Origin: Candidatus Vallotia laricis | GTDB lineage: Bacteria > Pseudomonadota > Gammaproteobacteria > Burkholderiales > Burkholderiaceae | Assembly: GCF_020541325.1 (NCBI RefSeq) | Contig: NZ_CP047399.1 | Coordinates: forward strand, 248,001 to 312,000 | Direction: 5' to 3' | Length of the DNA: 64,000 bases | In this document: positions 1 through 64,000 of the stretch, one piece after another | How positions within the stretch are numbered: position 1 is the stretch's first letter | Layout: every line of letters begins with the position of its first letter | Translations under genes and position numbers: made by a program | Notes under the pieces: generated by a model | What the model was told of the DNA's origin: nothing | The model's database searches: none | Seen by the model: only the letters and a program-made list of their open reading frames with translations

Positions 1-135
1 CAGTTCCTTGGCTGGAAAGTATTCGTATTCAGCTCCGATCGGAAGCTGCCGGGTCAGATGCAACTGCGTGCATCGACGAAGACGCCGTTATACAACGGCG
101 CACTTAAATGCCAGCTATTCTATTTCAATATATAA
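1..135 (+). CDS. C-terminal end of an unidentified protein (partial, enters from left)
   Basis: Frame 1 is open from the first base to a TAA at 133-135, giving 44 residues that end in LKCQLFYFNI. The composition (VFVFSSDRKLPGQMQL, then a basic and aromatic tail) looks like the end of a real protein rather than random sequence. The overlapping ORF in frame 2 is poorer and runs into AT-rich filler. I do not recognise the family. It lies upstream of mnmA on the same strand, 570 bases away, so it is not obviously in its operon. It could also be the surviving tail of a pseudogene. Confidence 0.4.
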   Translation, partial: QFLGWKVFVFSSDRKLPGQMQLRASTKTPLYNGALKCQLFYFNI

Positions 136-704
136 CTGCACTAGTATGCTAACGCTAGCGTTAGCAATGAGTATGCATTTACATAATTTATGTGTTTTTA
201 GTAACACGACATAATTTAATGTATAGATTCTGTATCTCGACGAGCATTCCGACCATATATATGTCCTTGTAAGCTCTTATTGTTATCGATTAGATTACAC
301 CCGATATCATTCTTAAAAGCATGTAGTACTAAACTAGAAATATAAATTACTCTGCATAGCTTAGGATCGGCGTCTGTCTAGCAGAGAACAGGCTGCCATA
401 ATCAGCAACACAGACATGTGCTGCTGATTACACTACATATTAATACAATCTAAAATTATTGATATATATGTTATATAGTTAGGTTAGGTTGGCTATTTAT
501 ATGCTTATATATTTTTCCTCTAGTAGCATTGGAGCAGAGAATGCATCAAGATGCGCATAAGATTATATTAAAGATATGTCTAGTCCGGACACCTTGCTTT
601 ACCCAATTTAGGACAGTATCAGTTAGTTTTAGCATATTAAACTAGTGTGCCAAAACCAAATTTAAGGAACTTAACTAGCGTTAGTGGCACCTAGATAATA
701 CATC
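136..704. other. AT-rich gap, no gene seen
   Basis: No frame holds a convincing protein. The stretch contains short repeats (GCTAGCGTTAGC near 151, TTAGGTTAGGTT near 479) and an AT-rich lead-in to mnmA. Nothing recognisable as a gene relic was found. Confidence 0.6.
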
Positions 705-1790
705 ATGACAAAACAACGCGTCGTCATTGGAATATCCGGCGGAGTAGACTCCTCAGTCGCTGCGTGGCTGCTTAAACAGCAAGGCTATGAGGTCATTGGC
801 TTATTTATGAAAAACTGGGACGACGATAGCGAATATTGCTCAAGCCGGCAGGATTGGATTGACGTCGCATCGGTTGCAGACCTCATTGGTATCGATATCG
901 AAGCAGTAAACTTTTCCAAACAGTATAAAGATAAGGTTTTTGCTGAGTTTCTGCGAGAGTATTCGGCAGGCAGAACACCTAATCCAGATATATTGTGTAA
1001 TACGGAAATCAAATTCAAGGCATTTCTAGAACACGCGATAGCTCTCGGTGCTCAAATTATTGCAACTGGACACTATGCCCGTATTCGAGAGACCGGTAAG
1101 CGATTTAAACTACTTAAGGCACTAGATTTATCTAAAGATCAATCTTATTTCCTACATCGCTTGGATCAATCACAGTTGAGCTGTACACTGTTTCCGCTTG
1201 GGGAAATGATGAAGTCAAAAGTTCGAGAAATTGCGGCACGAATTAAATTACCTAACGCAGAAAAAAAAGACTCGACTGGAATTTGTTTTATCGGGGAGCA
1301 GCCGTTCCGTGCTTTCTTAAATCGCTATTTGCCTATCGATCCCGGCCCAATGAAAACCTGGGATAACAATATCGTTGGCAAACATATTGGCCTAGCATTT
1401 TATACATTAGGTCAGCGAAAAGGAATCGGCTTAGGCGGCCGGCGAAATGGTAGCGGAAAACCATGGTTCGTCTTTAGTAAAGATATCATAAACAATACCC
1501 TACATATTGTGCAGGGGCATGATCACCCTAGCTTACTTAGCTCGACTTTGCGGGGAAAGAGTGCTAGCTGGATTTCAGGTAACGCACCGCAGGAAGGATT
1601 GGAATGTGTAGCTAAAACACGCTATCGTCAGCAAGATGCTGCTTGTACATTCCACTACATGTCAGATTGCCATTTTGCGTTGCGCTTTACTCAGCCACAA
1701 TGGGCAGTAACGCCAGGGCAATCTGCCGTATTATATAACGGTGATATTTGCTTAGGTGGCGGCATTATAGATACTACATCAATGCTATAA
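705..1790 (+). CDS. mnmA: tRNA-specific 2-thiouridylase MnmA
   Basis: MnmA activates U34 of tRNA-Lys, -Glu and -Gln with ATP and inserts sulfur to make 2-thiouridine; it is a cytoplasmic enzyme. The 361 residues carry the N-terminal PP-loop ATP-binding motif [13 protein letters not shown], the catalytic Cys in [12 protein letters not shown] (about residue 97), the tRNA-binding TGHYARI region, and the second catalytic Cys in STGICFIGE (about residue 200). The C-terminal beta-barrel ends with [19 protein letters not shown]. Length is normal for the family. ATG 705 fits the usual N-terminus immediately before the PP-loop; no strong Shine-Dalgarno is visible. The gene stands alone and looks intact. 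Confidence 0.97.
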
Positions 1791-2173
1791 ACTCCCCTCC
1801 CTGCAACGTATAAAAACGCTTTTTGCTTGACTGCTACGTGAAGTGCTTGCCCTAAAAATGGCATCCTATGCCCAACTATCTCCGAATGTCACCATATAAG
1901 GGATGACATCAACTTTCTAATTAGCTTCTTGTGGGGATATTATTATTTTCAGCTCAATTTGTGCATGCTTATACATAGCGTTCGGCGCCTTATGCAAATT
2001 TACAGTTTAAATATCAGCACTTATTTTGCAATTGAAAATTGGCCTAATGTAGGCTAAAACATATAGCCCTTGAATTAGATTTCATCGGTAATAGGGGGGT
2101 GACATTAGGCATAAATAACTAAATTATGTAATTTGTGCTACAAACATAACATGCGCTGTGTTGCCAAAGAGTG
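1791..2173. other. Gap between convergent mnmA and tldD
   Basis: No coding signal. The stretch includes a G6 run near 2094 and only short weak inverted repeats (for example GCCTAATGTAGGC near 2042). No good terminator was identified for either convergent gene. Confidence 0.6.
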
Positions 2174-3640
2174 TTATATCGTTCCACCTACTGTCATTCG
2201 GTCGATGCGCAGTGTCGGCTGCCCAACTCCAACCGGAACGCTCTGACCTTCCTTGCCGCATATGCCTACACCCATGTCTAACGACATATCATTTCCGATC
2301 AGTGATACATATTTAAGCACTTCCGGTCCGTTTCCTACTAGTGTCGCACCCTTGACAGGGTAAGAAATCTTGCCATTCTCGATCATATAGGCCTCCGAGG
2401 CCGAGAACACAAACTTACCATTCGTAATATCAACCTGCCCACCACCAAAATTTACCGCGTATAAACCATGCTTAACCGACGCAATAATCTCAACAGGATC
2501 TTTGTTTCCATTTAACATGTAGGTATTTGTCATTCGAGGCATCGGTAATGCTGCATACGATTCCCGACGAGCATTGCCAGTCACTTTCATCTTCATCAGC
2601 CGAGCGTTAAGTGTATCTTGCATATAGCCGGTCAGGATTCCATCCTCAATCAACGTTGTGCATTGTGTAGCGTTTCCTTCGTCATCGATGTTCAAGGAGC
2701 CTCGACGATTCTCTAAGGCACCATTATCGACCACTGTAACGCCATTAGCAGCAACTCGCTCACCAATGCGTCCAGCGAACGCTGATGAGCCCTTACGATT
2801 GAAGTCGCCCTCCAATCCGTGACCAATAGCCTCATGCAGTAGTATACCTGGCCACCCAGGACCGAGTACAACTGTCATCGTGCCAGCGGGCGCAGGGAGT
2901 GCCTCTAAGTTTGCTAATGCGGTATGCACAGCATTGTCGACATAGCTTGTCAGTACTTCTTCGGTGAAGTGGGCATAGCCGTAGCGACCTCCACCCCCGC
3001 TCATACCAATTTCGCGTCGATGGTTTTGCTCGGTGATAACCGTAACTGATACGCGTACTAAGGGCCGAACGTCAGCAGCTAACGCGCCGTCGCTACGCAC
3101 TACCAGGACAACATCGTATTCACCTGATAGACTTGCCATAACCTGCGTAACGCGTGGATCCTTCGCCCGAGCCATTTTTTCGATGCGTTCTAGCATGGCA
3201 ACTTTTGAATTCGCATCCAGCGAGTTTAGCGGATCAATCGATCGATATACATTGTGGCTCGCTATACTATGTAACGCTCCGGTAGATCGCACACAAGCTT
3301 CTCCGCCACCCACCCGCGAGATAGAGCGGGTAGCCTGAGCTGCCTGTAGTAACGCTTGCGGTGATAAGTCATCGTAGTATGCGAATGCTGTATGCTGACC
3401 GACTATTGCTCGCACACCCACACCTTGGTCAATACTAAAACTTCCTGATTTAACAATGCCCTCTTCTAGGCTCCATGTTTCACTACGGGTTGTTTGAAAG
3501 TATAAATCTGCATAGTCGACGCGATTGGAAAAAATCTCGCTCAGCGTGCGCAGAAGAATAGGCTCATCAAGCCCATGATGTGTAAGAAGTAGGTCTTTAG
3601 CAGTATCTAGATGACAGGAATTTGGTTCGATGATATTCAT
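2174..3640 (-). CDS. tldD: Metalloprotease TldD
   Basis: TldD is the active subunit of the TldD-TldE zinc protease, which trims small modified peptides and labile proteins in the cytoplasm. The 488-residue product has the family zinc motif in HEAIGHGLEGDF (His-Glu-x3-His, about residue 270), the downstream glycine-rich GGGQVDITNGKF segment, and the conserved GKEGQSVPVGVGQPTLRI near the C-terminus. Length is normal. The ATG at 3640 gives the usual N-terminus. Its partner TldE is not in this window. The 139-base gap to the upstream YhdP-like gene is where Burkholderia (from memory) has a carbon-nitrogen hydrolase gene; nothing of that gene is readable here. Confidence 0.95.
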   Translation of the reverse strand: MNIIEPNSCHLDTAKDLLLTHHGLDEPILLRTLSEIFSNRVDYADLYFQTTRSETWSLEEGIVKSGSFSIDQGVGVRAIVGQHTAFAYYDDLSPQALLQAAQATRSISRVGGGEACVRSTGALHSIASHNVYRSIDPLNSLDANSKVAMLERIEKMARAKDPRVTQVMASLSGEYDVVLVVRSDGALAADVRPLVRVSVTVITEQNHRREIGMSGGGGRYGYAHFTEEVLTSYVDNAVHTALANLEALPAPAGTMTVVLGPGWPGILLHEAIGHGLEGDFNRKGSSAFAGRIGERVAANGVTVVDNGALENRRGSLNIDDEGNATQCTTLIEDGILTGYMQDTLNARLMKMKVTGNARRESYAALPMPRMTNTYMLNGNKDPVEIIASVKHGLYAVNFGGGQVDITNGKFVFSASEAYMIENGKISYPVKGATLVGNGPEVLKYVSLIGNDMSLDMGVGICGKEGQSVPVGVGQPTLRIDRMTVGGTI

Positions 3641-3779
3641 ACGAGCTCGGCCGTTTGCCTGGTAAATAGACGGGGGTTGATATTTCGATATCGCGATCTA
3701 AAGCGCGAGCGATTTATTATGAGAAGCTATGTAGGTTGTCGCCCGACATTGCTTTCTTGGAAAATAAATTTGTTCATTA

Positions 3780-6700
3780 CTATAATGGATAAGCCTCGAA
3801 TCTTTTCATCTTACCGCCATTCTTCGGCAACCACTCAACTCGCGGATGTGACCACGAGCCAGTTACTGCATAGTGGCGTGCGAATGACTGTGAAATTGGT
3901 TCAGACAAGACTAGATCAGCAATAAACGTCCCTAAGCCAAGTAGGGGGTTGACTATGGCTGTAGCGAGCGCCACTGTATCTACGTGCAACAATGGCACTA
4001 TTGTTACGAGTAGATCTTGCCGTGCACGGTTGAGATTTATATTTCCTTGCAATATAAGCCTAGCGGATACACCATTTAGTGTAAAGTTATTGATCTTAGC
4101 AATGCCGTTTCTAATCGTGCTAGTAGCAGAAATTTTATCAAATGGTAGTCCTTCTCCAGAGAATTCGCTTAAATCTAACATCGCTAATCGGGCAAGAGAT
4201 TTTAGACTTAGTATGCTTAGCAGCTTAGCCGCGCCCGGATTGATTTTCGGGATGCTCCCATGCACTAGTCTAAACAATAGATTTCCATCTAACTTCGCAT
4301 AATTTATATGCGTCAGCCTACCTTTCCAGCTAACTTTTCCTGATAGCGCACCACTACCGCCCCGTAGTATACGGGGTAGGCCGAGACGGTCGAGTAAGGC
4401 ACCTCCATCGGCGATATCAAGCCTGAAATTCAGCATTGTGCTTAGTAAGTTACTGTTTCCGCTAATATTCGTGTAGTTATGATTTCTCGTGTGTCGTGTC
4501 GTTCGCGAGATTGTAGTCACTGATAGCTTAGCTGCCAGATTTATCACATCTAATTTATTTAATTGCCAGACTGGCGTATTATTTTCGTCAATGCTGCGTA
4601 TATTGACTTTTAGCTTACCGAGATTATGTTCGCGTATCGTAAATTCGTTAGCGATTAGGTCTATTGATGGGAAATTTTGCGCTGGCTCCTCGAGCTCTAG
4701 ATTCATTAATGTCGCCTTGCGAGCATTTGGGATTACTAGTTTCTCTAGACGTATATCAAATCGTCCATATGGATTATGGGATGTCCGTGAATGCCACGCG
4801 ATATGGCCGGATACTTGATCCGATATAATATTAGTCATCCATACGCCTGGTGTTTTAGTCGCATGGATTACTATGTTTTCCCAGCAACGGTTTAACAATG
4901 TTAACGTATTGAAGTGCAGGTTAACGCAGGTAGGCATAATCGAGCTAATATTGTCTGATAGATTAAACAAAGAAGCCATGTCTGGAAAACAAAGCATTGG
5001 GTTTACACGATCCGCTATAGGATGTAGCGATGGTGTAGCAGCGGCTAACTTAGTTGATATCGAGTTGGTGCGAGATGATATGCTATCGAGCAGAGCGCGC
5101 CACGCGTCTGCGTCAACATTTACTAAGTCTCCTGCTATAGTTGTTTCGCTTTTACTAGATAGTTCTGCTTTTTGGTTTACGGCAATCGCGCCGTGCATAA
5201 TTGTTAGCCTATTGTTATTGCTATAGCGAACTAGGTAAATAAGGTTGATCGGACCGAGTCGAGCATCTAGCTGACTTATATCTGTCGTAGATTGTTTTCC
5301 AGAAGTCGCTGGTTTAAGGCTTAATGAGAATGGCATTGGTACGCCAGCCTGCTTTGTGAATGGCGCTGGTAATTGCAGCGCGAGCTCACTTAGATCTGAG
5401 GTCGCAGAGATATTAGGCAGTTCGTTCTTACGCGTATGTATAGCTATTGAGTAAGGAGCGAAACCCGAGATGCGAGTCAGTAGAGTAGCCAATGGTCCGG
5501 GTAGCACTGCGGCCTTGACCGCATTGGTGCATAAGTGGCCAGACACATTAAAGCTACCTACTCTATCTTCATGGATCCATCCTTTGGCATAAATATTCCC
5601 ACCAAGGAAGTGGCCGGCCATATGTTGAATTATCATGTCGTGTTCGGTGAAGTTTACCTTACCATGAATCTGCGTAATAGGTGGAATTACTACAGGCCGA
5701 TTGCTGGGTGCAAACGATACCGTATTGTCGGCTAAGCTCAGGGAACCGTTCACGCGGATATTTGATGTATTTGGATAACGTGGAATCTCCAGACGAAGCA
5801 TTAGCGTCGCATCACCTTTGGCTTTCAGGATCTTGAATGAATGGTTAGATAGTGCCGCGAGTAAGCTGTGATTCACATAATTCATCATGTCGTCTAAAGG
5901 GCCACTAGCTACACCGCTAATCGATAGATCCGAGTGTAATGTAGATAAATCGTCAATGTGGCCCGTCAACTGGGTAAGTATGACTTGACGGTAGTGTGCG
6001 CGCTTGATATCAAAGCGCAACATATTCCGGCTAATCCAGAACAGCCCGTCGATGCCGTCGAACTTAGGCCATATCCCCGGCGCACTTTTACTCATCCGCT
6101 TGGTCGCACGTAGCGTTGGATCAAAACTACCGTCTCGAAATGGCACAACTATCTTTAATATTCCAGCTTGTGGATTACTCATGTACGGGAACTGCGCTAG
6201 TGCTCCGTGGATAGATATTGTTGCATTATGCGCGGTTCCGGCTATTAGTGCGTGGCTCAGCTTGGCTCGGATATTTTTACCGACACTGATCGGAAGATAT
6301 CGTGCAAGACTGGAAAGCGATAACCTATCAAATATTGCCTCTATGTTAAGATTGCCATATCCGTAGCCAGGATTTGAATATATACCACTCGCGCTGGCGC
6401 ACAGGTCTTTATTATCGAGGATAAGTCTAGAGATGTGAACCGTAAGAGCTGGTCCGGAAAAATCTGAGGATAGCGGTGAACTCGTAGTCCATGTCGTTTC
6501 GGTCATAAACCGTTTAAACGTAAGTCGCGGATTGTCTAATACTGCCGGGATCGTAATTACGGCGTTTGTAGTATCAATCATGGCATAACCACCATTCTGG
6601 TCGGCGTTGATTTTACCCCAGATATTTTTAGCGCCAGGGAGCAGCTCCTTCGCGCTAAAGCTAGCTCCTTCTAGTACGGCATTAATGCGATAACGTGTAA

Positions 6701-8006
6701 TTGGATCACCGTCCCCGATTGCATCTATACTGCTAGCTTCGAGGCTATGTGGAGCACGACGCTCCACCTGTATACCGTAGTTTACCAGCTTACCTCGTGG
6801 GTCAAACTGTTCTAATACATGAAGTATGCGATGGGGTAGTGGTAATGCACGCATAAGCTGCGCAAGAAGTCCAACATCAAGCAAGTCTCCGCTGATACCG
6901 ATAAATTGGCCCCGGCTTAGCGTTGCACGGCGGAACTCGCCGTTAAATTTACTCATGCCTAGCACCCGGGTAATCGGTGTTCCGTCATCAAGTGGGGCTT
7001 GCCCGCCAAGCTCCAGGCGCATATTGCTTAGATTTAGTGTATAAGCGAGATCGCTTATCTTATTGTGACAAAGCGCCCAATCCAGACGAATACTGGGCAC
7101 GTCTAGCTGTGGTAGCTTTTGGTCTATACGCAGCCGTAAATCCGATCCGGATAATACGCCGCGTGCACTTCTCCATTCGCCAGACGCGAAGTTAAACCAC
7201 CCGACTACATCTAGTATACCGCTCTGTACATCCAAGCATACATCCGTATATCGAGTCAATCTAGGCAAAGCTATGTTGCCACTCGAAGCAAAAATCGTAC
7301 CGCTCCAACCAGATAATTCCGTGAGTAGCTTCAGCGGAGAATGATGAAATTGTGCACAGAGGGTAATCGGCCCGCGAAGCAAATGTCCATCTGGTTGAGC
7401 CTGCAAGCTGAACTGGTGATTTAGACCCTGGTTGTTAATAACCGCGCAGATGCCTCGAAACGTTAGTGTCGGTAAATCGCGAGGCATGTTGGTCCAGTGC
7501 AAAATACCACCACGCAATAATATGTTGCGCTGCACCATCAGCCAGCCAAGGAACGCGCTATTGCTATGCTGACGTGGATCAATCCGAATACCTGCAATCG
7601 TATAAGTACCATCAGTACATCGTTCTGCGAAAATTTCTGGTTGCTCCACTATTAGACTCGAAAGTACTGGCGCCAGATGCAATAATGAACGCCATGATAA
7701 CGTTGCACTGGCCGTAGGAACCTTAAGCATACGACGCCTATCTGAACCTATAATCGTTAGATGGTCAATCTCTAGCGTGGGTTGCAGTCCGCTCCAGCGC
7801 CAAGTTAACTTATTTATATGAACCTGGGCTCGAAGAGAATCCGAGATGCATTGCTCGACATACGGCCGCATCGAATCTAACCGGGGAAAGATAACATAAC
7901 GTAAACTACAGTACGTAGCTATCGCGCCGAAGTATAGTGTGATAGCCAAGGTAGTACAAAACCAGAGTATGCGTCGCAAAATACGGTCGCTTGGCCAATT
8001 CACCAC
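3780..8006 (-). CDS. YhdP-type AsmA-like protein (DUF3971/TIGR02099)
   Basis: This 1408-residue protein begins with a single membrane anchor (about residues 10-35, ILWFCTTLAITLYFGAIATY) followed by a very long beta-rich periplasmic region and an AsmA-like C-terminal domain ending near FARHYAVTGSWSHPRVEW. Family members (YhdP, TamB, YdbH) bridge inner and outer membranes and move phospholipid outward. It is the largest intact gene here. The start is GTG at 8006, preceded by a GAGGTGA ribosome-binding sequence. In Burkholderia it follows glnE, of which I see no trace. Retention of a phospholipid-transport bridge is notable because two lipid A/Kdo genes elsewhere in the window are broken. Paralogue assignment is by length and synteny only. 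Confidence 0.85.
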   Translation of the reverse strand: MVNWPSDRILRRILWFCTTLAITLYFGAIATYCSLRYVIFPRLDSMRPYVEQCISDSLRAQVHINKLTWRWSGLQPTLEIDHLTIIGSDRRRMLKVPTASATLSWRSLLHLAPVLSSLIVEQPEIFAERCTDGTYTIAGIRIDPRQHSNSAFLGWLMVQRNILLRGGILHWTNMPRDLPTLTFRGICAVINNQGLNHQFSLQAQPDGHLLRGPITLCAQFHHSPLKLLTELSGWSGTIFASSGNIALPRLTRYTDVCLDVQSGILDVVGWFNFASGEWRSARGVLSGSDLRLRIDQKLPQLDVPSIRLDWALCHNKISDLAYTLNLSNMRLELGGQAPLDDGTPITRVLGMSKFNGEFRRATLSRGQFIGISGDLLDVGLLAQLMRALPLPHRILHVLEQFDPRGKLVNYGIQVERRAPHSLEASSIDAIGDGDPITRYRINAVLEGASFSAKELLPGAKNIWGKINADQNGGYAMIDTTNAVITIPAVLDNPRLTFKRFMTETTWTTSSPLSSDFSGPALTVHISRLILDNKDLCASASGIYSNPGYGYGNLNIEAIFDRLSLSSLARYLPISVGKNIRAKLSHALIAGTAHNATISIHGALAQFPYMSNPQAGILKIVVPFRDGSFDPTLRATKRMSKSAPGIWPKFDGIDGLFWISRNMLRFDIKRAHYRQVILTQLTGHIDDLSTLHSDLSISGVASGPLDDMMNYVNHSLLAALSNHSFKILKAKGDATLMLRLEIPRYPNTSNIRVNGSLSLADNTVSFAPSNRPVVIPPITQIHGKVNFTEHDMIIQHMAGHFLGGNIYAKGWIHEDRVGSFNVSGHLCTNAVKAAVLPGPLATLLTRISGFAPYSIAIHTRKNELPNISATSDLSELALQLPAPFTKQAGVPMPFSLSLKPATSGKQSTTDISQLDARLGPINLIYLVRYSNNNRLTIMHGAIAVNQKAELSSKSETTIAGDLVNVDADAWRALLDSISSRTNSISTKLAAATPSLHPIADRVNPMLCFPDMASLFNLSDNISSIMPTCVNLHFNTLTLLNRCWENIVIHATKTPGVWMTNIISDQVSGHIAWHSRTSHNPYGRFDIRLEKLVIPNARKATLMNLELEEPAQNFPSIDLIANEFTIREHNLGKLKVNIRSIDENNTPVWQLNKLDVINLAAKLSVTTISRTTRHTRNHNYTNISGNSNLLSTMLNFRLDIADGGALLDRLGLPRILRGGSGALSGKVSWKGRLTHINYAKLDGNLLFRLVHGSIPKINPGAAKLLSILSLKSLARLAMLDLSEFSGEGLPFDKISATSTIRNGIAKINNFTLNGVSARLILQGNINLNRARQDLLVTIVPLLHVDTVALATAIVNPLLGLGTFIADLVLSEPISQSFARHYAVTGSWSHPRVEWLPKNGGKMKRFEAYPL

Positions 8007-8733
8007 TCACCTCTAGATTCTTTATTATGCGTATTTTTGAGGTCGAGTCTTGCCTGGCAAGCTAGCATGCGAGAAGCGTATAATAGGGGTAGAGAAAAAA
8101 ATTTAACAAATATACTATTATTATACGCGCAAAACTATAAACCTGTTTTCGATACTAAATTAGTCTTAGAGGGCGCAATATGCTCAGTACTTACTGAAAA
8201 ATTTATGTGCACTGAGTTTTTATACAGTGAGAGTTTGATTTAGCTAGCTTATAAAATGTGCCAGAGAAAAATTAGCACGCTAAAAATATAAGATGTCGAT
8301 CTTTTATCTTGCTATAACAATGCCGAGTTCCGTATGTCGATGAGCATACATGCTAATCATATGGCAATAGTCTTAGATATCTTTACTGGTCGCAAGAAGC
8401 GGAAAGTCGGGGGTTAGTTAGGATTGTTGTCTACAATCGATGCGATCTTTATTTACAAAAAAACTAAGGAGTTTTCTAGCACCGATCTCATAGTCAGATT
8501 TTCACTAAATGTGTGTATAGTCTAAGATCCGTATAGTCAGTATATCTATATGCAGACAGCATATTGAAACTGCCTCTATCATATCGAGACGATATGATAG
8601 AGCTGTAATCAAGTTTCGCTAATCAAGTTTTCATTAATCCTGGATATCTAGAGCGCGGGGTACTACTCATGACTTTGATGAAGGTGACCATCCACGGGCC
8701 GTATTTATAAGGCTTGGGGAGTATCGTCGCTAG
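8007..8733. other. Gap with no gene seen, one perfect hairpin
   Basis: No readable protein. Burkholderia has glnE upstream of the YhdP-type gene, but no glnE segment could be recognised. The only clear structure is the inverted repeat at 8574-8602, annotated separately. Confidence 0.55.
8574..8602. repeat. Perfect stem-loop, 13-bp arms
   Basis: CTCTATCATATCG at 8574-8586 and its exact reverse complement at 8590-8602 are separated by AGA. It lies about 130 bases past the broken 3' end of recN (minus strand) and has no adjacent U-tract. It may be an old recN terminator. Confidence 0.6.
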
Positions 8734-10198
8734 CTATAATCGAACAGCGTCCGAATTCGGTCGTATGGCTCTTTGTTGTAACAAACGCCCAACGATTTCT
8801 GCTACCGCACCGCCGATTCCGCTATCGACCTCATCGAAAATGAGTGTTGGCGTTGAGCTCGAAGTGCTCATGATTACTGACAGTGCAAGGCTAATTCGCG
8901 CTAACTCACCTCCCGAAGCAACCTTTGTTAGTGGCCCCAATCGCATTCCAGCATGGCTGGCTACTCGGAACTCGACTGCTCGAGCCCGTGCCGGTTGTCT
9001 GTGGATAATAATTCCAATGCAACTTCGAACGTCCCCCAGCCATTGTAAGTCTTGCATCTAGGTAGTCACTAAGCTACTTAGTGTCTTAGCTGCCTTGATT
9101 CGGGATTGAGATAGTCGCTCCGCAAGGAGCATATAATCGTGCCCCACACGAGATTGAGCATCTTGCAGTGCATCAATATCTAGTGCTAGATCCAGCACTT
9201 GTAACTGGGTTCGTCGTGCTATTAGCTTATATGGTAGTGCGTCCGGTTGCATTCGGAATTTGCGCGCAATAGAATGTAACGCATTCAGCCGATCCCCAAT
9301 CTGGGTAAGTCTAACCGGGCTAAGGTCTATTCTCTGTACATAGTAGGTGAGCGAGTAAGCCGCTTCTTGTAGTTGAATTTCAGAAGTCTACAGGGTATCC
9401 AACTGGTCATTGAGTGTATCATCGATCTCGGCTAGAGTGCGCAGTTTCATAATAATTGCGCTTAGTTGCGTAATCATAGCGTTATCTGATGTAGATAAGG
9501 CATCTAGCGCTGATATCGCACACTATCGAGCAAATTTGCTGCGTGCTCTAGCTGGTCGTGCTCAACACTTATTTGATTCCATTCTCCCGGTTGTGGTGCT
9601 AGCCTCTCGAGCTTTGAAAACTGCTACACTAACCGATCACGCTCGAGTTGCATCTCGCTCTCTTGTATCTTTACGATCTTCATAGCCGCTTCAGCGTCGC
9701 GCAAAATGCACCACGCTTGTGCAACCGTCCGCAGATAGAGCTTTAAAGCCTGAATGGGCATCAAATAGATCACGTTGTGTACCGCGGCGCATCAGTAACT
9801 GATGCGCATGCTGACCATGAATATCTACGAGCATGCTACCGATAATCTCGTAATTGGATAAGAGTAGCTGCCACACCATTAATAAATGCACGTGAACGGC
9901 CATTTAGAATCCATCACTCGGCGAAGCGTTACGCATCTTATTGCCATTATCAAACGCATGCTTAATAAGCCACTGCGCAGCGCTCGTATGCGCATCAAGC
10001 TCAGCAGTGATATCTGCGCGACTCTGTCCAATCTGCACCACCGATGCGTCGGCTCGATCGCCAAGCGCTAGCGATAACGCATTGATAAAGGTAGATTTTC
10101 CGGCACTAGTTTCACCAGAAAAAACGGTAAATCCTCGCTCGAAATCAAGATTGAGGGGCGACGATAACAAAATCTCGGATTGATAGATGACGTATCAT
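8734..10198 (-). pseudogene. recN: DNA repair ATPase RecN, pseudogene
   Basis: RecN is an SMC-like ATPase of double-strand break repair. The start is readable at 10198 (MIRHLSIRDFVIVA), then a one-base shift leads to LNLDFERGFTVFSGETSAGKS, the Walker A region. A segment with MLVDIHGQHAHQLLMR follows in another frame (about 9740-9850), then LDIDALQDAQSRVGHDYMLL (about 9130-9190). The ABC signature and Walker B (ASGGELARISLALS; LIFDEVDSGIGG) sit at 8790-8930. At least four frames are needed, the Walker A GETGAGKS has become GETSAGKS, and the C-terminus after the D-loop is gone. It cannot make a working protein. It follows nadK by 79 bases, as in Burkholderia. Confidence 0.93.
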
Positions 10199-10277
10199 AA
10201 GCAAAGAAAGCGGTCGTCGTGAAAAGCTGATAAGCTACATTGATAATGATTTAGGCCGTAGGTGAAGATGGCATAGT

Positions 10278-11174
10278 TCAGCTAGATTTCTCCGAACATA
10301 GCGACGAATGCTCATTCCAGTGCAGTTTCTTACGCAAAGTCCGGTAATAACTATATCCAATTGGATGTAGAAGCGGTACCGTGTACCTAGAGCGCCAAAC
10401 CTCGATTGTATCTTCAAGTTGAAGTGTGGTGAATGACTGCATATCAAAGTTCACATTAACACTGCGTCCACCAATAATTCGAATCGAGATCCGACACGTG
10501 TCAGGAAGAACAATCGGCCGGTTTGATAATGCGTGTGGTGCGATTGGCACCAGTACAATCCCTTGCAATTGGGGATGTAGTAACGGGCCGTTAGAAGAAA
10601 GCGCATACGCAGTTGAACCAGTTGGTGTAGCTACAATTAGCCCGTCTGATCGTTGATCCGACATAAAATTATCGTCGACCGACACGCGTAACTCTGTCAT
10701 CCCAGAGAAGCCACTGCGATTAACAACAACATCGTTGAGGGCCTGAGCGTGGTAAATTGACACACCATTTCGCATAATTCGAGCTTCCACTAACGAGCGT
10801 TCCTCGCGCTCATAATTTCCCAATAGCATTTGCGGCAACTGGTTTATATCAGCGAGCGCAATATCGGTAATAAATCCAAGTCGGCCGTGGTTGATGCCGA
10901 TGAGAGGGGTATGGTATGGAGCAAGTTGCCGACCGATGCCTAGCATCGTGCCATCGCCACCGAGCACAATAGCAACGTCTGCGCAAGCACCGATCTCGTC
11001 CGGGACGAGTGCTGGATAGGAGTGCAGTCCGTTTTCGCGTGCCGTCTCGGCTTCAAATACGATCCGAAACCCACGTTGCGTCAAACACCCGGCGAGTGCG
11101 ATAAGAGGCTTTCCGACGCTAGAGGAGTTGTTGCGACCAATTAGTGCAACAGTTTTAAATGGGCCAATTTTCAT
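10278..11174 (-). CDS. nadK: NAD kinase
   Basis: NadK phosphorylates NAD to NADP using ATP. The 298-residue product has the catalytic [11 protein letters not shown] motif (about residue 72), [10 protein letters not shown], the conserved NDVVVNR, and the glycine-rich [20 protein letters not shown] segment. Length and the ATG at 11174 are normal. The region upstream should hold divergent hrcA and hemH in Burkholderia; neither is recognisable here. The broken recN lies directly downstream. Confidence 0.96.
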
Positions 11175-12440
11175 GACCGCATTACACCATAAGTGTCTAA
11201 AAAACTACATGCTTTCGCAGTTTTCGTCGCATATGCTTTCGGATAAATAGCAAACTTTCTGCGATAGTTTATTTCCTATACACAGATTCTGTATAAAATG
11301 CTAAGTGCACGGTACAGCTACGAAGATTAGCTGATCGTTTACAAATATATTCAATCCTTAAATTTAGCCCAGCAAGAATCTAAGTAACGTATATCACTCT
11401 TGGTGGGATCAGAGCTTTTGATCTGATTTTAAGGGTCAACTAAAATCTAAGAAGCACGGATATAGATTGTTTGTGAACGCACGATAACCGCGAAGTTTGT
11501 TAGACACGAAATCCAAGTCAAGCATGCGGTATATTACAAGCTTAATCCGAGCGAGACATAGAAAATTATCGGTAGTAGCCAGTATTCCGAAAAATCTGTT
11601 TTAGATTCCCAATATAGTACTTATGTTGAAGTGGGGGTAATGTGCTTAGAATATTGATATTTGGTTATCTAATAAGGGATAGGGACTTCGCTATCGATCT
11701 TCACATTCTGGGTAATTTGCGACACTAGATCATATTAGTCTCATGCAGCTATTCTCCATGGCATTCAACTAGTTTAGTTGAATATATCAACATGCAGTTT
11801 TTACAGTAGCGCCGCAGGACTTCACCAGTAAATCGATAGGGCTTTGTCAGCAAAATAATGCAGCCAACTAAGGCCATATCTTTATATGATGTATTATAAC
11901 TCAAGTCACTCAGGCGTTTTGCGCACTGTGTTAAAGCATTTTGAATTAATCTTAAGCACTCCCATAACACCGACGATATACATAATTCGAGTGCAGTGCT
12001 ATAAAGAAGTTCTTGGCTGACCGGTGAGTCATCAAGCTCCCTTAGCTACCATAGCTAGACTATCGGCGCTTAACGATTCTGCTTTACACAGCTGTATAAC
12101 AGCGCTCAGATGTGCAAGGGTGTTAAAGAAATTAAGTGTTTATTACGTCAGCATATCAAACGTAGGTCGATGGCTTAGGTATCTGTTGGCACTAAGCTAG
12201 TGTGCTATGTTTATTAATGATTGAATAGCACACTCACATATAAAACACATTAAATCAACTCAAGTGCTTTAATGTGATCGCATTTGATGCGGTGTTCCCT
12301 ACCGGTGCTCCCTACTATAGGGTATATACAAAATCAATGAGTAATACAGACGATTAACACAACAAGGACTATTTTCTCTATATCAAGGCACAGATGTCTT
12401 GCTTGCTTTGTCATGTAAACGTGACTTTTATAGTGAGCTA
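11175..12440. other. Long gap without a gene, in the place of hrcA/hemH
   Basis: No convincing coding frame. In Burkholderia this interval between nadK and grpE holds hrcA (heat-shock repressor) and hemH. I searched by eye for HrcA and ferrochelatase segments and found none. A 73-codon minus-strand ORF at 11749-11970 has no recognisable family and looks like chance. Confidence 0.55.
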
Positions 12441-12467
12441 TTGAAAAGTCTTGCATTGACCCCAAGT
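12441..12467 (+). promoter_or_regulatory. Sigma-32-type heat-shock promoter of grpE
   Basis: TTGAAA at 12441-12446 and CCCCAAGT at 12460-12467 are separated by 13 bases. This fits the sigma-32 pattern (CTTGAAA, spacer of about 11-16, CCCCATNT) with one mismatch in the -10 box. It is about 90 bases upstream of grpE and in the right orientation. If active, grpE would still be heat-inducible even though HrcA is not seen. Confidence 0.65.
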
Positions 12468-12558
12468 CGATTAGGTAGGTGTATGTATCCTGTGCCCCAG
12501 TACCCGCAGGTTAGCCGGGCGCGGGAATAGTCGAATTAACTATTGACTGAAATTGACC

Positions 12559-13176
12559 ATGGCCACTATGGAAGAGACGCAAGTTAGCCAAAATTTTTCT
12601 GCATTGAATACCGAACTTGACAGCGACAGCACACAATCGTCGCATGTCGGACATGAGAAGCCGTCCGGTGAACATCGCGAAGACGATATGGCAGCACAGC
12701 CAGTAGTCACCGATGCCAAGGCACTTGAGCAAGCGCATACCAAGATTGCTGAATTGCATGAGAGTTTGCTACGCGCCCACGCAGAGACGGAGAACGTACG
12801 GCGCCGTACTCAGGACGATGTTTCTAAGGCTAACAAGTTCGCCATTGAGAGTTTCGCTAAGCATCTTTTACCGGTTGTCGATAGTCTCGAGGCCGCACTG
12901 GCGGACATCGCAGGAGACTTAGAAAAGGTCCGGGAGGGCATTGAACTGACATTACGTCAATTATCAAGCGCCTTAGAGAAAGGTCGCGTCATTCAGATTA
13001 ATCCTGTCGGTGAAAAATTCGATCCGCACTGGCATCAAGCTATCTCTATCGTACCAGCTGAGCAGGCGCCCAACACAATCGTCAGCGTGTTACAAAAAGG
13101 CTATGTGATTGCTGACCGAGTTCTACGTCCTGCACTAGTGACTGTAGCTTCGCCAGAGTCTGAGTCAGGGCATTGA
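12559..13176 (+). CDS. grpE: Nucleotide exchange factor GrpE
   Basis: GrpE releases ADP from DnaK and works as a homodimer with DnaK and DnaJ in the cytoplasm. The product (about 205 residues) has an acidic, low-complexity N-terminus, the long coiled-coil [24 protein letters not shown], and the C-terminal beta domain with [14 protein letters not shown] and [17 protein letters not shown]. The start is uncertain: ATG 12559 and ATG 12568 (MEETQ, more like relatives) are both possible, and neither has a clear Shine-Dalgarno. It precedes dnaK by 94 bases; Burkholderia has extra genes between them that are missing here. Confidence 0.95.
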
Positions 13177-13199
13177 AATTTGCGCTCTTGTACCTATGT
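13173..13199 (+). promoter_or_regulatory. Possible second sigma-32-type site before dnaK
   Basis: TTGAAA at 13173-13178 overlaps the grpE stop codon, and CCTATGT at 13193-13199 follows after 14 bases. It resembles the sigma-32 pattern but has a mismatch in the CCC core. It would place a heat-shock start about 65 bases ahead of dnaK. Weak evidence on sequence alone. Confidence 0.3.
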
Positions 13200-13270
13200 T
13201 GTGAGCAGATGTGAATAAATAACTAGCGTGCTGCGCTGGTTTGCTAGATCAAAGCCAGGAGATTAGTAAA

Positions 13271-15163
13271 ATGGGTAAGATTATCGGAATCGACCTTGGT
13301 ACCACAAATTCGTGCGTGGCGCTTATGGAGGGGAACCAAGTACGAGTGATCGAGAACTCGGAAGGCACCCGCACAACACCTTCAATTATCGCATATATGG
13401 GTGATGGCGAGATTCTAGTCGGTGCTCCAGCTAAGCGCCAATCCGTGACAAACCCGAAAAATACGTTGTTCGCCGTCAAAAGGCTAATTGGCCGTCGTTT
13501 TCAAGAGAAAGAAGTACAAAAAGATATTGGCCTAATGCCTTATCCGATTATTAAGGCAAATAATGGCGATGCCTGGGTACAGGTACACGACAAGAAGCTT
13601 GCGCCGCCGCAGATCTCCGCTGAAGTCTTACGTAAGATGAAAAAAACAGCTGAGGATTATCTCGGTGAACCAGTGACAGAAGCGGTTATCACCGTACCAG
13701 CATACTTTAACGATAGCCAGCGGCAAGCCACAAAAGACGCGGGTCGTATCGCTGGCTTGGAGGTAAAGCGGATTATTAACGAACCAACCGCCGCCGCACT
13801 CGCATTCGGACTAGATAAAACCGAGAAGGGAGACCGTAAAATTGCGGTCTACGATCTTGGTGGTGGCACATTTGATGTTTCAATTATTGAGATTGCAGAC
13901 GTAGATGGGGAAATGCAATTTGAGGTGTTGTCGACTAATGGAGATACGTTCCTCGGTGGAGAGGATTTTGACCAGAGGATCATCGACTACATTATTGGTG
14001 AATTTAAAAAAGAGCAAGGCGTTAATCTATCTAACGACGTGCTTGCGCTGCAACGTCTAAAAGAGGCATCAGAAAAAGCCAAGATCGAGCTATCAAGTTC
14101 AGCACAAACTGAAATTAATCTGCCATACATCACAGCGGATGCATCCGGCCCGAAGCACTTAAACTTAAAAATTACCCGTGCGAAATTAGAGGCGTTAGTA
14201 GAGGAGTTAATCGAGCGTACGATTGAGCCATGTCGCACCGCAATTAAAGATGCGGGCGTAAAAGTCGCTGATATTGATGACGTAATATTGGTGGGTGGCA
14301 TGACCCGGATGCCAAAGGTGCAAAATAAAGTTAAGGAGTTCTTTGGCAAAGAGCCAAGGCGAGACGTGAATCCAGACGAAGCAGTTGCGGTAGGTGCTGC
14401 AATCCAAGGTCAGGTTCTTTCTGGTGATCGTACAGATGTTCTGTTGCTAGATGTCACACCACTATCGCTAGGCATTGAGACCCTTGGCGGCGTGATGACA
14501 AAAATGATTAACAAAAACACGACGATCCCGACTAAGCACACGCAAGTGTACTCAACAGCCGATGATAATCAATCCGCAGTAACAATTAAAGTCTTCCAGG
14601 GTGAGCGTGAAATGGCAGCTGGTAATAAGCTGTTAGGCGAATTTAATCTAGAAGGTATTCCACCAGCACCCCGGGGGGTGCCTCAGATTGAGGTAACGTT
14701 TGATATTGATGCAAATGGCATTTTGCATGTACACGCTCGCGATAAAGGTACTGGCAAGGAAAATAAGATTACCATTAAAGCAAATTCAGGCTTATCCGAG
14801 ACTGAGATTGAAAAAATGGTAAAGGATGCTGAGGAAAACGCCGAAGAAGATCATCGACTACGCGAGTTAGCCGATGTGCATAATCAAGGTGACGCGCTAG
14901 TTCATAGTACGAAGAAAGCCCTGTCTGACTATGGTAATAAAATTGATGCAAATGAGAGGGCTGAGATAGAGGCTGCGCTGAAGGAATTAGAAGAGGCTCT
15001 AAAAAACGCTTCAGACAAAGAGCGAGTCGAATCAAAAGTTGAAATACTCTCTAAGGCCTCCCAAAAACTCAGTGAGAAAATGTATGCTGACGTTCAGGCT
15101 CAAACAAGCACGGCAGCGAATGACGTTGTCGACGCTGACTTTAAGGAAGTGAAAAAAAATTAG
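13271..15163 (+). CDS. dnaK: Molecular chaperone DnaK (Hsp70)
   Basis: DnaK binds exposed hydrophobic stretches of proteins in an ATP-driven cycle. The 630-residue protein begins [17 protein letters not shown] (phosphate 1 loop), has [10 protein letters not shown] (phosphate 2), [11 protein letters not shown] and the interdomain linker [19 protein letters not shown], followed by the substrate-binding domain and the C-terminal [10 protein letters not shown] tail that relatives end with. ATG 13271 is preceded by AGGAG at 13257-13261, nine bases away, which decides the start over an upstream in-frame TTG. It sits between grpE and dnaJ and is followed by three hairpins. Confidence 0.98.
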
Positions 15164-15175
15164 GCGACAGCAGCA

Positions 15176-15206
15176 ACAACCACCCGGTATTGCACCGGGT
15201 GGTTGT
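15176..15206 (+). terminator. Strong hairpin after dnaK (13-bp stem)
   Basis: ACAACCACCCGGT (15176-15188) and its exact complement (15194-15206) enclose a 5-base loop, starting 12 bases after the dnaK stop. It is GC-rich and very stable but has no U-tract, so it may protect the dnaK 3' end as well as slow transcription. Confidence 0.7.
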
Positions 15207-15227
15207 AATTACTAGCTGTTTGGTATG

Positions 15228-15247
15228 CTACCGCACACGTGCGGTAG
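15228..15247 (+). repeat. Second hairpin in the dnaK-dnaJ spacer
   Basis: CTACCGCAC (15228-15236) pairs with GTGCGGTAG (15239-15247) around a 2-base centre. The realistic RNA hairpin would open to a 4-base loop (CACG) with an 8-bp stem. It stands between the first hairpin and the terminator-like third one. Confidence 0.55.
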
Positions 15248-15266
15248 GGAAATAAAAGCGCTTGGC

Positions 15267-15295
15267 GGGCTTGGAGCTCTCCAAGCCCATTTTTT
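15267..15295 (+). terminator. Rho-independent terminator or attenuator before dnaJ
   Basis: GGGCTTGGA (15267-15275) pairs with TCCAAGCCC (15280-15288) around GCTC, followed by A and T6 (15290-15295). This is the textbook intrinsic terminator shape. Its end is only 14 bases ahead of the dnaJ start, so it probably limits read-through and keeps DnaJ below DnaK. Confidence 0.8.
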
Positions 15296-15309
15296 GGCAT
15301 TGATTCGAT

Positions 15310-16443
15310 ATGGCCAAACAGGACTACTACGACGTACTAAGTGTCGCCAAAAATGCGTCCGATAACGACATTAAGAAGGCGTATCGAAAGCTGGCAATGA
15401 AGTATCATCCAGACCGAAATCCTGGTAATAAGGACTCAGAAGGGCGTTTTAAAGAGGTAAAAGAAGCCTATGAGATTCTATCCGATGCGCAAAAGCGAGC
15501 CGCATACGATCAGTATGGCCACGCCGGCGTTGATCCAAATATAGGCCCAAGCCCTGCTAGTGCACAAAGCTTCGGTGGATTTTCTGACGCATTCGGCGAT
15601 ATTTTTGGCGATATTTTTGGGCAGTCTGGAGGTAGCGGTCGCCGTGCTGGTCCGCAGGCGTATCATGGTGCGGATCTACGCTATAGTATGGAGATTTCGC
15701 TAGAGCAAGCTGCAAATGGCTATGCAACGCAAATCCGCGTACCAAATTGGACGTCTTGCCAGGTATGCCATGGTTCTGGCTCGAAGCCGGGTACTAAGCC
15801 CGAGACGTGTCCAACCTGTCATGGGCAGGGTCAAGTTCGTATGTCACAGGGTTTCTTTAGCATTCAACAAACATGTTCAAAGTGTCATGGCATCGGGACA
15901 TATATTCCAGAGCCCTGTACCCATTGCCACGGAGCTGGTAAGGTTAAGGAAACTAAAACACTAGAGGTAAAAATTCCCGCGGGCATTGATGATGGGATGC
16001 GGATTCGCTCTGCTGGTAACGGTGAACCAGGTATTAATAGCGGTCCGAACGGCGATCTCTATGTAGAGATCCATATTAAACCGCATACTGTCTTCGAGCG
16101 TGATGGTGATGACCTGCATTGCCAAATGCCAATTTCCTTCACTACCGCTGTACTAGGTGGTGAGATTAAAGTTCCGACGCTGGCCGGAAAAGCATTTTTT
16201 ACCGTACCAGAAGGAACACAATCGAGCAAAACATTCTGTCTTCGTGGAAAAGGCATTAAAGGTTTGCGATCGAGCCTGCCTGGTGATCTATATGTACATG
16301 TGCAGGTAGAGACCCCGGTTAAGTTAACCGATACGCAACGAGACTTACTACGTCAGTTTGAAAAGTCGCTACTTGAAGGTGGAGCGCGGCATAGTCCACA
16401 GAGTAAGGGTTGGTTTGATCGTGTAAAAAGTTTCTTCGAATAA
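15310..16443 (+). CDS. dnaJ: Co-chaperone DnaJ (Hsp40)
   Basis: DnaJ delivers substrates to DnaK and triggers its ATPase. The 377-residue protein has an intact J domain ([10 protein letters not shown] to about residue 70, with HPD at about 33-35), the Gly/Phe linker ([17 protein letters not shown]), all four CxxCxGxG zinc repeats ([32 protein letters not shown], about residues 150-220) and the C-terminal peptide-binding domains. Length is normal for class I DnaJ. The ATG lies directly behind a terminator-like hairpin, with no clear Shine-Dalgarno. Confidence 0.97.
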
Positions 16444-16549
16444 ATAAGTGCTAATTAATATGTAGCCAGAGCTGCAAATAATCTATAGTATTTGCACATT
16501 TTTTTTAAAACTTATACATATAATAGCCCTATATATTTATATATGCATG

Positions 16550-16588
16550 ATACACAGTCCATAGAATAAAATTCTATGGACTGTGTAT
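16550..16588. repeat. Perfect stem-loop, 18-bp arms, downstream of dnaJ
   Basis: Arms at 16550-16567 and 16571-16588 are exact reverse complements around an AAA loop (core AGTCCATAGAAT / ATTCTATGGACT). It begins 107 bases after the dnaJ stop. It lacks a U-tract but may act as the dnaJ terminator. Confidence 0.7.
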
Positions 16589-16754
16589 TTAACTATGTTA
16601 ACTTCGTATAGAATTTCTAAAGATGTGAAGATTTACGTGTTATACGTTATAGGTTTCAAGAAAATTTCTGTTGCGAAACTTTACTATCTTTCATTAAAGA
16701 CGACTAATGGTTTTCTATACAAAAATGTAGATAAGTAATCACCAGATAGATCGT

Positions 16755-16799
16755 GATAGTATATATATTCAGAGTATAACTCTGAATATATATACTATC
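16755..16799. repeat. Perfect stem-loop, 21-bp arms
   Basis: Arms at 16755-16775 and 16779-16799 are exact reverse complements around ATA. It is the longest perfect inverted repeat seen in the window and is not next to any intact gene (over 300 bases after dnaJ, over 1.2 kb from folK). Confidence 0.75.
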
Positions 16800-18022
16800 A
16801 AAGTTTGATAACAATAGTCTGCAGTGATGGCGAAGCCAAACATTTCCTGCTTCTAATAAATATAGGGTACAAAACTTAGTAGATAATTAACTAGTATTTC
16901 CTTCGAACAGTTTAATGTCTATTTGAAATATATTCTCTGGAAAAGAGAAGGCCCGCTCCATAACAGCGCAGACATAATCATAGACAACTACCTCGATTGA
17001 GGATTGAGTAACTATAAAGTTTTTTACGAACCTGAACCGCTTTTCTGAAACTACTAGTACTCAACTTGCACAGTTAACTCCGGCGTCGGAATCGTCAGCG
17101 CTGCTGTAATCTGCGCTCCTAGCGTAGCTGGAATTGCTTCAAGCACGCAGCGACTGTGCGCCAGCTTGATTAATCAACTGAGCGCCTTTTTAACTGTTCT
17201 TTAAAACCGCCGAAGTGTATACTGATTATGGCGTGAGCTCTAAGTGCACACATACGGAATTGATCTCTCAACTAAGAAGCGAATTGTCTCAGCAATCTAT
17301 AAATAACCATTTTCAAGTTTAACCCTGCGCACTAGCTTATATAAGCTTAACTGAGCTTGAATATGTGTCTGTTAATGTACGTAACTACAGAATAATAAAT
17401 CTAAAATAACCCGTGTATTACCGAACTGCCCCGTGTCACAATAGTAGTATGATATGCAATAGCCTCGAGGCTGACAGTAGATTATATCTTGACCCTTGCG
17501 GCACATTGCCAAGTGAATTATCAGTGAGGGGCACATCTACGCTTGCGCGCTTAAGTAATGCTACAAAGCTTGCATCGTAGCTAATCAGCATTACGTTAGT
17601 GCACCAGAATCACGCATCTGCCAAAGAAATAAAACAGTAATAGTACTCTATCTAGAATTTATCGAATAGCTTATTACAATAATCTTCGGAAAATCTTTTG
17701 GTGTTATTTTTGGGCTAATGCAGCATTATAGGCTTGTAGCTTGTATCAAGCTAATATATCTAATAGAAAGAAATTCTAGTGATATAAAAATCTGAGATAA
17801 GCAGCATTACAGATAAAGATAAAAAGTAAGTGTGCATTTTCTGGTTAAAGAACCTAAGAAACCACTATTAAGTGGACCTGTTAGTGACGTTATAAACAGT
17901 ATCGCTGGATATGCAGAAACATAGTCTTTCATAAATAGTAATTAGCGGCCGTGCAATGATAAATAGTTAATGTTTTATAGCTCTACTCTGACCATAGTTT
18001 TCGTTCATAGCAAAACCCTATA

Positions 18023-18511
18023 TTAAACATTAGTTGAGGTAATCTTTTCAATACGCTGTGAGGCAACGTGAGATAAATAATAGTCTGCGCGGGCTAGATT
18101 TGGAATTTCAATTGCTGACTCTAGTTCAAGCAGTGGCACTAAGGCGAATGCCCGCTCGATTAATCGAGGATGGGGTACTGTTAGATCATTCCTATCAAGC
18201 TGTACGGTGCCATATAGCAGGATATCAATATCCAGCGTTCGAGGAGAATTTTGGTACAATCGTTCTCGACCAAAGTAATTTTCAATGCTATGACACAGAG
18301 CAAGCAACTGCCGTATAGCAAGTATAGTGTCAATCTTTACTACACAATTATAAAAATCGTTACCATAGGCATTAACTGGGGCCGTTCGATATAAACTAGA
18401 TTCTACAAGAGTAATGATAGAAACCTGCTGCGCAAGGTAAATCACGGCATCTTTCAGCGTCTGGGGCGCATTACCGAGATTAGCACCCAAGCCAAGATAA
18501 GCAACGGTCAT
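18023..18511 (-). CDS. folK: Dihydropterin pyrophosphokinase (HPPK)
   Basis: FolK transfers pyrophosphate from ATP to 6-hydroxymethyl-dihydropterin in folate synthesis. The 162-residue product starts MTVAYLGLGANLGNAPQTL, the typical HPPK N-terminus, and has the signature PRTLDIDILLYG and the following VPHPRLIERAFALVPL. ATG 18511 matches relatives; an in-frame ATG at 18523 is also possible. It follows pcnB by some 40 bases on the same strand, the Burkholderia arrangement. It looks intact. Confidence 0.94.
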   Translation of the reverse strand: MTVAYLGLGANLGNAPQTLKDAVIYLAQQVSIITLVESSLYRTAPVNAYGNDFYNCVVKIDTILAIRQLLALCHSIENYFGRERLYQNSPRTLDIDILLYGTVQLDRNDLTVPHPRLIERAFALVPLLELESAIEIPNLARADYYLSHVASQRIEKITSTNV

Positions 18512-18553
18512 GTCGGTTCCCATAGTATAGATAGCGGCCGCTCTCGTGAACTG

Positions 18554-20209
18554 CTAGGCGTCTTTTCTACGTGATTTACTTGTAGACTGCAACGAGGTAG
18601 ATAAAGTATTTTTACTAGGATTTTTACAGTTACGTGATTCGGCACGCGGCCATCGAGGCGAGCGTTCTTTTTCTCTCCGTGAAATCATTACCTCGCGTAA
18701 ATGCAAATCGCCAGCGACGAAATCTCTCCACCATTGACCGATAGATGCATCTAACTCGCCCGCGGTACAGCGTAATAAAAGAAAATCATAACCCGCTTTA
18801 AACCGATGATGTTCTAAAAGTTTGAATGCACTGCGGCCAGAACACTTCTCCAGCCGTGGCTGTAGTCCTAAGATTTCACGCATATCGGCGGTGTAGCGTT
18901 TTTGAATTGCAAGCTTTGCAGTTTGCTGGTCGAGAACCGAATCTAAAGCCCGATGAAGCGCCGGGATTGAATGCTCACCGCTAGCCTTATATTGCTGCCA
19001 GCGCAATTGCATTTCATGCCATAGCAATGAGGAAAATAAAAAACCGGGTGAGACTCGTTTACCTGCACGGATGCGTTCATCAGTATTAGTAAGCGCAAGC
19101 ATAATAAAGCGATTCCCATGAGGATGCTCAAGCGCTGCCTCTAAAAACGGTAACACTCCATGATGTAAGCCTAGAGCGCGCAACTGCTGTAGGCAATTAA
19201 ATGCATATCCAGATAGCAGCAATTTAAGAATCTCATCAAACAAGCGAGCCGCTGGTACGTTATTAATCAAATTAGCTAGTTTAGAAAGGGGTGCTTTCGT
19301 AGATGATTCGATTATAAAATCCAGTTTAGCTGCAAAACGTACAGTACGAAGCATCCTAACTGGATCCTCGCGAAATCGGGTAGCTGGCTCCCCAATTATT
19401 CGCAGCACGCGTGCGCGAATATCATCCATCCCACAATGATAGTCAAGCACATTTTGCATTACTGGATCGTAGTACATCGCATTGATAGTAAAGTCGCGAC
19501 GTGTCGCATCCTCATGCTGCTTGCCCCAAACGTTGTCGCGCAAAACTCGACCGCTTGCGTCTACCGTACACATACGCCAGTTTGATCTGCTACATCGCAG
19601 CCTGCGAACTAGTTGCGACACCTCACAGGCTGAACCGCTCTTGTCTCTAGATGATGTTATCTCTATCGGCGCCCGAAACGTCGATACTTCAATAATTTCT
19701 AGCCCAAACTGAACATGCACAATCTGGAAACGACGTCCGATTAATCGAGCGCGCCGGAATAGCCTAATAACCTCATGGGGCGTGGCATTCGTAGCCACAT
19801 CAAAATCTTTTGGTGCTATATTAAGCAGCAGATCGCGCACTGCACCACCAACAATAAATGCTCGAAACCCAGATTTCTGGAGCGTGCTAGTAACACGGAT
19901 TGCGTTACGCGAGATTAACAACGGATCGATATGATGGATATCGGCCGAGACAATCACCGGTACTGGAGCTTCGTCGTTGGTATGTTCACCAAAAGTCCGA
20001 GTAGGGTATAACATCCAACGCGATAGCCTATGAGACAGCAGCCTAGTATTTAGGACTGCTAGCGCTTTAGTCAGTATGCAGCATCGCTCGACCCCCGTCT
20101 CATTACGACGGGGGTTTTCTAGATTGATGTTTGAGTTGGCATTTGCGCTATCGCAATTGGCATGGACACCATGCAATCTGAATAACTTTCGAATAAATTT
20201 TGTAATCAC
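18554..20209 (-). CDS. pcnB: Poly(A) polymerase I
   Basis: PcnB adds poly(A) tails to RNA and so promotes decay. The 551-residue protein has the class II nucleotidyltransferase core: FIVGGAVRDLLL and KDFDVATNATP with the two catalytic aspartates (about residues 115-140), then RRDFTINAMYYDP and FREDPVRMLRTVRFAAKL, typical of the tRNA nucleotidyltransferase/poly(A) polymerase superfamily. The long basic C-terminal tail with runs of Arg and Lys indicates PcnB rather than the CCA enzyme. The start is GTG 20209, overlapping the HAD stop by four bases (GTGA), so the two are probably translationally coupled. Confidence 0.93.
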   Translation of the reverse strand: MITKFIRKLFRLHGVHANCDSANANSNINLENPRRNETGVERCCILTKALAVLNTRLLSHRLSRWMLYPTRTFGEHTNDEAPVPVIVSADIHHIDPLLISRNAIRVTSTLQKSGFRAFIVGGAVRDLLLNIAPKDFDVATNATPHEVIRLFRRARLIGRRFQIVHVQFGLEIIEVSTFRAPIEITSSRDKSGSACEVSQLVRRLRCSRSNWRMCTVDASGRVLRDNVWGKQHEDATRRDFTINAMYYDPVMQNVLDYHCGMDDIRARVLRIIGEPATRFREDPVRMLRTVRFAAKLDFIIESSTKAPLSKLANLINNVPAARLFDEILKLLLSGYAFNCLQQLRALGLHHGVLPFLEAALEHPHGNRFIMLALTNTDERIRAGKRVSPGFLFSSLLWHEMQLRWQQYKASGEHSIPALHRALDSVLDQQTAKLAIQKRYTADMREILGLQPRLEKCSGRSAFKLLEHHRFKAGYDFLLLRCTAGELDASIGQWWRDFVAGDLHLREVMISRREKERSPRWPRAESRNCKNPSKNTLSTSLQSTSKSRRKDA

Positions 20210-20904
20210 GTCGATTTGAAGAGTTCAAGAACGCTCCAAGCACGAGCGAGCGCATACTCGCGTAGCTTCTTATCTGGATTTGTCGCTACTGGGTTAGTGA
20301 CTTTTTCGAGCAATGGGATGTCGTTATGAGAATCGCTATAGAAATAAGTATGCCTAAAACTTTTCCAGTCGTAGTCGAGCGAATCTAGCCATGCCCTTAC
20401 TCGCGTGATTTTGCCCTCACGATAGCTTGGCACGCCTATCGGGTTGCCTGTATATGGGCTATTGGGATTCCCATCCGTTGTTTCAACCTCACACGCAATT
20501 AACGTCTTAATGCCGAATAATTGAGCGATTGGCGCGGTGATAAACGCGTTCGTCGCTGTCACTATGCAACATAGGTCATTTGCTTTCTGGTGCTCTAACA
20601 CTAATGCACGTGCAGCAGGATGGATCGTGGGATTAATAACCTCATGCATGAATAGATTATGCCAATCAGCTAATTGCTGCCGTGAATATTTAGCTAGCGG
20701 TGTAAGCATCGCGCGTAAGTACATATGAATATCTAGCTTTCCCGCCTGGTAGGCAGAATGAAAGCGATCATTCTCAAGCGAGAAGCTGTCGACGTCGACA
20801 ATTCCAAGCTTTACCATAAATCGCCCCCACTCGTAATCGCTATCGATAGGGATGAGCGTATGGTCTAGGTCAAATAGAGCGAGATTGCGTTTAGTTTTGT
20901 TCAT
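20206..20904 (-). CDS. HAD-IB family phosphatase (SerB-like)
   Basis: The 232-residue protein has the HAD motifs: I, FDLDHTLIPIDSDYEWG with the nucleophile and acid-base aspartates (about residue 12); II, VTATNAF; a motif III lysine region near YREGKITRV; and IV, YFYSDSHNDIPLLE. It is a cytoplasmic phosphomonoesterase of the SerB/CicA type. The substrate cannot be told from sequence. In Burkholderia the same gene sits between hda and pcnB. Its stop overlaps the pcnB start, and the hda pseudogene ends 11 bases upstream of its ATG. Confidence 0.9.
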   Translation of the reverse strand: MNKTKRNLALFDLDHTLIPIDSDYEWGRFMVKLGIVDVDSFSLENDRFHSAYQAGKLDIHMYLRAMLTPLAKYSRQQLADWHNLFMHEVINPTIHPAARALVLEHQKANDLCCIVTATNAFITAPIAQLFGIKTLIACEVETTDGNPNSPYTGNPIGVPSYREGKITRVRAWLDSLDYDWKSFRHTYFYSDSHNDIPLLEKVTNPVATNPDKKLREYALARAWSVLELFKST

Positions 20905-20914
20905 AGAAGTTATT

Positions 20915-21620
20915 CTACTTGAAGCTGTCCGATATCATTGCGCGAAGTAGTGGTAGCGTGATCAAGCGCTTATGCTCAAGAGAAAAACGGTCGAGCTTAT
21001 CTAGCACTAGCATTAGGCTGGGCATATCACGTCTATAGTGTGTGAGTAGACATATTGGCACTGGCACATCGTTGGCAAACATTAAGACGCGCTTACGAGC
21101 AGCGTGCTTAAGCACAGTCGCCTTATTCTCGTTAGCTAGTGCGCCAAGATGAAATATCAGTCCCCAACCAAGGCGCGTACGCACATCTTCGCGCGCAGCC
21201 AGATGAAGTGGCGCAGTGTTCCCGGTCGCTACTAAACCCTGCCTAAACTAGTATGTACTTCGTTGAACAGATTAAGCAGCGCAATCTGCTGTGCATCAGC
21301 GAGTTGATCGACATCATCAACCGAATAAATGGCAATATTCGGATCATAGCCGAATCAGGGAAGCGGGCTTAGTGGCACGATAAAACGAGCACGGTTCCTA
21401 GATGTACTAGACACTAGCGCTTGGAGTAAGTGGCTTCGCCCGCTACTTGTACTCCCCGTACATAGAACGTACGGTCTGTACTAGGTTTAGATGAAAGAGC
21501 CGTACTAAGCTAGCGAGACTAGCGACCAATTCGGTGTAAATTCCAGCGAGGAAGTTCTCAAATGTCTTCGGGGGTATGCCCAGTCGGGTATAAGTTGACG
21601 ATGAGAACCAGAGAACCAGA
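20915..21620 (-). pseudogene. hda: DnaA regulator Hda, pseudogene
   Basis: Hda, with the DNA clamp, switches DnaA off after initiation. Read on the minus strand, the N-terminus (TRLGIPPKTFENFLAGIYTELV, about 21510-21600) is in one frame. The Walker B-like YSVDDVDQLADAQQIALLNLFNEV lies at about 21250-21330 in another. The C-terminal third, with the arginine-finger region VRTRLGWGLIFHL and RDMPSLMLVLDKLDRFSLE, is intact at 20915-21190. The P-loop segment between 21330 and 21500 is scrambled by stops and shifts. The gene sits in its ancestral place between purM and the HAD gene, now without the permease gene that Burkholderia has there. Confidence 0.88.
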
Positions 21621-21736
21621 CGAGGTCGGCAAGGGTAAAAAAGTTCTAGAGTGCAGTTGAGTTTGTAAGGATGATAACCACATCGGGTAAAATTCTAATT
21701 TTACGGACCTTAACGCGAGAATCTCGCACTTTCTTC

Positions 21737-22798
21737 ATGAATCAACTAAAATCCGATGCCGGTATTTTGCTTCCAGATCTGTCTTACCGTGACGCAGGCG
21801 TCGACATCGACGCAGGAGATGCACTAATTAATCGCATTACACCCTTCGCAAACAAGACAATACGCGATGGCGTGCTAGCAGGTATTGGTGGATTCAGTGG
21901 GCTCTTCAAGGTGCCAAATAAATACCGTGAGCCAGTGTTAGTCTCTAGCACTGACGGTGTAGGCACGAAGCTAAAGCTTGCATTTCATTTAAATCGACAT
22001 GATACGATCGGTCAGGATTTAGTGGCGATGAGCGTTAATGATATTCTCGCGCAAGGGGCTGAACCACTTTTTTTCCTTGATTATTTTGCCTGTGGTACTC
22101 TTGATGTCGAGATGGCATCTAGAGTACTTTATGGTATTTCGGTCGGATGTGAATTAGCAAGCTGCTCACTTATCGGTGGCGAAACAGCTGAGATGCCGGG
22201 GATGTATCAAGAAGGTGAATACGACCTTGCTGGATTTGCTGTTGGAGTAGTTGAAAAAGAAAATATTATCGACGGCCGAACGATTGTCGCCGGAGATATT
22301 ATTTTGGGCCTAGCCTCGAGCGGGATCCATTCAAATGGTTATTCGTTAGTTCGTACAATTATTAAGCGCGCGCAGTTAGACTTACAAGCAGATTTTGATG
22401 GACGAGCGCTAGCTGATACACTGATGATGCCTACTCGCATCTACGTGCAGTCTATACGCAAGTTGATAGAACAACTCCCGGTCAAGGGTATTGCTCATAT
22501 TACAGGGGGGGGGCTTGTCGGAAATATACCTCGCGTGTTGCCTAAAGAGCTGTGCGTAAAACTAGATCGCCATTCTTGGCCATGGCCAAGACTATTCACG
22601 TGGCTACAGAAGCTGGGTAATATATCTGACGAGGAGATGTATCGCGTCTTTAACTGCGGAATCGGGATTGTAGTTATCATTGACGCCGAGCATACACAGA
22701 CGGCGACCGCTGTACTCTCAGAAGATGGCGAAAAAGTATGGACACTCGGCACAGTATGTCAACGCAAAACTGGTGAGGCACAGACAATTATAGTATAA
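21737..22798 (+). CDS. purM: Phosphoribosylformylglycinamidine cyclo-ligase
   Basis: PurM closes the imidazole ring of purines (FGAM to AIR) using ATP. The 353-residue protein shows [41 protein letters not shown] and the C-terminal [14 protein letters not shown] and [14 protein letters not shown] 21737 (MNQLKSDAG) matches relatives better than the upstream in-frame ATG at 21671. The ITGGGL codons contain a G9 run (22505-22513), a potential slippage point, but the frame is open. It works with purN, also in this window. Confidence 0.96.
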
Positions 22799-22869
22799 CT
22801 ATCTACGTAGGGATATGTCGTAAGCTCTCTCTGATCTTTTGGCAATTGAAGGGGCGCGTTTATGTTTAT

Positions 22870-23886
22870 TCATAACCCCTCAAACAAATCACAGTGTCTA
22901 CTATGTGTTGTCCATATTTGGTATACAGCGTCAACAGTACGTGAGCTAGCGTCGGTTTTGGAACAATCAATGCTAATCCGTTTAGATATCGAGCGCAACC
23001 ATGTCAACTGTCGTTTACAGAGTTGTTGTGTAGCGAATATGCTCTTATCGCGCATTGTTTGATAGGTATATTTGCCATCTAGGTGTTCCCATACCTGTCG
23101 GTATCCAACGCATCGCATTGATGGCAATCCTAGATGTAGATCGCCGCTTGCGCGTAATTGTTTCACTTCGTCGATTAATCCGATATTTAGCATGTCGTCA
23201 AAGCGCCGCGCAATGCGCGCATGGAGTACGGATCGGTCGGAGGGTTCCAGCGAAACCGCGATAAAGTGAGGTACTATCGGTGTACTGGTGGTTGCAGCTT
23301 TATGCTCAACGTTTAGAGTAACGTCTAAGCAAGAAGATTGACGTAGTAGTGCAGACATTGTCTGACCAGTTAAGTACCACACCTCTAGGGCACGCTGAAT
23401 TCGTCGCGAATCGTTAGGTGAAATTTGTGTCGCCGACACTGGATCAATTTTCGATAATTTTTTATGAAGCGCAGGCCAGCCTTCGCATGCAGCATACTGA
23501 TTAAGTATGGATCTGATGGATGCATTTCCTGCTGGCAATTTATTTAAGCCTGCAACTAGCATCTTGTAATATAGCATTGTTCCACCTACCAGTAATGGTA
23601 ATTTACCGCGCGAGATAATTTTTGAGCACAAGCGTATCGTGTCAGTACAGAATTTGACTGAAGAATAAACGTCGGATGGATCAATGATATCAATTAGATG
23701 GTGAGATACTTCGCTAAGCTCAGCTACACTTGGTTTAGCAGTCCCGATATTCATTTTCCGATAGACGAGCGCTGAATCGACGCTGATAATCTCAACTGGT
23801 GCACGCCGGGCTAGTGCAAGAGCGGCAGCGCTTTTACCGGACGCGGTGGGCCCAAGAAGGCATGCGATAGTATAAGCAAACGACAT
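22870..23886 (-). CDS. miaA: tRNA dimethylallyltransferase
   Basis: MiaA transfers a dimethylallyl group to A37 of tRNAs reading UNN codons. The 338-residue protein has the P-loop [27 protein letters not shown], the conserved [19 protein letters not shown], and [11 protein letters not shown] followed by the basic [15 protein letters not shown] tRNA-contact segment. ATG 23886 ([12 protein letters not shown]) fits relatives; an upstream GTG at 23919 would add 11 residues. It converges with purM with only 71 bases between the stops, and a mutL relic lies upstream. Confidence 0.95.
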
Positions 23887-24048
23887 AGCGTAATAGCCTC
23901 TCGTAAAGAATTGGTTCACTCATCAAGTGTGAACTGAAAATACTCTGACGACTATGATTATATTGACTGGCGAGCTTAGCCGCGTCCATTGGCCAAAATA
24001 TCGTATTCTCTCAATACCTAATGCGCGGTTAGAACGCGCTACAGTACC

Positions 24049-24357
24049 CTAGATACGATGCTTGACACCGCTTGCATTTAGAGGTAACGCAACGCCTATG
24101 GCTCCAGCGTCTAATGTATTCTCGATTAACTTTTGGACGATTGATGCGGGTCGCTTGACCACTTCGTCTGGCACAAGAACCATATAGCTAATCAAAATTT
24201 CAGTAGCAACAGTTCGGTCAAGACTCGGGCGATCTCTGTACAACGCCTCTGTACGGAAGTGATTTAATGCGCCGGAGTAAAGAAAGACGATGGCACTGCG
24301 AGAGCTCTCTGCCTCTAATGGACAGATCCGACGTGTTAAGAGAACCTGGCTCAACAA
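24049..24357 (-). pseudogene. mutL: MutL mismatch-repair protein, N-terminal relic
   Basis: Within this 102-codon open frame the stretch DEVVKRPASIVQKLIENTLDAGA (about 24100-24170) matches the MutL ATP-binding motif I, where relatives have [23 protein letters not shown]. The next MutL strands are partly readable (VALPLNASGVKHRI), then a stop ends it and the rest of the roughly 600-residue protein is gone. The glutamate, asparagine and DAGA of the motif remain, but no functional MutL is possible. mutL precedes miaA in Burkholderia, so position supports the call. Confidence 0.85.
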
Positions 24358-25132
24358 ACTCTATTTATACATTTAGCGACATACCACTATTTTATGTACT
24401 AAGGCTAAATTCGCTCTCATCATAGTAGATTAAGAATTCCGAGAGAATCAAATTTAAATGTTCTTAATTTTATAGATTTATCTAGGTAGTGCGAAACTTT
24501 GCATACATTATACTTTTTCTTATTATTTTTTATAAAATCGCTTTTTATATTACAGTTCTTACTGGGAAACTTAATACTGTAAATAGTAGTATTTAAAGTT
24601 TCTAGCTTGATCAACTAGCTGTTAATAAACACAATTATATATTGGTAGAAATGTAGTGAATTATCTGATCAGCTTATATATTGGATTGAGAGTTTTGGAT
24701 GCGTACCAGATATTAGGTAAACTTAAAGCAATTCTTATAGAGAAGATATTCTAATAAAGTGTTTTCTATAATGCCCGTATCAGTAAGGCAATGCGCTTAG
24801 ACATTACCTTACGATAGTGTACATGCAATCCGCAGTATATAAATACGATTTTATCCCTTAGCTACACCAAGGGCATTTTTCTAGTCGCTTTTGGCGCGGA
24901 CTAGCTTAGATAGGAATGGGGTAGACTTGACGATGCTATTTGATTCTGGGGCGATAGATTTTCACCAATTGACATTTGAAGAATTGTATTTCTATATGAT
25001 TGCACTATACTCAAAACCTTACTCTTTACTTCTTGCCTAAATTTCTAATGAATAAATGGTCGGGCTATTTCTGCATACTATCAGCTATACTAGCTGATAT
25101 GGCAATAGATACAATTGGGTGGACTAGCTTTG
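24358..25132. other. Gap without a gene, in the place of amiC
   Basis: AT-rich with no readable protein. Burkholderia (from memory) has an N-acetylmuramoyl-L-alanine amidase gene between tsaE and mutL; no segment of it could be recognised. A 64-codon AT-rich minus-strand ORF (24420-24614), full of Lys, Asn and Ile, looks spurious. Confidence 0.55.
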
Positions 25133-25657
25133 TCAGCATTGGACGAGGCATGCTTTTCCAGTTTCGCTATAGGCTCTCGCAGTTAGCTTTCGCCCCTTCC
25201 CTTGAATATCAAAGACAATTTGCAAGTCTGGCACGCCTAGCATGCTGCCAGCGCGCTCGGGCCACTCGACTAAGCATACTGCTCGGGCGTCAAAATACTC
25301 GCGAAAACCAGCGTCTTCCCATTCTGATGGATCTGAAAAACGGTATAGATCGAAGTGATAGATCGATAGTGGTGCGTCTTTGACATTCCTGATTGTATAG
25401 GATTCAACCAGCGTATAAGTGGGGCTGCGAATGTGCTGCGTATACCCTAGTGCTCGCAGCATCGCACGCACTAGGGTTGTCTTTCCAGCGCCAAGACCTC
25501 CAGTTAAATGGACTTGAATCCCATATGCTGGCACAGCATAAATCGCTGCCATCAGCGCTATAGCAAACGTTAAACCGAAGATATTAGCCTCGTTCTCATC
25601 CGCTAGCGCGAACACGCACTCTATCAACGGACGAGGTAAAACCTGTATGTTTCGCAT
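25133..25657 (-). CDS. tsaE: tRNA threonylcarbamoyladenosine ATPase TsaE
   Basis: TsaE is the P-loop ATPase that resets the TsaB-TsaD complex making t6A37 in ANN-decoding tRNAs. The 174-residue product has the P-loop GGLGAGKTTLVRAML (about residues 53-67), the switch-like SPTYTLVESY, YHFDLYRF, and the family LVEWPERAGSML. Length is normal for beta-proteobacteria. The start ATG at 25657 gives the usual short N-terminal helix. The gene is isolated: both Burkholderia neighbours (queG and amiC) are gone. Confidence 0.94.
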   Translation of the reverse strand: MRNIQVLPRPLIECVFALADENEANIFGLTFAIALMAAIYAVPAYGIQVHLTGGLGAGKTTLVRAMLRALGYTQHIRSPTYTLVESYTIRNVKDAPLSIYHFDLYRFSDPSEWEDAGFREYFDARAVCLVEWPERAGSMLGVPDLQIVFDIQGKGRKLTARAYSETGKACLVQC

Positions 25658-27513
25658 TATATATAATTAGGAATACGAAAGAGCCGATAGAGAATTATCC
25701 TATGATATTTTTGTACTAAGACTAACTTTCTTTACAAACGCATCGTGTGCTTGAATAAGCGAAATCATCGTGCTTGAGAAAAATTGGCAACTGTGAGACT
25801 TATGTATCTTATGTGCTGCGTGCGATTTTTGCTAAGGATATTATATATCCTTAGCAAGGTTCTGAGCATTTAGAGTGTGCCGCTAACCTAATTTAGGCTC
25901 GACTTTATTAGTCGATGCATACTATATATATGCCCACGCATACATTATAATCGTATTATGCTTAAGGGTGTATTCTGTTTATCCTGGGCATTGCGATGCT
26001 GTGAATGTATATGAATTTTGTCGAGCACTATGAAGTTACTATTAATACTTACAAATAAACACTAGCTGAACATCTCATAGATAATGTGGCATAATAATTA
26101 GACGCGGATAGCATGATAAGAATGCATTGCCCCTTTATAGTAATTCCAATTCGTTATTAAGATTTTCGGTTATTATCGATATGTAAAACTAGATATCTCT
26201 AGTACCTACATACACGGATAAAAATTGCGAGCCTGTACCTCATACTAGTGGGTAAGTTTATATAGTTGTAGATAAATTTAATAGCTTAGACTGCCCGCAA
26301 CTAATCGGATGGTTTGATTGAAGTGAGTGATATGTCGAAACTATTTAGCAATTTTGACAGGTTTACGTATCTTGCAAGGGTTTTATAATACCAGGCATTA
26401 TCTGATTTTATAAAAATAGAAGTTATAGGCACAAGCAACATGCTAGATACAGAGTGGAGAGTACATCATAGTACAAGCTTGCAAGCAATCGATTCGTTCT
26501 GCGATGCGCAATGGATTCATTCTAAATTATCCAGTAATATCTAGATGTGTATCGACCGACTTATTGCTATATTAAGACTGGCTCTCGGTGAGGCATAGGC
26601 GTGTACTCAATGAGACGTGCGAATTCGATCTTCGTGGGTATGCATCAATACTCAGCGACAGTAGGGCGAGTTTCGCAAATTGACGCTTGTCCAGTGTGGA
26701 ACTACTTCGCATAGCCGCTATAGGAGCGGCGTACTGAACTGATATAATACTTCACATCTGTTTAGCTCATCAGCCGCCTTGTTTTCTATCTGTTCTCAAT
26801 AAATCGCAGCGTGATGCCTGAGTTGATATACCCCGGTGGGTTGCATATGTTGGAGTTAGCTATGCTTAATATTGTTGAAGTAGAGTGGAGCGAAGGTGTG
26901 ATGCATGCATGGGAAAAAGCTTGAAGGATTTCCGAGTTCCTTGCGGTAACAACGCTTCTGCTAATATAGAGGGGAAATAAGTACTATCTGCGCTAGGCAC
27001 GTTTGGTACTCCTTAGCGCACGTCATAATGATGCTCTTTTGTAACGGCTCGAGGAAATTAGATAAATCGTCAGCAATTCTATGCTGTTATGAAGTAATGT
27101 ATGTTGCTCGCTGATATTTACGTTTCACTGTTGCCACATACTGTATGTATGTGTGTGCAATATATCTGCTCAATTACAGTGTAGACTTGCGCGTGGTTCC
27201 AATTCTGAATAGAGGTATTGCGATAACTTAAATTTATACCTACGTCGTGTAAGAATCAGATAATAGCCTCGCTAAGATTAATGTAACCAAAGGGTGAGGG
27301 AGTATTTCTCATTCTACGGGGCACTCATAATACCACGCTAAACTAGTACACTGTTGGAAAGCATGGGTGATGGGTTATATAAATACCCCGGAATTTGCAG
27401 AGCAAGGAGCGATGCCTCTTAGGTAATGTCTAGTATAGGTAAATTATACACATGCCTTAGCATAGCTGAGATTAGGTAGAATACTACACTCTAAGTGAGT
27501 TTCAGTCTTTCCT
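25658..27513. other. Long gap (1.9 kb) without a gene
   Basis: No protein family could be read on either strand. One perfect hairpin (25831-25855) is present. Short SD-plus-start combinations exist (for example around 26850-26920) but the frames end within about 20 codons. This looks like an eroded former gene region between tsaE and plsY. Confidence 0.6.
25831..25855. repeat. Perfect stem-loop, 11-bp arms
   Basis: GCTAAGGATAT (25831-25841) pairs exactly with 25845-25855 around TAT. It lies 174 bases upstream of tsaE and is not at the end of any intact gene. Confidence 0.5.
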
Positions 27514-28161
27514 ATGGTTAATCTGGTTAATCTGCCGGTTGCTGTCATTGCATATCTAATCGGTTCAATATCGTTCGCGGTGGTAGTTAGTACTATAATG
27601 GGGTTATCTGACCCCCGAACTTATGGCTCAAAAAACCCTGGTGTAACTAATGTTCTTCGGAGTGGCAAAAAGGTAGCGGCAGTCTTAACGCTATTTGGTG
27701 ACGCTTTTAAAGGGTGGATTACCGTATGGATTGTAAAGCATTATGGCGCCGCATACTGGCTTGACGCATTCTCAGTAGCAATGGTATCGCTATCCGTATT
27801 TCTTGGCCATCTATATCCTGTATTTTTCTGTTTCCAGGGTGGCAAAGGTGTCGCTACGGCAGCTGGTGTTCTACTTGCGATTGAACCGGTACTCGGCATA
27901 TCGATTTCTGCTATATGGCTAATTATTGTTTTTGTATTCCGCTACGCATCATTAGCCGCACTTATTACAGTGCTGCTTACGCCATTTTTTTACCTATTTA
28001 TATGCGGCTATAACTCGATCGCTGTAGCTATTATTTCAATGGGCATATTATTGATATGGCGGCACCGTTCGAATATTAATAACCTATTGGCCAGACGAGA
28101 AAGTCGGATTGGCGATAAGAAAGATAAAATCATCCACGGTAGCGATAGCTCGCCTTGTTAG
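27514..28161 (+). CDS. plsY: Glycerol-3-phosphate acyltransferase PlsY
   Basis: PlsY transfers the acyl group of acyl-phosphate to glycerol-3-phosphate, the first step in phospholipid synthesis, in the inner membrane. The 215-residue protein has about five membrane segments and the three PlsY motifs: IGSISFAVV near the N-terminus, GSKNPGVTNVLR (about residues 38-49) and GGKGVATAAG (about residues 109-118). Length is normal. ATG 27514 gives the first membrane helix. Burkholderia has yajQ next, then murB; yajQ is missing here. Confidence 0.95.
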   Translation: MVNLVNLPVAVIAYLIGSISFAVVVSTIMGLSDPRTYGSKNPGVTNVLRSGKKVAAVLTLFGDAFKGWITVWIVKHYGAAYWLDAFSVAMVSLSVFLGHLYPVFFCFQGGKGVATAAGVLLAIEPVLGISISAIWLIIVFVFRYASLAALITVLLTPFFYLFICGYNSIAVAIISMGILLIWRHRSNINNLLARRESRIGDKKDKIIHGSDSSPC

Positions 28162-28619
28162 GCAACCAGCTGTTTAATCGTTAAATAATTTCAGTCATAA
28201 TGTTTCCTCATTTATTAATACTACATGGTTTTTAGTAGCACTTCTTCAGCTATCTCAGTGAGAAGTATTATAGCCAAACGGCAATAATTAATATGCATAT
28301 ATCTAATTTCTAAAGTCAACATATATAGTATTTACTGATTTTTTAGATTAAATAAGTTAGTGAATAAACTATATTAATCTAATTACTCATTAAATAAAGA
28401 TAGTATCAGATTGAATTTTTATCAAAAAACTGTAGATATTGCTGTTTTGTAATGTCTAGTGCGTAATACTACGATCACTGTGAGATAGTACTTAAATAAA
28501 TTTAATCATTTATTATTTTCGAGTGTGATTTTCCATGTCTGTTTTCGTGCATAACGATCAGGATAATAAGCGCTTTACTGCGATATCCTAGATTAACTCA
28601 CTCTAACCTGGGGTCTAAT
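28162..28619. other. Gap without a gene, in the place of yajQ
   Basis: Very AT-rich sequence between plsY and murB. Burkholderia (from memory) has the small gene yajQ here; no YajQ segment could be read. No terminator-like hairpin was found. Confidence 0.55.
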
Positions 28620-29633
28620 ATGCTGCAGGCAGACTATTCTTTGCGAAAATATAATACATTTGGCTTCGACGTACGCGCGCGTATAGGTTGTCTAATCCGC
28701 TCGGAGGCCGATTTTATTTCATTGCGCGCCGATCGGCATATCGTTGAGATGCCTCGTATAGTGCTTGGCTCCGGCAGCAACGTCGTATTTACGCGTGACT
28801 TTGATGGCTTAGCTCTCGTGATGGACTTGCGTGGTAGGCGCATCGTCTCACAAACTAATGATGCTTACCTCGTTGAGGTCGCTGCTGGTGAACGATGGCA
28901 TGACTTCGTTAACTGGACACTTCAACAAGGAATGCCTGGATTAGAGAATCTCGCGCTAATCCCCGGTACTGTCGGTGGCGCGCCAGTACAGAATATTGGT
29001 GCATATGGTCTCGAACTTGTCGAGCGCTTCGAAAGCTTACGCGCACTGGACATGATTGATGGGCGTATTATAGAACTTGATGCGCAAGCATGTGAATTCG
29101 GCTATCGTGATAGCATATTTAAGCGTGTTACACGTAACCAGCTGATTATCCTATCTGTTGTATTTCGCTTACCAAAACGGTGGTGCGCACGTAAAGCGTA
29201 TGCGGACGTTTCGAGTCGTCTGGCTGTAAGTAAAATCAGCGAACCGACAGCACGTCAAATTTTTGACGTGATTACTGCTATCCGGCGCGAAAAATTACCT
29301 GACCATACAGTCTTAGGGAACGCAGGCAGTTTTTTCAAAAATCCGATTATTACTAATGAACAGTTTTCAGTACTACAGAAAAAAGAACCGGATATCGTTT
29401 TCCATATACAGCATGATGGGCGTGTTAAGCTATCCGCTGGATGGATGATTGATCGCTGTGGATGGAAGGGGCGATCGATTGGTACAGCTGCCGTACATAA
29501 AAACCAGTCTCTTGTGTTAGTCAATTATGGTGGCGCAACCGGCGAACAGGTTGTGGCTTTAGCCCAGGAAATTCGCGCCGATGTTAGTCAACGCTTTAGT
29601 GTAAAACTAGACATAGAGCCGTTAGTTATTTAA
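28620..29633 (+). CDS. murB: UDP-N-acetylenolpyruvoylglucosamine reductase
   Basis: MurB is the FAD enzyme that reduces UDP-GlcNAc-enolpyruvate to UDP-MurNAc in peptidoglycan synthesis. The 337-residue protein starts MLQADYSLRKYNTFGFDV, has the FAD-binding LGSGSNVV, IPGTVGGAPVQNIGAYGLEL, the GYRDSIFK tyrosine/arginine motif, and the proton-donor serine in GNAGSFFKNP (about residue 237). It ends with SQRFSVKLDIEPLV, as type I MurB does. Length is normal. It converges with argF, and a 20-bp hairpin lies between them. Confidence 0.96.
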   Translation: MLQADYSLRKYNTFGFDVRARIGCLIRSEADFISLRADRHIVEMPRIVLGSGSNVVFTRDFDGLALVMDLRGRRIVSQTNDAYLVEVAAGERWHDFVNWTLQQGMPGLENLALIPGTVGGAPVQNIGAYGLELVERFESLRALDMIDGRIIELDAQACEFGYRDSIFKRVTRNQLIILSVVFRLPKRWCARKAYADVSSRLAVSKISEPTARQIFDVITAIRREKLPDHTVLGNAGSFFKNPIITNEQFSVLQKKEPDIVFHIQHDGRVKLSAGWMIDRCGWKGRSIGTAAVHKNQSLVLVNYGGATGEQVVALAQEIRADVSQRFSVKLDIEPLVI

Positions 29634-29799
29634 ATCTTCGCATCTCCAATGTTAGGCCTAGCTAGCATATAGTTATTGTGGAACTACAGATTTGTTATTA
29701 TTTATTCGGTTGCTGTGAATCTGGATTGAGATCGGTGAGAGCTTTATAGTATACTTATACAGCGCACTTAGGTGGAGCGTCTAATAGTTTATTTAGCCA

Positions 29800-29845
29800 T
29801 TGGGCGATTAAATCATTAAATTCTATTAATGATTTAATCGCCCAA
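29800..29845. terminator. Perfect 20-bp hairpin between convergent murB and argF
   Basis: Arms at 29800-29819 and 29826-29845 pair exactly around a 6-base loop (core TTGGGCGATTAAATC). The right arm lies inside the last codons of argF, so the argF stop is built into the hairpin. It probably ends both transcripts, though neither side has a U-tract. Confidence 0.7.
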
Positions 29846-30758
29846 GCATTAAGAACTCTATCAGAGCTTTTTGTGCATGGAGTCGGTTCTCAGCCTCGTC
29901 CCATACCACGCTCTGCTGACCATCAATAACGTCGGCAGTTACCTCCTCGCCGCGATGCGTTGGCAGGCAATGCATGAAGAGCGCGTCGGGCTGCGCACAT
30001 GCCATGAGTTTTGTATTGACACACCAATCTGCAAACGCGGCTTTTCGCGCATTGTTCTCTTGCTCAAAACCCATACTAGTCCATACATCAGTCGTAACTA
30101 GGTGAGCACCATCACAAGTATCGCGTGGATCGTCTGTTTCTTCAACTGAGGATAGATGTGCTAAATCAATTAATGCGCGATTGAGCCTGTATCCAGGTGG
30201 TGTTGAAACACGAAGCTTAAAACCTAGTATATGCGCGGCTTCGATCCATGTATAGGCCATATTATTCGCATCACCTACCCAGGCGACAGTTTTCCCACGA
30301 ATTGATCCCCGATGCTCGTGGAATGTAAATACGTCGGCTAGCACCTGGCACGGGTGGTACTCATTAGTTAACCCATTTATAACTGGAACACGCGAATTTT
30401 CTGCAAAGCGTCTTAAGATATCCTGACCGAACGTTCGAATCATAATAATATCGACCATTCTTGATATAACTTGTGCGGCATCTTCGATTGGTTCGCCTCG
30501 ACCTAGCTGTGTATCACGCGTGCTCATAAAGACGGCATGGCCACCTAGCTGGAAAATGCCGGCTTCGAACGAGAGCCGCGTGCGTGTCGAGTTCTTTTCG
30601 AAGATCATGGCTAGCGTGCGATCGTGCAACGGGTGATAAGTTTCGTAGTTTTTAAACTTCTTTTTTAGAATCTGAGTACGTTCTAGTATGTAACCGTAAT
30701 CTTCAGCAGAAAAATCTTGGAACCTCAGGTAATGTCTAACTGTCTTATTAGAAGTCAT
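29826..30758 (-). CDS. argF: Ornithine carbamoyltransferase
   Basis: ArgF joins carbamoyl phosphate to ornithine to give citrulline in arginine synthesis. The 310-residue protein has the carbamoyl-phosphate motif FEKNSTRTRLSFE (about residue 53), the HPCQVLAD motif (about residue 136), and MHCLPTHRGEEV (about residue 265) with the ornithine-side cysteine. Length is normal. In Burkholderia argF is followed by the DUF3579 gene and rpsT; that order is kept. The last codons form part of a hairpin. Confidence 0.97.
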   Translation of the reverse strand: MTSNKTVRHYLRFQDFSAEDYGYILERTQILKKKFKNYETYHPLHDRTLAMIFEKNSTRTRLSFEAGIFQLGGHAVFMSTRDTQLGRGEPIEDAAQVISRMVDIIMIRTFGQDILRRFAENSRVPVINGLTNEYHPCQVLADVFTFHEHRGSIRGKTVAWVGDANNMAYTWIEAAHILGFKLRVSTPPGYRLNRALIDLAHLSSVEETDDPRDTCDGAHLVTTDVWTSMGFEQENNARKAAFADWCVNTKLMACAQPDALFMHCLPTHRGEEVTADVIDGQQSVVWDEAENRLHAQKALIEFLMLGRLNH

Positions 30759-31134
30759 AAAAAATATAGCCGACTGGCACCGTTAGTATGTGGAGCGCTG
30801 CCGTTTGTATGTTGATAAACATCGTGCAGCATAAAGGATTTCTTTTCCTTTGACGAGCTACTCGTCTGTGAGCCGCAGTATCTGCTAGTGTATCGTGATA
30901 ATCGTACATCTTGCCATCTTGTGTTAGCAAGATGGTAGTAAAAACGACAGAAAACTACGGATGAAGCATCGCGCGCGCGGTAACTTGACGCAGCGAGGGA
31001 ATGTATGAGCTATAATCAGCAGCTTTCGGCGAGTTTACCGTCAAAGTGTTGCCCGGCAGTAGGACTAGCGGAACACACGTCTATATGCTGTGGAACCTCC
31101 GGGGTCGCCAGGGTTGTCTTTCAGGGTATTCCAC
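30759..31134. other. Divergent gap between argF and the DUF3579 gene
   Basis: No gene seen. A perfect TATAAT at 31011-31016 lies 118 bases ahead of the DUF3579 start; a TTGACG at 30985-30990 is 20 bases upstream of it, longer than the ideal spacing, so a sigma-70 promoter is possible but not firm. GCGCGCGCGG at 30971-30980 is a short alternating run. Confidence 0.45.
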
Positions 31135-31482
31135 ATGGACGACTCATCCTCAACCGAATATTTCATTCAAGGCATTACTAAGAGTGGAAAAAAGTTTCGG
31201 CCGAGTGACTGGTCGGAGCGGCTATGCGGCGTAGTATCTTCGTTTGGTCCTGGTGCGACAGGACCAAACGCAAAGCTACAGTATTCGCTATATGTGCGAC
31301 CTGTTATGCTCGGTGATATTAAGACGGTAATTGTCGATGCGAGGCTGCGCGATATTGAGCCTATGGCTTTCGATTTTGTGATGAAATTCGCACTAGACAA
31401 TGATCTGCTAATGACTGAAGCTTGCGAGCTCCCAGTCGAACATTCAGAGCAACGCGATTTACCCGTATGCAGTAGCAGTTAA
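31135..31482 (+). CDS. DUF3579 family protein, unknown function
   Basis: A 115-residue protein with the characteristic start YFIQGITKSGKKFRPSDWSERLCGVVSSF and a middle segment LQYSLYVRPVMLGDIKTVIVDARLRDIEPMAFDF. In Burkholderia and relatives the family (DUF3579, from memory) sits between argF and rpsT, as here. No catalytic motif or membrane segment is visible; function is unknown. The start is chosen at ATG 31135 because homology begins there, although the frame is open upstream to 31090. Survival in such a reduced region suggests it still matters. Confidence 0.85.
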   Translation: MDDSSSTEYFIQGITKSGKKFRPSDWSERLCGVVSSFGPGATGPNAKLQYSLYVRPVMLGDIKTVIVDARLRDIEPMAFDFVMKFALDNDLLMTEACELPVEHSEQRDLPVCSSS

Positions 31483-31695
31483 GGATCGTTGGTTGGGTAG
31501 TTCGAGGAACGTATTTTACGCTGCTTAAGTTTACAGTAATAATCCGATGGTTTCTGGCCTAAATTTGTAGATTTTCCCTTAGTGTAAGAGGCTCAATTTC
31601 AGGACTTTCGTTTAATGTGGGATTAAATTGTAGGAACTTCTGCAGCTTTTCGTTCACTGACCTGATGTCTTAAGGGCTTTACTAAGATGTCTTCG

Positions 31696-31733
31696 TAAAT
31701 CCCACCGAATATCTACATATTGAGCGGGATTTA
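31696..31733 (-). terminator. Possible rpsT terminator hairpin
   Basis: TAAATCCC (31696-31703) pairs with GGGATTTA (31726-31733), and the interior can form a further AATAT/ATATT helix. It begins 6 bases past the rpsT stop on the minus strand. No U-tract. Confidence 0.45.
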
Positions 31734-31739
31734 GGGGGT

Positions 31740-32018
31740 TTACGCCGCAACTGCAGTCTGCAGGTTTTTTATAGCGGCAGCTAAACGGCTCTTGTGGCGG
31801 GCAGCTTTGTTCTTGTGGATAATTTTTTTATCGGCGATAATATCTAGTGTTTTCGACGATTGCTGTAGCATTTCAACAGATCTTGCTTTGTCGCCAGAGT
31901 TAATCGCCTTGCGTACAACTTTTATTGCAGTGCGCATTTTAGAGCGTAGCGCAGAATTATGTGAGTTAGCTTTCGCAGCCTGACGGGCACGCTTTCGAGC
32001 TTGCGCGGAATTAGCCAT
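31740..32018 (-). CDS. rpsT: 30S ribosomal protein S20
   Basis: S20 binds 16S rRNA early in 30S assembly. The 92-residue product starts [21 protein letters not shown], has the helical, lysine-rich repeats typical of S20 ([35 protein letters not shown]) and normal length. AGGAT ten bases ahead of the ATG serves as Shine-Dalgarno. It is divergent from murJ, the usual Burkholderia arrangement. Confidence 0.97.
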
Positions 32019-32345
32019 GACGGTTTTATCCTGTTTACAGCGAAACTTGAGTACAAAAAAGTGGGTTGACGGTGTGTTTAGCTAAACATATACCTAAATG
32101 ATATACAATTGTACCAATAAAATACATGATACACAATCAACTCTCCTATTGAACCTGTCGGATAAAACCTCTAGTTAGCTGGATTAGAAATGAATGGAGC
32201 GGCCCGCTAATTTAGCATTACCCCCCCGGACAGTAATAAAAGCCCGCAATAAAGCCTGTCTACTCAAGCTATCAAGCTATGAAACAGCTTCATAGCTTGA
32301 TAGCTTGTCGTCTTTATTAGAATAGGGTCCATATAACGTCGCCGC
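32019..32345. other. Divergent rpsT-murJ spacer with hairpin
   Basis: No gene. It holds a C7 run (32221-32227) and the long hairpin at 32265-32307. Promoters for both genes should lie here but no clear sigma-70 pair stands out. Confidence 0.5.
32265..32307. repeat. Perfect 19-bp hairpin just upstream of murJ
   Basis: Arms at 32265-32283 and 32289-32307 are exact reverse complements around ACAGC. Each arm itself contains an 8-base direct repeat (CAAGCTAT CAAGCTAT). It ends 38 bases before the murJ start, so it is either in the murJ leader or part of the promoter. Confidence 0.65.
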
Positions 32346-33902
32346 ATGAATTTACTCCGCACTCTTTGTACTGTTACTGGCTTTACCTTGCTTTCCAGGA
32401 TTACCGGACTGGCGCGTGAAGTATTGATTGCACGAACTTTTGGTGCTTGCTTATATACTGATGCCTTCAATGTTGCGTTCCGTATTCCGAATCTGCTGCG
32501 CCGGCTCTCTGCCGAGGGCGCGTTTTCACAGGCGTTTGTGCCGATTTTATCTGAGTTTAAGAGTCAGAATGGACATGACGCAACACGTACATTAGTTGAT
32601 GCGACTAGTATCGTATTAATTTGGGTTTTAGTAAGTCTTTCGACGCTAGGAATTTTCGGTTCCGGATTTGTTGTCTGGATAGTTGCATCAGGGTTACATA
32701 ACAATGATCAGGTATTCGTACTTGCGGTGACGATGACTCGAATTATGTTTCCGTATATCTTGCTGATTTCATTAACTGCGCTAGCGTCTAGCGTCTTAAA
32801 TACCTATCGAAATTTTTCGCTTCCAGCATTTTCTCCGGTCTTGCTAAATGTTAGTTTTATTTTTAGCGCATTAGTTGTTGCCCCACACTTAGATACCCCA
32901 ATCTACGCTCTCGCTTTCGCAGTATTAGCTGGCGGTGTTCTACAGCTACTTATGCAGCTCATAGGGCTGAAACGAGTCCAAATGATGCCGCGGATTAGAC
33001 TTAAACTTAATCTAGCGAGGGCGCTAGCTCATCCTGGGATCAAGCGAGTTTTATGGAAAATGATGCCAGCCAGTTTTGCGGTATCGGTTGCCCAGCTATC
33101 ACTAATTATCAATACTAATATTGCTTCGCACCTAGCGCCCGGCAGCGTATCGTGGTTATCTTATGCAGATCGACTAATGGAGTTCCCAACAGCGCTGCTA
33201 GGTGGTGCGCTCGGAACGATTTTACTACCTAGTCTATCTAAGGCACATGTAGAGGCAGATGGGGCTGAATATTCAGCCCTGCTCGACTGGGGTTTGCGGC
33301 TCACATTTTTACTAGCCGCACCTAGCGCAGTCGCTCTTTTTTTCTATGCTGAACCCCTAACGGCTACATTATTTAATTATGGACGGTTTTCTGGCCATGA
33401 TGTTGCGATGGTATCGCATACTCTAGCTGCTTATGGAGTAGGGCTGCTTGGCTTGATCCTTACTAAGATCTTAGCCCCCGGTTTTTATGCTAAACAGGAT
33501 ATCAAGACACCGGTAAAAATTGCATTAATAGTAATAGGTGTCACACAACTGTGTAATGTCGTATTCGTACCCTATCTTGCACATTCAGGTTTAGCCCTAA
33601 GCATCAGTATCGGTGCATGCGTCAATGCACTGCTTCTGTTTACGGGATTGCGTCAACGCTCTATCTACATCCCATCAGTTGGATGGGGCACATTTTTTGT
33701 ACAGTTAAGCGGAGCCTGCATCGCACTTGCTAGTGCGATGCGTTGGTTTACGCAGTTATTTGATTGGGTGGCACTTGGACGCTACTCAGGTATGCGCATT
33801 ACTATACTGATAATAACATTACTTATACTCTCCACACTATATTTTGTAATGTTGTTTTTAATGGGATTAAAGCATACAAACTTCTATCGCTATGCGAAAT
33901 AA
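32346..33902 (+). CDS. murJ: Lipid II flippase MurJ (MviN)
   Basis: MurJ flips lipid II across the inner membrane for peptidoglycan synthesis. The 518-residue protein has about 14 membrane segments and the family start MNLLRTLCTVTGFTLLSRITGLAREVLIARTFG, followed by FRIPNLLRRLSAEGAFSQAFVP, with the essential arginines kept. SYADRLMEFPTALLGGALGTILLPSLS in the seventh-helix region is also typical. Length is normal. The start ATG follows a 19-bp hairpin. Together with murB, lspA and ileS it shows that a cell wall is still made. Confidence 0.97.
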   Translation: MNLLRTLCTVTGFTLLSRITGLAREVLIARTFGACLYTDAFNVAFRIPNLLRRLSAEGAFSQAFVPILSEFKSQNGHDATRTLVDATSIVLIWVLVSLSTLGIFGSGFVVWIVASGLHNNDQVFVLAVTMTRIMFPYILLISLTALASSVLNTYRNFSLPAFSPVLLNVSFIFSALVVAPHLDTPIYALAFAVLAGGVLQLLMQLIGLKRVQMMPRIRLKLNLARALAHPGIKRVLWKMMPASFAVSVAQLSLIINTNIASHLAPGSVSWLSYADRLMEFPTALLGGALGTILLPSLSKAHVEADGAEYSALLDWGLRLTFLLAAPSAVALFFYAEPLTATLFNYGRFSGHDVAMVSHTLAAYGVGLLGLILTKILAPGFYAKQDIKTPVKIALIVIGVTQLCNVVFVPYLAHSGLALSISIGACVNALLLFTGLRQRSIYIPSVGWGTFFVQLSGACIALASAMRWFTQLFDWVALGRYSGMRITILIITLLILSTLYFVMLFLMGLKHTNFYRYAK

Positions 33903-34568
33903 CAAGTTTATTGCAGCCTCTCAATAATTGATGTTGATCGCATAGATTCTAAAATAGAAGAAATTTACCGATACTAAATATAGATTGTATATTCGGATAT
34001 CGATATGCTAGTGCTACGGCGGTATAATAATTGACACAGAGTAACAATATAGCAAAAAACTTGTGAGAGTAAATGCGATTTACTTTTAGAAATTTAGAGT
34101 TTCCAAGAATTCAAGCGACTTAGCATTTAGTTTTTTTGCTATGATTTCGTACTTAGAAATAAGTAGACAGCATAAAAATTAGTACATATCACTATGACTC
34201 TATTAGAGAGTATGATTTCTCGGAAAAATCAGAATGGTGTCAAGCTACAATAGCACTCATTTATCAGTTTTGGCAACTAAGTGAGAGCTAATTAGCTAAA
34301 ACCCTATAGCAAGATAGGGTTTTAGCTGTAATCGAGTATTCTTCTCATGGATCTCTTAAAAGACTTCGTGGATACCGCAGGTATCGTGCGATTATTATTT
34401 TACACGTACGTCACGTTGTACTTTAAATAGTGGTTAAGATTGACCGGGAACTGCCAAAACCAGGCAGTTATATGCGCATCATGCGGGACTTTGCCTCTGT
34501 GAGATTATATCAGATCCGCATGCCGTATTTTCCTCTCAAAAGAAATAATCATAGCTATTCTGGATTCA
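33903..34568. other. Gap between convergent murJ and adk
   Basis: AT-rich; no protein read on either strand. It contains the hairpin at 34294-34327. A plus-strand ORF from 34430 overlaps adk and is a shadow. Confidence 0.6.
34294..34327. repeat. Perfect 14-bp hairpin between murJ and adk
   Basis: AGCTAAAACCCTAT (34294-34307) pairs exactly with 34314-34327 around AGCAAG. The A4/T4 inside the arms gives it terminator character for transcripts from either side, but it is almost 400 bases past murJ and 240 past adk. Confidence 0.55.
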
Positions 34569-35264
34569 TTATTTGTCAGATTGCGATTCTCTCTGTATTG
34601 ATAATTGCAGGACGTCAAACACGCTTTTTCGGATTTCGTCAACGGTACCAAGTCCGGAGACTTTCCGGTACTCCGGAGGATTTAATCCATTTTCCTTGCC
34701 GCGATGTGCCCATTGCATATAGTAATTGATTAATGGATATGTCTGAATAAGGTAGACATCTAAACGCTTTCGGACCGTTTCTTCCGTATCATCGTTACGT
34801 TGAATAAGGGGTTCACCAGTTATGTCATCTATCCAGTCAAACTTTGGTGGGTTAAATTTAATATGATATGTGCGTCCAGATGCTGGGTGTGTGCGGCGAC
34901 CACTCATACGCTTAATTATTTCGTCGAATGGTACATCAATTTCTAGAACGTAATCGATTGCTATGTTGGCCTGTTTCATTGCATCAGCCTGCGGGATAGT
35001 ACGCGGAAAACCATCGAATAGGTAACCATGCGTACAATCTGCTTTTTGTAGCCGCTCCTTAACGAGTTCAATAGTTAGCGTATCTGGAACAAGCTCGCCC
35101 GCATCCATACAGCGCTTAGCCTTAATGCCAAGCGCTGTTCCCGATTTTACAGCTTCTCGAAGCATGTCTCCGGTTGAGATTTTTGGTACTAAAAGCTTGT
35201 TTTTGATAAAGTTTGCTTGGGTACCCTTACCTGCCCCGGGAGCGCCTAATAGGATTAAACGCAC
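34569..35264 (-). CDS. adk: Adenylate kinase
   Basis: Adk interconverts ATP+AMP and 2 ADP. The 231-residue protein has the P-loop [10 protein letters not shown] (about residues 7-16), [26 protein letters not shown] and the long-form [25 protein letters not shown], followed by [13 protein letters not shown]. The GTG start at 35264 is preferred because homology starts there (VRLILLG) and GGAG lies nine bases upstream. In Burkholderia kdsB follows directly upstream, and here its remains do. Confidence 0.96.
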
Positions 35265-35469
35265 AATTATTATCTCCAAAATTGTTTATAAATCTGCGGG
35301 CGACTTATGAGTGTTGAACGCTAATCAAATGGCTATGATTTAATATACGCTTTAGATAGTTTATCGCTCATATAAATATAGATATTTCGCGTATCGCAAC
35401 TCTTGCCTACGGAATACTACCAAAGCGCATAGCATAAAGCCTTTAATTATTCTGCGTGTCTTGCAGTTC

Positions 35470-36284
35470 TTAACTCAGGTCAATCATTGCACGAACTTAC
35501 TCTAACTCTGCCAGCATGTCGATCCGGGCGGGAATGCTGGTGATGTAAGCCACACTGCGATCTGTTCTCTACGCTATCGCCTCTAGTTGTTCAAGAGTTT
35601 TAGTAATCTCGATAGAGTAATTCCTGCGTAAGCTAGAGGTAGCGGAGCAAGAAACAAGCGCGATATGTATATAATCCGATATGGCGGTATACTACCGTAG
35701 TAATTAATGCAGCCTGTGTAACATTAACTACATTTGAAGAGTCAGATTTTTATCTCCATTGATACTTATACGCGTCGGGAGATCATGAGATTACCGCACG
35801 AGAAAAATATAGTGCGATATACCAAGGGTATTAAGAACTACCTTTACAATATTAGGATTAAGAGCTTTTGCTAGCCCAGTAATGGGATGATCAGCGGTAG
35901 AGGCTGTACAATTTTCTATTTAGCAGCTAAGTGAACAGCAACGTCTGTGACTAGGCACGGTCGTTTAGCGGTTTTTCACCTTGCAGATTAACTGCTAGCG
36001 TGTCATAAAATAATCTACGGGCTTTAACTACTTCAGCTAGTCAATATCTGTCCCAGTAGGTTCTTAGTTCGTGTCAGTAGTCCCCTAATACCATAGCCTC
36101 GGTAGGTATCTAGTACCACTTCAAGTATCGGTAGCAATTAATTAATACACGGCTTTCGCCCGAGGAACAAAAGCACTTAGCTACTATATCCTTGTAGGCT
36201 AGGTCAGCTGAGATACTTGAGCGACAGACGAGTAGATGCAAGACGAGCTGCAATGATGCCAATAAACGAAACTCCAGTGTACAT
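35470..36284 (-). pseudogene. kdsB: CMP-Kdo synthetase KdsB, pseudogene
   Basis: KdsB activates Kdo with CTP for attachment to lipid A. The start is readable at 36284 (SFIGIIAARLASTRLSLK, for the usual FIAVVPARLASTRLPNKP). Further pieces in changing frames match the family in order: VLDTYRGYGIRGLLTRT, AVNLQGEKPLNDR (relatives VVNVQGDEPLIDP), HPITGLAKALNPNIVKVVLNT, VYRHIGLYTYRACFLL, ITKTLEQLEAIA and a C-terminal VRAMI. Many frameshifts and stops interrupt it, and the LPNKPLA nucleotide loop is destroyed. It lies exactly where Burkholderia has kdsB, between adk and the Trm112 gene. Confidence 0.9.
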
Positions 36285-36288
36285 TGGA

Positions 36289-36483
36289 TTAATCGCTCTC
36301 TAGATAGACCAGAGCATCCTTCACCAGATGACGCGCCTCATCAATTAGCATTACTGGAATACCATCTCGGATTGGATATGCGAGTTTATCAGCATGACAA
36401 ATTAGTTCCTGCGTGCTGCGCTCATGCAGTAAAGGTCCCTTGCATATTGGGCAGACAAGGATTTCAATCATGCGAGTATCCAC
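36289..36483 (-). CDS. Trm112 family protein (YcaR-like)
   Basis: A 64-residue protein with the family core [41 protein letters not shown]. The single CPIC pair is zinc-ribbon-like, as in bacterial YcaR/Trm112 proteins, which are small partners of unknown exact role; eukaryotic Trm112 activates methyltransferases. GTG 36483 ([12 protein letters not shown]) aligns with the usual MDARLLEILVCP; ATG 36471 is an alternative. It is intact although both flanking genes, kdsB and lpxK, are wrecks, and its start overlaps the lpxK end. Confidence 0.88.
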
Positions 36484-37432
36484 AAAGTTTCTCCGCAACG
36501 AGCGTAATTAAACAAGGATCAAGTATGGCGTAAACAGGTACCGCCCACAGACGTAGGTCACGCCAAAATACACATTTTACCGCATCCTTTCAGTAATAAG
36601 GATTGCATCGGCTATATCAGTAACGAAAGGATTTTCATCGAAAGTATAATAGTCAGGTAGTGCGTATGTTTCAGGCGCAGAGCCGTTTGCGCGTAGTGTT
36701 TCGAAAAAACGGCTCTGGCGTGCCGATGCCAGCAGCAGCGAGTGCACGCAGACCAGAAAACTGGGCTAGCGGTCGGCGTAGATACGGATTATCCGGATGC
36801 CATTCATCGGCAGGCTGCACAGCCATCGTGAAAATCAATAACAATGATGGTAACAATGGTTATGATAGCAAACTATGGTGACTAAAATTGTTAATCAGCA
36901 TTGCGTCTCGGAGACGACTTAGCGGTTCTCACAAAGAACTGACTGGCAATAGAAACCCATTACACCTCCCCTAGTCAGTAGCAAAACCAGTAGTTCGATA
37001 TCGCGCGCTAGACGATAGTGCTGTAGGCTATCGCCCCTGACGATTACGTTACCTCGCGCGATGGGCCCGCAGAAGCGGGCGAGCCGCTGCAACACAATCT
37101 GGGGAACCCAACAACACGGGTACACCTGTGCGGCGGGCAATCATGGCGACTCATCACCCCGTTAACGCAGGTGCCGACGTAGGGTTAACCTCGGTGTGCT
37201 GTATAATATGTGCTCCATAACTTTGCGACACTACGCTAGGCGTGAAAATTGCATCTTGCAATGCATCAATAGATGCGATAACTGTTGGTGTTTTGCCAGT
37301 TCTACCGACAGCACGTTTCTTACCACTGCGATTGGTACACTGATGTGATGTATGTATAAGCCAGCACAGTTCTTCACTGCTAGTGAATAGCCTGGAAAAG
37401 GACCACAGTATTATAGTAATAATACTGTGCAA
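36464..37432 (-). pseudogene. lpxK: Tetraacyldisaccharide 4'-kinase LpxK, pseudogene
   Basis: LpxK phosphorylates the lipid A precursor at the 4' position. Readable pieces in order: the P-loop region [17 protein letters not shown] (about 37270-37320, relatives [17 protein letters not shown]), [10 protein letters not shown], a DSLQHYRLARDIELLV segment (about 37000-37050; relatives DDGLQHYRLAR), [26 protein letters not shown] (about 36700-36790), [15 protein letters not shown] (about 36590-36640) and the end [14 protein letters not shown] running into the Trm112 start. At least four frame changes and several stops separate them. The P-loop GGTGKT now reads GRTGKT. Confidence 0.92.
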
Positions 37433-37795
37433 TAATGCAAGTATGGTACGTGCGAAGATAGGTTATAAAGGCATTAGGTAATAGCAAGCCTTAACTCTTA
37501 AAATAGCGTTAAAAATGTATCGAAGCCAAAATAGATCTTGATATATTATTTCTATTTACGTGGATGACGTATAGTAGGCTATAAGTTACCTCTAAATTGA
37601 TCTGTAAGGGAACGTTTGTAGTAACTTGCCCCCCCCGGGGGGGGGATAGAATGCAAAGTTTAGCGCGGGTAAATGTTTAATGCGTCGGTGTCGACACAAA
37701 TGTCGGGTGTAACACGAAGACCGAGTATTGGCATAGCGCGCGTGATATATAGCCGCCCCACCGCATCAGTGTGGCGGGGACACCTCATTATTCTC
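37433..37795. other. Divergent gap upstream of xseA with C8G9 tract
   Basis: No gene. ExbB/ExbD genes that Burkholderia (from memory) has near here are absent. The stretch carries a C8G9 block (37629-37645). The xseA frame is open back to an ATG at 37673 but family homology starts only at 37796. Confidence 0.5.
37629..37645. repeat. C8G9 homopolymer palindrome
   Basis: Eight C followed by nine G, a self-complementary GC block in an AT-rich spacer 151 bases before the xseA start. It could fold tightly, adopt an unusual DNA form, or vary in length. Confidence 0.7.
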
Positions 37796-39190
37796 ATGAC
37801 GGTAAAACCTTCCTCTGCAATTCCTGTTGTTAATCCTGACGTGGTGATGCCTGTGTCTGATTTGAATCAGGCTATTGGCACCTTACTTGGACGTACATTT
37901 TCGCTCGTCTGGATTTCCGGTGAAGTCTCGAATTTTACGCGGGCAGTTAGTGGTCATTGGTATTTCTCCATCAAAGACGATTATGCACAGATTCGTTGTG
38001 TAATGTTCCGCGGTCGCGCTCAGTATGTACAGCCTATACCGCGTGAAGGCGACCGAATCGAGGTTCGTGCTACAGTCGCGATCTACGAGCCACGCGGAGA
38101 GTTGCAACTCAACGTGGAGTCGGTTAGGCACACTGGGCAAGGCCGTCTGTATGAAGCGTTTCTAAAACTGAAGACTCAGCTTGAGACGGAGGGTCTATTC
38201 ACCGCTAGCCGAAAACGCGCATTGCCGGCGCACCCGCGCGCTATTGGTATTATTACATCGCCACAAGCAGCATCGCTGCGGGATGTATTAATCACGCTCG
38301 CACGACGTGCGCCGCATGTTTCGATTATCGTCTACCCGACGCAAGTACAAGGCACCGAAGCGGCTTCCCGTGTTGCGTCAGTAATTAACATAGCTAACCG
38401 CCGCGCTGAAGTTGATGTGCTGATCTTGTGCCGCGGTGGTGGTTCTATTGAAGACTTATGGGCTTTCAATGACGAATTACTCGCAAGGGCAATTGCCTCG
38501 AGCACACTACCGATCGTATCTGGTGTCGGGCATGAAACTGATTTCACGATTGCAGACTTCACAGCTGATATCCGCGCACCAACACCAACAGCTGCAGCAG
38601 AACTAGTTAGCGCTCATCGTACCGTGCTATTACACGAGTTAATCAATTGCCGCGAGGCTTTAGGCAGCGGGTTCTGGCGAATGATGGAGCGTCGTGCTCA
38701 ATACTTAGACTCAATTTCGTGCCGCCTTGTCAGCCCTTCCGAGCAGATTGCTATACAGTTTCGACACTTACGGCAGGTTTCACTGCGGCTATGTTTGGCC
38801 GGCGCGCAGCCGGCGCGAGATGCGCGAGCGCGTCTGACCATGGTTCTATTACGCTGGCAATTCAGGCGGCCAGATATAGATCGGGCAGCTGAACGCATAC
38901 ATCGGCTCCGACATAGCTTATTCATTGCATTCTACAGGCAGAATGAGCACCGAAATTTGCAAGTATATGAATTATCAACCCGTATCGAGTTACTTAGCCC
39001 GAGACGTACGCTGGACCGTGGCTATGCTGCGTTAATCGACCTACACAGCGGCAAAGCGGTGTATACACCGGATGCGCTCAAAGCAGGTCAACGAATCACA
39101 GTACATCTTGCGCAGGGCAGTGTAGATCTTAGTATTATGCACATACAGCTTCGTCTAAATGATGAATTTTATATCAGATCGGAGAAGTAG
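37796..39190 (+). CDS. xseA: Exodeoxyribonuclease VII large subunit
   Basis: XseA with XseB degrades single-stranded DNA to oligonucleotides. The product (464 residues) has the N-terminal OB fold (LVWISGEVSNFTRAVSGHWYFSIKD), the linker with GRLYEAFLKLKTQLETEGLF, the catalytic core with CRGGGSIEDLWAFNDE and GVGHETDFTIADF, a long basic coiled-coil stretch, and the C-terminal LDRGYAAL repeat region. ATG 37796 (MTVKPSSAIP) starts close to homology. An upstream ATG at 37673 would add 41 residues without family support. XseB is not in the window. Confidence 0.94.
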   Translation: MTVKPSSAIPVVNPDVVMPVSDLNQAIGTLLGRTFSLVWISGEVSNFTRAVSGHWYFSIKDDYAQIRCVMFRGRAQYVQPIPREGDRIEVRATVAIYEPRGELQLNVESVRHTGQGRLYEAFLKLKTQLETEGLFTASRKRALPAHPRAIGIITSPQAASLRDVLITLARRAPHVSIIVYPTQVQGTEAASRVASVINIANRRAEVDVLILCRGGGSIEDLWAFNDELLARAIASSTLPIVSGVGHETDFTIADFTADIRAPTPTAAAELVSAHRTVLLHELINCREALGSGFWRMMERRAQYLDSISCRLVSPSEQIAIQFRHLRQVSLRLCLAGAQPARDARARLTMVLLRWQFRRPDIDRAAERIHRLRHSLFIAFYRQNEHRNLQVYELSTRIELLSPRRTLDRGYAALIDLHSGKAVYTPDALKAGQRITVHLAQGSVDLSIMHIQLRLNDEFYIRSEK

Positions 39191-39417
39191 CCGGCAATTC
39201 TTCCTGGAAGCCAGCAGATATCATGCGAGTATACAAGGTATATATCGACATCAAAATTAATATTTTTTACCGAAAGCTTTCATTCATATAAAAACAAAAA
39301 AATTAATACTACGCATAAAAAGAGAGCAGTTTAAGAGACTATTCGAGCTTACATAAAATCGAATGATTGGTGGCATGCATCTCCGGTTTCCAACCCGTTA
39401 TAAAGAGAGTTTGAACT

Positions 39418-40002
39418 ATGACACAACATACGCTCCCCCCCCTGCCATTCTCGAAGAATGCGCTAGCTCCGCATATCTCGGAAGAGACCGTAGAATTTCA
39501 CTACGGCAAACACCATCAGGCCTATATAACAAATCTTAATAACCTGATCCCGGGTACGGAGTTTGAAAATCTGTCGGTAGAAGAGATTGTCCAGAAATCA
39601 ACGGGCAGTATTTTCAATAACGCAGCGCAAGTTTGGAACCATACATTCTTTTGGAATAGCCTTTCGCCGCATGGTGGAGGTGCGCCTACCGGAAAGCTAG
39701 GAAAAGCGATTAATGCGCAGTGGGATTCATACGACGCATTCAAAAAAGCTTTTACAAAAATAGCAATTGGTACATTTGGATCTGGCTGGACTTGGCTTAT
39801 AAAAAAGCCCGATTGCTCACTAGATATTATCTCAACAAGTAATGCAGCAACGCCGCTAACGGATAGTGTAATACCGTTACTAACACTAGACGTATGGGAG
39901 CACGCGTACTACATCGACTATCGTAATAATCGTCCTCAATTTGTCGAGATGTTCTGGGAAGTTATAAACTGGAATTTTGCTACTAAGAACTTTGGCGTGT
40001 GA
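39418..40002 (+). CDS. sodB: Superoxide dismutase, iron type
   Basis: SodB converts superoxide to oxygen and peroxide in the cytoplasm. The 194-residue protein keeps all four metal ligands: His in [11 protein letters not shown], His in [11 protein letters not shown], and Asp and His in [23 protein letters not shown] and the FGSGWTWL segment favour iron over manganese. AAGAGAG about nine bases ahead of ATG 39418 is the likely ribosome-binding site. Codons 7-9 contain a C8 run (39435-39442). It follows xseA on the same strand by 227 bases. Confidence 0.96.
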
Positions 40003-41653
40003 TGCTTTTGCGTAATGGTATTGCTTATATCCTTATAACGTGTTGCTCTTGTGCGAGTGACGTACTATATTATCCAGATAACATCGGCGTATAAAACCGT
40101 TAAGTTCTCAGACATATGCTCTCAATTATAGTGACATAAAACGTCTTCCCCGTAACAGAGTACTCATATTTACAACTAGAAATTATCTGTTACGGGGCAG
40201 CATAAACTAAGCCTATGGCTATTACAGTGGCGTGGCTTTATGATCTTTTATCACATGAGTGGATACAATATTTTAATTACGAGTAAGGTAGTATACCGAA
40301 AAGTAAAGTATATGGGCGATAGATAATGATGTCCGTTACTTTTGATCTAAATACTCTAAAAACAATAAATCGCGTTCTCGTTAAAGACTAATAATATGCC
40401 TCTGTTTAAAATAAGCGACTTATAAAACCAAATCTTTTCTTATGATTTTCTATCTTTGATAAAATAACTGCGTTGAGTAAGTGGATGCCGATTTTCAACG
40501 AAACCATTAGAGATTAGATTAAAGCGCTTCGGTTAAAGACTGCTATAGGTTGAAGCAGCGTAGATGGCAACTAAATGTAAGCTAAATAAAGGGGGGGGGC
40601 TGTATGAGGTAGATAGAGTACAGGAGTGTACTGGAATAAATAGTCAAACTCGCATAATTGGGTATGTGTATGCTACGCAAGTCGTCAAGTGCGATAACCT
40701 AACTTTTAATGCCACTACAATAGCTATGTGCTCTCGTTTTTATCGTTTACAGAAATAAAATCATTAAATTTAAATCGGATTAGGATGTAAGAATCTTAGG
40801 TACGTCTCTCTGGGAGACAAGTTTTCAAATCGGTGGATGAGCTTTATAAGACTTTTGGGATAGAGGATTGTACAAAATCGATGATAGCGAATAAGATATC
40901 TCTAGAGAGAGATAATTAATTTATTCATTTTATTCCCATTAAATATTTATCAACTAATCACTTTTTTAAAAGTTTATGAGCATGTACATTGTATTTATTT
41001 AAGTGGTTTATTGAACAGTATTACTGACTTAGACGAGGTGTGATAACAACATTTTCTAATACCAGAATATTTCTTCTTGCACCTAGAGAAATAATAAGAC
41101 ATCAGTTAATCTGATGAATACGCGTTTTAATCACAACAACAAACAATAACTGGCGGAGACATGCCGCAAGGCAGTGCTAGAGGCGGATAGGGGAAAAGCA
41201 CCTGCTCGTGCAGAGTTGAGGCGCGATATTAATATACCAGATAAACAATAAACGTATATACATTTCTGCCCTAATACTAGCCTGAGGGACTTGTGGCGGA
41301 ATTGGCACTATATACCAGTAACTTATATTAATCAGTAATTAACAGAAATATTTTGACTTCCTCATCATACTGCTCGTCTGGTAATGCCCGGTACCGGCAA
41401 TTTATATCGCTGATGATACATAAATATCTATCGCTATATTAGAAATAGCAGAATACCATCGCATGGTACGAATACTAGCTTTATATCTTATATAGGATTA
41501 AGGTCGCGAGCATATTGAGATATCGATCTAATATGGAACTTAATCAGCAAGTCCCCAGCGAGAGCGACTGCGAGTCGCATTGGCAGTCGACGTGGGAATA
41601 AAGTACGTTATACGTAGTACATTTTTAGTCCGTTTCTACTATAAGAGTTGAAT
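40003..41653. other. Long gap (1.65 kb) without a gene
   Basis: No family could be read. It contains the hairpin at 40148-40197, a G9 run (40591-40599) inside a 64-codon ORF of no recognisable family, and a patch at 41289-41308 that resembles the start of a tRNA-Leu but has no matching 3' half. Confidence 0.55.
40148..40197. terminator. Hairpin downstream of sodB (12-bp stem)
   Basis: CCCCGTAACAGA (40148-40159) pairs exactly with TCTGTTACGGGG (40186-40197) across a 26-base loop. It begins 146 bases after the sodB stop and has no U-tract. Terminator role is plausible. Confidence 0.45.
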
Positions 41654-42907
41654 ATGCTATATCAGCACGTCAAAGTTCCAGCCGGTGAGAAGATTATCAT
41701 TAATCGGGACTTTTCGCTTATCGTCCCAGATCAGCCAGTAATTCCGTACATCGAGGGAGATGGTATTGGCTTCGATATTACGCCAGTAATGATCCGGGTA
41801 GTTAATGCGGCAATCAAGAAAGCCTATGGCAGCAAAAAAAAGATTGCATGGATGGAAATCTTCGCCGGTGAAAAGGCGACCAAAGTCTACGGACTTGATA
41901 TGTGGTTGCCAGAAGAGACGCTGCGGGTTTTGAAAGAATACGTTGTCTCAATCAAGGGGCCCCTGACCACGCCAGTGAGCGGCGGCATTCGCTCTCTAAA
42001 TGTATCGCTTCGTCAGGAGTTAGACTTATATGTATGCCTGCGTCCAGTACGATACTTTAAGGGGGCACCTTCACCAATGCGTGAACCCGAAAAGATTAAT
42101 ATGATAATTTTTCGGGAGAATTCGGAAGATATATATGCAGGAATCGAATGGGCCGGGGAATCTGAGCAAGCAAAGAAAGTGATTCGATTCCTTCGTGAGG
42201 AAATGGGTGTCAATAAGATCCGTTTTCCGGAAACCTCAGGGCTTGGTATCAAGCCAGTATCTCGAGAAGGCACGGAGCGACTAGTACGCAAGGCTATTCA
42301 GTATGTACTTGACCATAACCGAAAGTCGGTTACGCTTGTACACAAAGGCAATATTATGAAATTCACTGAAGGCGCATTCCGCGACTACGGCTATGCGCTC
42401 GCCCAAAAAGAGTTCGGCGCAGTATTCATTGATGGTGGTCCATGGATGAAAATCAAAAATCCAAAGAACGGTGCTGAGATCCTGATTAAGGATGTAATTG
42501 CTGATGCGTTTCTCCAGCAGATACTGCTACGCCCATCTGAATACGATGTAATCGCGACACTAAATTTGAACGGGGATTATATCTCTGACGCATTGGCGGC
42601 ACAGGTCGGCGGTATTGGTAGTGCACCGGGTGCTAATATGTCAGATTCAATCGCGATGTTTGAGGCGACTCATGGGACAGCCCCGAAATATGCTGGCAAA
42701 AACTATGTAAATCCGAGTTCGGAAATTTTGTCAGCTGAGATGATGCTTCGCCATCTAGGGTGGACTGAGGCGGCTAAAGTCATTATTTCGGCGATGGAAA
42801 AGTCAATCTTACAAAAGCGGGTTACATATGACTTCGCGCGCCTAATGGACGGCTCAATGCGGGTCTCCTGCTCCGGTTTTGGTCAGGTATTAATTGACAA
42901 TATGTAA
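41654..42907 (+). CDS. icd: Isocitrate dehydrogenase (NADP)
   Basis: Icd oxidises isocitrate to 2-oxoglutarate in the TCA cycle. The 417-residue protein has [17 protein letters not shown], the substrate/phosphorylation loop [45 protein letters not shown], and [20 protein letters not shown], ending with [18 protein letters not shown]. Length matches the E. coli-type enzyme. ATG 41654 (MLYQHVKVP) matches relatives better than the TTG two codons earlier. In Burkholderia clpS and clpA lie downstream, and here their wrecks do. Confidence 0.96.
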
Positions 42908-44151
42908 CGAATTCTTCGGGGGGGCAGTTTTACACTGAAATACAATACACTCGTAACTTACGCGATATACTACACAAACGACATTGGCTATTTCTGTCGA
43001 GCAATTATGAGTATCAGCTTTTCAGAGCGTGGCACTGTTATCGATGTTGGCTGCAGTAATTTGCTACTGATCAGCAGAGTACCGTCCACGCTAAGATCAT
43101 GGGCTAATCAGTGGTATCGATTATAGGTTCCCATTATCGCTTGCATTAGCTCGGGTGTTGTTTTTGGATATTAATCCTTCGACGCATCTATGTTACCTAA
43201 AAACAAGAGCACGCGAAGGCTATGCTTATGTGATTAAAGAAAATAAATCACTAATAAATATGTAGCTATTGCTTCAAGCAAAATACATGACTGATCATTT
43301 AGTACGTACGTCTTTTCTAAACTATTAAGAGAAATTCATGACGGAATTTAGCCATATCCTTCTATCTAATATTTGTATTACTACGACACTAAATATTGCT
43401 TTTTAATGCGACATCAAGCGCTTTAATGCTTGAATTTTCATATGTGCCAGTCAATGCATAGGATTTTATCCTATGCAACCAGATATTTGGGCTAATGCAA
43501 TTAGCTTAATTAATAGGCTAGCAGCATAACCGCAGGTAGCTAAAAAATCCTTGATAATGAATCATTCAGTTCAGTAGAAAAAATCAGTGCTGTATAAATG
43601 AATATTTGCTACAGATGATTGCTGTCAAAGTATTCGGAGTTTATTTGCTTCTGTTCTCCACGGGAGATTAGAATTTATGTTTAATATCCACGTATTAATT
43701 TTAAAAATACTTATTCAGTAAAAATTCAAGTCATCGCTATTTCCGGTTAGTATGATAACTATTTTACTGGGGTATCATTTAATTATTGAGCTATTCTAGT
43801 TACTATCCCGTTTACGATACTATATGAGCAAAGCAATAATCTTACACAGCATATAAATAACTATAAAAGTGCTGATTTATTATGGATAGTTTGAAAAACT
43901 ATATTCAATTTTTGACATAGACTACAAATATAGAGGTGTATCAACATATAATAATTTCCTTCGTGTCATAATGCAGCTAATTTTATTTGACGTCTAAGCA
44001 GACTAGAAGCTTAAAAGCTGCATTTTTCAGGATAACCACTTTTTAGTGGAGGTTTCATAAAAAAATTATAAAACCTTACGCGGATTTTCCTAAAGGGTTA
44101 TTATTAGTCTTGTGCTAGAATTTATAAGGACCAGTTAATTAGAATAGGAAT
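42908..44151. other. Gap (1.2 kb) between icd and clpS relic
   Basis: No protein family read, though Burkholderia (from memory) has small genes such as a cold-shock gene here. It begins with a G7 run (42918-42924) and holds a small perfect hairpin at 43455-43477. Confidence 0.5.
43455..43477. repeat. Perfect 10-bp hairpin
   Basis: TGCATAGGAT (43455-43464) pairs exactly with ATCCTATGCA (43468-43477) around TTT. No intact gene ends near it. Confidence 0.45.
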
Positions 44152-44454
44152 ATGGCCTTCATTCTAGAAAAATGTGACGTTATAGTACTTGATCAGAGAG
44201 AGCAAAATCTAAGCTGCTATCGATATACTTTATCTCTTTGCTAAATAACAATTCCACACCAACGAAATTTGTTGTAATCATAATACAACGATATTTCAAC
44301 AAAGATCGCAATACCGTAATACGGATTATGCTAAAAGTGTATCTCAAGAAATGCGGAGTTTATACGCAAAAATCTTACTATCACGATTGATCGAGTAGTA
44401 ACGCACGCGCGAAATGCGGGATATCTGCCTCAGTGTATGCTGGAGGCAGCATAA
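44152..44454 (+). pseudogene. clpS: ClpS adaptor, pseudogene
   Basis: ClpS hands N-degron substrates to ClpAP. ATG 44152 opens a readable N-terminus (MAFILEKCDVIVLDQREQNLSCYRYTLSL) that breaks at a frame change near 44235. The core TPTKFVVIIIQRYFNKDRNTVIRIMLKVY follows, where relatives have [29 protein letters not shown]. After another break the C-terminus VVTHARNAGYLPQCMLEAA is intact to the stop at 44452-44454. The LNDDFTPM substrate pocket is changed to LNNNSTPT. About one hundred codons long, as usual, but no single frame is open. Confidence 0.9.
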
Positions 44455-45715
44455 TTGCCGAAGAATTAGAAGTAGGTCTTTATATAGCATTCATAGAATG
44501 CGTACCAAGAAAAGCATGAGTTCATCACTGTCGAACACCTGTTACTTGCGCTATTAGATAACCCTACGGTAGTAGGGGTTTTCGTAGATGTTCTGCAAAT
44601 ATCAATGATCTGCGCTAGAATCTTCGTAACTTTATTAACGATAAAACGCCGATAGTTCCGGAGAGAAGTATCGTAGGGCACGCAGCCAACGTTAGAATTC
44701 CAACGTGTGATTCACGCGCGAAATTATGCATGTTCGGTCGATCTTTAGTGGAAAGATGCAGGTGACTAGAGCGCATATACTAGTTGCGATCTTCAGTGCA
44801 AAAGACTTACGCACACTATTTTATTTACATAAATAGGGCATGATTTCATTAGAGGTAGTCAACTTTATTTCACGCAGCATCTCAGATATCATGCGAGATG
44901 ATAAGCTATTGGTTAATAGTAGCGATGCTAGTATACGGACAGGACAACGTTAGCTCAATTTACGAAAAATATCAATTATCAGGCGCATGAGGGAAGGATT
45001 GATACATTAATTAAACGCGAACCTTAGGCGGAACGGATGGTGCAAGTACTATGCCGACGCTGCAAGAATAATCCCCTAATCGTAGGCAAGGCTGGCGTAA
45101 GAAAAACGGCTATTATTGAGAGGCTGGCATAGCAGATTATATGTGGAGCGGTGTCTATGATTTTAGCGAATGCGCCAGTATATTCGCTAGATATTGAAGA
45201 CTAGCAGGTACAAAGTACTGCAGAGATTTCGAGAAACGGCCCAAAACGGTTCTCAAAGAGTTAAAAGATTGTTCGAATATCATTTCGATTGGCTCAGGTG
45301 TTACTTTAGAAGAGACTCTTGATGCGTTAAACCCACTCAAACCGGCGCTGTACTCTAGTCAACTGCAGTGTATTCGGCAATAACCTTCATCGAATTCCGA
45401 GGCATTTTGAAAAAGATTCGGCACTATCGCTTCTCTTCCAGAAGATTGACGTAAACAAACCGACGGTTGAGAAAACCATAGCGATCGTGTGTGGTCCTAA
45501 GTTCCGCCTTGAGAGGCACCACGCTACAATATTCATCTAGTGGCGCTTTAGCAGCAGCCAAGTTGTCCGCATGATTCATCACTGATGCCATTTATTAGAT
45601 TAAGCGATCTATGTGATTGACGATGCTGGGCAGCACAAAGGACCTTACTCAGATCTAAGAAAAAAGGATCGGTAAGGCAGAGATCGAAGATCTAATTTCC
45701 CGATACTACCTATAA
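44451..45715 (+). pseudogene. clpA: ClpA unfoldase, pseudogene (N-domain and first AAA domain)
   Basis: ClpA is the AAA+ unfoldase of ClpAP. The start reads ATA instead of ATG at the clpS stop overlap (44451), followed by IAEELEVGLYIAFIE. Later pieces match in order: EIMHVRSI and VTRAHILVAIFSAKD of the N-domain; [21 protein letters not shown] (about 45070-45130), where the Walker A GxGKT has become VRKT; RHFEKDSALSLLFQKIDVNKPTVEKTIAI (about 45400-45480); and IGKAEIEDLISR (about 45670-45705). The second AAA domain and the rest of this roughly 760-residue protein are missing. Frame changes and stops are frequent. Confidence 0.92.
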
Positions 45716-46261
45716 GTCGCTGTTACAAACTATGCGCGTGCTATTGGCGCCCCTAAGTTGCGCAACTTACCCTATTCTCAGTACCAAGACTGATGCTAAA
45801 TCTTTAATATACTGAGTATTACCAGGGTGCAATATTACCATTCTATTCCGAATAGTCATTTACGCTTAAAGATTATTCACCCCCACTCGAACTATATATC
45901 TGCTAAATACTTAGCTAACGATTAAGATGAGGCATTTGCATCATCTGCAAGTTGCTATTTGCAGATATCGTAGATTTATAGCATTCTCTAGCGCACTATC
46001 TAAGTAAAATTACTATAATTTAAATGTATAAATTAAGTTTTATGCAGATTGCTTAAAATTTTTTTGACCGAAAGATACGAGCAAATTTTAGTACTTAAAA
46101 TCAATATTTAGCCGTACAATAGCTACATATTGTATTTCAAATTCCCGTAAGCATAAATAATTTATATAGTTCTATTATCTAAATAACTTTAATTAAGTAT
46201 TAAAATTTAGATTTATAGATCAGATAGTATCCCGTGCAGTAACCGTCTTGAGAAGTGATAT
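45716..46261. other. Gap after the clpA relic
   Basis: AT-rich; the second half of clpA should be here but could not be read. Nothing else identified. Confidence 0.55.
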
Positions 46262-47473
46262 TCAGCCTAGCTTATACAAAAAATTACCTAGTACGCGCTG
46301 TGCAATTTCATCGACTAACGTACGCGCAAGTGATTGTTTGTCAGCTCGGGGAAGTGGTGTAGAGCCAGCTTCATCGAATAGTATGACTTCATTGCCATCC
46401 TTACCAAATGTTTTGGGGCCTAAGTTACCAATAAGCAGCGGGACATTCTTACGTCGCCGTTTTGCCTCACCATTAATGCCAAGCTCACCACTTTCCGCTG
46501 CAAATCCAACGCAGTAAGGTGGTGTAGGCAGTGCGGCAACACTAGCAAGAATATCCGGGTTCTCGACGAAATGCAGCGGTGGCGGCGGCTGACCGGCAGC
46601 TTTCTTCAGCTTATGATCGGATACCTGAGCGACGCGCCAGTCGGTGACAGCGGCCACCCCGATAAAAATGTCAATTCCGGCAATTGCCGCCATGACTGCG
46701 TCGTACATTTGCTGTGCTGTTTGTACATTCTCTCGAGTCACGCTCCACGGAGTTGCGAGCCCAACTAAGCCAGCAATTAAGTGTACCCGCGCACCAGCTT
46801 GCGCTGCAGCCCGAGCGAGTGCAAACCCCATTTTTCCGCTCGAACGATTAGTGATGCCACGGACCGGATCGATCGGTTCGAAAGTGGCTCCCGCTGTTAT
46901 TAGTATCCGTTGTCCTACAAGCTTCTTCGGCTGAAAAAGAGCGATGATCGCCTCGTACACCGCTTTGGGTTCGAGCATGCGACCGTTACCGATCTCACCG
47001 CATGCTTGTAAGCCAGTATCTGGGCCGAGTACTATGATATCGTCTGCGCGTAATTGAGCAACATTGCGTTGTGTTGCTGGGTTTTGCCACATTTGGCAAT
47101 TCATTGCCGGAACGACTAGTAAAGGACAGTCACGTGCTACAGATAGCATAGATAATAGATCGTCGCATAACCCTGTAGCTAGCTTAGCAATGAAGTCAGC
47201 CGACGCAGGAGCAATCACGATTGCGTCCTTACAGCGCGACAAGTCAATATGCGGCATGTTGTTATCGATCCGTGCGTCGAACTGACTGATATACACTGGG
47301 CGCCCAGAAAGTGCCTGCATTGTGACCGGCGTGATGAATTTCGTAGCGGCTTCCGTCATCGTTATTTGGACCGTGGCGCCAGCTTGAGTCAATAATCGTG
47401 TAAGTTCGGCCGACTTATAGCATGCGATGCCGCCCGTTAGTCCAAGCAAAAGCTGTTTGCCCGAAAGATCCAT
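46262..47473 (-). CDS. coaBC: CoaBC bifunctional 4'-phosphopantothenoylcysteine synthetase/decarboxylase
   Basis: CoaBC couples cysteine to phosphopantothenate (CTP-dependent, CoaB half) and decarboxylates the product (FMN-dependent, CoaC half) in CoA synthesis. The 403-residue protein starts MDLSGKQLLLGLTGGIACYKSAEL, has the CoaC motif VVPAMNCQMWQNPA (about residue 120) and the CoaB start ILITAGATFEPIDPVRGITNRSSGKMG (about residue 190), then KLKKAAGQ, the lysine-rich CTP-site loop. Length is normal. It follows lspA by 44 bases in the ribF-ileS-lspA-coaBC run. Confidence 0.96.
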   Translation of the reverse strand: MDLSGKQLLLGLTGGIACYKSAELTRLLTQAGATVQITMTEAATKFITPVTMQALSGRPVYISQFDARIDNNMPHIDLSRCKDAIVIAPASADFIAKLATGLCDDLLSMLSVARDCPLLVVPAMNCQMWQNPATQRNVAQLRADDIIVLGPDTGLQACGEIGNGRMLEPKAVYEAIIALFQPKKLVGQRILITAGATFEPIDPVRGITNRSSGKMGFALARAAAQAGARVHLIAGLVGLATPWSVTRENVQTAQQMYDAVMAAIAGIDIFIGVAAVTDWRVAQVSDHKLKKAAGQPPPPLHFVENPDILASVAALPTPPYCVGFAAESGELGINGEAKRRRKNVPLLIGNLGPKTFGKDGNEVILFDEAGSTPLPRADKQSLARTLVDEIAQRVLGNFLYKLG

Positions 47474-47517
47474 ATTGTTCCTTTCGCTATTGCGTATGAC
47501 CAGGCTAGAATTATTAC

Positions 47518-48036
47518 TCAGTCTAAATTTTCACGGCATAGCATGTACTCACTTAGTTCAGCGAGTACTAGTAGTACAGCACCGCTTGTGATACTGCTAT
47601 CAGCAATATTAAATGCAGGCCAATGCCAGCTATTAATGTGCAAATCAATAAAATCAATCACATAGCCATATACCATCCGGTCAATGACATTGCCAAGCGC
47701 TCCACCAAGAATAAGTGCTAGAGCCGCACAAAACAGCTTGTGTCTATAATGCCGCTTGAGTAAACGAATGATCACTATTGTGGCTAGAGTACTTAATGCG
47801 ATAAACATCCAGCGTTGCCAACCACCAGCTGTAGATAGAAAACTAAACGGCCCCCCACGGTTATAAATCAGTAGAAGATTAAAGAATGGCGTAATAGAAT
47901 GCTGGTCGCCATACGCGAATCGGCATAACATAACAATTTTAGATAATTGGTCGAGCGAGACTACAATAATCGATATAATCAAATAACGTTTGCACGTTAT
48001 TTGATGTGCAGATTTTTGGGATAAAATTTGTGCCAT
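47518..48036 (-). CDS. lspA: Lipoprotein signal peptidase
   Basis: LspA cuts signal peptides from diacylated prolipoproteins in the inner membrane. The 172-residue protein has four membrane helices, [11 protein letters not shown] near the N-terminus, and the two catalytic aspartates in [19 protein letters not shown] and AFNIADSSI. The frame is open far upstream inside ileS, but ATG 48036 is right: the ileS stop and this start share one base (TAATG), suggesting coupled translation. Its retention implies lipoproteins are still made. Confidence 0.95.
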
Positions 48037-50864
48037 TATGAGATGCTTCGGTGTTCTCCTTCCCCGAATAAGTTTGTTATACAGCGTTCGCATAAAGTTG
48101 GATGCTCGATATTTGTTCCAACTTCCTCGCGATAATGCCAGCAGCGCCCACACTTTGGGTGCCGAGATATGAGAACGTTAATTATTTCATCAGCCTCGCT
48201 CTCAACCTTGCTCAGTCTCGCGCTGGACGTTATCAAAACAAATTTCAAATCATTACCAAGGCTTGCAAGGGCATTATAGCGCGCGCCATGCGCCCGAATT
48301 TCAACTTCGGCCTGCAGCGACGAGCCAATTCGGCCAGCTTTGCGAGCTACTTCGAGTGTTTTAGTAAAATCGCTGCGAAATTGGCGGACAATTGCCCATT
48401 TATCTAATAATGCTGTACTGTCTGGTAGTAATGGATAAACGTAGTGTGTTTCAGTGAAGATTGTTGTGTGTCCCGGCTGGAAAATTTTCCATGCTTCCTC
48501 TGCGGTGAACGATAAAAAAGGTGCGATTAGCCGTAGAAGCCCATGCATTATATGGTATAATGAAGACTGAGCGCTACGGCGCGCATGCGCATCGACTGCT
48601 GATGTATATAATCGATCTTTGAGTATATCAAGGTAGAAGCTACCAAGGTCTTCTGAGCAAAAAGTCTGCAGCTTAGTCACGACTGGATGAAATTCGTACG
48701 CATTATAGTGATTAATCACCTCTTGTTGCAGCAGAGCAACTCGTACAAGTGCATAACGATCGATTTCGAGCCAGTGCTCAGATGGCACCATATTTCGGTT
48801 TGAGTCAAAATCCGATAAATTTGCCAGCAAAAATCGCAATGTGTTACGGATCCGACGATAACTTTCAAGCACGCGTTTAAGAATTTCATCAGAAATTGAT
48901 AGTTCTCCAGAGTAGTCGGTTGATGCTACCCAAAGACGAATAATTTCAGAGCCTAGCTTATTCGAAACTTCTTGTGGTGTAATAATGTTTCCAACAGATT
49001 TAGACATTTTCCGACCATGTTTATCGACTGTAAATCCGTGCGTTAACAAAGCCTTATAGGGTGGACGGCCATCAAGCATAGAACTTGTAAGTAGTGACGA
49101 GTGAAACCATCCGCGATGCTGATCTGAGCCCTCAAGATATAAATCAGCGGGCCACTGAAGCTGCTTAGCATGTGAACCCCGCAGCACATGCCAGTGCGTC
49201 GTTCCAGAGTCAAACCAAACATCCAGCGTATCTCGATTTTTGACATACAAATCGGAATCGTCTCCAAGCAACTCGCTCGCATCGAGCGATTGCCATGCCT
49301 CAACACCATGTTGCTCAACGCGTTGCGCAACTTGTTCAAGCAATTCTTCTGTACGAGGATGTAATTGACCCGTTTCTTTATGGATAAAGAAAGCTATTGG
49401 TACTCCCCACTGACGCTGGCGAGACAATGTCCAATCGGGTCGATTCGCAATCATATCGTGTAATCTCTGCTTGCCCCACGCCGGATAGAATATAGTCGCC
49501 TCTATACCATCGAGAGCGGTTTCTCGCAGTGTCTTACCGCCCCCAACAGGAGTTAGGTCCATGCCAGCAAACCATTGCGACGTCGCACGATAGATAATTG
49601 GCGTTTTATGCCGCCAGCAATGCATATAGCTATGCGAGTAATGGCTCGAGTGAATTAAGGAACCAGCATGACGCAAAGCGTTGATGATCTTAGGGTTTGC
49701 GTCCCAAATTGATAAACCGCCAAATAGTGGCAATGATTCAATATAGCGCCCATCTCCCATGACTGGGCCCAGAATAGAGGCATCATCGATGCCGTGCGCT
49801 TTACACGACTCGAAGTCCTCGATTCCATAAGCTGGCGATAAATGCACAGTACCAGTGCCGGAATTAATAGTTACATAATCGCTAAAATAGACTGGTGATG
49901 TACGCTTGTAGCCTGGGTGCAGATTAGCGAGAGGATGATAGAAATAGATCCCACCTAATACGGTACCTGGCGCCGATGCGATCACTGTGCCTTCTAATCT
50001 ATATGCAGAGAGGCAGGGCTCAACGCGGTGAGAGGCAAGGATTAAAAATCCTCGGCGTGTATTTACTAGACTATATGATAGCTTTGGATTTACATTTAGC
50101 GCCTGGTTCGCTGGAATAGTCCAAGGCGTAGTTGTCCAAATCACGATCACGCCATCTGTAACACGAGATGATGGTATTCTAAACGCTTCGGCGATTTTCA
50201 CTGGTTCGGCAAACGGAAATGCTACGTCTATAGCCGTATCGATACGATCTTTATATTCGACTTCTGCTTCCGCCAGTGCGGAGCCACAGTCAAAGCACCA
50301 GTGTACCGGCTTTAGGCCACAAAATATATAGCCCTTCTTAAGGATTCGAGCGAGCGCGCGGATTTCGTTTGCCTCGTTCTCAAAGTTCATCGTGTAATAA
50401 GGATTATCCCAATTTCCGATTAACCCAAGCCGTAGAAAATCGGCTTTTTGCCGTTGAATCTGTTTAGTTGCGTATTGGCGTGCGTTACGTTTTACTTGTT
50501 CAACTGGCAGAGACTTACCAAATCGCCTCTCGATTTCGATTTCGATAGGCATACCGTGACAATCCCATCCGGGTACATAATCTGCGTCAAATCCCGCAAT
50601 ATTTCGTGTCTTAACAATTATATCTTTTAGGATTTTATTAACTGCGTGTCCGATATGTATATCGCCGTTCGCATAAGGCGGGCCATCGTGAAGTATGAAT
50701 TTCGGCCGCCCGCGTCGGGCCTCTCGAATTACTTCGTAGACCTTATTTTGTTGCCACTCTTGAACCCATTGCGGTTCGCGCCTAGAAAGATCGCCACGCA
50801 TTGGAAACGGCGTCTCAAGAAGATTAATAGGGTATTGAGAGGGCTGCTTAGAATTAAATTTCAT
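48036..50864 (-). CDS. ileS: Isoleucyl-tRNA synthetase
   Basis: IleS charges tRNA-Ile. The 942-residue class I enzyme has the HIGH motif in [18 protein letters not shown] (about residue 60-77), the editing domain with [15 protein letters not shown], the KMSKS loop in [11 protein letters not shown] (about residue 615) and a C-terminal zinc finger with two Cys pairs (CGRCW and CERC). All motifs are intact and length is normal for beta-proteobacteria. It overlaps lspA by one base. A 16-base palindrome (50987-51002) lies 123 bases upstream of the start. Confidence 0.97.
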
Positions 50865-51072
50865 ACTTATGATCAGGAATGGTGGAAAAATTCAGCAGCC
50901 ACTGATTACTTAGTAGACATAGATCGTTCTGGTGTCAGTGGCTCGGCATATCACGAGGGCACTAGGCACATATCGTCAGGCTAACAGGTTTTCTAGAAAA
51001 CCGACTGGTACTCGGAAAACTAGAGTTATTTCGTTTGTTGTTAGTAGATATTACAGAATTTCCGCCTGTGGA

Positions 51073-52059
51073 CTATAGGTTAACGCATTGCTTAGATTGA
51101 GTAACAGGTTTAGCTGCCTTTAGGACATCTTGCGCCGCGAAGTATTCGCGGGCCTTAGTAACATCACACGCTATCGCCCGGACAAGAGCCTCTAAATCCA
51201 AAAACTTTTGCTCATCACGTAATTTCTCGAGAAATTCGACCCGCACTAGCTTACCGTATGCATTACCATGCCAGTCTAGCAAATGTATTTCTAGTAGTAG
51301 GCGACCGAAATCAGCTATGCTTGGACGCCAGCCTAGGCTAGCTACGCCAGGCAATGGACCCGCTTCAATGCCACGAACTTGAACAATAAAGATACCAGCT
51401 AGTGCGGAACGCTTATGCAAGATCGGTAGATTTAGTGTTGGAAAGCCTAGGTCTCGCCCTACTTTCATGCCGTGTACAACGTGGCCGCTAATTACAATTG
51501 CCCTACCAAGGATAGTTCGAGCCGCATTAAGATCCCCCGCAAGAAGTGCAACACGCACGCACGAGCTAGAAATGCGCGTTCCAGATGGGCCTGAGATGGT
51601 AGGCATCTGTTCAACCTCAAAGCCATACCGTACGCTATCCGCTTTCAACGACAGAAGGTCACCAGTACGCTTCGCCCCGTACCGAAAGTCGTCACCAATC
51701 ATCATCCAACGAGTACGCAATCTATTAACGATAATGTGCTTGACAAAGGCGCCTGGCGACTGACCGGCGAACTTTTCATTAAAGTTCTCAACTACAACCC
51801 GATCCACGCCATAACATCGCAGTGCCTCAAGCTTATCGCGCAGCATTGTAATACGTGGTGGCGCACCAGCCGGATCGAAGAACTCTTGAGGGTGCGATTC
51901 AAACGTCATCACGCATACCGGAAGAGTGCGAGCGCTAGCAGCAGCACAAACGCGCGCTAGCAATGCCTGGTGGCCTCGATGCACGCCGTCGAAGTTGCCG
52001 ATTGTCAATGCACAAGGTGCACAATGCTCAGCATTTGGAAGACCCCTGAAGACTTTCAC
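51073..52059 (-). CDS. ribF: Bifunctional riboflavin kinase/FAD synthetase
   Basis: RibF makes FMN from riboflavin and then FAD. The 328-residue protein has the nucleotidyltransferase motif IGNFDGVHRGHQALL near the N-terminus and VCVMTFESHPQEFF, with the kinase domain beginning at GRAIVISGHVVHGMKVGRDLGFPTLNL (about residue 195) and containing GVASLGWRPSI and the LEIHLLDW strand. Start is GTG 52059 (VKVFRGLPNAE), where homology begins; the open frame upstream to 52155 has no family match. It heads the minus-strand ribF-ileS-lspA-coaBC run and faces purN. Confidence 0.94.
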   Translation of the reverse strand: MKVFRGLPNAEHCAPCALTIGNFDGVHRGHQALLARVCAAASARTLPVCVMTFESHPQEFFDPAGAPPRITMLRDKLEALRCYGVDRVVVENFNEKFAGQSPGAFVKHIIVNRLRTRWMMIGDDFRYGAKRTGDLLSLKADSVRYGFEVEQMPTISGPSGTRISSSCVRVALLAGDLNAARTILGRAIVISGHVVHGMKVGRDLGFPTLNLPILHKRSALAGIFIVQVRGIEAGPLPGVASLGWRPSIADFGRLLLEIHLLDWHGNAYGKLVRVEFLEKLRDEQKFLDLEALVRAIACDVTKAREYFAAQDVLKAAKPVTQSKQCVNL

Positions 52060-52181
52060 AATGATTAGCTGGGTCGGCTCCCTGCAGCGTTTAATGGCCG
52101 CGTCAATGCATCGCGTTGGCACGATGCTGCAAATCTTGTGATTATAGACGCTCAAACTCGATTTGAGCAGGAATCGGAGGA

Positions 52182-52210
52182 TTGACGTAGGTAGTCAAGA
52201 GGGGGTTAAT
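52182..52210 (+). promoter_or_regulatory. Possible sigma-70 promoter of purN
   Basis: TTGACG at 52182-52187 and GTTAAT at 52205-52210 with a 17-base spacer, 15 bases before the purN start. The -35 box is good, the -10 box fair. A small hairpin (52150-52168) lies just upstream in the ribF-purN divergent spacer. Confidence 0.35.
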
Positions 52211-52224
52211 GATAAAATCCTTAG

Positions 52225-52866
52225 ATGAAAAAACTTGTCATCTTGATTTCCGGTCGCGGTTCTAACATGGAGGCGATCGTGCGCGAGTGTGCTGCGCAGA
52301 GCTGGCCGGCACGCGTTTCTGCGGTTGTGTCCAACCGCCCAGACGCTACGGGCTTGAATTTTGCCGCTGCTCGTTCTATTGCTACGGAAGTCATCGACCA
52401 TACGAAATTTAAAGGGCGTGATGCATTTGATGCTACGCTTGCGCGTGTGCTAGATACTTATAAACCCGATCTCGTCATTCTAGCTGGCTTCATGCGCGTT
52501 CTAACACCAGCGTTTATTGAGCACTATTCGGCTCGAATCATAAACGTGCATCCATCGTTGCTTCCAAGCTTTACGGGTTTGCATACGCATCAGCGCGCAT
52601 TAGATGCGGGCGTTACGGCGCATGGTGCTACGGTACATTTTGTAACTACCGCATTAGACCAAGGCCCTATTATTGCACAGGGTGTCGTGCCGGTGCTATC
52701 GGGTGACACTGCTGCAGTGTTGGCTGCACGGGTTCTACAGCTTGAACACAAGCTTTATCCGCGCGTCGTACGGTGGTTTGTCGAGGATCAATTGCTTGTG
52801 CATGATGGCCGAGTCGATCTGGCAATTACCGAGCCGCGACTACTATTGAGTCTGGATGCTATATGA
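52225..52866 (+). CDS. purN: Phosphoribosylglycinamide formyltransferase 1
   Basis: PurN transfers a formyl group from 10-formyl-THF to GAR in purine synthesis. The 213-residue protein starts MKKLVILISGRGSNMEAIV and has the folate/catalytic motif INVHPSLLPSFTGLHTH with the active histidine (about residue 110), and the catalytic aspartate in TALDQGPIIAQ (about residue 146). Length is normal. Its stop overlaps the start of the broken methyltransferase by two bases (ATGA). With purM, this suggests purine synthesis may be retained. Confidence 0.95.
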   Translation: MKKLVILISGRGSNMEAIVRECAAQSWPARVSAVVSNRPDATGLNFAAARSIATEVIDHTKFKGRDAFDATLARVLDTYKPDLVILAGFMRVLTPAFIEHYSARIINVHPSLLPSFTGLHTHQRALDAGVTAHGATVHFVTTALDQGPIIAQGVVPVLSGDTAAVLAARVLQLEHKLYPRVVRWFVEDQLLVHDGRVDLAITEPRLLLSLDAI

Positions 52867-54150
52867 AGCTACATAGATTTCTGATCGGACAGATCGAGGT
52901 GTTGTTGAATGACGTACTGAAGTTTATCAATTCAGCTCATATAACTACAACTAAATTTTTTTTGCGCACATCCGAAGCTGGGTCGGGTTGAGCGTTTCCT
53001 AATTAGGAAGGCTATATTTGCGGTGCTACGCCGTAAAATGGAGTATGAGTATTTAGCTGAAAACGGAGGTGGCACTTGGGCACGGCGCTTAGCGCTGCTT
53101 GGATTAATGTAGACCGTTAGTCTAAACGCATTGCGCCCACATGTGTTGCAATGGAAATTTGTATGGCTTAAATTTGTATCAAAAGCTGATCCCGAAAGTC
53201 TTCCAACTCGCGTGCGACTTAACCTTCCACCATGGATTGAGTCTATGGTAAGATCTCGTTTAGCTATTATCGATTCTAAGCCAGATTTGGTAGAACAAGG
53301 GCTGTTGCAGTTTGCTACGGCGCTAAACTATCTAGCTCCATTAGATTTAAGAGTGAATCTAGTGCGAGCTAATCGCGATGCGGTCCTTGATGCCCTAGCG
53401 CGGTCTGGTGTTGAAGCAAAGCCGACGCTTTATGCGCCGCTTGGCATTCGTATAGTTAGTACGCTTTCGGTTCGCATGATACCTGCTTTTCGGAAAGGAT
53501 GGTTCGAAATACAAGATGAGGGCAGCCAGCTATTATGCGAACTTGTTGCATCTCAATGCGGAGAGATGGTTGTAGATTTCTGCGCTAGAACAGGCAGTAA
53601 AACGCTTGCTCTAAGATCAATGATGCATTCGTCCGGGAAACTATACGCATTCGATATATCAGATGAGCGATTAGGCCATATCAAGCATAAGCTTGAGCGC
53701 AGCGGTTTATTAAACGTACGTCTAGTATCCATCGATAGTGAGCACGATGCGAAAATTAAGCGACTAGTGGGTAAAATCGATCGTGTTTTAGTCCATATCC
53801 CATGTAGTGGCCTAGGTGTTTTGCGCTCTAATCCGGATTTCAAATGGCGTCAAAAGCAGCAATCAATCGGCAAGTTAGCGGTACATCAGTTATCGATTCT
53901 TACCGCTGCTTCGAAACTGCTTAAACCGGGCGGACGCCTTGTTTACGCAACATGTAGTTGACTGTACGAAGAAAATGAGAGTTTTACTAAACAATTTATT
54001 AGAAACTCTCTAATGTTCGAACGCGTGGCGGTAAGCCAAGTTTTAATGAATCAGAAGATCGAACTTAATATGGGCAATAACCTGATGTTGTGGCCGCATA
54101 AGCACGGAACCCATAGTTTTTTTGCGGCAGTAATGCGACGAGTAGCGTGA
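52863..54150 (+). pseudogene. RsmB/NOP-family RNA cytosine methyltransferase, pseudogene
   Basis: These enzymes make m5C in rRNA. ATG 52863 opens MKLHRFLIGQIEVLLNDVLKF, which shifts frame at a T8 run (52956-52963). The proper frame then continues AHPKLGRVERFLIRKAIFAVLRR up to an in-frame TAG (53110-53112, relatives have Gln in LMQT). A long open stretch to 53961 covers most of the enzyme and ends at TGA inside the YATCSLL motif, after which 62 in-frame codons run to the normal end at 54150. Motifs are also degraded: VDFCAGAGGKT reads VDFCARTGSKT and VDAPCSGLG reads VHIPCSGLG. Three independent lesions plus lost residues make it non-functional. Confidence 0.9.
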
Positions 54151-54151
54151 T

Positions 54152-55489
54152 ATGCAGGATCCAATATTACCCCGACTATTACACGATTTAATGCGCGACC
54201 TTAGCCAGCCAGAAATTCTATGGCAAGTTGCTGCGCTAATTAGTGCCATAGTAATGGCATATGGGCTCGCTGAGTGTGTCCGAAAGCGTCTTAATGCATA
54301 TTGCCGGATGCGTAACGCAGCGGTGCGTTTCGGTGCAGATGGGTTAGAGAAAGCGTTATTTCCATGCCTCGGTTGGTTGATCATGAGCGGCATAGAGTTT
54401 GTGCTGAATCCACTGATGAAAACGTCGCTACTAAATCTTGCGCGTGTACCGCTATTCGGAATTTCGCTCATTTATATAGCGTTGTACTTAATGCGTCGAA
54501 TGTTATCTCATGATGGACACTTGCGCGGTCTCGCATACTTACTTGAAAAGACTATCACTGTTCTAGTGTGGGCTGGTATGGTGTTGAACGTCATGGGCAT
54601 TGAGGATGACGTACTACATTGGATGTCTAGTATAGAGTTTTACGTAGCTACCGTACACTTCAATCTGCTATCGCTGTGTAATGGTCTGCTGTGGGTCATG
54701 ATTACATTAATCGTGGCACTTTGGGCTGGACGTACGATAGACGAGAGATTGTTGCGAGCCGACTTACTAGATGCGAACCTTCAGGTTGTGTTATCGCGAA
54801 TCGGTCGTGCATTGTTAATACTATCTGCAGTGCTTATAAGTCTGTCAATTGTTGGTATAGATATTACTGTACTGGGTGTATTCGGTGGTGCATTAGGTGT
54901 CGGACTAGGTTTTGGATTGCAGAAGATTGCAAGCAATTACGTATCTGGATTTATTATCCTTCTAGATCGCTCGCTGCGACTCGGTGATACAATTTGTGTG
55001 GGGGGGCTACAAGGTCGAGTTACCCAGATTCGTACTCGATATACAGTAATGCGCGGACTGGATGGAGTTGAAACTCTCGTGCCAAATGAAAAACTAATTA
55101 CCGATATTGTACAAAACCAGTCATCCTTCCTTACGCGCGGTTTAACCAAGGTATCAGTTCAAGTAGAGTATGGCACCGATATACATCTTGCAATGCACGT
55201 GCTCGTACAAGCTACGCAGGGTGTAGAGCGCGTGTTACAAGATCCCGCACCTTGCCCCTATTTTGCAGGATTTGGTTCTGATGGAATTAACCTGGAACTA
55301 GGATTCTGGATTTCTGAGGCAGCACTCGGAATTGCTTCGGTACGTTCGGCTGTCAACTATAATATCTGGGTGAGTTTTGCTGCGAACGGCATCCGAATTC
55401 CGTCTGCACAACATGAGGTACGGATTCTAAATACTACCGAAATTGAATCAATGCCGGCTACTATAACCAAAGCTAAAAAATCAACTTAA
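54152..55489 (+). CDS. MscS-family mechanosensitive ion channel
   Basis: A 445-residue inner-membrane protein with about five to six membrane helices and a C-terminal MscS domain. The pore helix GVFGGALGVGLGFGLQKIASNYVSGFIILLDRSLRLGD (about residues 245-285) shows the Gly/Ala packing of MscS, followed by the beta domain GRVTQIRTRYTVMRGLDGVETLVPNEKLI. Such channels release solutes on osmotic downshock. The extra N-terminal helices are like larger MscS relatives; the exact subfamily is open. It begins one base after the broken methyltransferase, so it may depend on read-through from purN. A G7 run lies at 55000-55006. Confidence 0.9.
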   Translation: MQDPILPRLLHDLMRDLSQPEILWQVAALISAIVMAYGLAECVRKRLNAYCRMRNAAVRFGADGLEKALFPCLGWLIMSGIEFVLNPLMKTSLLNLARVPLFGISLIYIALYLMRRMLSHDGHLRGLAYLLEKTITVLVWAGMVLNVMGIEDDVLHWMSSIEFYVATVHFNLLSLCNGLLWVMITLIVALWAGRTIDERLLRADLLDANLQVVLSRIGRALLILSAVLISLSIVGIDITVLGVFGGALGVGLGFGLQKIASNYVSGFIILLDRSLRLGDTICVGGLQGRVTQIRTRYTVMRGLDGVETLVPNEKLITDIVQNQSSFLTRGLTKVSVQVEYGTDIHLAMHVLVQATQGVERVLQDPAPCPYFAGFGSDGINLELGFWISEAALGIASVRSAVNYNIWVSFAANGIRIPSAQHEVRILNTTEIESMPATITKAKKST

Positions 55490-55598
55490 TCTTTTTAATC
55501 TGGTATATTAGTTAATGCTGCTACCAAACAGCAACTATAGTTATACCCTTACTATAAATATCTTTGTATAAAATTTGTTTTATATTCAGGTATAATTT

Positions 55599-56792
55599 GT
55601 GAATTATATGCTTGATTTTGTTGCCCATGGCTTACTAGGCTGGTCTTGGTGGAAAATTATCCTCTATACGCTCGTGATGACACACATCACTATTATTGGT
55701 GTGACTGTCTATCTACATCGGCATCAAGCGCACCGCGCATTAGATCTACATCCAATTGCAAGTCATTTTTTTCGATTGTGGTTATGGCTAACCACAGGTA
55801 TGGTTACCGGACAATGGACGGCGATCCATCGTAAGCATCATGCAAAATGCGAGACTGATGAGGATCCGCATAGTCCTCAGACACGTGGGATATGGAAAGT
55901 ACTTCTGGAGGGTGCTGAACTATACCGTATTGAGGCGAAGAATAAGCAAACATTAAAAAAGTATGGACAGGGTACGCCAACCGACTGGCTTGAGCGTTAT
56001 GTTTACGCGAAGCATGTATTACTTGGCATAATAATTATGGCGTTAATAAACCTATCTTTATTTGGTATTGTTGGGATTTCGGTGTGGGCTATTCAGATGC
56101 TATGGATTCCGTTCTGGGCCGCTGGTGTGGTAAATGGCTTAGGTCATTTCTGGGGCTATCGAAATTTTAACTGTCTAGATGCGAGCACAAATTTATTTCC
56201 ATTAGGCATTTTAATTGGCGGCGAGGAATTGCATAATAATCACCATACCTATGCGACATCAGCCAAACTTTCAAATAAGTGGTATGAATTCGATATTGGC
56301 TGGATGTATATCAAAATTATGACCGCATGCCGGCTCGCGAAAGTAAAAAGAATTGCGCCAATACTAACCCTAGCACGGCGTAAATCCGCACCAGACTTCG
56401 ATACATTACATGCTATACTTGCTAATCGATATGAAGTGATGGCGCGCTATGCGAAGACGATTAACCAAGTATATCGACAAGAGTTAGCGCAATTAAAAAA
56501 GCTTAATGCACACGAAAAATACGCGCTAATTAAAGGCGCGCATAAATGGATCCATAAAGATGAAGCGGGTCTCAATGAACCACAGAAACAACAATTAATA
56601 CAGATTTTCTCTAGCAGCCAAAGCCTGCAGACTTACTATCAATTACGAATCGAACTCGTTCAAATATGGGATCGATCGCACGCTTCACGAGATCAGTTGC
56701 TATCGCACTTACAGAATTGGTGCTATCGGGCGGAGCAAAGTGGTATTTATGCATTACGAGAGTTTTCGTACCATCTCTGTCGTTATACATAA
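55599..56792 (+). CDS. Acyl-CoA desaturase-type fatty acid desaturase
   Basis: A 397-residue membrane di-iron desaturase that would insert a cis double bond into acyl chains of membrane lipids. The three histidine boxes are intact: HRHQAHRA (about residue 42), HRKHH (about residue 79) and HNNHH (about residue 213, in GGEELHNNHHTYA). Several hydrophobic segments flank them. The C-terminal third (from about residue 265) is a soluble helical extension, as in Burkholderia homologues. The start is GTG 55599 or ATG 55608; no clear Shine-Dalgarno. Keeping it suggests membrane fluidity control still matters. Confidence 0.9.
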   Translation: MNYMLDFVAHGLLGWSWWKIILYTLVMTHITIIGVTVYLHRHQAHRALDLHPIASHFFRLWLWLTTGMVTGQWTAIHRKHHAKCETDEDPHSPQTRGIWKVLLEGAELYRIEAKNKQTLKKYGQGTPTDWLERYVYAKHVLLGIIIMALINLSLFGIVGISVWAIQMLWIPFWAAGVVNGLGHFWGYRNFNCLDASTNLFPLGILIGGEELHNNHHTYATSAKLSNKWYEFDIGWMYIKIMTACRLAKVKRIAPILTLARRKSAPDFDTLHAILANRYEVMARYAKTINQVYRQELAQLKKLNAHEKYALIKGAHKWIHKDEAGLNEPQKQQLIQIFSSSQSLQTYYQLRIELVQIWDRSHASRDQLLSHLQNWCYRAEQSGIYALREFSYHLCRYT

Positions 56793-57801
56793 TATAGGTA
56801 GAAGTAGGCTTATGCGTTTTGCATTTAGGGGTTTCGTCTTATATATAGACGTTTTATGTAGTATATATTTTATATATGCAAAGGCATTAGCTCTTCGGGG
56901 TAGTGGATGAGTGCTAGTATCGTAATAGATCACGTTAAAGTAGTGTGCAACTAGAATAGCCTGTGCTATTCTTTATTCGTAGTTACATAGTTAGAAAATA
57001 ATTAGATTTATTGATTACGTAATCTACGCTTCAAGTATTAAAGATATTTATTTTCTGTCGCAATAGTCAATTCGTTTATCTTCATTAAATGAAGCTTATA
57101 AAGATTAAGGAATGCGTAAATCAAATTACCTGTATGTATAGCATATATAACTTTACTAAAGTTTATCTAAATTCGGGAGAAGTATAGTCTCTTAAAGACA
57201 TTAGCCTGAACTAAAGAAGCAATATAAAGCATTATGTACTATGCAGTACTGTGATTAAAGCACTAGAGTACTATAATTAGGTATCAGATTTATAAAAGTA
57301 TGCGATATATAATTGTGCAATAACTAGTTATTCTAAAATAGAATAAGTGATTAGATTAATAATCTTTATAGAATCATAAAAATGATTCATCTAGATATAG
57401 AAACTAATCCTGATTTATAGTCAAATTTTTTGGGGGGTAGCAATAATATTGCTAAATTCTAAGTTAGTTATATGGCAGTTCCAAGCACGAATCTATTTAA
57501 CAAAGATTAAAGAATAAGGAATAAGTTTATATAAGTAAGACTTATTATTGATTGACGCAGTAAATAATAAGTTTTGGTATTAGCTAGTTTATGCGAATCT
57601 AGACACAGATTCGCATAAACTAGCTTGTATTAAACAAACCACTATCACTAGATTTTTATATCTAACATAGCTTCTACTTTTAAGCGGCGCAAGCATTATT
57701 AAAGTGGTCCTAATTCAGGAATAACAGTCATCAGATAGAAAAATACCTTATATAATTTAAGAAACGAACTCAAGTTCAAAGTAATGGATCCTATTAGGAT
57801 G
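56793..57801. other. Gap (1 kb) without a gene
   Basis: Very AT-rich; no protein read. It holds a G6 run (57432-57437) and the long hairpin at 57582-57625, downstream of rpmG. Confidence 0.6.
57582..57625. repeat. Perfect 19-bp hairpin downstream of rpmG
   Basis: Arms at 57582-57600 and 57607-57625 pair exactly around AGACAC (core GTTTATGCGAATCT). It lies 177 bases past the rpmG stop (minus strand) and about 790 past the desaturase. No U-tract. Confidence 0.65.
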
Positions 57802-57969
57802 TTACTTAATCTTTGTTTCTTTATATTCTACGTGTTTGCGTGCACGTGGATCGAACTTTATAATTACTATTTTCTCGGGCATCGTGCGTTTATTTTTTGT
57901 TGTGGTGTAGAAATGACCTGTTCCAAGTGTTGATTCTAGCTTGATTTTATCACGACCGCTTTTAGCCAT
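57802..57969 (-). CDS. rpmG: 50S ribosomal protein L33
   Basis: L33 is a small 50S protein near the E site. The 55-codon gene reads [20 protein letters not shown], then [20 protein letters not shown] and [15 protein letters not shown], a full-length cysteine-free L33 as in other proteobacteria. A strong Shine-Dalgarno (AAGGAG) lies nine bases before the ATG. It follows rpmB by 27 bases, the usual rpmB-rpmG pair. Confidence 0.97.
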
Positions 57970-57996
57970 ATTGCAGCTCCTTTTTCTTAAGCTATA

Positions 57997-58218
57997 CTAA
58001 GAACGCAGAGATGCAAGCACAGTGTCGATGCCACTCTTATCGATAAGTCGCAGACCAGAGTTAGAAACGCGTAGCCGTACCCATTGATTTTTGCTGTCTA
58101 CCCAGAACCGGCGATTTTGCAAGTTCGGGAGGAAACGACGCTTAGTTCTGTTGTTTGCGTGAGAAACATTATTGCCAACCATAGGCAATTTCTTAGTGAC
58201 TTGACATTGACGTGTCAT
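57997..58218 (-). CDS. rpmB: 50S ribosomal protein L28
   Basis: L28 helps 50S assembly. The 73-residue protein reads [40 protein letters not shown] and ends [19 protein letters not shown], about four residues shorter than Burkholderia L28 at the C-terminus, a part that varies. The second residue is Thr where relatives have Ala. It heads the rpmB-rpmG pair. Confidence 0.96.
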
Positions 58219-58532
58219 TAAACCATCCCAGGTACGCTTAAAATTTAGATAAATTAAAAGAGGTTCTAGTCTAACAGAAAAAGACGCCTCTAGATTAGTG
58301 ATTATTCGAGTTAGTTAGCGCATGATTGACAATTTCTCCTTGATATGAGCCAGGGGTGCTATAACGAATCACAATATAGTTTTTCTATATACATTAGATA
58401 TGATTAGAGTGTTTGGGAGTAGTTTATAAAAATCTTATACCGCTTATAGTATATCCACAAGCTCTCTATTATCCTAAAATTTTAGATTTAAATATTGCTA
58501 TTCTAGTAATCAGATTTTTAGAAACAAGTACT
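58219..58532. other. Divergent spacer between rpmB and ispH
   Basis: No gene. The ispH frame is open upstream to 58413, but that part is AT-rich and has no family match. Promoters for both genes should lie here; none is clear. Confidence 0.5.
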
Positions 58533-59486
58533 ATGAATATACCAATTAAATACCAAAACGAAATATTGTTGGCACAACCAAGTGGATTCTGTGCAGGGGT
58601 TAATCGAGCAATCGAGATTGTTGAGCGTGTATTAACACTATTCGGTTCGCAGGTCTATGTATATCATGAGATTGTGCATAATGTCTACGTTCTAAACGAA
58701 CTGCGTCGTAAGGGCGTTATATTTATTGAATCAATAGATGATGTCCCAGATGGTGCAACGCTAATATTTAGCGCCCATGGGGTACCAAAAACGATACGCG
58801 CTAAAGCTTTTAACAGAGGATTACGGGTTTTTGATGCTACTTGTCCATTAGTTACTAAGGTACATATGGAGGTGAATAAGTTTTGTACAGAAGGTTTTGA
58901 GGTCGTAATAGTCGGGCATCGAGGCCACCCAGAGGTGCATGGTACGATGGGGCAGGCCAGTGTGGGTATGCATCTAGTCGAGACTTCGTCAGAAGTTGCA
59001 ATGCTAAAGATCGCTAATCCTAATCGACTTGGATACGTGACACAAACCACATTATCTATGGATGATATAGTAGATGTGGTCAGCGCTCTGAAATCTCGCT
59101 TTCCTACCATTCGCGAACCGAAGAAGCCAGACATCTGCTACGCAACCCAGAATCGGCAGAATGCCGTAAAATTTATGGCGCCACAGTGCGACATTATGAT
59201 CGTTGTTGGCAGTCCGAATAGTTCTAACGCGAATCGTCTATACGAGATGGCGAAAAGACATAGAGTAGAAACTTATATGATAGATGCACCAGAGCAAATA
59301 GACCCTATTTGGTTGGGTGGAAAGAAACACGTTGGAGTAACGGCTAGCGCTTCGGCACCTGAGATTCTAGCACAGGCTATCGTTAAGAGATTACGACAAT
59401 TAGGTGCTTACTATGTCCGGACACTAGATGGTATCCAGGAAAATATTTCCTTTCCATTGCCTCAGCAGCTAATGCAACAAGCCTAA
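58533..59486 (+). CDS. ispH: 4-hydroxy-3-methylbut-2-enyl diphosphate reductase
   Basis: IspH is the last enzyme of the MEP isoprenoid pathway, an iron-sulfur reductase giving IPP and DMAPP. The 317-residue protein has the three cluster cysteines: SGFCAGVNRAIEIVE (about residue 22), DATCPLVTKVHMEV (about residue 106) and DICYATQNRQ (about residue 204), as well as GHRGHPEVHGTMGQ. Relatives usually have FCAGVDRA; here it is Asn. ATG 58533 matches the family start. The gene stands divergent from rpmB and appears functional. Confidence 0.95.
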   Translation: MNIPIKYQNEILLAQPSGFCAGVNRAIEIVERVLTLFGSQVYVYHEIVHNVYVLNELRRKGVIFIESIDDVPDGATLIFSAHGVPKTIRAKAFNRGLRVFDATCPLVTKVHMEVNKFCTEGFEVVIVGHRGHPEVHGTMGQASVGMHLVETSSEVAMLKIANPNRLGYVTQTTLSMDDIVDVVSALKSRFPTIREPKKPDICYATQNRQNAVKFMAPQCDIMIVVGSPNSSNANRLYEMAKRHRVETYMIDAPEQIDPIWLGGKKHVGVTASASAPEILAQAIVKRLRQLGAYYVRTLDGIQENISFPLPQQLMQQA

Positions 59487-59580
59487 TTGCGAAATACACA
59501 TACTAATAACATTATATTGCACTATTTAATATAATCTGCGGGACTTTAGATTTTAAAGATCTAAGGGTAGTGTATTGACA

Positions 59581-59621
59581 CACATACTATCGTATAGATA
59601 GAATCAATACGATAGTATGTG
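59581..59621. terminator. Perfect 15-bp hairpin downstream of ispH
   Basis: CACATACTATCGTAT (59581-59595) pairs exactly with 59607-59621 across an 11-base loop, beginning 95 bases after the ispH stop. No U-tract; a terminator role is plausible. Confidence 0.5.
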
Positions 59622-60334
59622 ACGACGCTAATCTATACTGCCGCTTACTACTTGGTTTTACATAGCCGCATTACCATTCTTGCAGCCATATAGTATATCT
59701 ATACCCTGACGCAGTGTAGTAGCTAGAAACAGTTTTTAGTTTCTACTTGAAATTGCTGTCTGCTCTGTCGGAGCGTGACTTTAAATGTCATAGTTGCATC
59801 GAGTCACAATAAAAGTGTCTACTCAGTTAGTCCACTATATTATGCTTAATAACTGTTGGCTAATCTTAGAAAGTACATACCAAAGTAGTGGCGCACTATC
59901 CCAGTTATAAGATATATATAATTATCTAGTGCATTGTACCAAACTAAAATAGTAAGCCGTGCGCTAATCATATTGTATAGTTATTAAATAGCTATCGGGT
60001 GGACTGGCGATCAATTCTTAGGGGTGCCTAAAAATATTCCATCGAACAGCTTGAATAGTTAAACTAGTTTTAACTAGAACTATTTTCAGTTGCCAAAAAA
60101 GAGTTTTTATCTAGCTCATTCTACTGCTATTAGCTAGATAAGTATTTTCAATGCAATTACCTATGTGCTTAGTGAGATACCGAGACCCCTCTAGAGCAGG
60201 CCACGATATGCTTACATTATTATGTAGCGCATTTCGATAAGTAGCTAAGTGGCTTTAGCAAGATAGTCTTGCAGACAACTTGAACTATTGAGAGTTGAAG
60301 GCTCTCCGCTTAAAACGGAATCACTCAAAATCTC

Positions 60335-60416
60335 TTAAGTATTTATCGTCGCGTCTTGTTTATGGTGGTATTTATTTAAGTATTTATCGTCGCGTCTTGT
60401 TTATGGTGGTATTTAT
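60335..60416. repeat. 41-bp perfect tandem duplication
   Basis: Positions 60335-60375 and 60376-60416 are identical (each begins TTAAGTATTTATCGTCGCGT). 41 is not a multiple of three, so any frame through it shifts. It looks like a recent slippage or unequal-crossover duplication in non-coding sequence. Confidence 0.85.
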
Positions 60417-60632
60417 TTCAGATAAAAAGCTAGTAATAATACTCAATTGTACGAATGCAATTGTATTGGTGTCGACAATTATCACAATAACCTCCTAAAG
60501 AAATCTCAGCAGGGCTTTTATTTGTTAATATAAATATATAAATTCAGAATTACGCTCTTACTATACAGGCTGCTTTCCTGGGCTTTCGCTTATGTGGCTG
60601 ATACAGCTTTATTGCTATTGAGGAGATCGGTT

Positions 60633-60731
60633 ATGCTTATCGTCGCACCCGATTATAAGGCCTCTGGTTCTGCGGTTTCGAGTTACTACTCGCGCTTTGA
60701 TTCAAGCGCTGAGGCAATAAATAATCTCTGA
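60633..60731 (+). pseudogene. Possible gene relic with ribosome-binding site
   Basis: GAGGAG eight to nine bases ahead of ATG 60633 opens MLIVAPDYKASGSAVSSYYS and ends after 32 codons. The start slightly recalls glycerate-kinase N-termini (IVIAPDSFKxSLSA), but the match is too short to trust. No continuation was found in other frames. Confidence 0.2.
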
Positions 60732-61330
60732 CGCGGGCAACAAAAGTCAGAAATTATTTCCAGGCCTATACCATTTTCTTAGGCTCGCATAACGCATAAT
60801 ATGCTTGTGCTAGTCGGATATAAGCCAGACATCGTCAGCGAATAGCAATGCAGGCTAGTCATATTTATAGAATGCTAATATTACACGTTAATTTGGTATC
60901 GATCCAGTAGGGAAAGCTATATAGTCTAAATACTGCTACGGTGCATGCAGGTACTCATAACCCAGGTAATTTATGTAAAACAGAATAGGTTCTTGTATTT
61001 ATACAGCTAACATGCGCTGTTTATGTAGAACAATCATATAGTCTTTTTAAGACGTCATTTGCCGAAGTATGTTTATTAATCGCGAGTGCGTCTCAGATGC
61101 CTATCGTTCTAAATTTCCCCTAAGATCTGAGGTCTTATCATAAAAAGAATGCTTTTGAGAACTATACCTCGGTCATTCTAACAATACCCTCGGTATGTTG
61201 GATCGGTATAAACTGCTTGTTATTATATCTGAGCTAGAGTTTCTATCCTGTTAGGCTTACATGTACGCTCGAGAAATCGTAATTATCTACTAATACAGCG
61301 GATATAAGTACTATGCCAACATACGATATC

Positions 61331-61362
61331 ATCTAGTTCTCACATATCTATGAGAACTAGAT
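61331..61362. repeat. Perfect 12-bp hairpin directly before the CNNM gene
   Basis: ATCTAGTTCTCA (61331-61342) pairs exactly with TGAGAACTAGAT (61351-61362) around an 8-base loop. It ends ten bases before the ATG at 61373, where a ribosome-binding site would be expected, so it could mask translation initiation or end an upstream transcript. Confidence 0.55.
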
Positions 61363-61372
61363 CAATTTTCTG

Positions 61373-62677
61373 ATGCAGACATTTCTAACATTTGCTGCTG
61401 TCCTGCTTTTGATACTTTTAAATGGTTTTTTTGTTTCCGCGGAATTCTCACTAGTTAAGCTCCGTGGCACTCGAGTCGCAGCTATTTCTCGCCAATATGG
61501 CTGGCGGGGACGAGTCTTATCTCGTGTTCACGCTAATCTGGAGGCTTATCTATCAGCCTGCCAACTCGGTATTACCCTTGCATCGCTTGGCTTAGGCTGG
61601 TTAGGAGAACCAGCATTTGCCCATTTTCTAGCTTTGTTATTCAACAGGTTGCATATCATGCCTCCGCTTGCAGATGCAATCGCTCTAGCGGTGGCATTTC
61701 TAATTATTTCATTTCTGCATATTGTTGCAGGTGAGCTGGCGCCTAAATCGCTCGCCATCCGGATGCCGGAGCGGGCTAGCTTGCTGACTGCTGTGCCACT
61801 ATACTTATTCTACTGGATTATGTATCCGGCTATTGCACTGCTGAATGACAGCTCGAATCTTATACTTGCGTGGTTCGGCTTATTAAATGGCGGGAGTGCT
61901 GGTGAGGCTCCATATGGTCGTGACGAATTAAAACTAATTGTACGCGCAAGCCGGTGCCATCGGCAGTTCTCGAGCGACGAGCTAAATACGCTATCTCACT
62001 CACTGGAGTTTAGCGAGCTAACTGCATCAGATCTAATGCGTCCGCTGCGTGAAGCAATAAGTCTTAATATAAATTGGTCGTTTGACAAAAATTTAGAATT
62101 GGCAGCTACAAGCCGCTACAGCCGATATCCGATATTTGATGAAAGCGGTGATGAGATACTTGGTATGGTTGATATAAAAGATTTACTATTCTGTCGTCTT
62201 AAGGGACATATAACAAACGATTTGCGCGCACTCGCGCGTCCTGTACTGAAAGTGTTACCAGAGATGCCCGCACCTGAACTGTTGCAGCGATTTCGCTCAG
62301 GTTCTCCTCACTTTTCGGTAATCGGACGTCCCGGACTGAAGCCAGTTGGTTTTGTTACGTTACCAGATTTGCTTGCAGCGTTAGTTGGCCAGATCCAAGA
62401 CGATACTCGTACTACTGACGTTGAATGGCAAAGACAGCCAGATGGTAGCGTAATCGGTCGTGGCAGTCTATCAATTGTTTCGCTTGAGCACTTGCTGGGT
62501 ATAGATTTTGGTGAACAATCGGCTGAGTCGGTGGGTGGTATGATTTTAGATAAGCTAGGTGAACTCCCTAAACAAGGGCAAATCGTAGACTTTGGAGCAT
62601 GCCTAATCACTGTCAACGAACGAGTTGGGCCACGAATTGTGACCGTTAAGGTTTGCTTGAAAATACCTGAGGCATAA
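61373..62677 (+). CDS. CNNM/CorC-type membrane protein with CBS domains (hemolysin family)
   Basis: A 434-residue inner-membrane protein. It has an N-terminal DUF21/CNNM domain with about four hydrophobic segments (LLLILLNGFFVSAEFSLVKLR; ACQLGITLASLGLGWLGEP; IVAGELAPKSLAI), a CBS-domain pair (about residues 205-330, with SRYPIFDESGDEILGMVDIKDLL) and a C-terminal CorC/HlyC domain (VGGMILDKLGELPKQGQIVDFG). Relatives take part in magnesium or cobalt homeostasis; the hemolysin name is historic. Length is normal. It precedes the tRNA-Leu locus, which is on the other strand. Confidence 0.92.
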   Translation: MQTFLTFAAVLLLILLNGFFVSAEFSLVKLRGTRVAAISRQYGWRGRVLSRVHANLEAYLSACQLGITLASLGLGWLGEPAFAHFLALLFNRLHIMPPLADAIALAVAFLIISFLHIVAGELAPKSLAIRMPERASLLTAVPLYLFYWIMYPAIALLNDSSNLILAWFGLLNGGSAGEAPYGRDELKLIVRASRCHRQFSSDELNTLSHSLEFSELTASDLMRPLREAISLNINWSFDKNLELAATSRYSRYPIFDESGDEILGMVDIKDLLFCRLKGHITNDLRALARPVLKVLPEMPAPELLQRFRSGSPHFSVIGRPGLKPVGFVTLPDLLAALVGQIQDDTRTTDVEWQRQPDGSVIGRGSLSIVSLEHLLGIDFGEQSAESVGGMILDKLGELPKQGQIVDFGACLITVNERVGPRIVTVKVCLKIPEA

Positions 62678-62904
62678 TAATTTAAGTGTATTTCTATTTT
62701 AGATTTAACTCACTGTAGAAACAATAACCCTTTGCACCCTTTGCGGACGTTTATACGGAAGTATAATGTATAATACAAGATATGTCTACTGTATTAGTAT
62801 GTATAGTTATCAAGGTGCCTACTGTTTTAGGTGGTCTTATGATAGAGGAAGTAATTAGTTAATAATTAGATCTCATATGTGTACTGCTGTTGCCAAATAT
62901 CTAT

Positions 62905-63224
62905 TGGTGCCCGGAGCCGGAATCGAACCGGCACGCCTCTCGGCGGAGGATTTTCTTCCCACTTCGACTTTCGCCGCCGCTACTCCTAGAGTAGGCGTTC
63001 GTGGTCTGGAGCACGCCTTCACCCTGGCTTTTGCTTTAGGTGCCCGCCGTCTGCTCTCTACACCTTCTGTAGCGCTTGAGCGCTACAGCTTGGATCGGCA
63101 TTAGCTCGAAATTGCATGCATTCAGGGCTTTTACCGAGTTTGACGGGTTTCACCTTCAGGATTTCTCTTGAAGGGCTCAAATTATGCTTGAGTCCCCTGC
63201 GTCTACCAGTTTCACCATCCGGGC
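62905..63224 (-). tRNA. tRNA-Leu(CAA) with group I intron
   Basis: The 5' exon (63224-63190, 35 bases) starts GCCCGGATGGTGAAACTGG and ends with C34. The 3' exon (62954-62905, 50 bases) supplies A35, A36, the variable arm CGCC-GAGA-GGCG, the T arm GCCGG-TTCGATT-CCGGC, acceptor TCCGGGC and an encoded CCA. Joined, they give an 85-base class II tRNA with a 7-bp acceptor stem, anticodon stem GGGGA/TCCTC (one G-T pair) and loop CTCAAAA, hence anticodon CAA (Leu UUG codons). The 235-base interruption is annotated separately. The only tRNA gene in the window. Confidence 0.92.
62955..63189 (-). ncRNA. Group I intron in the tRNA-Leu anticodon loop
   Basis: Minus-strand core elements are visible. P1: CTCAA/TTGAG across the 5' splice site. 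P2: CCTTCA/TGAAGG. P3: CCGTC with GACGG. P4: TCGGTA/TGCCGA in the conserved AATGCCGATCCAAGC block. P6: CTGTAGCGC/GCGCTACAG. P7: GAGCA/TGCTC, with the AGAGAGCAGACGGCGGGC block resembling the conserved R element. P9: CTACTC/GAGTAG. The intron ends in G directly before the 3' exon. It has no open reading frame, so it is a minimal ribozyme. Insertion is after anticodon position 34, as in cyanobacterial tRNA-Leu introns. The base before the 5' splice site is C, giving C-G instead of the usual U-G pair. Confidence 0.88.
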
Positions 63225-63367
63225 AAAATAGAAAGACAGTTTGTGATGCATCTTACACTTATTGACTATAAGAAAATACGTACCTTAAGTAGCATACAAA
63301 CTTTTTTTAGCAATTAGAACATAAGCATGTCGTAATTTAATATACTTGGCAAGTATAAAGATTTTTT

Positions 63368-63402
63368 CAGACTTGCATGCGAAATTATAGCATGCAAGTC
63401 TG
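63368..63402. repeat. Perfect 13-bp hairpin upstream of tRNA-Leu
   Basis: CAGACTTGCATGC (63368-63380) pairs exactly with 63390-63402 around a 9-base loop, 144 bases upstream of the tRNA 5' end. A T6 run lies on its left flank (63362-63367), which on either transcript is not the position of a terminator U-tract. Confidence 0.5.
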
Positions 63403-63754
63403 TTGTATCAATCAGTGTAAGTTCACATAACTGAAGTTCAGTATGCCCTAAAAGACACTAGCTTAGTCGCATGTAAATCTGGCTGTCAGTTATTCCGTAC
63501 GCTAGCAAGACGGAACTGTAAATCTAATCGAAGATTCGCACGTTTACAATAGTTGCGTCTGACTTTAACTTCCACAAGTTTACGAAACGTATGACTTGTG
63601 CGATTATTCCAATGTACGACATTATATCCCTACTCATACGCCTGATTGGAAGCCGCCTTAATATTGGGGATCCTAGCGCCCACAGGTGAATATCTTCAGA
63701 TAATTTTCTGGCGCAGAGACTAACAATTTTTCCAAAAAAATCAATATAATCATC

Positions 63755-63894
63755 GTCTAACCAATCCTTGGTCTAACCAATCCTTGGTCTAACCAATCCT
63801 TGGTCTAACCAATCCTTGGTCTAACCAATCCTTGGTCTAACCAATCCTTGGTCTAACCAATCCTTGGTCTAACCAATCCTTGGTCTAACCAATC
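63755..63894. repeat. 16-bp tandem repeat, 8.75 copies
   Basis: The unit GTCTAACCAATCCTTG repeats eight times without change (63755-63882), followed by 12 matching bases of a ninth copy. Each copy holds the small dyad ACCAA-TCC-TTGGT, which spans unit boundaries. There are no spacers, so it is not a CRISPR array; it is a minisatellite or iteron-like array. Confidence 0.9.
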
Positions 63895-64000
63895 TTTACT
63901 ATCGATGCAAGCACGTAAGGTGCGGACAATCTAAGACATGAAAATTGTGAACTCGGAGCTAGCAGACATCTGTGTAAATATATAGACTGCGCCGATTAGA

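Follow-up and report, generated by a model that had tools for sequence, protein, structure and literature searches.

The tRNA-Leu(CAA) gene in the window, the 64,000-nt stretch of Vallotia DNA analyzed here, is split by a group I intron directly after C34, and the base pair at its 5′ splice site is C-G. We consider it very probable that this is a self-splicing, C-G-paired intron of a laterally spread lineage residing in tRNA-Leu(CAA) genes. The genome that contains the window is one late branch of this widespread C-G lineage, notable in that no intron-free copy of the gene was found in it.

ARAGORN, run with introns allowed, places the split gene on the minus strand at window positions 63224-62905 and divides it into an 85-nt mature tRNA and a 235-nt intron inserted after tRNA nucleotide 35, i.e. 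after C34. The 5′ exon (63190..63224, 35 nt) ends at C34 (63190), and the 3′ exon (62905..62954, 50 nt) includes an encoded CCA; the intervening intron (62955..63189), assigned to group I and IC3-like on the strength of ARAGORN, the helix alignment and a covariance model, ends with its 3′ terminal G at 62955. The junctions read GACTC/AAGC...GGGAAG/AAAATCC, where slashes mark the splice sites. In the alignment, P1 (63176..63192) pairs exon C32 U33 C34 with intron G12 A13 G14 and contains the splice-site pair C34 (63190)-G12 (63178), and in the window intron this helix is extended by A1-U11 and A2-U10. The two strands of P4 occupy intron nt 52-58 (63132..63138) and 90-96 (63094..63100), and next to them lie J4/5 (nt 59-61, 63129..63131), which reads AAA in the window copy and whose nt 61 can pair with nt 87, and J5/4 (nt 87-89, 63101..63103), which reads UAA. 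The last base of the P4 3′ strand forms C.U rather than C-G with nt 52 in the window copy. Both strands of P7 (nt 134-138, 63052..63056; nt 177-181, 63009..63013) are 100% paired. All of these features are on the minus strand. The earlier note had placed a group I intron in a tRNA-Leu(CAA) gene at these coordinates, with exons forming a complete 85-base tRNA, an insertion between positions 34 and 35, a C-G pair at the 5′ splice site and an encoded terminal G; ARAGORN and a covariance model trained on UAA introns concur on the gene and the intron, and C34-G12 and the terminal G can be read directly from the sequence. No junction frame gives U-G. A shifted 5′ splice site with U-G was considered and rejected, since no C precedes the AAAA of the 3′ exon and every shift disrupts the anticodon loop.

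The pairing of the proposed helices was evaluated across the eight introns of the Vallotia/Mycetohabitans genus and across 103 introns of tRNA-Leu(CAA) genes (hereafter CAA introns, as against UAA introns of tRNA-Leu(UAA) genes). Helices P1-P9 are paired in 84-100% of cells in the former and 83-100% in the latter, with P6a the lowest, and the core helices P3, P4, P7 and P8 reach 95-100%. In the genus introns P3, P7 and P8 are 100% paired and P4 is 95% paired, as is characteristic of a group I core, and P1, which contains the internal guide sequence, is paired in 100% of genus cells and 99.6% of cells in the 103 CAA introns. A terminal G is present in the window intron and in 148/148 introns compared. 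Double changes among the 103 CAA introns exceed slid controls in P2 (40 cells versus at most 11), P6a (174 versus at most 81) and P9b (21 versus 0), and are not clearly above them in P8b (12 versus at most 11) and P9 (3 versus at most 1). A P10 helix between exon AAA and intron UUU, which the earlier note had offered as a possibility, is possible in 100% of cells for the genus and in 87% for the CAA introns, but the same U's pair in P1, which leaves P10 no more than compatible with the sequence.

Why would such a gene be missed? A standard tRNA search without introns allowed reports zero tRNAs in the window, and with introns allowed ARAGORN finds the split tRNA-Leu(CAA) as its sole tRNA. A tRNA-Gln(CTG) with a 228-nt 'intron', also called by ARAGORN, was rejected because it sits within an apparent coding frame, which we take to be dapF. 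Rfam model RF00028 (Intron_gpI) finds nothing in the window even at E≤10, and no Rfam model matches at its cut-off; a match to U7 snRNA on the other strand, with 24.3 bits against a cut-off of 34 (E=0.0043), is antisense to the exon end, P1 and P2 and was taken as chance. The earlier note had named the lack of a group I covariance hit as grounds for dropping the intron, and the Rfam search did come out empty, yet a fitted model tells otherwise. For model R1, 14 tRNA-Leu(UAA) introns from other genera were aligned over their cores, with zero sequences from this genus or from CAA introns in training, and on the 64-kb window it gives a single match up to E=10, at 63148-62997 on the minus strand (127.3 bits, E=2.5e-34). 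Elsewhere in the genome it gives one further match (C2:14649-14833, 106.4 bits). RF00028, for its part, reaches its gathering cut-off of 50 bits in 0/7 related sources and, at E≤0.5, picks up 4/7, one being the Mycetohabitans ortholog (L006) with 30.3 bits; the UAA intron of the window's genome (L001), which is absent from the seven-source table, receives 41.7 bits in one search. Because none of the related sources reaches the cut-off and R1 scores at E=2.5e-34, the silence of RF00028 is attributed to the insensitivity of that model, and it was set aside as a judge of introns of this subtype. Genes of this kind are therefore easily overlooked, as both a standard tRNA search and Rfam miss the one in the window. 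According to PMC8450103, tRNAscan-SE 2.0 is not designed for group I introns and reports some in tRNA-fMet and tRNA-Ile2.

The window corresponds to C1:248001-312000 in a two-contig genome (1,064,389 and 61,393 bases, 1,125,782 in total), most likely that of an adelgid symbiont. A CAA intron is present in 8/8 genomes of the genus, half of them about 1.1-1.2 Mb in size and the other half 3.3-3.8 Mb, and the seven other genomes are 81-86% identical to the window over tRNA plus intron. Common to all eight, the C-G pair did not originate in this reduced genome. A pattern search with up to two mismatches for intact anticodon arms of Leu(UAA) or Leu(CAA) turned up no such gene in the eight genomes, two of which are drafts of about 80 contigs; its four matches, in three genomes, were the start of the split CAA gene in two genomes, one tRNA-Phe-like arm and one unrelated sequence. 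In the window's genome, ARAGORN finds no uninterrupted Leu(UAA) or Leu(CAA) gene, and its leucine tRNAs comprise GAG, UAG and CAG, which are intronless, and CAA and UAA, which are split. The tRNA-Leu(UAA) lies on the 61-kb contig (C2:14554-14906, L001), and a tRNA-Leu(UAA) with a 262-268-nt intron was called by ARAGORN at the matched loci of 7/7 other genus genomes (L246-L252). The view that all decoding by tRNA-Leu(CAA) depends on splicing is borne out insofar as the only such gene in this genome appears intron-split. Because both the CAA and UAA genes are split and no intact copy was found in the genome, decoding of UUA and UUG should rest on the splicing of two ribozymes. A crude count over open frames, in which overlaps between pieces were counted twice, gives 2,873 UUG and 4,774 UUA codons in about 212,000. 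The location of the second gene is an observation in its own right: tRNA-Leu(UAA) is on the small contig in the window's genome and elsewhere in the genus on contigs of 72,431 and 822,304 bases, taken as the Vallotia tarda plasmid and M. rhizoxinica pBRH01. Two published analyses (one of them PMC8692619) describe the Vallotia plasmid and the Mycetohabitans chromids as lacking tRNA genes, and it is on these replicons that tRNA-Leu(UAA) was found in this work. An essential tRNA may be one reason for keeping a small replicon.

Beyond the genus, a pattern covering both anticodons matched 22 places in 20 of 399 genomes of the order, three of them with C34. A C34-specific scan of an 84,980-species collection returned 103 stretches, of which ARAGORN confirmed 100 as tRNA-Leu(CAA) with an intron at the expected place; the scan demanded GACTC plus TTGAG, and CAA introns with another guide or arm would escape it. 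The remaining three were a UAA gene matched by accident (L104), which was rejected, and two unconfirmed stretches cut by the stretch end (L116, L132). By record title, the 100 confirmed stretches comprise 43 Betaproteobacteria, 33 Gammaproteobacteria, 20 Pseudomonadota without class, 3 Vallotia that the tool left unplaced, and 1 short contig titled Mycobacterium (L114). The latter, 4.8 kb long, carries a CAA intron of proteobacterial type, and its title is probably a binning error. Named hosts include Bordetella, Cupriavidus, Caballeronia, Paraburkholderia, Variovorax, Acidovorax, Rhodanobacter and Dokdonella. The C-G pair is thus far from peculiar to a reduced genome. Two guide-free searches of 398 and 151 genomes gave matches in 20 and 28, respectively, among them 18 leucine-type rows with C34 and one CAT tRNA; TTGAG was present in 18/18 of these leucine-type rows, and all 17 with loci were confirmed as tRNA-Leu(CAA). 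The CAT tRNA (L234, from G928) holds a 208-nt group I-like intron and was read by ARAGORN as Met, and is probably of the Ile2 type known from Azoarcus. One stretch (L129) contains a split tRNA-Leu(UAA) (827-1153) and a split tRNA-Leu(CAA) (1415-1734) in tandem, with introns that by their letters appear to differ in type and are probably not local copies of one intron. Two Alcaligenaceae loci (L107, L168), out of 123 scanned, have an intronless tRNA-Leu(CAA) within a few kb of the split one.

The splice-site pair was compared over 148 introns with ARAGORN-confirmed tRNA-Leu exons and identical genes removed, comprising 103 CAA introns (102 distinct intron sequences) and 45 UAA introns. This set excludes 27 duplicates and 18 rows without a fitting ARAGORN call. 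Eight of these 18 are second pattern starts in seven counted loci (L020, L104 twice, L117, L122, L151, L152, L172), two are the truncated L116 and L132, one is the CAT tRNA L234, and seven are GACTT rows (L091, L206, L207, L209, L210, L211, L213) that ARAGORN calls Phe or Ser with a different junction and that are probably further Leu(UAA) introns. Position 34 and intron nt 12 form C-G in 103/103 CAA introns and U-G in 45/45 UAA introns. Since C or U at position 34 is set by the anticodon, the actual result is that nt 12 remains G in both classes. The adjacent pair, between intron position +1 and nt 11, is A-U in 103/103 CAA introns, and in the 45 UAA introns it is G-U in 28, A-U in 15 and other in 2. 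With anticodon CAA, C34 and C-G rather than U-G, the window intron is filed as a related lineage and not as a member of the tRNA-Leu(UAA) intron subfamily.

A fundamental question is how a group I core handles this pair. Group I splicing is described as strongly requiring a U-G pair at the 5′ splice site (PMC6274277), and in the Tetrahymena ribozyme this pair is reported to be recognized by packed A207 and A114 in J4/5 (PMC10020454). Diagnostic positions were defined as those whose CAA base occurs in at least 80% of the 103 CAA introns and at most 35% of the 27 nearest UAA introns, in columns with at most 20% gaps, and six were identified, at intron nt 1, 2, 52, 61, 87 and 90. P1 and P4-J4/5-P5 together account for 32 of the 216 testable columns, and all six positions fall there (hypergeometric p=7e-6, with region and thresholds picked post hoc); when genus g109 is left out, or when all 45 UAA introns are used, 6/7 diagnostic positions lie in the region (p=4e-5 each). 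By alignment columns, the third base of J4/5 and the first base of J5/4 are pairable in 103/103 CAA introns versus 5/45 UAA introns. The CAA introns have 100 G-U and 3 A-U at this place, the latter in the window and two other Vallotia, and the UAA introns have 4 G-U, all in g109 (L084, L220, L221, L224), and 1 A-U, in the UAA intron of the window's own genome (L001). The pair is thus not exclusive to C-G splice sites, as five U-G-spliced UAA introns have it. Within g109, an Alcaligenaceae-like genus, the UAA introns form a graded series at these two bases, namely C.C in L083, U.C in L222 and L223, and G.U in L084, L220, L221 and L224; the U-G splice pair is kept throughout, which makes them a natural series for the receptor question.

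Where did the CAA introns come from? In a tree of 132 introns, all 101 CAA introns cluster with one UAA intron (L084) at support 100/97, and this cluster sits inside the UAA introns; constraining CAA introns alone lowers the log-likelihood by 9.2 (p-AU 0.375). The position of L084 inside the CAA clade was discarded as not robust, as a wider sample moved it to its own genus. With 146 introns, a set that leaves out two with very long branches (L104, L096), the constraint of CAA introns as a clade raises the likelihood by 31.6 (p-AU 0.83), the free search being poor; when only the 27 nearest UAA introns are kept and the seven columns at and near the diagnostic positions are taken out, it raises the likelihood by 13.5 (p-AU 0.75). 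Free searches never recovered CAA introns as one clade, giving two changes in two data sets and three in the nearest-type set, and a single clade of CAA plus g109 introns is not rejected in the 146-intron and nearest-type sets. A single origin of the CAA introns is the best reading of these sequence comparisons, short of proof.

The arrival of the intron in the Burkholderiaceae bears on whether it is ancestral there, a comparison that the earlier note had proposed. A model-based survey found such introns in 72/150 genomes of the family, and the best 30 loci comprise 23 UAA, 6 CAA (five of this genus plus L281) and 1 unclassified; the matches in other family members that could be classified as intron-bearing (L012, L013, L015, L017, L019, L020) are all UAA genes. 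The genus introns (support 98/98) group with Alcaligenaceae introns L111, L140, L179 and L199 (88/84), and the other Burkholderiaceae CAA introns from the scan (L103, L112, L133, L134, L182, L184) are scattered over at least three other places in the tree. This scatter, together with the grouping of the genus with Alcaligenaceae, suggests separate arrivals by lateral transfer. An intronless tRNA-Leu(CAA) occurs in the same family (L021); over stretches of 36 and 52 bases its two halves agree base for base with the exons of Mycetohabitans, and a similar gene lies upstream of both (71% over 933 bases). The Caballeronia split gene L134, however, has the same upstream neighbor as the Mycetohabitans gene (76% over 1,337 bases), and the intron may therefore be long established in the family and have since been lost many times and exchanged. 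The distribution in the family looks sporadic, and the ancestral reading keeps the L134 synteny in its favor. Partial tRNA copies were observed at several of these loci. A second exact 52-base copy of the tRNA-Leu(CAA) 3′ half lies about 900 bases past the gene in L021 (559-610), a pattern that an integrating element might leave, and a tRNA-Leu 5′ half lies about 180-190 bases upstream of the intact split gene in Caballeronia, Paraburkholderia and Burkholderia (L134:4465-4620; L184:5863-6020; L103:3437-3472), which in L134 and L184 ends just past the anticodon and is followed by a stretch similar in both.

We hypothesize that a guanosine bound in P7 would attack after C34, which is held in P1 by the Watson-Crick pair C34-G12, and that the freed 5′ exon would then attack after the terminal G and join C34 to A35 to give the 85-nt tRNA. 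Because the intron is conserved, the first step is expected to work on a C-G pair. The lineage would have split, probably a single time, from the U-G-spliced introns of tRNA-Leu(UAA) and moved into the corresponding site of tRNA-Leu(CAA), and then spread through Beta- and Gammaproteobacteria. As a 235-nt intron is too short for a homing endonuclease gene, reverse splicing or recombination within the exons is the probable means of this spread. Its arrival in the ancestor of Mycetohabitans and Vallotia was probably by lateral transfer, and it would be kept there as no uninterrupted gene remains. An anticodon switch, in which a split tRNA-Leu(UAA) gene mutated U34 to C in place without any movement of the intron, could apply at the origin of the CAA lineage, but for this genus it is disfavored by the exons, which appear to be those of a resident CAA gene (in Mycetohabitans identical to the intronless gene of the same family, with its similar upstream gene), and by the separate tRNA-Leu(UAA) with a more distant intron in the same genome; we regard it as improbable. 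Still harder to credit is a decaying, unspliced copy in a reduced genome. The genome is small and degenerating, a P4 end pair is C.U for C-G in three Vallotia including the window, and Rfam gives no match, but this is the sole tRNA-Leu(CAA) found in the genome, the core is otherwise intact at 127 bits, and among the four reduced genomes introns are 78-87% and exons 89-97% identical in pairwise comparison, against 47-55% for 240-nt flanks and 46-52% for a shuffled flank.

Within the self-splicing reading, the question is what the changes at J4/5-J5/4 and P4 signify. They may be part of accommodating C-G: the lineage would have swapped the near-universal U-G wobble for a Watson-Crick C-G and rebuilt the receptor, adding the J4/5-J5/4 G-U or A-U pair and weakening the P4 end pair, such that P1 still docks, and this change would have opened tRNA-Leu(CAA) as a host and left all UUR leucine decoding in Mycetohabitans and Vallotia ribozyme-dependent. 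We advance this only tentatively, at appreciably less than even chances. Adaptation of the ribozyme to cut after C, as the earlier note had put it, is plausible because the diagnostic changes cluster at the splice-site receptor; the part that does not stand on its own is adaptation as opposed to shared descent, which could alone explain the changes because they may lie on one ancestral branch. It has close to an even chance, in our estimate, that the core simply accepts C-G well enough and that the J4/5-J5/4 and P4 changes hitchhike from a common CAA ancestor. All CAA introns can form one clade, so the diagnostic changes may be a single event, and the G-U pair also occurs in four U-G-spliced introns; against this, every diagnostic position is in P1 or the known U-G receptor region, and the pair was retained as A-U in three Vallotia after a G to A change, though AT-biased mutation alone could produce that. 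The receptor changes could instead have come first, in U-G-spliced UAA introns such as those of g109, and enabled the jump to tRNA-Leu(CAA). The graded g109 series and the tolerated CAA plus g109 clade are consistent with this order of events, but g109 is not firmly beside the CAA clade in trees and its states could be an independent gain, and we think it rather unlikely. More than 100 natural C-G sequences with co-located receptor changes make it testable with natural variants how splice-site identity is read and changed.

Among the matches listed in a literature search that covered few subscription papers, judged by titles and the opening lines of abstracts, no paper on group I introns in bacterial tRNA-Leu(CAA) or on a C-G lineage was found, and the nearest known systems are as follows. 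Cyanobacterial and plastid tRNA-Leu(UAA) introns have the same site and core as the window intron, and the IC3 introns of tRNA-Leu(UAA) in cyanobacteria, plastids and proteobacteria share with it the position after nucleotide 34, the P1-P9 core and the terminal G. The CAA lineage differs from them in its anticodon, its C-G splice pair, a first intron base that is always A, a pairable J4/5-J5/4 and, in most members, U at the start of the P4 3′ strand. The cyanobacterial and plastid introns were compared through the literature (PMC4033280 and PMC2729099). The tRNA-Leu(UAA) introns compared here are 212-277 nt long. The Azoarcus tRNA-Ile(CAU) intron, the crystallized IC3 ribozyme, resembles the window intron in having an IC3 core within the anticodon loop of a proteobacterial tRNA, and differs in its tRNA, its insertion site and its U-G at the splice site; the 208-nt intron of L234 is likely its relative. 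Finally, a C-G pair at the 5′ splice site of two group I introns was reportedly described by Hur and Waring in 1995; these are said to be isolated cases. Those introns have a natural C-G pair as the CAA lineage does, whereas here the pair is found in more than 100 sequences of one lineage.
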